From contig JAKSIY010000007.1 in the NCBI GenBank assembly GCA_024398535.1, positions 1 through 41,151 on the forward strand: a DNA stretch of 41,151 bases. Reading direction: 5' to 3'. The position numbers and the translations under genes are program-made. Source of the DNA: Bacteroidaceae bacterium. Its GTDB lineage: Bacteria > Bacteroidota > Bacteroidia > Bacteroidales > Bacteroidaceae. Below are positions 1 through 41,151 of this stretch, in pieces (positions within the stretch are counted from its first letter, which is position 1; every line of letters starts with the position of its first letter). The notes below the pieces were generated by a model, which worked only from the letters and a program-made list of their open reading frames with translations, had not been told where the DNA came from and did no database searches.

Positions 1-53
1 ACCTGTCCCTCGCCAGTTGAGGGACAGGTCATCGCCTGGCGATGACCTGTCCC
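1..53. repeat. REP/BIME-like double palindrome
   Basis: Two perfect inverted repeats share one arm. Bases 1-11 (ACCTGTCCCTC) pair with 19-29 across a 7-base loop, and 21-36 (GGGACAGGTCATCGCC) pair with 38-53 around a single central base. The two hairpins are therefore mutually exclusive. The element starts at the window edge and probably continues upstream. It lies 7 bases beyond the stop of the minus-strand MBL gene, so it could act as a transcription end or 3' RNA stabiliser. The GGGACAGGT core resembles palindromes mobilised by REP-associated Y1 transposases; that assignment is inference, as no such transposase is in the window. Confidence 0.7.
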
Positions 54-60
54 CATTAAA

Positions 61-864
61 TCACTCAAACACGTAAAGGTCCGACGGTGTGGTACGTTTC
101 AGAGCACATAGCTGGACATCCTTTCCAGGTATTACCCCTACTCCACGCAATTGATACTCTACAGTTTTATACGCAAGGTCTGGATGGTTGTTTTCTCCAC
201 TAAGATGACACAGCCAGATATATTTCAGATCCTCAGTAATATTCTTTGCAAGAAACTCGCCCGTAGTACGATTGCTCAAGTGTCCAAAAGGGCTGGTAAT
301 CCTATCTTTAAGGAACTGAGGATAATGACCCATACGGAGCATATCTTCATCGTAGTTAGCCTCCATGATAAGATACTCTGCCTTGCAGACGTACTCTGCC
401 ACATTTTCTGTAATATGACCCAGGTCCGTTACAAAACAGAACCGCTTTCCTGCAGCATCAATAAAATAGCCGACATTGTCAGTTCCATCATGCGGAACCT
501 CAAAAGGAGTAATGACAAAATCATTGAACTGCAGTGGAACATTCTTTTCAACATACTTGATGCAAGTCCTAAGTTTTTCAGTCATGCAATAGTTGTTGTT
601 TATACCACGATGCGTATCCTTTGTGGCATAAATAGGCAGAAAAGATTTTTCCCCCAGATTACCCAGAGACTTGATGTGGTCAGCATGGTCGTGAGTCACG
701 AAAACTGCTCTCACCTTGTCAAACGAGACACCGTAATTTGAAAGAGTCTGTTTAATCTGTTTGAATGGAATTCCTGCATCAATCAGTATTCCATAGCTGT
801 CTGTTCCTAGATAGTAGCAGTTTCCACTGCTACCACTGGCCAAACTCATAAATCTGATTCTCAT
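61..864 (-). CDS. MBL-fold metallo-hydrolase (YycJ/WalJ-like)
   Basis: A 267-residue metallo-beta-lactamase-fold protein of the type annotated YycJ/WalJ or RNase Z-like hydrolase. The N-terminus carries the family start (FMSLASGSSGN, about residues 5-15). The metal-binding HxHxDH motif appears as HDHADH at residues 58-63, and further His/Asp ligands follow in VPHDG and TDLGH. No signal peptide is present, so it is cytoplasmic. Family members are predicted phosphodiesterases or exonucleases acting on nucleic acids; the substrate here cannot be read from sequence. It begins 26 bases after the tamL stop on the same strand and is probably cotranscribed with it. Confidence 0.88.
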   Translation of the reverse strand: MRIRFMSLASGSSGNCYYLGTDSYGILIDAGIPFKQIKQTLSNYGVSFDKVRAVFVTHDHADHIKSLGNLGEKSFLPIYATKDTHRGINNNYCMTEKLRTCIKYVEKNVPLQFNDFVITPFEVPHDGTDNVGYFIDAAGKRFCFVTDLGHITENVAEYVCKAEYLIMEANYDEDMLRMGHYPQFLKDRITSPFGHLSNRTTGEFLAKNITEDLKYIWLCHLSGENNHPDLAYKTVEYQLRGVGVIPGKDVQLCALKRTTPSDLYVFE

Positions 865-890
865 ATCTTTTTTCTTTTTACTTCAACTTA

Positions 891-3197
891 TCAGAACGGA
901 TAACCTACTGCCAGATGGAAGGCAAAATCCCTGTCCATATCAGGATTCTTTACAGGATATCTGTTCTCTCCACTTGAATATGCCGGATTGACGGCTTTCA
1001 TACCGCCGTCAAGCCTGACAACCAGGAATCCCAGATCAAGTCTGAGACCTGCTCCGTACGAAACGGCTATCTGCTTTGCAAATGTATCAAAGCCAAAACA
1101 GCCACCAGGCTGCTCCTCATATTCACGTATGGTCCATATATTACCGGCATCCACAAAAAGGGCACCGTTTATCTTCCAGAACAGATGCGACCTGAGCTCA
1201 ATACTTGAGAACAGTTTGATATCACCAGACTGCTTGATATAGTCAATGACCTTATCATTACCCATATAGCTTCCAGGGCCAAGCTCGCGTACAGCCCATC
1301 CTCTTACGCTGTTGGCACCGCCTGCAAAATAGCGTTTTTCAAAAGGCAAACTGGTAGAATTTGCGTATGGGGCCGCCACGCCATATTCTGCATGGAAAAG
1401 AAGATTATTCCTTGCATCAAGTTTCAGGTTTGAAGTGAAGGACAGATCATGCTTGACATATTGGGCAAAGGCAATTCCAAGGACTTCATACTGTCCGTTG
1501 GAATTCCTGCCGGCATCAAGCGCTTTTGATATACCATAAAGGGCATTTCCTGAGCTCTCAAAATTCAGACGCAGCGAATATTGCAGACGTCTGGAACCGG
1601 AGAACGATGCATTAGAAAAATAATAGGTATAGCCAATCTTGGAAATCAGCAGATCCTCATAGTTATATTTAAGGATAGAGTTCTTGGAACTTATCACATC
1701 AAGATACTCTGTCCGGAAATTAGGAGAAATCCAGGGAACCACAAGGTAGTTCAATTCAAGCACGTCAAACCTATGACTACGCTGTGTACCATGGCTCCAG
1801 AGGTAACTCCATCCTGTAGAGAATACAGACTTATTGAACTCAGGACGGTCCTGAGAATTGAACTTGGCACTGAATTGCGATGTTGCCTGACTTTTCCTCT
1901 GGACATCTGACGAGACAAATGGCACAAGGAATTCCGGGAAATCAAGATTCACCTCAACGCCATACTCCTTGTAACCGTTCTCATTGGAATAGCCCGGCAG
2001 ATTGGAAATAGCCTCATACGCACCTCTAAGCTTCAGGGTAAGTTGCTCAGAGCCATGAAAAAGATTCCTGTCAACGAAAGAGAGTGACGATGCCGCACCC
2101 ACATCACCGGCAGTATTGGTTCCCTCAATTTCAAAGCTGAAAGAATGCTTCTGTTTGCAGACCATGAAGATTCTGCCGTCCAGAACTCCCGGCACGGAAG
2201 ACTCCTCAAACTGGATATTGGTATATTTAAGCAATCCAAGTCTGGAAAGAGAGTTGTATGTCGTTGTCACAGAATCCGGATTGTACACCATACCAGGCCT
2301 CAGGTAGGAATGTGACTCCAGCACTTTGCTTCTCAGATTCGGAGCCTCACTGAAGAATACATTGTAGTCATTGAGCGTAAGATGCTTCATCACTGACAGA
2401 TAATCTGAAGAGAAGTTCATATTATCTGCAAAGACATAGTCCAGATTGCCTATCGTGTACTGGGGGTATGACAGGACTGTTCCATCCTGGTCAGTTCCAT
2501 ACGGAGCAACGAACATGGTCAGCTTCACATCATAGGATCCAGCAAGCGTGTCAGCACGGAAAGATATACACTCCTTATTGAACCGATAGTAGCCACACTG
2601 CTGAAGGAGTGAAGTTATCCTGGTTCTCTCCTTGTTCAGCACAGTGGCATCCAGAGGCATGCCTTCAAAAATCAATTTATCATTATCCTCTGACAGGATG
2701 TCCTGGATTGCAGGATCCGGAATTACACTTGCCAGATTTCTGATTACGTATGGTTCACCGCTTTCAATGTTGTATTGAACCTCAACCTTAGGACGTCTAT
2801 GATGTTTTAGAGTGTACGATGCCTGGGCCTTCATGTAGCCGGAATTTGACAGAGAACGCAATATGTCTGCCACAGTTGCATCGCACAGAGTTGTATCACA
2901 GATTACCGGCGCCTCACCGACATTGCGGAAGATTGACCTGCGACCGGTATCTGCACGATGCCCGGAAAGGGCATAAGCCCTCAATGGAATTCTGAACAGG
3001 CGGAACCAACGGGTATTGGGACTCTGATACGAGAGTGACTTGTAGTATGATGCACCTTCAACCTGATGCCCGCTTATCTGCACGCTGACATCGTCCAGAA
3101 GGTATTCTCCTTCAGGAACATATCTGTAAACCGAGCAAGAAGCCATCAGCATGACAGACAACAGAGACAATATTTTCAGAAATTTCGGCCTAGGCAT
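891..3197 (-). CDS. tamL: TamL-type lipoprotein, BamA/TamA (Omp85) family
   Basis: A 768-residue outer-membrane protein. The N-terminus has a lipoprotein signal with lipobox MASC (acylated Cys about residue 21), which is the hallmark of the Bacteroidetes TamL variant of TamA. POTRA-like domains follow (about residues 30-330), then a C-terminal Omp85 beta-barrel with the conserved stretch FAGGANSVRGW and a terminal aromatic residue (GYPF end). TamL is thought to work with a periplasm-spanning TamB in outer-membrane protein or lipid trafficking; tamB is not in the window. It is divergent from the trmH-type gene, with a TAnnTTTG box just upstream at 3214-3221. Confidence 0.88.
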   Translation of the reverse strand: MPRPKFLKILSLLSVMLMASCSVYRYVPEGEYLLDDVSVQISGHQVEGASYYKSLSYQSPNTRWFRLFRIPLRAYALSGHRADTGRRSIFRNVGEAPVICDTTLCDATVADILRSLSNSGYMKAQASYTLKHHRRPKVEVQYNIESGEPYVIRNLASVIPDPAIQDILSEDNDKLIFEGMPLDATVLNKERTRITSLLQQCGYYRFNKECISFRADTLAGSYDVKLTMFVAPYGTDQDGTVLSYPQYTIGNLDYVFADNMNFSSDYLSVMKHLTLNDYNVFFSEAPNLRSKVLESHSYLRPGMVYNPDSVTTTYNSLSRLGLLKYTNIQFEESSVPGVLDGRIFMVCKQKHSFSFEIEGTNTAGDVGAASSLSFVDRNLFHGSEQLTLKLRGAYEAISNLPGYSNENGYKEYGVEVNLDFPEFLVPFVSSDVQRKSQATSQFSAKFNSQDRPEFNKSVFSTGWSYLWSHGTQRSHRFDVLELNYLVVPWISPNFRTEYLDVISSKNSILKYNYEDLLISKIGYTYYFSNASFSGSRRLQYSLRLNFESSGNALYGISKALDAGRNSNGQYEVLGIAFAQYVKHDLSFTSNLKLDARNNLLFHAEYGVAAPYANSTSLPFEKRYFAGGANSVRGWAVRELGPGSYMGNDKVIDYIKQSGDIKLFSSIELRSHLFWKINGALFVDAGNIWTIREYEEQPGGCFGFDTFAKQIAVSYGAGLRLDLGFLVVRLDGGMKAVNPAYSSGENRYPVKNPDMDRDFAFHLAVGYPF

Positions 3198-3213
3198 AAT
3201 CCTACTATTTCCA

Positions 3214-3221
3214 CAAAGGTA
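3214..3221 (-). promoter_or_regulatory. Bacteroidetes-type -7 box for tamL
   Basis: On the minus strand this reads TACCTTTG, matching the Bacteroidetes sigma-ABfr -7 consensus TAnnTTTG, 17 bases before the tamL ATG. No clean -33 TTTG is seen; a T-rich stretch lies about 24 bases upstream. Confidence 0.5.
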
Positions 3222-3228
3222 GTCAATC

Positions 3229-3263
3229 TTTGGCTATTATTCCGGAAAAAGAGCTTACTTTTG
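3229..3263 (+). promoter_or_regulatory. Bacteroidetes-type promoter for the trmH-family gene
   Basis: TTTG at 3229-3232 (-33 element) and TACTTTTG at 3256-3263 (-7 element) are 23 bases apart. That is at the long end of the usual spacing. The methyltransferase ATG lies 30 bases downstream. It is divergent from the tamL promoter. Confidence 0.5.
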
Positions 3264-3293
3264 CATCTGTCAATCCACTAATAACAGAAGCAC

Positions 3294-4055
3294 ATGCTCA
3301 GTAAATCCATAATCAGCCATATACATTCACTTGCAGTAAGGAAATATCGCACAGAATCCGGTGAATTCCTTGCAGAGGGGCCCAAACTTGTGGGCGATCT
3401 GGCCGGGAATCTCCACTGCAGCCTGCTTGTAGCAACTGAAGAATGGATGGCATCAAACCCAAGGATAAAAGCAGACAGGAAAGAGACCGTGACGCCTCAG
3501 GAACTGAAAAGCGCCAGCCTGCTTCAGAATCCACAGCAGGTATTGGCTCTTTTCCGCATACCGGAAGACAATACTGACGTGAGCATTGCAGAGAAAGAAC
3601 TGTGCCTGGCTCTTGACGACGTTCAGGACCCGGGAAATCTGGGAACCATTGTCAGGCTTGCAGACTGGTTCGGAATAAGCCACATATTCTGTTCAAAGGG
3701 GACTGCAGACATATACAACCCAAAGGCTGTCCAAGCTACCATGGGAGCTCTTGCACGCGTCAGCCTCCACTACATTGACCTTCAGAAAGCAGTTGACAGA
3801 CTGGCTGGCAGAACTCCTGTTTACGGAACTTTCCTGAACGGGAAAAACATATACACCAGCCCGCTCCAGCAGAAGGGACTCATAATAATGGGTAACGAAG
3901 GAAAGGGAATAAGCCCAGCCATTGAGCAGGCTGTAACGGAAAAGCTTACAATACCTAATTATCCGGAGGGCAGAGAAACGTCAGAATCACTCAACGTTGC
4001 AATTGCAACTGCCATCATCTGCTCTGAATTCAGAAAGCGTGCTATGGAACTATAG
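3294..4055 (+). CDS. SpoU/TrmH-family RNA 2'-O-methyltransferase
   Basis: A 253-residue SPOUT RNA methyltransferase. The N-terminal substrate-binding region starts about residue 10 (VRKYRTESGEFLAEGPKLV), typical of RlmB/TrmH-like enzymes. The C-terminal knot contains the three SpoU motifs: DDVQDPGNLGTIVR, IIMGNEGKGIS (about 198-208) and a SLNVAIATAI stretch near residue 232. These bind S-adenosylmethionine. The target (rRNA or tRNA 2'-O-ribose) cannot be decided from sequence. Its 3' end overlaps the convergent DUF4296 gene by 14 bases. Confidence 0.9.
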   Translation: MLSKSIISHIHSLAVRKYRTESGEFLAEGPKLVGDLAGNLHCSLLVATEEWMASNPRIKADRKETVTPQELKSASLLQNPQQVLALFRIPEDNTDVSIAEKELCLALDDVQDPGNLGTIVRLADWFGISHIFCSKGTADIYNPKAVQATMGALARVSLHYIDLQKAVDRLAGRTPVYGTFLNGKNIYTSPLQQKGLIIMGNEGKGISPAIEQAVTEKLTIPNYPEGRETSESLNVAIATAIICSEFRKRAMEL

Positions 4056-4872
4056 TATTGTCGGTCTCCTGAATCCGCAGTCCAGGGCGACCTTCTATGG
4101 CCTTGCTTCCGGGTCTGTGAATTCGGTCAAGACTGAGCGCTCCCACCAGAAGAGTCATTGAATTGTTCCGGGCAGAATCCACATAACAGATCATACCACG
4201 TACACGCGTCAGGGGAACAGTCTTGTCCGCCCTGATCTCAAGACTGTCAATGATAGAAGAACTAGACAGTCTGTCAACGGTCACGACGCTATCACTGCCA
4301 TAAACAAGAGAGAGTGACAGATATACAGAAGGGGCAACACTGTCCGGGCACTCTCCAAGGAATGTGCAGTTGAATTTCCATTTCAGAAGATCAGAGGCAT
4401 GGAAGCTTGTATCTGCCGGAATATCAAACAGCACCTTGTTGTACCTCTTGCTTGCATTCAGCAATTGGACGGGACGCAGATACCACAAGTCAACCGTATC
4501 ACCGGCAACCACGCTGAATGACTTCTTCTCAATCTTCTCAAGCTGGTTAGAAGTGACATCACGGTCTTTTTCAATCCTTGACGCTATATTGGCATAGATG
4601 TTTGAGAGTTCCTTGGGATTTCTGGTGTACCACACAAGCGATGCATCAACCTCATCCTTAGAAACCTTGTTCTTCTCATAGACATAACTGTACATCAGCT
4701 CTCGCTTGTACCTTTCTGCAACAGGAAGATCATTTGCCAGAGCCTGAGCTCGGTGAAAATCATACAGGAAATTCTCCATCCTGTGCGGAGACAGGACTCC
4801 ATCGGGCCGATGCAGTCTGCACCCAGCAAGCAGCATGGTAACAACAAGCAGAACCAGTACCCTACTCTTCAT
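4042..4872 (-). CDS. DUF4296 lipoprotein
   Basis: A lipoprotein of about 276 residues. The ATG at 4872 is preferred over an upstream in-frame ATG at 4896 because it directly precedes a textbook signal (KSRVLVLLVV..., lipobox LLAGC, acylated Cys about residue 18). The next roughly 100 residues match the DUF4296 pattern seen in Bacteroidetes (PDGVLSPHRMENFLYDFH, then SLVWYTRNPKEL and IYANI). The C-terminal half is beta-rich and not recognised. It overlaps the lspA end by 11 bases and is the last gene of the ileS-dksA-lspA operon, a common arrangement in the phylum. Function unknown. Confidence 0.85.
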   Translation of the reverse strand: MKSRVLVLLVVTMLLAGCRLHRPDGVLSPHRMENFLYDFHRAQALANDLPVAERYKRELMYSYVYEKNKVSKDEVDASLVWYTRNPKELSNIYANIASRIEKDRDVTSNQLEKIEKKSFSVVAGDTVDLWYLRPVQLLNASKRYNKVLFDIPADTSFHASDLLKWKFNCTFLGECPDSVAPSVYLSLSLVYGSDSVVTVDRLSSSSIIDSLEIRADKTVPLTRVRGMICYVDSARNNSMTLLVGALSLDRIHRPGSKAIEGRPGLRIQETDNTIVP

Positions 4873-5530
4873 TCTTCTGTTCAGGCTCTGTCTCAACCGG
4901 AGGATATGTCAGACCGGCATTGACATATTTTGTATAAAAGAGAAGTATTACAAAGATTCCACAGGTTATGAAGGAATCTGCCACATTGAAAATGGGGCTG
5001 AAGAAGATACCGCCGCCAAGAAAAGGAACCCAATCCGGCCAGGTCCACAACGGAAAGTAGAACATGTCAACGACCTTTCCATAGAATACAGGGGCATATC
5101 CCTGTCCGAACGGCACGAAATCCGCTACATTTCCCGCTCCAATTCCGCTGGCAGAAAAAATCTGACCATACAGGATGCAGTCAAACAGATTACCGGCAGC
5201 GCCAGCCACGATAGCGGCTACTGTTATAATATACCCATTCGGGAATCCCTTGTTTACAATCTTCTTCAGATACCAGCAGAACGCACCTATCGCAACAAGC
5301 CGGAACAGGGAAAGGAACAGCTTGCCTATCAGTTCAAGTCCAAAGGCCATTCCATTATTCTCAACGAACATTATGTAGAACCAGTTGGTAATACGGATCT
5401 GTTCTCCCAGTCCCATATTGGTCTTGACCAGTATCTTTACAATCTGGTCTATAAGCAGGACTGCAACTATCACTGCAGCCGCAATCCTGCCCTGATTGCC
5501 CGTCTTGGGGGCGTTCTGAATATCTGTCAT
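4862..5530 (-). CDS. lspA: Lipoprotein signal peptidase II
   Basis: LspA, the inner-membrane aspartyl protease that removes signal peptides from prolipoproteins after acylation. The start at 5530 (MTDIQNAPKT) gives about 222 residues. The longer in-frame start at 5575 would extend into the dksA coding region and add an unlike N-terminus. Four membrane segments are visible, with VENNGMAFG after the first. The catalytic aspartates are in the NLFDCIL and FNVADSFI motifs. An acidic tail (EPEQKNEE) follows the last helix. The gene starts 4 bases after the dksA stop, so translation is probably coupled. Confidence 0.95.
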   Translation of the reverse strand: MTDIQNAPKTGNQGRIAAAVIVAVLLIDQIVKILVKTNMGLGEQIRITNWFYIMFVENNGMAFGLELIGKLFLSLFRLVAIGAFCWYLKKIVNKGFPNGYIITVAAIVAGAAGNLFDCILYGQIFSASGIGAGNVADFVPFGQGYAPVFYGKVVDMFYFPLWTWPDWVPFLGGGIFFSPIFNVADSFITCGIFVILLFYTKYVNAGLTYPPVETEPEQKNEE

Positions 5531-5534
5531 CAGA

Positions 5535-5912
5535 TTAATGTTTTTTCTGTTTGGCCTCAATGCACAGGGTTGCATGAGGCACGGCTCTTAATCTTGCCGC
5601 AGGAATCAGCTTACCTGTCTCACGGCAAATTCCGTAAGTCTTGTTCTCAATTCTTACCAAGGCAGCCTGCAAAGACTGTATGAACTTCATTTGACGCTGG
5701 GCAAGACGCATCGTCTCCTCCTTTGAGAGTGTGTTGGCACCCTCTTCAAGAACCTTGTAGGTAGGCGACGTATCATCTATCCTGTTGTTGTCAGTATTCA
5801 TGAGCGATGCCTTCAAAGCATCATAATCACGCTGAGCCATTTCAAGTTTTTCCATGATCAGAGCGCGGAACTCAGCAAGTTCCTCATCTGAATAACGAGT
5901 CTTTTCTGCCAT
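5535..5912 (-). CDS. TraR/DksA-family protein with half a zinc site
   Basis: A 125-residue DksA-like protein: a helical coiled-coil N-terminal half (about residues 8-90), then the C-terminal zinc-finger-like module YGICRETGKLIP...ATLCIEA. Only C96 and C117 of the four usual ligands are present; the partner positions 99 and 120 are Thr and Ala. DksA binds the RNA polymerase secondary channel and modulates transcription with ppGpp. The acidic tip region is poorly conserved, so ppGpp co-regulation is not certain. It starts 6 bases after the ileS stop and is followed by lspA with a 4-base gap. Confidence 0.9.
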   Translation of the reverse strand: MAEKTRYSDEELAEFRALIMEKLEMAQRDYDALKASLMNTDNNRIDDTSPTYKVLEEGANTLSKEETMRLAQRQMKFIQSLQAALVRIENKTYGICRETGKLIPAARLRAVPHATLCIEAKQKKH

Positions 5913-5918
5913 GATATA

Positions 5919-7886
5919 TCAATCTTTAGTTACAAGAATACGCAATCTGTACTCATCAAACGATACCTCTTCACCCTGCTGCATGTCAGCAACCAGTGTC
6001 AGGGAGTTTGCAAGAACCTGCTCCTTGATCCACTCCTGATACTCAAGGATTGCAGCATCGGTGCTTGAATCTGAAGAAATCTGAACGCTGATGCGGTCTG
6101 TAATCTCAAGACCGGTTGACTTGCGCAGATCCTGGATTCTCTTCTTGAGCTCACGGGCAATACCCTCACGTTTAAGGGCATCGGTCAGCTGGATATCAAG
6201 CGCAACGGTAAGAGTACCCTCATTTGACACTACCCATCCTGGGATATCCTCGCTGAAGATCTCAACCTCTGTAGTATCGATAGTAGCATCAGTACCATTG
6301 ATATTGAAGGTAAAGCTGCCTGTATTCTCAAGCTGGGCAACCTCTTCCTGACTCATCTGCTGGACAGCAGCAGCCACACCCTTCATCAGAGGACCGAACT
6401 TCTTGCCAAGAATCTTGAAGTTACACTTAACTTTCTTGACCAGGACATTCGTTGAACCCTCAACGAACTCAACCTCCTTTACGTTCACCTCGCCACGGAT
6501 AAGCTCCTTGACAGGCTCAAGATGGCTGCGGAGTTCTTCAGTGACAGGAATCAGAATCTTCTGCAGAGGCTTGCGCACGTTTATCTTCACGTCGTCACGC
6601 TTACGCAGAGCCAGAGTCATTGAAGTGATCTTCTGTGCAAGCTCCATACGGGTCTCAAGCTCCTTGTCAACAATTGAATCGTCGCACTCCGGGAACTTGG
6701 CCAGATGAACCGAATCTGCAGTGTTGCGACCGGTAACAGCATTCAGGTCACGGAAAAGCTGGTCAGCATAGAACGGAGCTATAGGAGCCATCAGCAGTGA
6801 CATTGTCTCAAGACAGGTATAAAGGGTCTGATAAGCAGCAAGCTTGTCCTGATCCATTGCGCTGCCCCAGTAGCGGTCACGTGTCAGATGAACGTACCAG
6901 TTTGACAGATAGTCATTTGCAAAGTCTGTTACCAGACGGAATGCAAGTGTTGGCTCATAGTCATCAAGGCTGGCCCTGACCTCCTTGATGAGAGAGTTCA
7001 GCTCACTCAGTATCCAGCGGTCCATTACAGGACGCTCTGCAACAGGAATCTCCTGCTCAGAATAGCTGAAGCCATCAACATTGGCATACTGGGCAAAGAA
7101 CTTGTATGTATTGTGAACGGTTCCAAAGAACTTGCGGACAACATCCTTTACACCCTCCTCATCAAACCTGAGGTTATCCCAAGGCTGGGCATTGGTAATC
7201 ATGTACCAGCGCAGAGGGTCGCTGCCGAACTTCTCAATCTCGCCGAATGGGTCAACGGCATTGCCAAGGCGCTTTGACATTTTGTTGCCGTTCTTGTCAA
7301 GAACAAGACCGTTTGAGATGACAGCCTTGAAAGCCTGACTGCCGCGTACCATAGTTGAGATTGCGTGCAGCGTATAGAACCATCCACGGGTCTGGTCAAC
7401 GCCTTCTGCAATGAAATCTGCCGGATATACACGGCCACTGTCAATCAGTTCCTTGTTCTCAAACGGGTAGTGCATCTGGGCAAACGGCATGGCACCGCTA
7501 TCAAACCAGACGTCAATCAGGTCAAGCTCACGCTTCATTGGACGACCGGCCTCAGAAACAAGCACAATGTCATCAACATACGGACGATGCAGGTCAATCC
7601 TGTCATAGTTCTCGGCAGTATATACGCCAGGAACAAAGCCCTTCTCCTTGAACGGATTAGCCTTCATTACACCAGCAGCAACAGACTTCTCTATCTCTGC
7701 ATAGAGTTCCTCAACAGAACCGATACAGATCTCATCGCCACTGTCATTGCGCCAGATAGGCAGCGGAGTACCCCAGTAACGTGAACGGCTCAGGTTCCAG
7801 TCATTAAGGTTCTCAAGCCACTTGCCGAATCTTCCGGTACCGGTTGACTCCGGCTTCCACTTGATGCTCTGGTTGAGAGTAATCAT
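5919..7886 (-). CDS. ileS: IleS C-terminal fragment (KMSKS and anticodon domains)
   Basis: The 3' half, 655 residues if started at the in-frame ATG at 7886. It opens with the typical KPESTGTGRFGKWLENLN stretch. SRSRYWGTPLPIW then resumes the catalytic core, KMSKR (residues 202-206) is the second signature, and the helical anticodon-binding domain and C-terminal extension follow. The ATG at 7886 is an ordinary internal Met in intact family members, so independent translation is doubtful. The stop is 6 bases before dksA. Confidence 0.72.
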   Translation of the reverse strand: MITLNQSIKWKPESTGTGRFGKWLENLNDWNLSRSRYWGTPLPIWRNDSGDEICIGSVEELYAEIEKSVAAGVMKANPFKEKGFVPGVYTAENYDRIDLHRPYVDDIVLVSEAGRPMKRELDLIDVWFDSGAMPFAQMHYPFENKELIDSGRVYPADFIAEGVDQTRGWFYTLHAISTMVRGSQAFKAVISNGLVLDKNGNKMSKRLGNAVDPFGEIEKFGSDPLRWYMITNAQPWDNLRFDEEGVKDVVRKFFGTVHNTYKFFAQYANVDGFSYSEQEIPVAERPVMDRWILSELNSLIKEVRASLDDYEPTLAFRLVTDFANDYLSNWYVHLTRDRYWGSAMDQDKLAAYQTLYTCLETMSLLMAPIAPFYADQLFRDLNAVTGRNTADSVHLAKFPECDDSIVDKELETRMELAQKITSMTLALRKRDDVKINVRKPLQKILIPVTEELRSHLEPVKELIRGEVNVKEVEFVEGSTNVLVKKVKCNFKILGKKFGPLMKGVAAAVQQMSQEEVAQLENTGSFTFNINGTDATIDTTEVEIFSEDIPGWVVSNEGTLTVALDIQLTDALKREGIARELKKRIQDLRKSTGLEITDRISVQISSDSSTDAAILEYQEWIKEQVLANSLTLVADMQQGEEVSFDEYRLRILVTKD

Positions 7887-7964
7887 GCTCTCCTTCGTCG
7901 ACCTGTCCCTGATGAGCCACCTGTCCTGAGGCTAATGCAGCACATGCCTGTCTGTACGCCCGCC
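7887..7964 (-). other. Scrambled tract within ileS with repeated GGACAGGT
   Basis: This segment keeps the ileS frame and length but departs from the family consensus at about 15 codons, including the TAG. Two GGACAGGT octamers occur in direct orientation on the minus strand (ACCTGTCC at 7901-7908 and 7919-7926 on the plus strand). The 10-mer ACCTGTCCCT at 7901-7910 is identical to bases 1-10 of the window palindrome. Immediate flanks (CACAACTACCCACAT and the codons from ATG at 7886 on) are normal. Confidence 0.65.
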
Positions 7965-9407
7965 ATGTGGGTAGTTGTGCACGTGCTTCTCTCTCTTGAA
8001 TGCAAGGCCTGCCTGCTTCATGCGGATACAGATGACAACATTCAGGTCCTCATCTTTCTGGGCAGCAGCCTCATCATACTTGCCGTCCTTGTTATACTTA
8101 GGATCATAAGCATTCTTGACGTATGCCCCCTCATACTCCTTGTAGAGATTCTGGTCGATGCAGTTCTCAACGAATGAAGGATCAAGTTCGTCAAGCATCC
8201 AATACTTGCCGGTAAAGTCAACCATTGGACGGGTCTCCATCTTGCGGTTGATCATGAAGAGTGACGGGATACCGGCTGCCTTGGCAACGAAGGCATCGTC
8301 TGCGCCAAAGGTTGGAGCAATGTGTACGATACCTGTACCGTCCTCGGTAGTTACGTAATCGCCAGGAATTACACGGAAACCGGCATCGCTGGTCTTGATT
8401 GTTCCATCCTCATCCTTGAACACAGGCTTTACCCATGGGAAAAGCTGCTGATAATGCATGCCTACCAGGTCAGAACCTTTGTACTCAGCAACAATCTGAT
8501 AAGGAATAACCTTGTCACCCTGCTTGTATGAGTCCAGAGGAAGTTCTGCACCCTTTGGATCAAGGTATGCATTAACACGCTCCTTGGCCATGATGGCAGT
8601 GACAGGCTGACCGGTGTACATGTTGTATGTGCGGACTGCTACGTAGTCAATCTTGTTGCCTACGCAGAGTGCGGTATTTGAAGGAAGTGTCCATGGAGTT
8701 GTGGTCCAAGCCAGGAAACACGGTGTGCCCCAGCCTGTCATCTCTGGCTTAGGGTCAGTCATGACGAACTGGGCGGTCACTGTCGTGTCCTTGACGTCAC
8801 GGTAGCAGCCTGGCTGGTTCAGCTCATGGCTTGACAGCCCGGTACCGGCAGCCGGCGAATATGGCTGGATGGTATAGCCTTTATACAGGAAGCCCTTGCC
8901 GTGCAGCTGCTTGAGCAGCCACCACAGTGTCTCAATGTAGCGGTTGTCATAAGTAATGTATGGATTGTCCAGGTCCACCCAGTAACCGATCTTCTGGGTA
9001 AGCTCACTCCAGCGCTCCTTGTATTTCATGACCTCTGTACGACAGTTCATGTTGTAGTCGTCAACAGAAATCTTATGGCCTATATCCTCTTTGGTAATGC
9101 CCAGATTCTTCTCAACGCCAAGCTCTACAGGAAGTCCATGGGTATCCCAGCCAGCCTTACGGTTGACCTGAAATCCGCACATGGTCTTGTAGCGGCAGAA
9201 ACAGTCCTTGATGGTACGAGCCATGACATGATGGATACCCGGCATGCCATTGGCAGATGGAGGTCCCTCATAGAAAACAAATGACGGACATCCCTCTCTC
9301 TCCTTTATACTGCGTGCAAACAGATCCTCCTTGAGCCATTCGTTCAAGACATCTTTGTTAACCTGTGAAAGGTCAAGCTGGCTACGTTCTGCAAATTTCT
9401 GATTCAT
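7932..9407 (-). CDS. ileS: IleS N-terminal fragment (HIGH and editing domains)
   Basis: The 5' half of the interrupted synthetase, about 491 residues from MNQKF. It contains the class I HIGH-equivalent GIHH at residues 57-60 (context SANGMPGIHHVMA) and the start of the Rossmann core (KAGWDTHGLPVE). The CP1 editing domain follows, with WTTTPWTLPSNTALCVG and the GTGIVHIAPTFGADD motif that hydrolyses mischarged Val-tRNA. It ends in the scrambled tract. Alone it lacks KMSKS and the anticodon-binding domain, so it cannot aminoacylate. Confidence 0.75.
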   Translation of the reverse strand: MNQKFAERSQLDLSQVNKDVLNEWLKEDLFARSIKEREGCPSFVFYEGPPSANGMPGIHHVMARTIKDCFCRYKTMCGFQVNRKAGWDTHGLPVELGVEKNLGITKEDIGHKISVDDYNMNCRTEVMKYKERWSELTQKIGYWVDLDNPYITYDNRYIETLWWLLKQLHGKGFLYKGYTIQPYSPAAGTGLSSHELNQPGCYRDVKDTTVTAQFVMTDPKPEMTGWGTPCFLAWTTTPWTLPSNTALCVGNKIDYVAVRTYNMYTGQPVTAIMAKERVNAYLDPKGAELPLDSYKQGDKVIPYQIVAEYKGSDLVGMHYQQLFPWVKPVFKDEDGTIKTSDAGFRVIPGDYVTTEDGTGIVHIAPTFGADDAFVAKAAGIPSLFMINRKMETRPMVDFTGKYWMLDELDPSFVENCIDQNLYKEYEGAYVKNAYDPKYNKDGKYDEAAAQKDEDLNVVICIRMKQAGLAFKREKHVHNYPHGGRTDRHVLH

Positions 9408-9428
9408 ATACTTTCTGATTACGGACCG

Positions 9429-9436
9429 CAAAGTTA
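9429..9436 (-). promoter_or_regulatory. Bacteroidetes-type -7 box for the ileS operon
   Basis: On the minus strand this reads TAACTTTG, matching TAnnTTTG, 21 bases ahead of the ATG at 9407. Transcription would start at about 9422, which excludes the longer ileS start at 9431. No -33 element is evident in the AT-rich upstream stretch. Confidence 0.5.
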
Positions 9437-9504
9437 CTCTTTTTAATTATTAATTTGTAATTTCGCGCCTTGAAAACTCTAAGTGACTTAGTCGGAATAC
9501 CATA

Positions 9505-10095
9505 ATGAGCATAGCAATCCTCAAATACAACGCAGGAAACATCAGATCTGTCAGCCATGCCCTTGAGAGGCTTGGAGCAGAAGGAATCATCACCGATGAC
9601 GAGAAACTGCTGCGTAGCGCTGACAAGGTAATCTTCCCTGGTGTAGGAGAAGCAGAAACCACAATGCAGTACCTTCGTTCACATGGTCTGGACACCATCC
9701 TGAAGAGTCTGACACAGCCGGTTCTGGGTATCTGCCTTGGACAGCAGCTCATGTGCAGGCACTCAGAAGAGGGCGATGCAGACTGCCTTGGAATCTTTGA
9801 TGTCCCAGTGGTACGTTTCCAGCCTGAAGCATGGCAGGACAAGGTTCCGCACATGGGATGGAACACAATCACAGACTGCAAGGGACCGCTCTTCAAGGAG
9901 TTTTCAAAACCGGAATTCGTCTATTTCGTTCACAGTTTCTACGTTCCTGTCTGTGAATTCACGGCAGCAACGACAGAGTACATTGTGCCTTTCAGCGCAT
10001 CGCTCCACAAGGACAACTTCTACGCAACTCAGTTCCACCCGGAAAAAAGCGGCAGCGTAGGTGAAAGAATACTGAAGAACTTCCTTGAACTATAA
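9505..10095 (+). CDS. hisH: Imidazole glycerol phosphate synthase, glutaminase subunit
   Basis: HisH, 196 residues, a class I glutamine amidotransferase that supplies ammonia to HisF in histidine biosynthesis. The catalytic triad is visible: nucleophile Cys77 in GICLGQQ, and His178 and Glu180 in QFHPEKSG. The N-terminus (IAILKYNAGNIRSVSHAL) is typical. It is the first gene of the his-lys operon and lies divergent from ileS across a 97-base AT-rich gap that must hold its promoter; TAATTTCG at about 9460-9467 is a near match to a -7 box. Confidence 0.96.
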   Translation: MSIAILKYNAGNIRSVSHALERLGAEGIITDDEKLLRSADKVIFPGVGEAETTMQYLRSHGLDTILKSLTQPVLGICLGQQLMCRHSEEGDADCLGIFDVPVVRFQPEAWQDKVPHMGWNTITDCKGPLFKEFSKPEFVYFVHSFYVPVCEFTAATTEYIVPFSASLHKDNFYATQFHPEKSGSVGERILKNFLEL

Positions 10096-10110
10096 CTTTA
10101 GAAAAGAATT

Positions 10111-10863
10111 ATGGAGATAGTTCCAGCAATAGATATCCTTGACGGAAAATGCGTAAGACTTACCAAAGGTGACTACGACACCAAGAAGATCTACAGTGAA
10201 GATCCTCTTGAAATTGCGCGCATGTTTGAGTCACACGGCATTCACCGCCTGCATCTGGTTGACCTTGACGGTGCCAGGAACAGCCACATCATAAACCATC
10301 AGGTTCTTCGCAGGATTGCCTCGCAGACAGGTCTGAAGGTTGACTTCGGTGGCGGAGTCAAGACAGACCAGGACCTAGCAATTGCATTTGAGAACGGCGC
10401 CAGCATGGTCACCATAGGCAGTGCAGCCGTAAAGCATCCGGAAAGACTGGAGCGCTGGCTTCATCTGTACGGCCCTTCAAGAATCATTCTGGGAGCAGAC
10501 GTACGCAACGGCAACATCTCTGTCAACGGATGGAAGGAAGACAGTCCTCTTGGACTTACCGAATTCCTGAGGGATTATACGGAAAAGGGAGTAAGACAGG
10601 TTCTCTGTACAGACATAAACCGCGACGGAATGCTGCAGGGACCAGCCGTGGATCTCTACAGGAACATCCTTCAGGAATTTCCTGCTATGCATCTGATTGC
10701 ATCGGGCGGTGTAAGCAGCATGCAGGACTTGACAGAACTGAAGAAAGCAGGTCTTCCGGCAGCAATTGTCGGCAAGGCATTCTATGAGGGACACATTACT
10801 TTAGAGCAGCTTGCATCATTCTGCTATGACCAGGCTGCAGACAATACAGAATTAGTTGACTGA
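10111..10863 (+). CDS. hisA: ProFAR isomerase (HisA)
   Basis: HisA, 250 residues, a TIM barrel that isomerises ProFAR to PRFAR in histidine biosynthesis. The first catalytic Asp is in [13 protein letters not shown] (Asp8) and the second in [12 protein letters not shown]. Phosphate-binding glycines occur in VDFGGGV and LIASGGVSS. It follows hisH by 15 bases and its stop overlaps the hisF ATG by one base (TGATG), so translation is coupled. Confidence 0.96.
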
Positions 10864-11618
10864 TGCTTGCAAAAAGAATAATACCATGTCTTGATATCCG
10901 TGACGGCCGCACCGTCAAGGGAACGAACTTTGTCAACCTGCGCGATGCCGGAGACCCGGTTGAACTGGGCCGCCTGTACAGCCAGCAGGGAGCCGACGAG
11001 CTTGTGTTCCTTGACATAACAGCCACACATGAAGGCAGAAAGACATTCACGGAACTTGTCGAGCGCATTGCTGCCGAGATTTCAATTCCATTCACCGTTG
11101 GTGGAGGAATCCATGAGATCCATGACGTAGAGCGTTTGCTCAGGGCCGGTGCTGACAAGGTATCCGTAAACTCGGCCGCCATAAGGAATCCGCAGCTGAT
11201 TGACGACATAGCAAAGAACTTCGGTTCCCAGGTATGTGTCACTGCTATCGACGGCAAGCTGACCCCTGCCGGATGGCGATGCTTCCTGAACGGTGGACGT
11301 ATTGAGACAGAACTTGACATGTTTGAGTGGGCAAAGGAGGCATCGGACCGTGGTGCCGGTGAGATTCTCTTCACAAGCATGGATCACGACGGAGTGAAGC
11401 AGGGCTTTGCAAATGATGCCCTGGCCAGGATGTATGACCTGGTCCCTATCCCTGTGATTGCGTCGGGTGGAGCCGGAACTAAAGAGCACTTCCTTGATGC
11501 CTTCACTTCAGGAAAGGCCGATGCCGCACTGGCTGCCAGTGTTTTCCACTTTGGGGAAATAGGTATCCCGGACCTCAAGAGCTATCTTGACAGCAAGGGA
11601 ATACCGGTAAGATTGTAA
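10863..11618 (+). CDS. hisF: Imidazole glycerol phosphate synthase, cyclase subunit
   Basis: HisF, 251 residues, a TIM barrel that partners HisH to make imidazole glycerol phosphate and AICAR from PRFAR and glutamine-derived ammonia. Catalytic Asp11 is in [15 protein letters not shown] and the second Asp in VTAIDGK. The phosphate-binding loops VGGGI and IASGGAG are intact. Its start overlaps the hisA stop by one base. Confidence 0.97.
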
Positions 11619-11639
11619 AAAGTAAAACAGACTATTGAT

Positions 11640-12233
11640 ATGACAATTGATTTTGAAAAGATGGGAGGTCTTGTTCCTGCCATTATCCAGGACAATGTAA
11701 CAGCCAAGGTACTGATGCTTGGTTTCATGAATGAAGAGGCCTACAACAAGACCCTTGAGCTGGGCAAGGTTACATTCTACAGCCGCACCAAGCAGCGCCT
11801 GTGGACCAAGGGAGAGGAAAGCGGAAACTTCCTGAACGTGGTAAAGATACTGAATGACTGTGACAATGATACTCTCCTTATAAAGGTGAATCCAGTTGGC
11901 CCAGTATGTCATACAGGTGCAGACACATGCTGGAATGAGAAGAATGAGGCAGACCTGAACTTCCTTTCATATCTGCAGGACTTCATTGACAAGCGCTATC
12001 AGGAGATGCCAGAGGGGTCATACACCACTTCACTCTTCAAGAGCGGTGTCAACCGCATGGCACAGAAGGTCGGAGAAGAGGCTGTTGAGACAGTGATCGA
12101 GGCCACAAACGGAACAGACGACCGTCTGCTCTATGAAGCTTCAGACCTTATCTATCACCTGATTGTCCTGCTCACATCAAAGGGACACCGTATTGAAGAA
12201 CTTGCTACAGAATTGCGCAAGCGTCACAAATAA
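11640..12233 (+). CDS. hisI: Bifunctional PRA-CH / PRA-PH (HisIE)
   Basis: A 197-residue fusion of phosphoribosyl-AMP cyclohydrolase (HisI, about residues 1-110) and phosphoribosyl-ATP pyrophosphohydrolase (HisE, about 115-197), steps 3 and 2 of histidine biosynthesis. The HisI part has MLGFMNEEAY, TFYSRTKQRLWTKGEESGN and the metal-binding PVCHTGADTCW. The HisE part has the KVGEEAVETVIEA helix and DLIYHLIVLL. It lies 21 bases after hisF and 9 bases before ftsE. Confidence 0.96.
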   Translation: MTIDFEKMGGLVPAIIQDNVTAKVLMLGFMNEEAYNKTLELGKVTFYSRTKQRLWTKGEESGNFLNVVKILNDCDNDTLLIKVNPVGPVCHTGADTCWNEKNEADLNFLSYLQDFIDKRYQEMPEGSYTTSLFKSGVNRMAQKVGEEAVETVIEATNGTDDRLLYEASDLIYHLIVLLTSKGHRIEELATELRKRHK

Positions 12234-12242
12234 GACATCATA

Positions 12243-12950
12243 ATGAAGGTCATAGATTATCAGAACGTTGAAGTCCGTCAGGCAGACATGCATGTCCTTG
12301 GACAGGTCTCGTTCTCAGTTGAAGAGGGAGATTTTGTCTATCTGATAGGAAAGGTCGGATCAGGAAAGAGCAGTCTTCTGAAGACGCTGTATGCAGAACT
12401 GGACCCTATCTGTGGTCCAGACGGTCATGCGGTAGTGTTGGATGAGGACCTGACCCGTCTAAAAAGGAAGAAAGTTCCGGCTCTCAGACGCCAGCTGGGA
12501 GTGATTTTTCAAGATTTCCAGTTGCTGACAGACCGTAATGTCTATGACAATCTGTATTTTGTTCTCAAGGCTACAGGCTGGAAGGGCAAGCAACAGATGC
12601 GCCAGCGCATATTTGAAGTCCTGGACCTTGTTGGCATGGAGACAAAGGGATACAAGATGCCTCATGAACTCTCTGGCGGAGAACAGCAGCGCATCAGCAT
12701 TGCACGTGCCCTGCTGAACAGCCCAAAGCTTATTCTGGCAGATGAGCCGACAGGAAACCTTGACCCGGAAACCGGACGTCAGATCATTGAGATTCTGCAC
12801 AGAGTACGCCAGAACGGTGCTGCGGTTGTCATGATAACCCACAATCCGGGGTGGCTTGAGGAATACCCGGGACGCGTGCTGAAATGCATCGACCGTCATC
12901 TTGTTGAAGAGACGGCAACAAACAAGACAGAAACAAATAATAACGAATAA
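12243..12950 (+). CDS. FtsE-like ABC transporter ATP-binding protein
   Basis: A 235-residue ABC ATPase most like FtsE. It shows Walker [13 protein letters not shown], the Q-loop FQDFQLL, the signature LSGGEQQR, Walker [10 protein letters not shown] and the H-loop MITHN. FtsE couples ATP hydrolysis to FtsX in cell division and peptidoglycan hydrolase control. No ftsX or other permease gene is adjacent. It sits between hisIE (9 bases) and lysC (one-base overlap, TAATG) and is presumably cotranscribed with them. A LolD-type role is a less likely alternative. Confidence 0.85.
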
Positions 12951-14275
12951 TGAAAGTACTCAAATTTGGAGGCACCTCTGTTGGAAGTCCACAGAGAATG
13001 AAGGATGTTTGCAAGCTTATTCTTGAAGATGGACAGCAGAAGCTGGTTGTCCTCTCGGCAATGTCCGGAACCACGAATTCACTCGTAGAGATCACACAGT
13101 ACCTGTATGGCGGCAACAAGGCCGGTGCAGGCGACGTAATCAGCCGTCTGCGCACAAAGTACACACAGCATGTAGCAGAACTGTACAGCACAGACCAATA
13201 TAAGAATAAGGTACAGAAGTTCATTGATGACAAGTTTGACTTCCTGGCATCGTTCTCTCCATCAAACTTTGACGGAGATCAGGAGAAGGAGATCCTGGCA
13301 CAGGGAGAACTTATCTCAACATTCATGGTCACAAGCTATCTGACAGAGACAGGCATCAAGGCCGCACTTCTGCCGGCACTTGATTTCATGCGCATAAACA
13401 ACGATGAAGAGCCAGACATGGAATTCATCTCAGAAAACGCAAGAAAGCAGCTTGACCAGAACCCAGGATGCCAGATCTACATAACACAGGGATTCATCTG
13501 CCGCAACATGAGCGGTGCCGTTGACAACCTGAAACGCGGTGGCAGCGACTATACCGCATCAATCCTTGGTGCTGCAATCAAGGCAGACGAAATCCAGATC
13601 TGGACCGATATTGACGGAATGCATAATAACGACCCACGTGTAGTTGACAAGACAGAAGCCGTACGTCACCTGCATTTTGAGGAGGCTGCAGAGCTTGCAT
13701 ACTTTGGTGCAAAGATCCTGCACCCTACATGCGTCCAGCCTGCTAAATTCGCAAACATTCCTGTACGTCTGCTGAACACAATGGAACCGGAGGCTCCAGG
13801 TACCCTTATCAATAACACCACCGAGGCAGACAAGATCAAGGCTGTTGCCGCAAAGGACAACATCACCGCAATCAAAATCAAGTCAAGCCGCATGCTTCTG
13901 GCTCACGGTTTCCTCAGAAAGGTATTTGAGATATTTGAGAGCTACCGTACCTCAATTGATATGATCTGCACATCAGAGGTTGGCGTTTCAATGTCAATTG
14001 ACGACACAAAGCATCTGAATGAGATCGTTGCAGAGCTCAAGAAATACGGAACAGTGACAGTTGACCAGGACATGTGCATCATCTGCGTTGTAGGTGACAT
14101 GGACTGGGAGAACCTTGGATTCGAGTCACGCGCCATGGAGGCTCTCAAGGATATTCCAGTACGCATGATCTCTTACGGAGGCAGCAACTACAACATCTCA
14201 TTCCTCATCAAGGAATCAGACAAGAAGCGCGCCCTACAGCGTCTGAGCGATGTTCTCTTTAACGGAAAGGAATAA
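12950..14275 (+). CDS. lysC: Aspartate kinase (monofunctional)
   Basis: Aspartokinase, 441 residues, the first step of the aspartate pathway to lysine, threonine and methionine. The N-terminal kinase domain starts with KFGGTSVG (residues 5-12), and [14 protein letters not shown] and the [13 protein letters not shown] region bind ATP and Asp. Tandem ACT domains follow (about 300-441) and are the probable allosteric site. There is no homoserine dehydrogenase fusion. It precedes lysA by 9 bases, which suggests commitment to diaminopimelate and lysine. Confidence 0.94.
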
Positions 14276-14284
14276 TACAAAACC

Positions 14285-15406
14285 ATGAAACAGACCCCAT
14301 TCTACCATTATGACCTGGAGCTGCTTGACAGGACTCTCCAGGCCATCAAGGCTGCAATTGGCAGTCATTCTAACTACCATGTACACTATGCAATCAAGGC
14401 AAATGCAAACCCAATGGTTCTGGAGCGCATCTGCAAAGCCGGATTCGGTGTTGACTGCGTAAGTGGTGGTGAGGTCGATGCAGCACTCAAGGCAGGTTTT
14501 GCCCCAGAAAAGATTGTATTTGCCGGTGTCGGCAAGGCTGACTGGGAAATTGAGCTTGCACTCAAGGCCGGTATTTTCTGCTTCAATGTGGAATCAGAGC
14601 CTGAGCTTGAAGTAATCAGCCAGATGGCATCTGAGATGGGTAAGCAGGCAACCATTGCCCTGCGTGTAAACCCGAACGTTGATGCCCACACCCATGCAAA
14701 CATAACAACCGGTCTTGCAGAGAACAAGTTTGGCATAAACATTGAACTGTTGCCTGCCCTTGTAAAGCGTGCCCAGAGCATGCCAGGCATAAAGCTTGAC
14801 GGTCTTCACTTCCACATTGGATCGCAGATCCTGCAGATGGATGTCTTTGAGACTCTGGCATACAGAATTAACCAGTTGCTTGATCAGCTTTCTCTTGAAG
14901 GATTCCGCCCTACCCACATCAATGTAGGCGGAGGTCTTGGAATTGACTATGAAAACCCAGAAGAGAATCCTATCCCAGACTTTGCAGGTTACTTTGAGAC
15001 ACTTTCAAAGCACCTTAATCTTGGAGCAGGCCAGCAGCTTCATTCAGAGCTAGGACGAAGCGTAGTTGCGCAGTGCGGCCGCCTCATAACAAAGGTTCTA
15101 TACGTCAAGAAAGGAACCGTCAAGCAGTTTGTGATTGTCGATGCCGGAATGACAGACCTGGTACGTCCGGCAATGTACGGCTCACACCATAAGATTGTAA
15201 ATATCTCTTCAACAGGCCCGGAAGAGAAGTATGACGTGGTTGGTCCTATCTGTGAGTCTTCAGACGTATTTGACAAGGACATCATGCTGGCTGAGACCCA
15301 CCGAGGTGACTATCTGGCAATCCTATCTGCCGGTGCATACGGAGAGATCATGGCTTCACAGTACAATCTGAGAAAACTACCAGGCTCCTCTTCTACACTG
15401 GAATGA
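14285..15406 (+). CDS. lysA: Diaminopimelate decarboxylase
   Basis: LysA, 373 residues, a fold-III PLP enzyme that decarboxylates meso-diaminopimelate to lysine. The PLP lysine is K38 in YAIKANANP. HFHIGSQI, NVGGGLGIDY and ELGRSVVAQCG contribute to the cofactor and phosphate site, and CESSDVF with GAYGEIMASQYN completes the active site across the dimer. The C-terminus (RKLPGSSSTLE) is a little short but otherwise normal. It is the last gene before the terminator at 15420. Confidence 0.95.
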   Translation: MKQTPFYHYDLELLDRTLQAIKAAIGSHSNYHVHYAIKANANPMVLERICKAGFGVDCVSGGEVDAALKAGFAPEKIVFAGVGKADWEIELALKAGIFCFNVESEPELEVISQMASEMGKQATIALRVNPNVDAHTHANITTGLAENKFGINIELLPALVKRAQSMPGIKLDGLHFHIGSQILQMDVFETLAYRINQLLDQLSLEGFRPTHINVGGGLGIDYENPEENPIPDFAGYFETLSKHLNLGAGQQLHSELGRSVVAQCGRLITKVLYVKKGTVKQFVIVDAGMTDLVRPAMYGSHHKIVNISSTGPEEKYDVVGPICESSDVFDKDIMLAETHRGDYLAILSAGAYGEIMASQYNLRKLPGSSSTLE

Positions 15407-15419
15407 CCCTGAAACAGAC

Positions 15420-15468
15420 AAAGAAAATGGGATGGCATCGCACACTGTGATGTCATCCCATTTTCTTT
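15420..15468. terminator. Bidirectional intrinsic terminator
   Basis: A 20-base stem (15420-15439 with 15449-15468) has one G-T wobble and a 9-base loop, with A-rich and T-rich ends on the two sides. It separates lysA from the convergent O-antigen-ligase gene and can serve both strands. Confidence 0.85.
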
Positions 15469-15473
15469 GGTTC

Positions 15474-17159
15474 CTACTGGCGGCTTTCAAGATAGTCGTT
15501 TGCCATTGATTTCATGACGTTATAGGCACTATTCTCAACCTTTGGGATTTTCTCCAGAAGAGATTCTGCTGCAGAAACGGCATTGGCAGAGTCTCCGATA
15601 AGACTGTATATTTCAAAAAGTTTATAATCCGGCATAAACATTGAAGGGCACATGTTTCTGCAGGAATTAAAATGCAACAGGGCTTCGTCATACCTTTTCA
15701 TCTGTTCAAGACAATTGCCATATAACATTTCAACATTATAGTCATCAAGGTGCAATCTGCAAACATCAAGAATGCCTATACATGCCTTATAGTTGTGTGA
15801 CTGGTAATTGGAAATTGCCCAGTTATAAAGGAAACCAGGTTCATTGTTCCAGTATCTGGAAAGTTGTCTGTATTCTTTCAAAGAACTCTGGGCATCACGT
15901 TCATACTCATCATAACAGTGCTTCCAACGAATATTGAAAGAGAGATCAGCAGCAGTGATACACAGCAATGAGCCAATGGCACATCCCAGCACAAGTTTCT
16001 TTGCTTTTTCATTTGAAACCAGATCATTGTCGTCTCTATTGACAATGTCTGATAAAAGAAACATCAAAGTAAGCCAGAAAAATGCATATTTTGACGGGTA
16101 TGAGAAACAGGAATAAGAAAATAGGACGAACAGGCACAGCATAGTAGAGATATTCCCACTGTAACTATATACAAAACAAGCAATTACAGCAAAGAGCACC
16201 AGTAAACCGACAAATCCATATTGAAAAAACACCAGAATGAATTCATTGAATGGGTGGTACACGTTTCCAGCAATCATTGCGTGATGAATATTGGTGGGAT
16301 ATTGAAAATAGGCTGCCTGATACGACATATAATCAGACAGGAATGATCCTGGGCCATGTCCAAACAGAGGTGTAGAGAACGATGCATCTATGGCTATCTT
16401 CCATATAAGCAATCTGCCCTCTGAGGAGTCGCTCTTGTTGATCATCAGCGTAAAGAAAGCAATTGCGGCAACCACAATAAGACCAAGTGAAGTCTGCATG
16501 ATAAACCTTCTGTCAAATCTGGAGAAAGATACCCAGCAATATACAGATGATACAACTATCATTGACAGCAGTGACGTTCTGGATTGAAATATGAAAGCCA
16601 CGAAAAAATGCATCAGCAGAAGAAGAACCGCCAGAACCCGCATCCTGACTCTTGAATCTGCCAGAAAAGGAAAGAGGAAGGCAACTCCAATGCTTACAAC
16701 AAGAAGCGGACCGGCTATATTATCATACCACATATAACCCTCAAAAAGCACCATACTCTGTCTGAAGAGTTTACTGAACAGGAGAATGATGCAGAAAAGA
16801 GAGGATATGACAGGGAACAACAGCGTCAGTTTAGCGCGTTCTTCTTTGTTAAGTTGGCCTAGGGAAATGAACAAACACAGGAAAGACAGGCACTTCACAT
16901 AATTAATATATGGAGTCCTGAAGATGACAAAGTAAAGGATGACAAGCAGAGCCAAGAGCAAAGAACATACAAAAGACCGCCCTAGTCTGATACGATTATG
17001 TCCACAGAGCAATACCACAGACATAATGATGGAACAGACTGCAAGGAAATAATATCTTGTAGTCTCAATGGGAACGATGCCTCCGAAAACATCCGCGAAA
17101 AAAGCCGCGCCAACGAATGACACGGCCATTATGGGTAGTGATATGTTGAACCTACTCAT
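15474..17159 (-). CDS. O-antigen ligase-like membrane protein with C-terminal TPR
   Basis: A 561-residue protein with about 10-12 membrane helices (residues about 10-395), then a soluble helical tail with TPR-like units (for example YNWAISNYQSHNYKACIGI and YGNCLEQMKRYDEALLHF). The long periplasmic loop GHGPGSFLSDY...HPFNEFILVFFQYG carries the His and Gly-x-Gly pattern of the Wzy/WaaL/PglL superfamily. Members transfer lipid-linked glycans to lipid A, to other glycans, or to protein. The single lipoprotein gene 6 bases upstream suggests a protein O-glycosyltransferase with a dedicated acceptor, which is inference. Polysaccharide polymerase is the alternative. Confidence 0.78.
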   Translation of the reverse strand: MSRFNISLPIMAVSFVGAAFFADVFGGIVPIETTRYYFLAVCSIIMSVVLLCGHNRIRLGRSFVCSLLLALLVILYFVIFRTPYINYVKCLSFLCLFISLGQLNKEERAKLTLLFPVISSLFCIILLFSKLFRQSMVLFEGYMWYDNIAGPLLVVSIGVAFLFPFLADSRVRMRVLAVLLLLMHFFVAFIFQSRTSLLSMIVVSSVYCWVSFSRFDRRFIMQTSLGLIVVAAIAFFTLMINKSDSSEGRLLIWKIAIDASFSTPLFGHGPGSFLSDYMSYQAAYFQYPTNIHHAMIAGNVYHPFNEFILVFFQYGFVGLLVLFAVIACFVYSYSGNISTMLCLFVLFSYSCFSYPSKYAFFWLTLMFLLSDIVNRDDNDLVSNEKAKKLVLGCAIGSLLCITAADLSFNIRWKHCYDEYERDAQSSLKEYRQLSRYWNNEPGFLYNWAISNYQSHNYKACIGILDVCRLHLDDYNVEMLYGNCLEQMKRYDEALLHFNSCRNMCPSMFMPDYKLFEIYSLIGDSANAVSAAESLLEKIPKVENSAYNVMKSMANDYLESRQ

Positions 17160-17165
17160 GATATT

Positions 17166-18152
17166 TTAGTGAATTGCTGTGGTGTGAGAGAAGTTACCCG
17201 CACCTACATTTTCGGCTCCATTTACTTCATAAACGTAATTATTGAAGCGGATGGAAACAACATTTCTCTGAGAATACCCCCAGCCATAGGCATAGCTGGC
17301 ATAATTGGTCTGACCTAAAATACCGCCAACGGCCTGACACATGGCACAACATGACCATACGCCACTATAACCAAATGAAGACTCAGCGTGTGGATCTGAA
17401 ACAAGTAATCCGTCCGTACCAAAAATAGATGTCATTGAAAGAGAATAACTCCACCTGGTCTGGCCTGTAGCATCCACATAAGAGTCTGCCATAGTGGTAT
17501 TGTATATCACAACACCACCGCTTGAATTCTCTGAAAACGACATAGTTCTTGGCATGAATGGGGATAGCGATGTAGCACCTTTCACGTCTCTGTCATTTAT
17601 TGATGTCAAGGATGCTACATTGTCATGTATGACTTCATCAGTCTTGTCAGAAACAACAGCAATGGTATTGAAGTACTTATCAAACTGTTTCCATGTGACT
17701 TTTACTGTCTTCATGCCCACTTGAACAAGAGAATCAACACTGTGCCTCATTCCGGATATCACGATGTCGTTACCACCGCAGTTCTCTAACAATTCCCCTA
17801 TTTCAATCAAGCAGAATCTTTTATTATTAAAAACAGGCTGTGATATAGACATTTCATCAGAAAAAATCTGCTTAACGACAGAACTGCGCTGCTCTTCTGT
17901 CTCAATCACTCCAATAACGCTATAGTCCACCAGGAGTATAGCACTGTCACCCCTGTTGGTTCCATGCTCGCTTCTTGCAAAATCCAGCTGGGACTTCCAG
18001 GTGTTGGGCAAATCAATGCTCCTTAATTTGTCAACCACAAAAACCACTTCATCATCCTGAGACTCCCAATCAACGGTCACGAAAGAATCATTTGTACAAC
18101 TCAGTGCGGAAAAGGTTAGAACACCAGCCAATACTTTTCTAAAATTTACCAT
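17166..18152 (-). CDS. Lipoprotein of unknown function, CC-x2-C motif
   Basis: A 328-residue protein I do not recognise. It begins with a lipoprotein signal (VLTFSALSC, acylated Cys about residue 19), so it is exported and lipid-anchored. The middle (residues about 30-170) is mixed alpha/beta with charged segments. A Ser/Thr/Asn-rich stretch follows (about 175-250), and the C-terminal 70 residues hold SCCAMCQAVGGILG and an aromatic and Gly-rich tail ending SHTTAIH. The Cys motif faintly recalls the nucleophile helix of papain-like or C39-like peptidases, but no convincing His/Asp partner follows. It is tightly linked (6 bases) to the ligase-like gene. Confidence 0.7.
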   Translation of the reverse strand: MVNFRKVLAGVLTFSALSCTNDSFVTVDWESQDDEVVFVVDKLRSIDLPNTWKSQLDFARSEHGTNRGDSAILLVDYSVIGVIETEEQRSSVVKQIFSDEMSISQPVFNNKRFCLIEIGELLENCGGNDIVISGMRHSVDSLVQVGMKTVKVTWKQFDKYFNTIAVVSDKTDEVIHDNVASLTSINDRDVKGATSLSPFMPRTMSFSENSSGGVVIYNTTMADSYVDATGQTRWSYSLSMTSIFGTDGLLVSDPHAESSFGYSGVWSCCAMCQAVGGILGQTNYASYAYGWGYSQRNVVSIRFNNYVYEVNGAENVGAGNFSHTTAIH

Positions 18153-18179
18153 AATTTCTGTATTTATAAATTTTAGTTA

Positions 18180-18187
18180 CAAACATA
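18180..18187 (-). promoter_or_regulatory. Bacteroidetes-type -7 box for the lipoprotein/ligase pair
   Basis: The minus strand reads TATGTTTG (TAnnTTTG), 27 bases before the lipoprotein ATG at 18152. A TTTG lies upstream but at short spacing, so the -33 element is uncertain. Confidence 0.45.
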
Positions 18188-18238
18188 ACACTTTTTCTTC
18201 AAACCACTTAACCGACATATTTTTTTAGTTATTATTAA

Positions 18239-18697
18239 CTATTCGTCTTCTGCGTACAGATAAGATAGCAGTGGGGAATCATATTCAAAGAAATCCTCTG
18301 CAGTGAAGAAGCGTGCCAGTTCAGCCTGGGCATTCTCAATGGAGTCTGAGGCGTGAATGACATTTTCCTGGTGGCTCATGCAAAGATCACCACGGACAGT
18401 TCCCGGAAGAGCTTTCCTTCCGTTTGTGGATCCGGTCATCTGACGTACTACTTCAACGGCATCAACACCTTCAAAGGCTACAAGGATAACCGGAGCAGCC
18501 ATCATGGACTTCTCTATTATTGGATAGAAAGGCTTTGATACCAGATGTGAATAGTGCTCTGCGCACTTTTCCTTAGTGAATCTGTACATTTTCAGAGCTA
18601 CTATTTTGAGACCTTTCTTTTCAAAGCGGGAAAGGATTTCTCCTACTAGTCCCCTCTGAAGGGAACATGGTTTGATGATGACAAATGTTTTTTCCAT
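18239..18697 (-). CDS. ndk: Nucleoside diphosphate kinase
   Basis: NDK, 152 residues, transfers the gamma phosphate between nucleoside di- and triphosphates through a phosphohistidine. The active-site His115 lies in NVIHASDS. The N-terminal EKTFVIIKP and the RKALPGTVRGDL loop are typical. It starts 14 bases after the stop of the LolC/E-type gene on the same strand. Confidence 0.96.
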   Translation of the reverse strand: MEKTFVIIKPCSLQRGLVGEILSRFEKKGLKIVALKMYRFTKEKCAEHYSHLVSKPFYPIIEKSMMAAPVILVAFEGVDAVEVVRQMTGSTNGRKALPGTVRGDLCMSHQENVIHASDSIENAQAELARFFTAEDFFEYDSPLLSYLYAEDE

Positions 18698-18711
18698 ATA
18701 TTGTTCTGTTT

Positions 18712-19953
18712 TTATTCAAATCTCATACTGGTTGCCGGACTGATGCGTGAAATGATCTGGGATGGTCCCAGAAGCATGAGTATTGACAGCAGGAACATGA
18801 CTGCGTTCAGAATGACCAGCCACCAGAGACTGACCTCCATGGGGACGCTGTCCAGGTAGTAATTGCTGGCGTCAAGTGGAATAAGCCCTGTATGCTGCTG
18901 TATCAGGCATATTGCAATACCTATTGCATCGCCTATCAACATACCGCGTCCCACTATGTATGCAGACATGTGCAGGAATATCTTCCTTATAGTCACATTG
19001 TCTGCTCCAAGCGCTTTCAGAAGTCCTATAGTACGCGTCCGTTCAAAGATTATGATGAGCAGTCCGGATATCATGGTGAAGCCCGCAATGCCGAGCATAA
19101 GAATCAGAATTACAGCCACGTTCACGTTCAGGACGTCAAGCCATGCAAAGAGGCCGGAGTTCAGTTGCTCCATGGTCTGGATTGCATATGTTTCATCATG
19201 GGCCTTGCCATAGGGATCCATGATTCCGCGTACCTGTATATAAGAAGGCGTCAGGTACTTTTCGTCACTGAGTCCGATGCCGATGCCCATGACCTGATCA
19301 CCGCTCCAGTTGTTGAGTCTCTGCAGCGTGCGGATATCTGTGACTGCGTAGTACTGGTCATACTCAGCAAAACCGGTCTCATATATTCCTGTCAGTGTAA
19401 GGCGGCGTGCCTTGACCTGATCCTGCACGAAATAGACATCAATACGGTCACCTATGCTTACTCCCATACAGTCAGCCAGATGGCGTGAGAGCATGAACTC
19501 AAGAGTCTGGGCGGAATCACACACATTGGGAACAGTTCCCTCTTTCAGATAGCTTTCAAAGAAACTGAAATCATATTCCGGTCCCGCACCGCGCAGAATA
19601 AACCCCTGGAATGCGCTGTCCGTGCGCAGGATTCCAGGCTTATCAATGTAGCGCTGAGCGTGGTCAACATAGGGCAGTGATGATATCTGCGCCAGCAGCG
19701 TGTCTGTGCAACTGATGGGCTGTTCGTCCTTTCCCAGTGCAGAATAATAGTTGCTAATCTGCAGGTGCTGGGTGAATCCAGTCACCTTTTCCCTGATCTG
19801 ATGGCGGAATCCCAGTGACACCGCAAGGGTAATTATCATGACCACAAGTCCGACTGAAATTCCTGCAGTTGCTATGATGATTGCAGGACGTGAGCCTCCA
19901 CGCGCCCCCTCTGTTGAACCATACAGCCTTCTTGCAATGAATCTCTCTACCAT
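18712..19953 (-). CDS. LolC/LolE-type ABC transporter permease
   Basis: A 413-residue FtsX/MacB-fold permease. One N-terminal membrane helix (about residues 25-48) is followed by a large periplasmic MacB-like domain (about 50-265). Three C-terminal helices sit in an FtsX domain (about 270-405, including TRTIGLLKALGADNVTIRKIF). In this form it resembles LolC/LolE, which extract lipoproteins from the inner membrane for the Lol pathway. Bacteroidetes usually have a single such gene. No ATPase gene is adjacent. It is divergent from the yggS-type gene. Confidence 0.85.
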   Translation of the reverse strand: MVERFIARRLYGSTEGARGGSRPAIIIATAGISVGLVVMIITLAVSLGFRHQIREKVTGFTQHLQISNYYSALGKDEQPISCTDTLLAQISSLPYVDHAQRYIDKPGILRTDSAFQGFILRGAGPEYDFSFFESYLKEGTVPNVCDSAQTLEFMLSRHLADCMGVSIGDRIDVYFVQDQVKARRLTLTGIYETGFAEYDQYYAVTDIRTLQRLNNWSGDQVMGIGIGLSDEKYLTPSYIQVRGIMDPYGKAHDETYAIQTMEQLNSGLFAWLDVLNVNVAVILILMLGIAGFTMISGLLIIIFERTRTIGLLKALGADNVTIRKIFLHMSAYIVGRGMLIGDAIGIAICLIQQHTGLIPLDASNYYLDSVPMEVSLWWLVILNAVMFLLSILMLLGPSQIISRISPATSMRFE

Positions 19954-20004
19954 CCGGTTGTCATTTATCGGGTGCTAAGGTACTCTTTTCTGCCGATAGT
20001 TTAG

Positions 20005-20012
20005 TAGTTTTG
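20005..20012 (+). promoter_or_regulatory. Bacteroidetes-type -7 box for the yggS-like gene
   Basis: TAGTTTTG matches TAnnTTTG and lies 22 bases before the ATG at 20035. This supports that start over the in-frame TTG at 20023. Confidence 0.45.
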
Positions 20013-20034
20013 TACTTCAGAATTGCTCAAGACA

Positions 20035-20742
20035 ATGGAAGAACACATTTTAGACTGGTCATTCGTTCCTGACCGCATAAAGACAATAAAGGAATCCCTT
20101 CCTGAAGGAGTCACCCTGGTTGCTGTCTCCAAGACACATCCTGCTGCTGCCATCCAGGCTGCGTACGATGCCGGACAGCGCGTATTCGGTGAGAACAAGG
20201 TTCAGGAGATGACTGCCAAATACAATGAACTGCCCAAGGATATTGAATGGCATTTCATAGGACACGTCCAGAAGAACAAGATACGCCAGATGGCCCCATA
20301 CGTTTCCATGATACATGGCATAGATTCGTACGATGCCCTTGCCGAAACTAACCGTCAGGCAGAGAAGAACGGTCGTGTCATAGACTGTCTGCTGCAGTTG
20401 CATGTGGCCGCCGAGGAGACAAAATTCGGCTTTGCACCAGAAGAGTGCACTGCCATGCTTGAAGAGGGGCGCTGGCGTGACCTGAAGAACGTTCGCATCT
20501 GCGGAGTCATGGGCATGGCTACCAATACCGACGACGAGCAGAGAATACGCCAGGACTTTCAGGCGATATATGATTTCTACACTCAGGCCAAGGACCGATT
20601 CTTTGCCGATGCAGACTGGTTTTCAAGGATTTCTGCCGGAATGAGCGGCGATTACGAGATTGCAGTTTGCACAGGTTGCAACATTGTGCGCATCGGCAGC
20701 AATATATTTGGGCAAAGATATTATCCGGAAAAGTCAAAATGA
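20035..20742 (+). CDS. YggS/PLPBP-family PLP homeostasis protein
   Basis: About 235 residues from ATG 20035; a TTG 12 bases upstream is in frame but less likely. It is a single-domain fold-III PLP-binding protein of the YggS/PROSC family. The PLP lysine is K33 in LVAVSKTHPAA. FGENKVQE, WHFIGHVQKNK, GVMGMAT and SAGMSGDYEIAV are signature stretches. The family controls cellular PLP and amino-acid balance and has no known catalysis. The acyl ligase gene follows 34 bases later. Confidence 0.92.
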   Translation: MEEHILDWSFVPDRIKTIKESLPEGVTLVAVSKTHPAAAIQAAYDAGQRVFGENKVQEMTAKYNELPKDIEWHFIGHVQKNKIRQMAPYVSMIHGIDSYDALAETNRQAEKNGRVIDCLLQLHVAAEETKFGFAPEECTAMLEEGRWRDLKNVRICGVMGMATNTDDEQRIRQDFQAIYDFYTQAKDRFFADADWFSRISAGMSGDYEIAVCTGCNIVRIGSNIFGQRYYPEKSK

Positions 20743-20776
20743 GTTATTTTCGCCGAAAATTAACCCATAATACATT

Positions 20777-22435
20777 ATGATAAACCAAAGCATTCAGGCA
20801 ATAATTGAGAATGCGCTGAAAAGCAACTGGAACAAGGATGCTCTGACCGATTACAAGAGCTCTACTCTCCAGTTCAGGGATGTAGCACTTAACATTGCAA
20901 AACTTCATATCCTGTTTGAAGAGACAGGAGTAGTTCCAGGAGACCGCATCGCAATCTGTGACAGAAACAGTTCAAACTGGGCTGTAACCTGTCTTGCAGC
21001 CATGTCATACGGAGCTGTAGTTGTACCAATCCTGCACGAATTCAAGGCAGACAACGTACACAATATCGTCAATCACTCCGAGTCTAAACTCCTGTTCTGC
21101 GGTGAGCAGATCTGGGAGAACCTGAATGAGGCTTCAATGCCTGATGCCCTGGGTATCATCACCATGGAACAGTTCCAGGTTGTTGTTTCAAGGGATCCAA
21201 AACTTGATGAGACACGTGATCATCTGAATGAGCTCTTCGGAAAGAAGTATCCAAGGGATTTCAGCAAGGATGACGTTCATTACAAGAGCCGTACTGATGC
21301 GAATGCTCTTTGCCTTATAAACTATACATCTGGTTCAACAGGCTTTTCAAAGGGTGTAATGATTCCTTATCGTGCCCTTGAGAACAATCATGATTTTGCA
21401 GAGACAGTTCTGCCTTACCTGCATGCAGGTGATACCGTAGTATCAATGCTTCCTATGGCTCACATGTATGGATTTGCATTTGAGTTCTTCTATGAATTCT
21501 CAATAGGTATGCATATATACTTCCTGACAAGACTGCCTAGTCCAAAGATCATCTTCCAGGCACTTCAGGAGGTCAAGCCAAAGATTGTAGTAGCGGTACC
21601 TCTGGTCGTAGAGAAGATCATCAAGAAGAATGTGCTTCCAAAGCTTGAGACACAGCCTATGAAGGCTCTTCTTAAATTGCCTATCATCAATGACCAGATA
21701 AGGAAGAAGATCTGTGACCAGCTTGTAAGTTCATTCGGTGGCAACTTCTATGAGGTTATTCTTGGCGGAGCTGCTTTCAACAAAGAAATTGAACAGTTCC
21801 TGTACTCAGTGAAGTTCCCATTCACAGTTGGCTATGGTGCTACAGAGTGTGCTCCAATCATCGGCTATCGTGACTGGAAGAGTTTTGTTCCGGGATCATG
21901 TGGTCAGGCTGCATACGGAATGGAGGTAAAGATCCTTTCTTCAGATCCAGAGAATGTTCCAGGTGAGATTGTCACACGTGGTCCAAACGTGATGCTTGGT
22001 TACTACAAGAATGAGAAGCTGACAGAAGAGACAATAGACAAGGATGGCTGGCTCTACACCGGTGACCTTGGTGTCATGGACAAGGATGGAAACATCTTCA
22101 TCAAGGGACGCAGCAAGAGCATGATTCTTGGACCTTCAGGACAGAACATCTACCCAGAAGAGATTGAGGAGCTCATCAACAACATGCCATACGTTTCTGA
22201 ATCAGTTGTAATCTCTGAGAAGGACAAGATTGTTGCACTGGTCTATCCGGACTTTGATGAGACTCTGAAGGCCGGTCTGAATGAGGAGCAGATTGCCGTA
22301 GAGATGGAGAAGAACAGGAAAGAGGTCAACCAGGCTCTGCCTGCCTATGAGCAGATTACTCAGATCAGAATCCATACAGAGGAGTTTGAGAAGACTCCAA
22401 AGAAGAGTATCAAACGATTCCTTTACCAGAAGTAA
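20777..22435 (+). CDS. AMP-forming acyl-CoA ligase-like protein (copy 1)
   Basis: A 552-residue ANL-superfamily adenylating enzyme, long-chain fatty-acid-CoA-ligase-like. The AMP-binding P-loop YTSGSTGFSKG starts at residue 183. GYGATECAPIIGY is the A5 motif, GWLYTGDLG the A7 motif and KGRSKSMILGPSGQNIYPEEIE the A8/hinge region. A10 Lys is in KTPKKSIKRFLY. It activates a carboxylate as the acyl-AMP and normally passes it to CoA; the substrate is unknown. It is a close paralogue of the gene at 34059, with 17-20-base identical runs in the 3' third. Confidence 0.88.
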   Translation: MINQSIQAIIENALKSNWNKDALTDYKSSTLQFRDVALNIAKLHILFEETGVVPGDRIAICDRNSSNWAVTCLAAMSYGAVVVPILHEFKADNVHNIVNHSESKLLFCGEQIWENLNEASMPDALGIITMEQFQVVVSRDPKLDETRDHLNELFGKKYPRDFSKDDVHYKSRTDANALCLINYTSGSTGFSKGVMIPYRALENNHDFAETVLPYLHAGDTVVSMLPMAHMYGFAFEFFYEFSIGMHIYFLTRLPSPKIIFQALQEVKPKIVVAVPLVVEKIIKKNVLPKLETQPMKALLKLPIINDQIRKKICDQLVSSFGGNFYEVILGGAAFNKEIEQFLYSVKFPFTVGYGATECAPIIGYRDWKSFVPGSCGQAAYGMEVKILSSDPENVPGEIVTRGPNVMLGYYKNEKLTEETIDKDGWLYTGDLGVMDKDGNIFIKGRSKSMILGPSGQNIYPEEIEELINNMPYVSESVVISEKDKIVALVYPDFDETLKAGLNEEQIAVEMEKNRKEVNQALPAYEQITQIRIHTEEFEKTPKKSIKRFLYQK

Positions 22436-22448
22436 ATAAATCATTCAC

Positions 22449-22481
22449 AAAAAAAGGATGGCGAATCGCCATCCTTTTTTT
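22449..22481. terminator. Bidirectional intrinsic terminator
   Basis: A7-GGATGGCGA pairs with TCGCCATCC-T7 around one central base, giving poly-A and poly-U flanks on both strands. It lies between the convergent acyl ligase and the Gly-rich protein gene. Confidence 0.85.
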
Positions 22482-22501
22482 ATTATTACCGGTGTCTTGG
22501 A

Positions 22502-23329
22502 TCAGAAACCTCCGCCGAAACCGCCGCCGCCAAAGCCGCCGCCTCCGAAACCGCCGCCGCCAAAGCCGCCGCCTCCGAAGCCGCCAAAGTCACCGCCGCC
22601 CATCATCATAAAGTCACCGCCAAAGCTTCTTTCAGTAACGGTGCAACCCTCTGGAATCTGGAAGATTGACTCTGGAACGTCAACAACTTCAAGCTCTGAA
22701 ACTGTCTGAGCTGTGTTGGCCCATTCTGTATTGGTCTGAGTCCTGATTTCAATTCCTTTGTAAACCCATACCCAGGTCTCTGTTGTCATGGCATTCATTA
22801 CGTTTGTCTTGTATGAATACTTTACGCAGTTGAAGCCAGACATCTCCTCCTCGCCATAATCCTTGATCTTGAATCTCTTGATGGTCTTCTTGTCAAGAGT
22901 CAGCCAGTTTACTGCAGACTCAGAAGCACCGCCCATGCCTCCCATTGGCATACGCATGCCACCAAAGTTCATTGGAGCCATCTTTGTAGCTGTATTGGCA
23001 ACCTCATCAATGGTGTATGTATAACCGTCAATGGTAATTGTACGGGTAATACGGTCACCATTCTGGGTAACAGTAGCCTTACGACGTCCGTAATCATCAA
23101 AATAAATCTTGGTTGACATCTTGGTAGGGTCAAAGTTGAATCCTTCCATACCCTCAACACCTGCAGGTGGTGTAAATGCAGCAAAATCCATATCACTGCT
23201 GGTTGAAATAGTCATTACACCAGACTTGATCTCATAGAGAGGAGCAGCTGTCTTCTCCTTCTTTGCATAACCTGACAGGCAGGTAACAGCTATCAGGGAA
23301 GCTGTCAGAACCCTCTTTGTGATATTCAT
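22502..23329 (-). CDS. Secreted DUF4412-like protein with Gly-rich repeat tail
   Basis: A 275-residue exported protein with an N-terminal signal (KRVLTASLIAVTCLSGYA). The body (about residues 30-235) is beta-rich, with YEIKSGVMT near the start, KIYFDDYGRRKAT, ITIDGYTYTID, TWVWVYKGIEI and VPESIFQIPEGCTV. That pattern resembles DUF4412/outer-membrane lipoprotein-sorting-like proteins of Bacteroidetes. A Met/Gly stretch sits at about 122-135. The last roughly 35 residues are GGGGF-type pentads plus an MMMGGGDFGG lead-in. The tail looks appended and may be disordered or self-associating. Role unknown. Confidence 0.7.
   Translation of the reverse strand: MNITKRVLTASLIAVTCLSGYAKKEKTAAPLYEIKSGVMTISTSSDMDFAAFTPPAGVEGMEGFNFDPTKMSTKIYFDDYGRRKATVTQNGDRITRTITIDGYTYTIDEVANTATKMAPMNFGGMRMPMGGMGGASESAVNWLTLDKKTIKRFKIKDYGEEEMSGFNCVKYSYKTNVMNAMTTETWVWVYKGIEIRTQTNTEWANTAQTVSELEVVDVPESIFQIPEGCTVTERSFGGDFMMMGGGDFGGFGGGGFGGGGFGGGGFGGGGFGGGF
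22505..22590. repeat. 15-base tandem repeat encoding Gly-Phe pentads
   Basis: About five imperfect 15-base units (alternating CCGCCGCCGCCAAAG and CCGCCGCCTCCGAAA on the plus strand) encode the GGGGF pentads at the end of the Gly-rich protein. Gain or loss of a unit keeps the frame, so copy number could vary between strains. Confidence 0.75.
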
Positions 23330-23412
23330 AGAAACTTGGTTTTTGTTCGTCCTTTGGTATTAATATAACCTCAACGGGCAAATGTTAAAAACGGATTCAG
23401 AAAACACGTAAA

Positions 23413-24993
23413 TTATTTGAGCAGATTTCCCAGAATAGACCTGGTAAGGGTTCGTGCTGCAGTACTGGTGGCAGAGCTGATAGCCTTACCGGCTACACTC
23501 TTTCCTGTTGCCTTTGATTTCTTTCCAGTTACTGAATTGGCAACTATTGTACCCGCACTTCTGCTGACAGAGCTGATGGCTGCACCGACAGCTGCAGAGA
23601 GGATTGCGGAACCAATGGACTTCTGCGTCTTTGAGCTCTTTGCTGCCTTCTGGGCCTCTTTTTCCTGAGCAGCCTGGGCCTGTGCTTCTGCATCGGCCTT
23701 TGCCTGAGCCTCAGATTCTGCAAGCAGCACCTCAAACGCGCTCTCCCTGTCAATTATCTTGTCATAGACGCCGAACAGACGTGAAGAGTTGATTGCTCGG
23801 GTACGCTCATCGGCAGAAATGGCACCGATCTGGCTCAGAGGATACAGGATGCGAGCACGCTGTACCACAGACGGAGCGCCCTTTGCATCAAGGAATGAGA
23901 CAAGAGCCTCGCCGGTCTCAAGTTCCTGGATTGCGTCCTCTGTCTTGAATGCAGGATTTGCGCGGAAGGTCTGTGCGGCAGCACGTACTGCCTTCTGATC
24001 CTTTGGAGTGTAGGCACGCAGGGCATGCTGAACGCGGTTTCCAAGCTGTCCCAGGACAGACTCTGGTATATCTGTCGGATTCTGTGTTACGAAATAGACA
24101 CCAACACCCTTGCTTCGGATAAGACGAACCACCTGCTCAATCTTGTCAACCAGCGCCTTTGATGTGTCGGCAAACAGTGTATGAGCCTCATCAAAGAAGA
24201 ATACAAGCTTAGGCAGATCCATATCACCTACCTCAGGAAGCTGAGCATAAAGGTCAGAGAGCAGCCAGAGCAGGAATGTCGAATAGAGCTTTGGATTGAG
24301 CATCAGCCTGTCTGCAGCAAGCACGTTCATGATACCCTTGCCACCTTCACACTGAAGCAGGTCATAGATATTGAACGATGGTTCTGCAAAGAACTTCTCT
24401 GCACCCTGGTTTTCAAGAGTAAGCAGGGCACGCTGTATTGCGCCTACGCTTGCAGCGCTGACATTTCCGTAGGTATCGGTCAGTTCCGATGCATGCTGTG
24501 ACACATAGTTCAGCATCGAGCGCATATCCTTCATATCTATGAGCAGGAGGCCGCGGTCATCGGCAACACGGAAGACAATGTTCAGGACGCCCTCCTGAGT
24601 GTCGTTCAGACCAAGCAGTCGTGACAGGAGCTGCGGTCCCATGTTTGACATTGTGGTACGCATAGGATGTCCCTGTTCTCCGAATACGTCAAAGAAACGT
24701 ACTGGACAGCTCTGGAAATCTGGGGTGCCCAGTCCGAATTCCTTGGAGCGCTTCTCAATGAAACCGCTCATCTTTCCCGGCTGGCTGATACCGCTCAGAT
24801 CGCCCTTCATATCTGCCATGAAACATGGAACTCCGGCCTGGCAGAAACTCTCGGCAAGCACCTGCAAGGTTACAGTCTTACCGGTACCAGTTGCACCGGC
24901 AATGAGTCCATGACGGTTGGCCATGCGGCCACAAATAGAAATCGGTCCCTCTGGACCATGAGCTACATAGAGCCCATTCTCAGATGTGTACAT
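23413..24993 (-). CDS. HerA-like / DUF853 P-loop ATPase
   Basis: A 526-residue HerA/FtsK-superfamily ATPase of the DUF853 (YjgR-like) type. Walker A is GATGTGKT at residues 33-40, Walker B is LVFFFDEAH near the middle, and a sensor-like [23 protein letters not shown] follows. The C-terminal 120 residues are an Ala/Gln/Lys-rich coiled coil, then an Ala/Ser-rich tail. The family function is unsettled (a DNA-translocase-like fold). It begins 1 base after the preceding glycosyltransferase stop, so it is the last gene of the glycan operon in transcription terms, though a functional link is not evident. Confidence 0.85.
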
Positions 24994-24994
24994 A

Positions 24995-25846
24995 TTATTT
25001 CCTTTTTAGTTTTTTCTTCAGTTTATATGGCCATCGGCTTATTCTCTGCGGCACCTTGATTGTCCAGCGCACCACCTTATTAAATAAAAAGGCCAGATGG
25101 TCTGTCACGCCGAATTCCGGAACCTTCAGGCCACGGTCAGCGTATGTCTCATGTATCAGGGCATCGATGCGCGCTTTCTGGCGGCCACGCTCCGGTTCAA
25201 AGAAACGGACTGCCCAGTCTGGAGTATTGTAGAACCTGGCAAACCATGAGTGACGGCAGATAACCTGGCCGTCAGGGGTAAGAAGAACCGTACTTATTCC
25301 ATCCTCATGTCTGGCACTGGGCAGATAGAGCGTCTTGAAGTTATACGCCAGCCAGAAGAAGAATGGATAATATGGTTCATAATCATATCTGTCAAAATCC
25401 CATTTGGTTTCAAGTCTCTCCTTGGGGAATGCATCCACCATACGGTTCCTTACCTCTGGGTAGCTGAAAGACTTGACCGCAGCCTTGCTGAATCTTGTGC
25501 GTATCAGTTTCAGGTTGAAGACATTGAAGAAGGGGTTTGTTACTATCGGGTTCCCGCCTCTTGGGCAGAAGCCGCCTCCATCCGGACAGCCGGCATTGGC
25601 ATAACCGCCCTCAATCACGGTCTTTACCAGTTCCATCATGGCATCAGGACTTACCAGAAAAGCATCCTCATCAATATTGATTGCAATGTCGCAATCCATA
25701 TCAGCCAGCATGGTATAGAAGTACCCGTCGGCAGTCTGGTCTGTAAGACGCACAACCGGGATTCCCAGCATGCTGTAGAGGCCACGTGAATAGCTGTACA
25801 GATGCAGGTCAAAGGAACGGGTGAATATCTTAATTCTGTTTTCCAT
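24995..25846 (-). CDS. Putative GT-A-fold glycosyltransferase
   Basis: A 283-residue cytoplasmic protein without signal or membrane segments. NIDEDAFLV near residue 78 looks like a nucleotide-sugar DxD site. [23 protein letters not shown] and the [15 protein letters not shown] stretch resemble acceptor loops in small GT-A enzymes. The last 25 residues are very basic, suggesting membrane association. I do not recognise a precise family. Overlap with the upstream CgeB-like gene (1 base) and the operon context support a role in the surface glycan. Confidence 0.6.
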
Positions 25847-26889
25847 CAGTTTTGCATGTCAAGATATTGAAGCATAAGACGTATGCGCTCGTCAAAAGAG
25901 TGGAAACGGGCAACCAGGTCATAGGCACGGGCGGCATCGGCACTCATGTCACGGCTTAGGCCGTCTGCAATCAGAGCCAGCATTTCCTGCTCAGAATGAT
26001 ACAGGCCTACGCCTCCATCCTTGAAGAGCAGCTCAGTATATGGATTTGCGTCACACACCTGCCAGGCACCGCTTCCGCAGATTTCAAACGTACGCGGATT
26101 GGCTCCATTGGTCTGTTCCTCCTGATGGATATTCAGGACTACCCTGGAGCGGTTATACAAGCGGTTGACCTCATCAGGAGCCACAGAGTGGTTTGCGTAT
26201 ATGTCGCGATGCTCGCGGGTTAGCCACTTGTAAAACCCCTTGTACCAGGGCTTGTACTCGCCATAGACCCTTATGACCTTGTCCGGGAAAGCATCAATCA
26301 CAGCCTTAATGGCCTTCTGGCGCTTCTCAGAGCGGTACAGATTGCCTACGAACAGTATGTCAATGTCCTTTTCAAGCCCAAGCGGACGATAGGTATTGGA
26401 ATCGCATGCCTGAGGCAGGAAAAATGCAGTCTTGTCCTGCTTCAGATAGTGATCCACGTCATCCTGTTCAAAGCAGAACATTCCTGTCACATGATCTACA
26501 TGTCCCTCGGACGTAGGAAGTTTTGAAAGATTGTCAAAGAGCCACAGAGCCACTTTGGCATCGGCTTTCATTCTGTCAAGGGTTTCCGGAAAGATGATGT
26601 CTCCATTCATGATGAAGACCAGCTGGGGTGCCTCCTCATTGAAGAGCTGCAACAGGTGTCTGTTATAATTCTCACGGCTCTTCTCCTGCATCTTTGCCCT
26701 ACCCTTCCGGGAATTCAGCTTGTAGGCCCACTTCATGAACCGGGTATAGGGATGTATGGGATTGTCATACGAATCCACCACAGTATCCCAGCCCAACATG
26801 CTGAACGACGACTCAACCGCCGGCAGGAAATTGAAATAGTCCGGGCCTACTATCAGGACCTTCTGCTTCTTTATCTCTTTTTCAAACAT
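25846..26889 (-). CDS. CgeB-like glycosyltransferase
   Basis: About 347 residues from ATG 26889; a longer in-frame start at 26925 would extend 36 bases further into the upstream gene. The protein matches CgeB/DUF3880-type GT-B enzymes: an N-terminal Rossmann domain (KVLIVGPDYFNFLPAVESSF), FVGNLYRSEKRQKAI in the linker, and a C-terminal donor domain with NIHQEEQTNGANPRTFEICGSGAWQV, where the NPRTFE motif contacts the nucleotide sugar. It probably adds a sugar to the lipid-linked glycan in the cytoplasm. The start overlaps the tagF-like stop. Confidence 0.82.
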   Translation of the reverse strand: MFEKEIKKQKVLIVGPDYFNFLPAVESSFSMLGWDTVVDSYDNPIHPYTRFMKWAYKLNSRKGRAKMQEKSRENYNRHLLQLFNEEAPQLVFIMNGDIIFPETLDRMKADAKVALWLFDNLSKLPTSEGHVDHVTGMFCFEQDDVDHYLKQDKTAFFLPQACDSNTYRPLGLEKDIDILFVGNLYRSEKRQKAIKAVIDAFPDKVIRVYGEYKPWYKGFYKWLTREHRDIYANHSVAPDEVNRLYNRSRVVLNIHQEEQTNGANPRTFEICGSGAWQVCDANPYTELLFKDGGVGLYHSEQEMLALIADGLSRDMSADAARAYDLVARFHSFDERIRLMLQYLDMQN

Positions 26890-28097
26890 AGCTCGCTTCT
26901 GAGGTGTTCTGTTATACGCTTGCAACTGTTGCCGTCAAGATTGTTGTGGAACAGTTCCATTTCTGACCTGTCCGGTTCCCTGTATGACCTGTTCTCAAGT
27001 ATAGCAAACAGCTCGTCCCAGTTGTTTGCCCTGACAGCGCCCCATCGGCTGTAATCAAAGTAGAGCGGGCGCTCATTCTTCAGATAGTCATCATAGTCAA
27101 AAGGCGCTGTGACGATAGGCTTGCCAAGCATGATATAATCAAAATAGATACTTGAGAAATCAGTTATGAGCAGATCCATATCCTTGACAAAGGAATAGAG
27201 ATTGTCATAGTCATCATCGGTAACATTGACGAATCTCTCACCGGACACCTTCACACCGGCACCGCTGTCAAAGAAGTGGCCCTTGTTGAAGAAGACATAG
27301 TCCTGCTCCTCAAGAACACGGTTGAAACGGTCTGCATCGAACCCGAATCCCTCAAAGCCGTTGAACGGAGTTCCCTTCAGTGCATTGACCCTGTGGGTCG
27401 GCATGTATATGATGAACTTTGCCGTAGGGTATTTCTCCCTGTATCTGCGTATGATATCCTCATGCCCCTCTTCAAAGAGTGCGTCATTTCTGGGATATCC
27501 GTCGGTCCATACCTGAGACTCAGGCACCTCAAAGGCCGATGCAAAGAACGGACAGAAGAAATCTGCCGAGTTCATGACCCAGTCATGCGGTACGCAGTTG
27601 TCATACGGAAACAGGAAATGGTTGAGCCTGACCTTTAAACGCTTGAAGAGTGACTGCTTCCCCTTGAGGAACTTAGCCTCATCGGCCATGATCTGCTTCA
27701 GCGGCATGCCATGCCAGAGCCAGACAAAGCGGGCTCCGTTCAGATAACGGGAGTTCATCTCATCCGGAGTAGTGGTGACAAACACCACACCTGCCTTGCG
27801 GCACCAGCTGATGCCTTCGGCGGAATCGGCCATCTGAACCGGCCTTCCCATTGACTTGAGTCTGTCATAGACCTTGGGATTGCGGGTAATCCACATAGGT
27901 GTTATATCAGGTTCATTTGCCAGAAGGTATTCATACATGGCGCGCGAATTGTCTGAATACTTCTGTCCGAACCATGATCCGAACAGCCAGACATTCATAT
28001 CACGTCTGCGCAGCTTCTGGGCATGCCAGAAGGGCAGAAAGAAAAGTCCTCTGATACTTTTCCAGAGAATGGATGCTGCAGTTTCGTCCTTCTTCAT
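26871..28097 (-). CDS. TagF-like CDP-polyol phosphotransferase
   Basis: A 408-residue CDP-glycerol/CDP-ribitol glycerophosphotransferase family protein. Signatures are WLWHGMPLKQI (the first catalytic His region), YMPTHR, and ITDFSSIYFDYIMLGKPIV, where Asp/Ser/Tyr bind the CDP moiety. In Gram-positives this family polymerises teichoic acid from CDP-glycerol or CDP-ribitol. Here it likely adds polyol-phosphate units to a surface glycan. The basic N-terminus (KIRGLFFLPFWHAQKLRRRD type) suits membrane attachment. It overlaps the upstream fusion gene by 4 bases. Confidence 0.85.
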   Translation of the reverse strand: MKKDETAASILWKSIRGLFFLPFWHAQKLRRRDMNVWLFGSWFGQKYSDNSRAMYEYLLANEPDITPMWITRNPKVYDRLKSMGRPVQMADSAEGISWCRKAGVVFVTTTPDEMNSRYLNGARFVWLWHGMPLKQIMADEAKFLKGKQSLFKRLKVRLNHFLFPYDNCVPHDWVMNSADFFCPFFASAFEVPESQVWTDGYPRNDALFEEGHEDIIRRYREKYPTAKFIIYMPTHRVNALKGTPFNGFEGFGFDADRFNRVLEEQDYVFFNKGHFFDSGAGVKVSGERFVNVTDDDYDNLYSFVKDMDLLITDFSSIYFDYIMLGKPIVTAPFDYDDYLKNERPLYFDYSRWGAVRANNWDELFAILENRSYREPDRSEMELFHNNLDGNSCKRITEHLRSELCLKKR

Positions 28098-29269
28098 TTC
28101 TTTCCAGAAGCAGATTCCAGGGCATCGCGCAGCTGAGTGCTGCTGGTGCCGTCTGTGTATGGGAAATATATTATTCTGACGCCCTTGTCGCTGAAGTACT
28201 CCTCATACCTGTTGAAGCGTTCCGTACCCTTGTAGTCACTGCCCACAAACAGGTAATCATACTTTACGATGCCACTCCTGTAAACTTCATCATCTTCAGG
28301 AAGGCTTGGAATCACCTGATCCACGAATCTGACATTACGTACAATCTCGCATCGCTCCTCAAACGGAATGAATGCCTGCTTTCCCTTGTGCGATGCATCC
28401 CTATGAACGCCAACCACAAGATAATCGCAATACTCCTTGGCGCGCCTGAGCAGATTCAGGTGACCTACATGGAACAGGTCAAACGTTCCGCTCAGATAGC
28501 CTACCCTGACCTGGGGATGCTCATTCATCCTGCCGCCCTCAATCTTGTAGCGGCAGCTCTGTATGCCGAACGCATGGGGATCAGCATGGTAACGTGCAAT
28601 CACGCCTTTGTATATCGTCTCATAATCAGGGATATACACAGTCTGCCTTGACAGCATGTTGCTGATAATATCCGATGCCAGCGTCTCAAGCTGCGACAGA
28701 TCAGTCCTGTCAGACCCGGTAAAACGGGTTCCCTTGATTGATCCTGGAGCCACATCAAGAATCCTGTTGTCAGTACCGGCAGACTCCAGCTCTATATTAA
28801 GTCCTTCAACCAACCTGCAGATTGCGGCCTTCGATGCACTGTACAGGGATATCATTGGCGACGATATCAGGCCTGCGATGCTGCCCATGACCGCGCAGTA
28901 GAAAGGCCTCTTCTGCATCATGCGTGCATAGAACTGGTTAATAACCTTGGTCAGGGCAATTGTATTCACCCGGAAAACGTTCTCTATCTCAGCCTGGGTA
29001 AAAGTCTGGAAAGGAGCAATCCTGCCAAAACCTGCCGTTATGACAAGGATGTCAGTATCTTCTGTCTGGGCCGAGAAATCAGGCACACCGTTCAGCAGAT
29101 TGAATCTTGAAGATGTGACATTTGCAGGAAGCGCTGCTCCCGGTTCTGTCCTGTCCACTATTGAGACAGATTCGCAGATACTGGAAAGTTCCATGACAAT
29201 GGCAAGGCCTATGCCGTTACCACCGCCAATTACTATTGCCTTTCCATATTTCTTCTGTTTTTCACTCAT
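28094..29269 (-). CDS. SDR reductase fused to TagD-like cytidylyltransferase
   Basis: A 391-residue two-domain protein. Residues 10-245 form a short-chain dehydrogenase with the NAD(P) loop GGGNGIG (15-21), Ser130 in MGSIAG and YSASK (Tyr143, Lys147). Residues 253-385 form a glycerol-3-phosphate-cytidylyltransferase-like domain with GTFDLFHVGH (261-270), where HxGH binds CTP, and SSTQLR (376-381). An internal Met248 precedes the second domain. The pairing suggests that the reductase makes a polyol phosphate and the other domain, or the neighbouring IspD-like enzyme, activates it. In Haemophilus Bcs1 an SDR is fused to an IspD-type domain; here it is joined to a TagD-type domain. Confidence 0.85.
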   Translation of the reverse strand: MSEKQKKYGKAIVIGGGNGIGLAIVMELSSICESVSIVDRTEPGAALPANVTSSRFNLLNGVPDFSAQTEDTDILVITAGFGRIAPFQTFTQAEIENVFRVNTIALTKVINQFYARMMQKRPFYCAVMGSIAGLISSPMISLYSASKAAICRLVEGLNIELESAGTDNRILDVAPGSIKGTRFTGSDRTDLSQLETLASDIISNMLSRQTVYIPDYETIYKGVIARYHADPHAFGIQSCRYKIEGGRMNEHPQVRVGYLSGTFDLFHVGHLNLLRRAKEYCDYLVVGVHRDASHKGKQAFIPFEERCEIVRNVRFVDQVIPSLPEDDEVYRSGIVKYDYLFVGSDYKGTERFNRYEEYFSDKGVRIIYFPYTDGTSSTQLRDALESASGKK

Positions 29270-29278
29270 CTGTCTCTC

Positions 29279-30085
29279 TTATAAAGTCTTGATATAAACA
29301 TTGTGTATTACTCTCTTCTCTTCAGGAGGTATTGCCATGTAGTCTCCATACGTTCCCGTCAGCAGCTCATGGGACTTTCCCGGGCATGAGAACATGTGTC
29401 CCTCAAAACAGATTTCCGACAGAGGGAATATCTGGTCAGCCTGTCTTTGTGAAAACAATTGCCTTACCACGTAATTCTCAAGATTATAGACCAGCCTGTC
29501 ACCACTTCCGATGCGGGCATACATACGGTAAAGACCTATCAATCCCTTTGTGAACGGATATATCAGCAATGCAACAACCCTGCGTACAGGACCGTCATCG
29601 ACATGCCTCCTGTCACGTCTCAGCACCTTTCCGTGCAGACCGGACACAGCCTCCTTGAAACGTCTTGTACCCGGCTCAATATTAAAGACATCAACCCAGA
29701 GGCCGTTCCCTTCACGCTTCAGATAGGATTCATCCTGGCCAGGCCTCAGAATCATGGAATTCCTGTCAACGACACGGAAATAACCCACCTTGTCAAAATT
29801 GCGGCTGGTATCCTCAGCATAGACATAGAACCTTGCAGGCAGCTCCTTTTTAAGGAACTCCTTCAGGCGCTTTTCATCTTTACGGAGAACGGTTACGTCC
29901 AGGTCATCATCCCACGGAATGAAGCCTCCGTGACGGACGGCTCCAAGCAGGGTTCCAAAGTCAAGCCAGTAAGGAATGTCATGCCTGCGGCAGACAGCAT
30001 CAATCTCAACGAGAATGTCCAGCATCCTCTCCTGCGCCTTCCTGAGCTCTGTTCCCGGGCCGTTATATCGCGAAAAATCCTCCAT
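29279..30085 (-). CDS. licD: LicD-family phosphocholine transferase
   Basis: About 268 residues from ATG 30085 (MEDFSRYN); a TTG at 30106 is in frame but sits against a -7 box. This is a LicD-family phosphotransferase with the signature IPYWLDFGTLLGAVRHGGFIP followed by WDDDLDV. The Asp residues bind metal and nucleotide. LicD moves phosphocholine from CDP-choline to a glycan or teichoic acid. Downstream, GLWVDVFNIEP is also typical. The licC-licA fusion two genes upstream supplies CDP-choline, which strongly supports this specificity. Confidence 0.88.
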   Translation of the reverse strand: MEDFSRYNGPGTELRKAQERMLDILVEIDAVCRRHDIPYWLDFGTLLGAVRHGGFIPWDDDLDVTVLRKDEKRLKEFLKKELPARFYVYAEDTSRNFDKVGYFRVVDRNSMILRPGQDESYLKREGNGLWVDVFNIEPGTRRFKEAVSGLHGKVLRRDRRHVDDGPVRRVVALLIYPFTKGLIGLYRMYARIGSGDRLVYNLENYVVRQLFSQRQADQIFPLSEICFEGHMFSCPGKSHELLTGTYGDYMAIPPEEKRVIHNVYIKTL

Positions 30086-30109
30086 CAGTGCCTTTATTGT
30101 AATCAATTA

Positions 30110-30117
30110 CAAATATA
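30110..30117 (-). promoter_or_regulatory. Internal Bacteroidetes-type -7 box before licD
   Basis: TATATTTG on the minus strand (TAnnTTTG) lies in the largest gap of the glycan operon, 24 bases before the licD ATG at 30085. It could give the distal genes their own transcript. Confidence 0.45.
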
Positions 30118-30142
30118 ATTGATTTAAGGCACTCCACACCTC

Positions 30143-30871
30143 TTAATCCTGATGATTTTTTGAACGGTTCTGCTTCATCAGCACAAACCCCTCAAACAAA
30201 TCAAGGTCCCTGGCCGTGGTTATCTTGATATTCACCTGATCTCCCTTGGAAAAATAGATAGGCATACCAAGCCTGGCCATCAGAGTTGTAGTATGCGGTT
30301 CAACCTGGTCAATCAGGCCTGTCCTCTCTGCCTTGTCATGCAGTTCCATGGCATTCCTGAACAGGAAACTCTGTGGAGCATTCATCGTCATGAAAGTATC
30401 ACGGTCAATCACGTCACGCGCGCAGTCACCGTCGTTGGTGCCATACAGCAGGAAGGCAGGACATGAACTGATTGCATTCCCGTGCTCCCTGCACACTCTT
30501 ATGCTGTCTGAAATTATCTCATCGCTCACAAAAGGCGATGCAGCCCAGTGAATCATCACTACATCATCGGGCTGCGCAACATCGGCAAGTCCCCTTACTC
30601 CGTTCATCACAGAATGCTGGTAATCAACGCCTCCAGCCACAGTCCTGAAGACCTTTGATATTCCATGGTCACGGCATATACGGCCAAGTGCCTCCTCATA
30701 GCCAGCCACGCAGACAACCTCTATTGCATCAATCTCCGGATGGTTCTGAAACGCCTCAAGAGTATATGCAATCACCGGTTTTCCAAGAACGTCCACGAAC
30801 TGTTTAGGAACCGGAGCACCTACGCGGCTGCCTACTCCACCTGCCAGAAGAACCAGATAAGTCCTGCTCAT
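30143..30871 (-). CDS. IspD/TarI-like cytidylyltransferase
   Basis: A 242-residue GT-A-like nucleotidyltransferase of the IspD/TarI group. GGVGSRVGAPVPKQF near residue 10 is the CTP-binding loop. In IspD a VHDAARP-type motif carries catalytic Asp and Arg; here the same place reads MIHWAASPFV, with Trp and Ser instead. That departure and the teichoic-acid-like context argue against the essential MEP-pathway IspD and for activation of a polyol phosphate such as ribitol-5-phosphate. It overlaps the licC-licA gene by 4 bases. Confidence 0.78.
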   Translation of the reverse strand: MSRTYLVLLAGGVGSRVGAPVPKQFVDVLGKPVIAYTLEAFQNHPEIDAIEVVCVAGYEEALGRICRDHGISKVFRTVAGGVDYQHSVMNGVRGLADVAQPDDVVMIHWAASPFVSDEIISDSIRVCREHGNAISSCPAFLLYGTNDGDCARDVIDRDTFMTMNAPQSFLFRNAMELHDKAERTGLIDQVEPHTTTLMARLGMPIYFSKGDQVNIKITTARDLDLFEGFVLMKQNRSKNHQD

Positions 30872-32469
30872 GATTTCAAGTCTTTTTCAATATATTCATT
30901 CAGCATCCTGTCAACGAATCCCACACATTTACGGTAGGAGTTGAGCATGAAATAGCCATTATTCTCATTCACGCTGTCCTTGAACAGAGACCAGCAGAAC
31001 CAGTACCATGCGCTGACCGGAATGAACCCGAAGAAGTGTCTCCACTCCTCATAGGTAGGTTTCCTGTCAAGATACATCTCAAGCAGCTGCTGCATCTTCT
31101 CTTCAGAATCAAAATAGTCATCGCGGCTTACAACTGATGCAAAATCATGCGCTGGGTCGCACATTCCCGTATATTCCCAGTCAATGAGATGCATCTCAGA
31201 CTTGCTGACAAGGAAGTTCGGATAATAGACATCGCCATGACAGACGCACTGGCCAAAGCCATCCTTGCTGGTGTATTCATAAAGAGCATGCACCTTGCTC
31301 CTGAGCTGTGAAAACTCCTGGGCCAGTGACGAGTTTACGTTGCATGCCAGTCTGAGCAGCCCATCGGCAAAATCCAGGAGCCGGAACTCATAATGGGAGA
31401 CAGCCCCAGACAGATGAAGCTTCCTGACCATTCTCATAAAACCGTGCAACCGTTCTGTATCCTCGTATGAAAAATCATAGGCGCCTTCTACATAGCGTGT
31501 TATCTTCCAGCCATCTGTCGGATGAATATACACAAGAGTACCGTCTATGCCAAGCTCTGAGCCAAGTGTCTGGGAGAAATGTTCACTGGTCCTGTCAACC
31601 AGAGTAGATGAGGTACCTCCCGGATGCCTGTACACATACTTCCGGTCACCTACCTGAAAGATGAAACTGACATTCGTCAATCCTTTTGAGATTGCCTTTA
31701 TGTTGCTGATTTCACCTTTGGTGCAGTTCAAGGTGCTGCAGATATTGTCGGCTATGCCAGAGTTCAGATTCTCAATCAGGTCCGGATCATATTCGCGGAC
31801 ATCCTCTACGGAATCAAATTCAAGGACCAGATTTCTCTCTTCCAGACGCCCATACAGAGGCAGCTCAGACAGGTTCTGGCCTACGAACTCCTCCCAGAAG
31901 AAGCGGTCAACAGAGAAGCCCTTGCGGTTCTCCTCATATACCCTGATGAAACGCTCGGCAAAATCTGCATTGAAATAGGCAAAACCTACCAGGGAGTATG
32001 ATGCATCACGGTTCAGCAGCACTGAGGTTATACGGCCATCGGCATCGAGTTCTGCAGCGAACTCCTTTTCACCGGCATCGCGCCTTACCACAATCCTGTA
32101 GGAACGGGAACTGTCATCGTGCTTCAGAAACAGATTTTCCGGGTAATAGTTGTCACAGAAACAAAGGAAACAGTCAGACAGGAAATCTTTTGCCAGATAA
32201 AGGGACCATATATTATTACGGCTTCCATACAGGGAATTTGAAATGAGAGTCACGCCGTACTTATCCTCTAGGAAGAACATCTTCTCACGCATGTGTCCAA
32301 TCACAACCGCAATGTTCTCTACCCCAGCCTCCCTGAGCTGACGGATCTGGCGCTCTATCAGAGTCTCGCCATGAACCTTGAACAGGGCCTTTGGAGTCTC
32401 GTATGAAAAAGGAGCAAAACTGAAGCTCCTTCCTGCGGCAAGGATTACGGCATTCTTAACCTTTTGCAT
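30868..32469 (-). CDS. LicC-LicA fusion: phosphocholine cytidylyltransferase/choline kinase
   Basis: A 533-residue fusion. Residues 1-235 are a nucleotidyltransferase (ILAAGRSFSFAPFSYETPKAL, with the GR loop for CTP) like LicC. Residues 245-533 are a choline kinase/APH-fold domain like LicA: GLTNVSFIFQV for ATP, catalytic HGDVYYPNF at 411-419 and the metal-binding IDWEYTGMCDPAHDFA from residue 429. Together they phosphorylate choline and make CDP-choline. Such LicCA fusions are known in Treponema. No licB choline permease is in the window. It overlaps wzx by 14 bases. Confidence 0.9.
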   Translation of the reverse strand: MQKVKNAVILAAGRSFSFAPFSYETPKALFKVHGETLIERQIRQLREAGVENIAVVIGHMREKMFFLEDKYGVTLISNSLYGSRNNIWSLYLAKDFLSDCFLCFCDNYYPENLFLKHDDSSRSYRIVVRRDAGEKEFAAELDADGRITSVLLNRDASYSLVGFAYFNADFAERFIRVYEENRKGFSVDRFFWEEFVGQNLSELPLYGRLEERNLVLEFDSVEDVREYDPDLIENLNSGIADNICSTLNCTKGEISNIKAISKGLTNVSFIFQVGDRKYVYRHPGGTSSTLVDRTSEHFSQTLGSELGIDGTLVYIHPTDGWKITRYVEGAYDFSYEDTERLHGFMRMVRKLHLSGAVSHYEFRLLDFADGLLRLACNVNSSLAQEFSQLRSKVHALYEYTSKDGFGQCVCHGDVYYPNFLVSKSEMHLIDWEYTGMCDPAHDFASVVSRDDYFDSEEKMQQLLEMYLDRKPTYEEWRHFFGFIPVSAWYWFCWSLFKDSVNENNGYFMLNSYRKCVGFVDRMLNEYIEKDLKS

Positions 32470-33991
32470 GGAACTTTGAAATTACATTATTTACAATATA
32501 CTCTATCAGATGCCTGCGTTCCGTACGGGTTACGCCCAGCAGGAATACTGACGTAGCAGTCATGAGCACAGAGACGGTGCAGACACAGAGCAGGCGTCCC
32601 CACCCTGCCGGCATGAGCAGTTCAAGCGCAACTGGCAACGATGCAGACACGGCACTGACAACCACTATTGGGGCTATGACGCTCTTCAGATAGACTGGGA
32701 TTGACAGGCCGACGGCATTGTGCACGAACACGACCCTTATACCGATGCCTACCGCACATATCACTATAGACACCCAGAATACGGTCTGCACCGGCATGCC
32801 CAGTTTCAGCAACAGCCATGAAACCGGCACGATAAGCAGCAGCACGCCACCTGTCACAATCTGGTAAACCCGGATCTTTCCGTAGGCCTGCATGGCCGTT
32901 GCCAGCGGGTTGGCCAGAACCTCAATCAAGGCATTCACAATGACCAGACGTGCAAAACATGCGGTCATGTCAGGAACATCCTTAAGCCAGATATCCAGTA
33001 TCATGTCAGTCTCAAGGCAGATTGGGAGTGACACCAGGAGCATCAGGAAGAATGAGAACTTTGAACCCTGGCAGACCAGTCCCAGCATACCCTTTACGTC
33101 ACCGGCGGAATATGATTTAATCATCTGGGGCTTTATGGCCAGGACAAAGTTGTCAACAAACTGCTGCAATGTAGCATAGACCCTGTAGGACATAGCCCTG
33201 GCAGAGACCATTATGTTGCCGAAGAATATGTTTATGAGAATGGTAAGGCCCTGGCTCTTCAGCACATTTGCCATAGAACCTACCATATTCCATCCGGCAA
33301 AGTCAAAGATCTTCAGGAACCCCTCACGGTTCCAGTACAACCTGACGCGGCATTCCTCATAGAACCTGGTACAGTACAAGATATAATAGAGAGAGACCAG
33401 TATATTCACCAGCATCATGAGCGTTCCGTACAGTTTCAGCCTGTCATTGGAATAGCCGGATATTACAAGTGCAATTGCAAGATTACCAAGAGCTTCAAAG
33501 ACACTGATGTAGGTAAACACCTTCATCTTCTCCTTTATGATAATCATTCCCTGATACGGTGTCCTGATGATTGTGAAGATAAATGATATTATGGCACACT
33601 GGAAAACCCACATGGCCGCATCCATGCGGCCATCAACCTGTATCTTGCGGTCAAGAAGCCATATTCCGACCGTTTCACACAGAAGTACCACAATCAGGGC
33701 TATTGCGACGAATACCTCTACACAAAGGCAGAACACGTTCCTCAGTGACTCTTTGTCATTGCGTCCCAGTTCTATGCCAAAGAAGCGCTGACAGGCAGTT
33801 GACATGGTATTGCTCAGGAAAGCAAACGTCAGCACAACTCCTGCCGCAGTCTGATAGAGGCCATTGTCGGTCATGCCCAATGCATCCAGCACCACACGGC
33901 TAGTGTAGAGGCTTACCAGCATCAGACAGCCCATGCGCACATATAGAAGAAGGGTATTGCGGGCAATTCTTTTTTGATCTACGGCACTCAT
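32456..33991 (-). CDS. Wzx/MATE-like polysaccharide flippase
   Basis: About 511 residues from ATG 33991 (MSAVDQKRIARNTLLLYVRM), which matches the usual family start. The frame stays open to 34177, but the extra 62 residues are low-quality, Cys-rich and unlike the family. Twelve to fourteen hydrophobic helices span the protein, as in Wzx/oligosaccharide flippases of the MOP superfamily. It would turn the undecaprenyl-linked, phosphocholine-decorated unit to the periplasm. It is the first gene of the minus-strand glycan operon. Confidence 0.87.
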   Translation of the reverse strand: MSAVDQKRIARNTLLLYVRMGCLMLVSLYTSRVVLDALGMTDNGLYQTAAGVVLTFAFLSNTMSTACQRFFGIELGRNDKESLRNVFCLCVEVFVAIALIVVLLCETVGIWLLDRKIQVDGRMDAAMWVFQCAIISFIFTIIRTPYQGMIIIKEKMKVFTYISVFEALGNLAIALVISGYSNDRLKLYGTLMMLVNILVSLYYILYCTRFYEECRVRLYWNREGFLKIFDFAGWNMVGSMANVLKSQGLTILINIFFGNIMVSARAMSYRVYATLQQFVDNFVLAIKPQMIKSYSAGDVKGMLGLVCQGSKFSFFLMLLVSLPICLETDMILDIWLKDVPDMTACFARLVIVNALIEVLANPLATAMQAYGKIRVYQIVTGGVLLLIVPVSWLLLKLGMPVQTVFWVSIVICAVGIGIRVVFVHNAVGLSIPVYLKSVIAPIVVVSAVSASLPVALELLMPAGWGRLLCVCTVSVLMTATSVFLLGVTRTERRHLIEYIVNNVISKFHAKG

Positions 33992-34026
33992 ATTCATGCA
34001 AAGATACTCATTTGCCATATATTTTC

Positions 34027-34034
34027 TATCTTTG
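34027..34034 (+). promoter_or_regulatory. Bacteroidetes-type -7 box for acyl ligase copy 2
   Basis: TATCTTTG matches TAnnTTTG and lies 24 bases before the ATG at 34059. The nearest TTTG (34011-34014) is only 12 bases upstream, so the -33 element is weak. Confidence 0.45.
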
Positions 34035-34058
34035 TGACAACACTTATTACAGAAACCT

Positions 34059-35762
34059 ATGAGCAAGAATACTGAAAAGCATCTGTCTGGAACGGACGCA
34101 GTTGTCCTTGTCAATCCAAGCGTCATCGGATTTTTTGAAGAGAGTATCAGAAAGAACTGGGACAACAGCGCAGTCACAGACTATCAGGGTGAATCTTTCC
34201 TGTACAAGGAAGTAGCCCAGCACATTGAGAAACTACACATAGTATTTGACGGAATGGGCCTGCAGCCGGGTGACCGCGTTGCCCTGTGCGGCAAGAACTG
34301 CAAGAACTGGGGAGTTGCATTCCTGTCAGTCTTCACTTACGGAGCCGTTCCCGTTCCTATCCTGGCAGACTTCACACCGGAGTACATCCACAACATTGTA
34401 AACCACTCTGAAGCAAAGCTTCTGTTTGCCGGCGAGAGCAACTGGAGCGGCCTAGACTTCTCTGCCATGCCAGCCATCCAGGGCGCAATCCTTACAGGTG
34501 ACTACAGCCTGGCACAGAGCCGCAGTAAATCTCTCTCTGAAATATTCTCAAAGGCCGATGCCATCTACGCAGAGAAATTCCCAGAGGGCCTGAAGCCAGA
34601 GAACCTCAGTTACTTCAAGGAGAGCAATCCTGACGCTCTGGCCATACTGAACTACACCTCCGGAACCACAAGCCAGCCTAAGGGTGTAATGATTCCTTAC
34701 CGTGCAGTCCGCTGCAACATCAAGTTCGCAGTAAGGAAACTCCCTATGAAGCCAGGCAGCCGTACCGTTTCAATGCTTCCTCTTGCACACATGTTCGGAC
34801 TCATGTTTGAATTCCTCTTTGACATTGTACTTGGTTGTCACATTCACTTCCTGACAAGAATTCCTAGCCCACAGATCATCTTCAAGGCATTTGCAGAGTT
34901 CAAGCCGAACCTCATAATCACCGTACCACTGGTAATAGAAAAGGTAGTAAAGAGCGCAGTACTTCCTATCATGAACAAGCCGGCCATGAAGCTTGCCATG
35001 AGCATTCCAGGACTCAGAACCTTCATAGGAAACAAGATCAGGACAAAGCTGGCCGATGCCTTCGGAGGCGACCTTCTTGAGGTTGTGATAGGCGGTGCCG
35101 CACTCAACCCAGAAGTTGAGAACTGCCTCAGAAAGATTCACTTCCCATTCTCTGTCGGCTACGGAAGCACAGAGTGCGCCCCTCTCATCTCATACGTACG
35201 TTGGTATGAATACGCCCCTACATCATGCGGACGCGCCATCACTGACGTTGAGGTAAAGATCCTGAGCAACGACCCTGAGAATGTACCGGGTGAGATTATC
35301 ATCCACGGTGACAACGTAATGCTGGGCTACTTCCGCAATGAAGAGGCGACAGCAAAGGCAATTGACAAGGACGGCTGGTTCTACTCAGGTGACCTTGGCA
35401 CAATGGACAAGGAGGGCAACATCTACATCAAGGGACGCAGCAAGACCATGATTCTGGGTCCTTCCGGCCAGAACATCTACCCAGAGGAACTTGAAGCCCG
35501 CATCAACAATGCTCCATACATTGCAGAATCACTCGTTGTGGAACGCAGCGGCAAGCTGACAGCATTGGTTGTCCTGAACAATGAGGCCCTTAAGGCCGAT
35601 TCCGTACAGGAAGCAGACATAGAGAAGATCATGGAGCAGAACCGTCAGAACATAAACGCCAAACTGCCAATCTATGAGAAGATAAGCTCATTCCAGACAG
35701 TCGATGGCTTTGAAAAGACTCCAAAGGGAAGCATCAAGCGTTTCCTTTATCAGGACAAATAA
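34059..35762 (+). CDS. AMP-forming acyl-CoA ligase-like protein (copy 2)
   Basis: A 567-residue ANL-superfamily ligase and paralogue of the gene at 20777. It has YTSGTTSQPKG (P-loop), GYGSTECAPLISY (A5), GWFYSGDLG (A7), KGRSKTMILGPSGQNIYPEELE (A8) and the A10 Lys in KTPKGSIKRFLY. The N-terminus has about 20 extra residues relative to copy 1. In the P-loop the second Gly of TSGTTG is Ser, a mild change. It probably activates a fatty or other carboxylate. The tricorn-like protease starts 12 bases later and may be cotranscribed. Confidence 0.88.
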   Translation: MSKNTEKHLSGTDAVVLVNPSVIGFFEESIRKNWDNSAVTDYQGESFLYKEVAQHIEKLHIVFDGMGLQPGDRVALCGKNCKNWGVAFLSVFTYGAVPVPILADFTPEYIHNIVNHSEAKLLFAGESNWSGLDFSAMPAIQGAILTGDYSLAQSRSKSLSEIFSKADAIYAEKFPEGLKPENLSYFKESNPDALAILNYTSGTTSQPKGVMIPYRAVRCNIKFAVRKLPMKPGSRTVSMLPLAHMFGLMFEFLFDIVLGCHIHFLTRIPSPQIIFKAFAEFKPNLIITVPLVIEKVVKSAVLPIMNKPAMKLAMSIPGLRTFIGNKIRTKLADAFGGDLLEVVIGGAALNPEVENCLRKIHFPFSVGYGSTECAPLISYVRWYEYAPTSCGRAITDVEVKILSNDPENVPGEIIIHGDNVMLGYFRNEEATAKAIDKDGWFYSGDLGTMDKEGNIYIKGRSKTMILGPSGQNIYPEELEARINNAPYIAESLVVERSGKLTALVVLNNEALKADSVQEADIEKIMEQNRQNINAKLPIYEKISSFQTVDGFEKTPKGSIKRFLYQDK

Positions 35763-35774
35763 TTACACATCAGA

Positions 35775-38700
35775 ATGAGAAAGTTCATCACATTGGCAGC
35801 AGTTGCAGTCATCAGTACCGGGCTCTGTGCTGCAGAAGAGGCAAGGCTCCTCAGGTTCCCTGCCACAAACAGCCAGCAGGTAGTATTCAGCCATGCCGGT
35901 GACCTGTACACCGTTTCCATAAACGGCGGCAAGGCACAGAGACTCACATCGCACGTAGGGTACGAGATGTTTGCCCGTTTCTCTCCAGACGGAAAGAGCA
36001 TCGCATTCACCGGAGAATATGACGGAAACAGAGAAGTTTACCTTATACCATCCCAGGGCGGAGAGCCTGTAAGACTCACCTACACGGCCACCAACAGCCG
36101 TGATGACCTGTCCGACCGCATGGGTCCGAACAACGTTGTCATGACATGGAATCCTGACGGCAAGTCAATCATGTTCCGCAACCGCATCAGCGACGGCTTT
36201 TCAGGCAAGCTCTGGTCTGTTTCCGTAGAAGGAGCCATGCCAGAAGAGCTGCCTCTTCCTGAGGGAGGTTTCTGCAGCTGGTCACCGGACGGAAAGCAGT
36301 TGGCCTACAACCGCGTGTTCCGTGAATTCCGCACATGGAAGTACTACCGTGGCGGTATGGCCGACGACATCTGGATCTATGACCCAAAGGCAAAGAAGAT
36401 CACCAACATTACAGAGAACGATGCCCAGGACATCTTTCCTATGTGGTGCGGTGACGAAATCTACTTTGCATCGGACCGCGATGCCACTATGAACCTGTTT
36501 GTCTATAACACAAAGACAAAACAGACACAGAAGGTGACAGACTTCAAGGAGTATGACGTAAAGTTCCCAAGCACAGACGGCAAGACCATCGTGTTTGAGA
36601 ACGGCGGTTACATCTGGAAGCTTGACCCAAAGACCAAGAAGTATGAGCAGATGCACATTGAGGTGGCATCAGACATGGTCTATTCCAGGACAGAGCAGCG
36701 CAATGTCTCAGGCAGACTCTCTGCAGCCAGCATGGCTCCTGACGGCTCACGCGTGGCAATCACTGCACGAGGTGAGGTATTTGACGTACCTGCATCAAAG
36801 GGCGTCACCAGGAACATAACCCGCACTCCGGGATCAAACGACCGAGGCGCAGCGTGGAGCTATGACGGCAAATACATTGCATACATCAGTGACCAGACCG
36901 GCGAGACCGAGATTTGGATCCACAATGTCCAGACCGGCAAATCAGAGCAGATGACAAAGGGCAATGACACCTACATACGCCGCATCATCTGGGCTCCGGA
37001 CAGCAAGACCCTGCTCTACACAGACCGCAGGAACCGCATCATGGAGCTGACCATTGCAAGCAAGAAGACCAGATGTGTGCTTGAGAACCCGCACAACGAG
37101 CCATCTGACGTGACATTCTCTCCAGACAGCAAGTGGATTGCCTATACCAAGCAGGAAGAAAACCACTTTGGCGTAATCTATCTTGTGGAACTTTCATCAG
37201 GAAAGGAATATGCAGCAACAGAGAGATGGTACAACTCAGATTCACCAGCATTCAGCTCTGACGGCAAGTATCTGATCTTCAGTTCCGACCGCGACTTCAA
37301 CCCGACCTACAGCAGCATAGAATGGGATTACGCCTACAACAACATGGGTGGCGTTTACATGGCTATGCTGTCAAAAGACACCCCTTCACCATTCCTTCCA
37401 AAGGATGCCCAGGTTTCAATCAAGGACGATGAAGAGCCAGCAAAGAAGGCCGATGCAGGAAAGAATGACAAGAAAAAGGAAGAACCAAAGGCTAAGGAGG
37501 ACAACTCCATGAAGATTGACACCGATGGTCTGTACAACCGCATCATAAAACTGCCATTGCCAGCCGGTAACTATGGTGGTTTCTATTGCGACGGACGCAA
37601 GGTATATTACAGCGGCCGTGGTGGCACCAATGCATTCAACCTTGAGACCCAGAAGTCTGACGTCTATACCGATGCCCGCATAGATGTACGCTATGGTGCA
37701 AAGAAGGCTCTCTTCATGAAGGGCAGAGACATCTACGTTGCAGACTTTGGCGGTGAGTCAGCCAGACTTGGCACACCGGTTTCTACCGCAGACATGGTAG
37801 CAGACATAGACTTCTCTGAAGAGTGGGCACAGATCTACAATGAGGTCTGGCGCGCATTCCGTGACGGTTTCTATCTTGAGAACATGCATGGGGCAGACTG
37901 GAATGCCATCAGGAAAAAGTATGAAGTACTTGTTCCATACGCAAAGACCCGTCTTGACCTCAACTATATAATAGGTGAAATGATCAGCGAGGTTGGCTGC
38001 GGACACGCATACGTCACAGCAGGAGAGAAACCAGAAGCAAACCGCATCAGCATGGGTATGCTGGGTGCAGTCATCAGTTCTGACAAGAGCGGATACTTCA
38101 GGATTGACCACATCCTTCAGGGAGCTCCATACAGTCAGACACTGCGCTCTCCTCTTGCCGAGCCGGGACTTGGCGTTCAGGAAGGCGAGTTCATTACCGC
38201 AGTGAACGGCATTCCTGCAAACTCCGTAAAGAACATATATCAGCTGCTCATCGGCAAGGCCGGCGTACTGACAGAGCTTACCATCAACAGCAAGGCTGCA
38301 GAAGGTGGAAGAAAGGTCATCATCAGCCCAATCGCAGACGAATACCCTCTGTTCCATCTTGAGTGGATCCAGAAGAACATAGACCGCGTCAATGAGGCAA
38401 CAAATGGTCAGGTAGGCTACATCTACATTCCAGACATGAGCCAGGAGGGTCTTAACGAGTTTGTACGTTACTTCTACCCTCAGCTTGACAAGAAAGCCTT
38501 GATCATTGATGACCGTGCAAACGGCGGCGGCAACGTCTCTCCAATGATTCTGGAGCGTCTGCAGCGTGACCCGTACCGCATGACAATGTACCGCAACAGT
38601 GACCTTAACGGAACCATCCCAGAGGGTACCCACAATGGTCCAAAGGTTATGCTTGTAAACAAGTACTCAGCATCTGACGGAGACCTATTCCCATGGAGCT

Positions 38701-39032
38701 TCAAGGCAACCAAGACCGGAACAATCATCGGAACCCGCACATGGGGCGGTATTGTCGGCATCAGCGGTTCACTGCCTTACATGGACGGTACAGACGTACG
38801 CGTTCCGTTCTTCACGAACTACGATGCCAAGACAGGCGAATGGATTGTAGAGAATCACGGCGTTGATCCAGACATCCTGATTGACAACGACCCGATCCTT
38901 GAGTTCAATGGTACTGACCAGCAGCTTGAAGAGGCCATCAAGGTTGCCCTTGAGCAGATAAAGACTGACTACAAGCCGCTGCCAAAGACTCCCGCCCCAC
39001 GCACCTATAAGGACCTGGGAATCCAGAAGTAA
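35775..39032 (+). CDS. Tricorn-type protease (propeller-PDZ-S41)
   Basis: A 1085-residue secreted homologue of the tricorn protease with a cleavable signal (MRKFITLAAVAVISTGLCAAEE). Two WD/TolB-like beta-propellers occupy about residues 25-560 with repeated SPDGK/DG motifs. A Lys/Glu-rich linker follows (about 550-580), then a C1 helical region, a PDZ domain (about 750-840) and the S41 core. Catalytic His744 is in GCGHAYV, the nucleophile Ser is at about 965 in YSASDGD and a Glu lies near 1026 in VENHGVDPD. It is expected to degrade peptides in the periplasm. It ends at a strong terminator. Confidence 0.9.
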   Translation: MRKFITLAAVAVISTGLCAAEEARLLRFPATNSQQVVFSHAGDLYTVSINGGKAQRLTSHVGYEMFARFSPDGKSIAFTGEYDGNREVYLIPSQGGEPVRLTYTATNSRDDLSDRMGPNNVVMTWNPDGKSIMFRNRISDGFSGKLWSVSVEGAMPEELPLPEGGFCSWSPDGKQLAYNRVFREFRTWKYYRGGMADDIWIYDPKAKKITNITENDAQDIFPMWCGDEIYFASDRDATMNLFVYNTKTKQTQKVTDFKEYDVKFPSTDGKTIVFENGGYIWKLDPKTKKYEQMHIEVASDMVYSRTEQRNVSGRLSAASMAPDGSRVAITARGEVFDVPASKGVTRNITRTPGSNDRGAAWSYDGKYIAYISDQTGETEIWIHNVQTGKSEQMTKGNDTYIRRIIWAPDSKTLLYTDRRNRIMELTIASKKTRCVLENPHNEPSDVTFSPDSKWIAYTKQEENHFGVIYLVELSSGKEYAATERWYNSDSPAFSSDGKYLIFSSDRDFNPTYSSIEWDYAYNNMGGVYMAMLSKDTPSPFLPKDAQVSIKDDEEPAKKADAGKNDKKKEEPKAKEDNSMKIDTDGLYNRIIKLPLPAGNYGGFYCDGRKVYYSGRGGTNAFNLETQKSDVYTDARIDVRYGAKKALFMKGRDIYVADFGGESARLGTPVSTADMVADIDFSEEWAQIYNEVWRAFRDGFYLENMHGADWNAIRKKYEVLVPYAKTRLDLNYIIGEMISEVGCGHAYVTAGEKPEANRISMGMLGAVISSDKSGYFRIDHILQGAPYSQTLRSPLAEPGLGVQEGEFITAVNGIPANSVKNIYQLLIGKAGVLTELTINSKAAEGGRKVIISPIADEYPLFHLEWIQKNIDRVNEATNGQVGYIYIPDMSQEGLNEFVRYFYPQLDKKALIIDDRANGGGNVSPMILERLQRDPYRMTMYRNSDLNGTIPEGTHNGPKVMLVNKYSASDGDLFPWSFKATKTGTIIGTRTWGGIVGISGSLPYMDGTDVRVPFFTNYDAKTGEWIVENHGVDPDILIDNDPILEFNGTDQQLEEAIKVALEQIKTDYKPLPKTPAPRTYKDLGIQK

Positions 39033-39058
39033 TTGCTGGTTCAATCACCACATAAGAA

Positions 39059-39090
39059 TTTGCCCCGAGATCTCATGGTCTCGGGGCAAA
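39059..39090 (+). terminator. Intrinsic terminator after the tricorn-like gene
   Basis: A perfect 12-base stem, TTTGCCCCGAGA (39059-39070) with its complement (39079-39090) and an 8-base loop, lies 26 bases past the stop. No long T-run follows, so efficiency is uncertain. Confidence 0.75.
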
Positions 39091-39119
39091 TTCACGTGAG
39101 TTTTACCGTCTTTTGTTTC

Positions 39120-39571
39120 TTAGGCCTTCATCGCGAAGAGAGAAGGCGTGACCTCATATATGTTGTGGAAGCCGGCCTCCACTCCTGATTGCCTGACAGC
39201 AGCTCACATACTGCAGAGTTCTCGTCCATGATGCTCTTGTTGAGTGTGTCAACACTTCCCGTTCGACCATCTCATCCCAATACTACCGGGCAAGGGACTG
39301 GACAGTTTCATTGTACTCGGACAATACGGATCCAAAAAGACCAACGCCATCTCCGTTATGGACCAACATGCAGGAAAGTACATCCTGTGTCACGCAAATC
39401 TTCTGGACTAGGCTCGTCAGACACGAACCCGATGTTCAGCATTATCCTGGTCCTCGAACGGCCGGACACGTCTCGATAGCTTTCCTTGATGCGATAATAA
39501 CTGTCATCGCATCCCTTGGCTGTGTCGTATCTGGTCTCCGATATGAAATGCATGTGGCAAAGATAAGTCAT
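39120..39571 (-). pseudogene. IS1634-type transposase N-terminal remnant
   Basis: Decayed minus-strand transposase. From 39571 the frame reads HFISETRYDTA, then CDDSYYRIKESYRDV and SRTRIMLNIGF, the N-terminal pattern of Bacteroidetes IS1634/IS4-like transposases. It stops at 39356. After a frame change the similarity resumes (LFGSVLSEYNETV with an internal stop, YWDEMVERE), and another frame gives IMDENSAVCELLSG, which fits the next conserved stretch. About 150 N-terminal codons remain, with at least two frameshifts and several stops; the catalytic domain and clear terminal repeats are missing. Confidence 0.65.
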
Positions 39572-39743
39572 TTAAAATCAACTTCTGTGTACTACATTTC
39601 AAGTTTTAGAGATGCCTGTATTGATAACCAAGGACTTAGGAAGACATAAGGCCTATTTTAGAGCTAAAAATTAATGAAATTTGTTCCTGAAGGGCAAAGT
39701 TGGGTTAAACAATTTATAGTTAAGGACTTGCAACGACGTTGAA

Positions 39744-40277
39744 TCACTTTATCGCATCAGTAATATTTATCAATAATGGTTCTGAATAAATTTTCGTATT
39801 ATGCTTCCTTCCTGAATCCCGGTACACTAGATATACCAAACAGGAACTAGAATAAAAAAAACTATTATAACTCTGAATCTGAAATGATTTTGAAATACTT
39901 TCGTCCGGATTCAAAATCACATTTTCGCTCCTTCCCCTTTTGGGTTTGTGCAGGTACAGAAAGGTATCATCTAGAGTATGAAGAATGATACTGTCTTTTT
40001 GAACAAAAGGGACGGCAATATCATTTATGGTGTAAGACAAGTTCTCTGAGTGTATTTGAAACAAATAATAATTTGCCTCAAGATTAATACGGCACTTACT
40101 CTCAGAGACATTTGAAAAAGTTACCATTATGTTCAGAGTATCTCCAATGAAGACAGAGTCGTTGCAAGAAAAAGACACTTTTATTGCATCACCAATACGA
40201 ACTTTATTGTTTTTCCCGAATGTCAAAGATGCACACGACGAGGAGATAATTAATGTCAGTAGTAATTTGACAACCAT
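39744..40277 (-). CDS. Exported protein of unknown function, candidate immunity
   Basis: About 177 residues from ATG 40277 (MVVKLLLTLIISSSC); an in-frame ATG at 40352 would lie deeper in the toxin gene. The N-terminus is a hydrophobic signal ending SSSCASLTFG, a weak lipobox or a standard signal. The rest looks like an Ig-like beta-sandwich (KVSFSCNDSVFIGDTLNIMVTFSNVSESKCRI type). I recognise no family. Its start lies inside the end of the RHS gene (stop at 40256), the usual place for an immunity gene, and its codons are AT-rich like the toxin tip. Immunity function is inference. Confidence 0.6.
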   Translation of the reverse strand: MVVKLLLTLIISSSCASLTFGKNNKVRIGDAIKVSFSCNDSVFIGDTLNIMVTFSNVSESKCRINLEANYYLFQIHSENLSYTINDIAVPFVQKDSIILHTLDDTFLYLHKPKRGRSENVILNPDESISKSFQIQSYNSFFYSSSCLVYLVYRDSGRKHNTKIYSEPLLINITDAIK

Positions 40278-41151
40278 TTTCTTCGAGGGATAGAATATAC
40301 AAAATGCCACCATAATTCTTTGTAAAGTTGTTGTTCTTCTTCTATTACACATGCTTGAATACCATATGAATTTATGCGATTTAATAATTCATTTCGTATA
40401 TCAAGTTTTGAATATAACCCCTGATGTTTATAGCTAACTTTATATGTCTTATACTCTTCAAGATTCACTGTTTGACTTTGGGTTTCTAGTTTTTCAACTT
40501 TTCCATTTCTTACATGAGCACTATGAATACGTTCATGGTCTGCGTTAAAAATAAAATGATAATAACCATTCTGAAAAGATTGGTCTGAAAAAAAAACTTC
40601 TCCGGTGATAGGATCTGTAGCTGCCTCTGGGTTACCAGTTCCGTAATCAGTAGTGAAATATTTGTGGTTCGGTGCATATTTTCCATCTATACCGAAATAA
40701 TCAAAAATATCTTGATATTTCTCAGTTGAAACAAATTGATTAAACACATATTCATTCGAATGGAATCCTTCAACCTTCATAAAATTATTAAAGTGTTCAG
40801 ACGACACAAACCCAAACAATGCTCCTGATACTGCGCCGGAAATGGCAGCCTGTTTCATATCTTTTGCTCCTGTAACAACAGCATAAGAATAATTTGTAAT
40901 ACTGGAAATAGCAGCATTGTACAATGAACTACTAATCCATCCTGTTGGAGCAAATCCGCTCACTAAACAAGATATGCCTCCTATTAATCCACCACATATT
41001 GCCCCCTTGAGCCAAGATTCATTGTTTAAATCCGCAAGTACAGCACATCTAGCCCCATTAAAAACAGCGCTTATAATAATTAATTCCCAAAATTCCCCAC
41101 TCGGATCGGTGTACATGAGTGGGTTGTTTAGGCAGTAGGCGTAGCGGTTGA
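40256..41151 (-). CDS. RHS-repeat protein, C-terminal part with HExxH tip (partial)
   Basis: 3' end of a larger gene cut by the window edge. The frame enters from the edge as NRYAYCLNNPLMYTDPSGEFW, the RHS-associated core signature that precedes the variable toxin. A glycine-rich hydrophobic segment (about 45-110 residues on) is followed by a roughly 170-residue C-terminal domain. That domain contains NADHERIHSAH, an HExxH zinc-peptidase-like motif (codons at 40523-40537), and a nearby LEEYKTY Glu that could be a third ligand. RHS proteins deliver such tips to rival cells. The strong AT bias relative to neighbours suggests horizontal gain of the tip. Confidence 0.78.
   Translation of the reverse strand, partial: NRYAYCLNNPLMYTDPSGEFWELIIISAVFNGARCAVLADLNNESWLKGAICGGLIGGISCLVSGFAPTGWISSSLYNAAISSITNYSYAVVTGAKDMKQAAISGAVSGALFGFVSSEHFNNFMKVEGFHSNEYVFNQFVSTEKYQDIFDYFGIDGKYAPNHKYFTTDYGTGNPEAATDPITGEVFFSDQSFQNGYYHFIFNADHERIHSAHVRNGKVEKLETQSQTVNLEEYKTYKVSYKHQGLYSKLDIRNELLNRINSYGIQACVIEEEQQLYKELWWHFVYSIPRRKWLSNYY

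Follow-up and report, generated by a model that had tools for sequence, protein, structure and literature searches.

The ileS gene and its in-frame stop

The window analysed here is a whole contig (C90) of 41151 bases, taken from a draft genome that totals 2,255,122 bases in 122 contigs and has an estimated completeness of 81.56%. Its nearest relatives among the genomes compared are species of one genus, with about 81% DNA identity in ileS, and the closest named kin found by this gene are metagenome-assembled genomes of Bacteroidaceae and Bacteroidales, many of them from ruminant guts and horse faeces. From this kinship, and from the state of the draft, we infer that it is itself metagenome-assembled. 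For rpoC (TIGR02386), 34 of 37 genus genomes have a match and this draft has none.

The gene for isoleucyl-tRNA synthetase, ileS, lies on the minus strand of the window and is interrupted by one in-frame TAG. The stop splits the catalytic domain, that is, PF00133 matches on either side of it, and Anticodon_1 and DUF5915 are found in the C-terminal half. The features discussed below are as follows.

5919..9407, minus strand: ileS (isoleucyl-tRNA synthetase; TIGR00392, 944.2 bits), with one in-frame TAG inside
7867..7993, minus strand: in-place tract of clustered substitutions, about 127 nt, of the same length as in relatives
7932..7934, minus strand: in-frame TAG at codon 491 (counted from 0), in a column that is Tyr in 22/22 closest relatives
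7919..7926, minus strand: first copy of the octamer GGACAGGT, starting at 7926, probably there by chance
7901..7908, minus strand: second copy of GGACAGGT, starting at 7908, probably there by chance

A stop inside ileS was found in this genome only, among the 35 of 37 genus genomes with a match over the family cut-off (a few of the others being fragments). The first-pass annotation had called for a search for a second ileS, and none was found in the assembled part of the draft; in none of the genus genomes do the matches listed include two full copies over the cut-off. Three genus genomes have, again among the matches listed, a second long match to the ileS family below the cut-off, of 355-367 bits, which we took for valS.

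Extent, density and base composition of the tract

For comparison, 108 ileS frames were reduced to 84 sequences by dropping duplicates and open frames of less than 1100 aa, and a close set was formed of the 22 proteins with more than 78% identity to that of the window; at least one member of the genus, L029, falls outside this set. The first-pass annotation had described a scrambled stretch with a TAG inside ileS in which frame and length were exactly kept, and such a stretch is present on the minus strand where it had been placed. The protein alignment needs no gap across it, the frame and length are kept, and the changes are substitutions only. The limits given at first, 7887 to 7964 with clean flanks, were too narrow: the first change lies at 7993 and the last at 7867, and the flanks are clean only beyond these.

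At the 759 columns that are invariant in the 22 close ileS proteins, the window departs at 20, of which 11 fall within codons 471-503, or 33 of the 1162 codons of the gene; the other 9 are at the remaining genus-invariant columns outside the tract. The densest 26 codons of the window hold 10 departures, and the highest count in any of the 22 relatives, each left out in turn, is 4. When departures were weighted by BLOSUM62, the top 16 codons scored 64 in the window and at most 30 in the relatives. Like a pseudogene, the gene has an in-frame stop and altered residues in its catalytic domain; unlike one, it is constrained over the rest of its length, with the damage confined to one stretch and not spread, and a pseudogene under relaxed selection was rejected on this basis.

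The nucleotide counts agree with those from the protein. Of the sites at which 90% or more of the 22 relatives agree, 20/87 are changed between 7867 and 7993, compared with 86/2140 in the rest of ileS (Fisher p 1e-9), and among fully invariant sites the figures are 12/71 and 22/1720 (p 1.6e-9). Private bases, a less demanding count, separate the tract less: it reaches 13 per 60 nt, and L020, the relative that diverges most, has 11. Within the tract the sequence averages 67% nucleotide and 52% protein identity to the relatives, compared with 78-81% and 82-90% in the flanks; across the same stretch the relatives share 84% nucleotide and 92% protein identity with one another. The sequence of the stretch is matched in 35 of the 36 other genus genomes, and all 29 genus loci examined carry the intact motif. 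The first-pass annotation had recommended alignment with the nearest ileS genes, in case the tract should be a fixed feature of intact homologues; it is absent from the relatives examined.

At conserved sites in the tract, changes at codon positions 1, 2 and 3 numbered 7/36, 9/40 and 4/11, compared with 30/926, 22/992 and 34/222 outside it. The changes in the tract are blind to codon position, which indicates that selection has not acted on them. The process behind the tract was blind to the protein, the tract has gone unfiltered since, and the rest of ileS is ordinarily constrained. On the coding strand the original bases that were changed are T 7, C 7, G 4 and A 2, and there is no adenine bias on either strand. 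Changes of non-G bases were to G in 8/16 cases in the tract and in 13/59 outside, and a conserved G was replaced four times in the tract, three times by A and once by T. The transition/transversion ratio in the tract is no different from that outside (p 0.80).

Interrupted genes and substitution clusters elsewhere in the draft

Stops inside genes were surveyed in 316 kb of the draft, a non-random sample consisting of the window and 8 contigs already matched in earlier searches; an interruption was called where open stretches of 100 codons or more adjoined each other in the same frame. Three such genes were noticed, namely ileS, lon and a susC-like gene, and the interrupting stop is TAG in all three. 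The two that lie outside the window are listed here.

G000:C68, about 33996 (L213), minus strand: lon, with a TAG among a few closely spaced changes at conserved columns, in comparison with 29 relatives
G000:C2:26133 (L218): susC-like gene, with a lone TAG and no tract, at a position where 7/11 relatives have Gln

In lon, 7 columns that are near-invariant in the 29 relatives are changed within 14 codons, one of them to TAG, and the alignment is gapless there; some ten codons beyond the cluster lies ordinary divergence with a two-codon length difference. Among the 33 genus genomes over the cut-off, a stop inside lon was found in this one only. The lon tract is similar to that of ileS and statistically weaker: 8/27 conserved sites are changed, compared with 133/1323 (p 0.005, for a tract chosen after the fact), and another 26-codon window of lon also holds 7 departures, in milder replacements (BLOSUM 45 vs 28). 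Two of the lon controls, L237 (67) and L246 (64), score above the lon of this genome (45). Both were rejected as in-place, in-frame tracts, since the stretch in L237 is an unlike one near the start of the frame and that in L246 is in another frame. Some further irregularities were seen in related drafts: lon is split over two frames in G016:C8 at about 124110, probably by a frameshift; G012 has a second partial lon match on another contig (G012:C67); and a long class I synthetase match, leuS by our reading, has one TAA inside (G017:C23:53655-54110).

A tract detector was run over 24 ortholog groups covering 6895 codons of this genome, some of the groups being chance frames on the wrong strand. 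Within conserved genes, the ileS tract was this genome's only clear outlier; the 24 groups did not include lon, probably because it had been displaced by an overlapping chance frame. The related draft G017 has, in a faster evolving gene, a window that equals the ileS tract in density (10/14), and windows of 9/14 and 8/11 were found in poorly conserved genes of this genome (background departure rates 0.35 and 0.31); all three were read as ordinary divergence in weakly conserved or faster genes and rejected as tracts. For 16 of the 34 genes in the window at least 4 orthologues were present in the fetched stretches, and ileS alone shows such a tract; next come weakly conserved genes, with windows of 9/22 and of 8 out of 15 to 17 invariant columns. 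As the 24 groups and the 16 window genes gave no further clear tract, damage of this kind does not occur throughout the draft.

Origin of the tract

The tract is a sharp outlier with respect both to the relatives and to the rest of ileS, as it would be if the mutations were real and had arisen very recently in one cluster, by a process such as error-prone repair synthesis, in a strain that is now dying or that uses a second isoleucyl-tRNA synthetase outside the assembly. An assembly that is 81.56% complete leaves room for such a gene, but its assembled part holds none, no listed genus genome has two full copies, and the comparable tract in lon would require a second event of the same kind. To our knowledge, some 20 conserved-site changes in 127 bases between intact flanks are more than single error-prone events leave, and we regard this account as unlikely. 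Very unlikely, too, is that a single process in this species rewrites short pieces of coding DNA in place, with neither indels nor a template, and has produced both the ileS and the lon tract as real features, the cells surviving through a mixed population or through unassembled spare copies; we know of no process that rewrites essential genes in this way. We consider slightly less probable again that gene conversion, a template switch or a small inversion copied some other sequence over ileS, perhaps the genome's own repeat containing GGGACAGGTC. The genome has 49 copies of AGGGACAGGTC from this repeat, one of them inside the tract, compared with 2 of a reversed control; a 17-base stretch of the tract matches the repeat family with one mismatch, GACAGG occurs in the tract three times (20/2000 redraws have as many), and the two GGACAGGT octamers pointed out in the first-pass annotation are present. 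The octamers stand out weakly at most, the match to the repeat family being equalled in 96/1500 redraws on the same strand and 100/1500 on both strands; a first, cruder control had given 6/400, and the better-matched one was used instead. The match also covers just part of the ileS tract and the lon tract has none (score 9.5), and the repeat was rejected as donor. In the draft's own assembly, where the first-pass annotation had proposed to look for a donor, the tract finds only itself and short matches of 14-32 bases, and conversion was rejected on this ground, whether from another class I synthetase or from elsewhere. The search for a foreign donor was equally negative in 61 genomes, with the ordinary ileS signal (80% over 90 bases) as the best other match, in phages, where no record matches, and in plasmids, where two records at about 75% are again the ordinary ileS signal. 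Many substitutions in one short stretch are also what short-range template-switch clusters produce, but exact local templates covering several of the changed sites, direct or inverted, were no better than in redraw controls; inverted and shifted templates were equalled by 175 and 183 of 200 redraws. The inverted-repeat content of the tract is unremarkable (124/300 redraws are as high).

That the interrupting stops of ileS, lon and the susC-like gene are all TAG could suggest that TAG is read as an amino acid, by recoding or suppression. Readthrough would leave the remaining changed residues as they are, however, and the columns replaced by TAG differ, being Tyr in ileS, Lys in lon and, in 7/11 relatives, Gln in the susC-like gene. 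TAG is also the normal terminator of 5 of the 34 genes in the window, and a pattern for CUA anticodons, a crude one that misses unusual tRNAs, had a single match over the incomplete draft, a tRNA-Leu with anticodon tag that reads CTA codons; we hold recoding to be extremely unlikely. The probability of targeted mutagenesis, for instance by a diversity-generating retroelement, is close to negligible. The first-pass annotation had named templated mutagenesis as a candidate, and dense substitutions free of indels in a bounded stretch are in keeping with it, but the base preference fails, the changed bases showing no adenine specificity on either strand, no template copy of the tract was found in the assembly, and the core of a tRNA synthetase is an implausible target for such an element.

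Two genes, ileS and lon, are broken in place in one incomplete draft, the relatives examined are clean, selection has not acted and no donor was found, and together these observations point to a poor local consensus. The ileS tract is most likely not a real feature of the organism, and a local consensus error in the draft genome is very probably its explanation. This was one of three candidate causes in the first-pass annotation and is the one that fits best, with the similar, weaker tract in lon adding to it and the incompleteness of the draft and its missing rpoC match in keeping with it. About 127 bases of the contig would derive from a single poor short read, or from very few, with a burst of miscalled bases, bridging two well supported flanks. 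As nearly all short-read errors are substitutions, frame and length would survive while conserved residues would be overwritten at random and a stop could arise; the ileS of the living cell is most likely an ordinary one. Low depth, read errors, platform and assembler are all inferred within this explanation. Known errors of low-depth short-read metagenome assembly resemble the tract in being substitution-only, length-keeping and confined to a short stretch in a clean contig, and the draft has its weaker second case; the tract differs from them in being unusually dense, with 20/87 conserved sites changed in 127 bases. Against a consensus error, assemblers usually discard k-mers seen only once, so that some 20 errors in a row would seldom come through; the weaker statistics of lon, the lack of further clear tracts and the unchanged transition/transversion ratio also count against it.

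The draft was presumably built with a short-read platform and an assembler of the kinds described in two papers. The part of PMC4787001 that deals with Illumina errors reports that they favour G, that those at G are mostly to T, and that substitutions outnumber indels about 1000-fold; the share of changes to G in the tract agrees with this, and the changes from G (three to A, one to T) go against the preference given there. MEGAHIT removes k-mers seen once and rescues some of them, according to a passage in PMC8021871. If the tract is an artefact, in-place substitution tracts in the housekeeping genes of draft genomes can pass for pseudogenes or hypermutation and go unnoticed in completeness statistics.

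No copy of GGGACAGGTC was found in 15 related genomes, in stretches adding up to about 709 kb. In the draft, the repeat built on GGGGACAGGTC occupies positions 1-59 of the window, at the left end of the contig, and occurs in about 49 places (for example L122 1459-1561, L117 1483-1513 and L120 705-736). At 15 of the 30 repeat loci examined, no frame of at least 150 aa runs across the copy. The repeat takes the form of tandem units of about 22-23 bases and also of palindromes; it presumably resembles a REP-type family, with no transposase tied to it.
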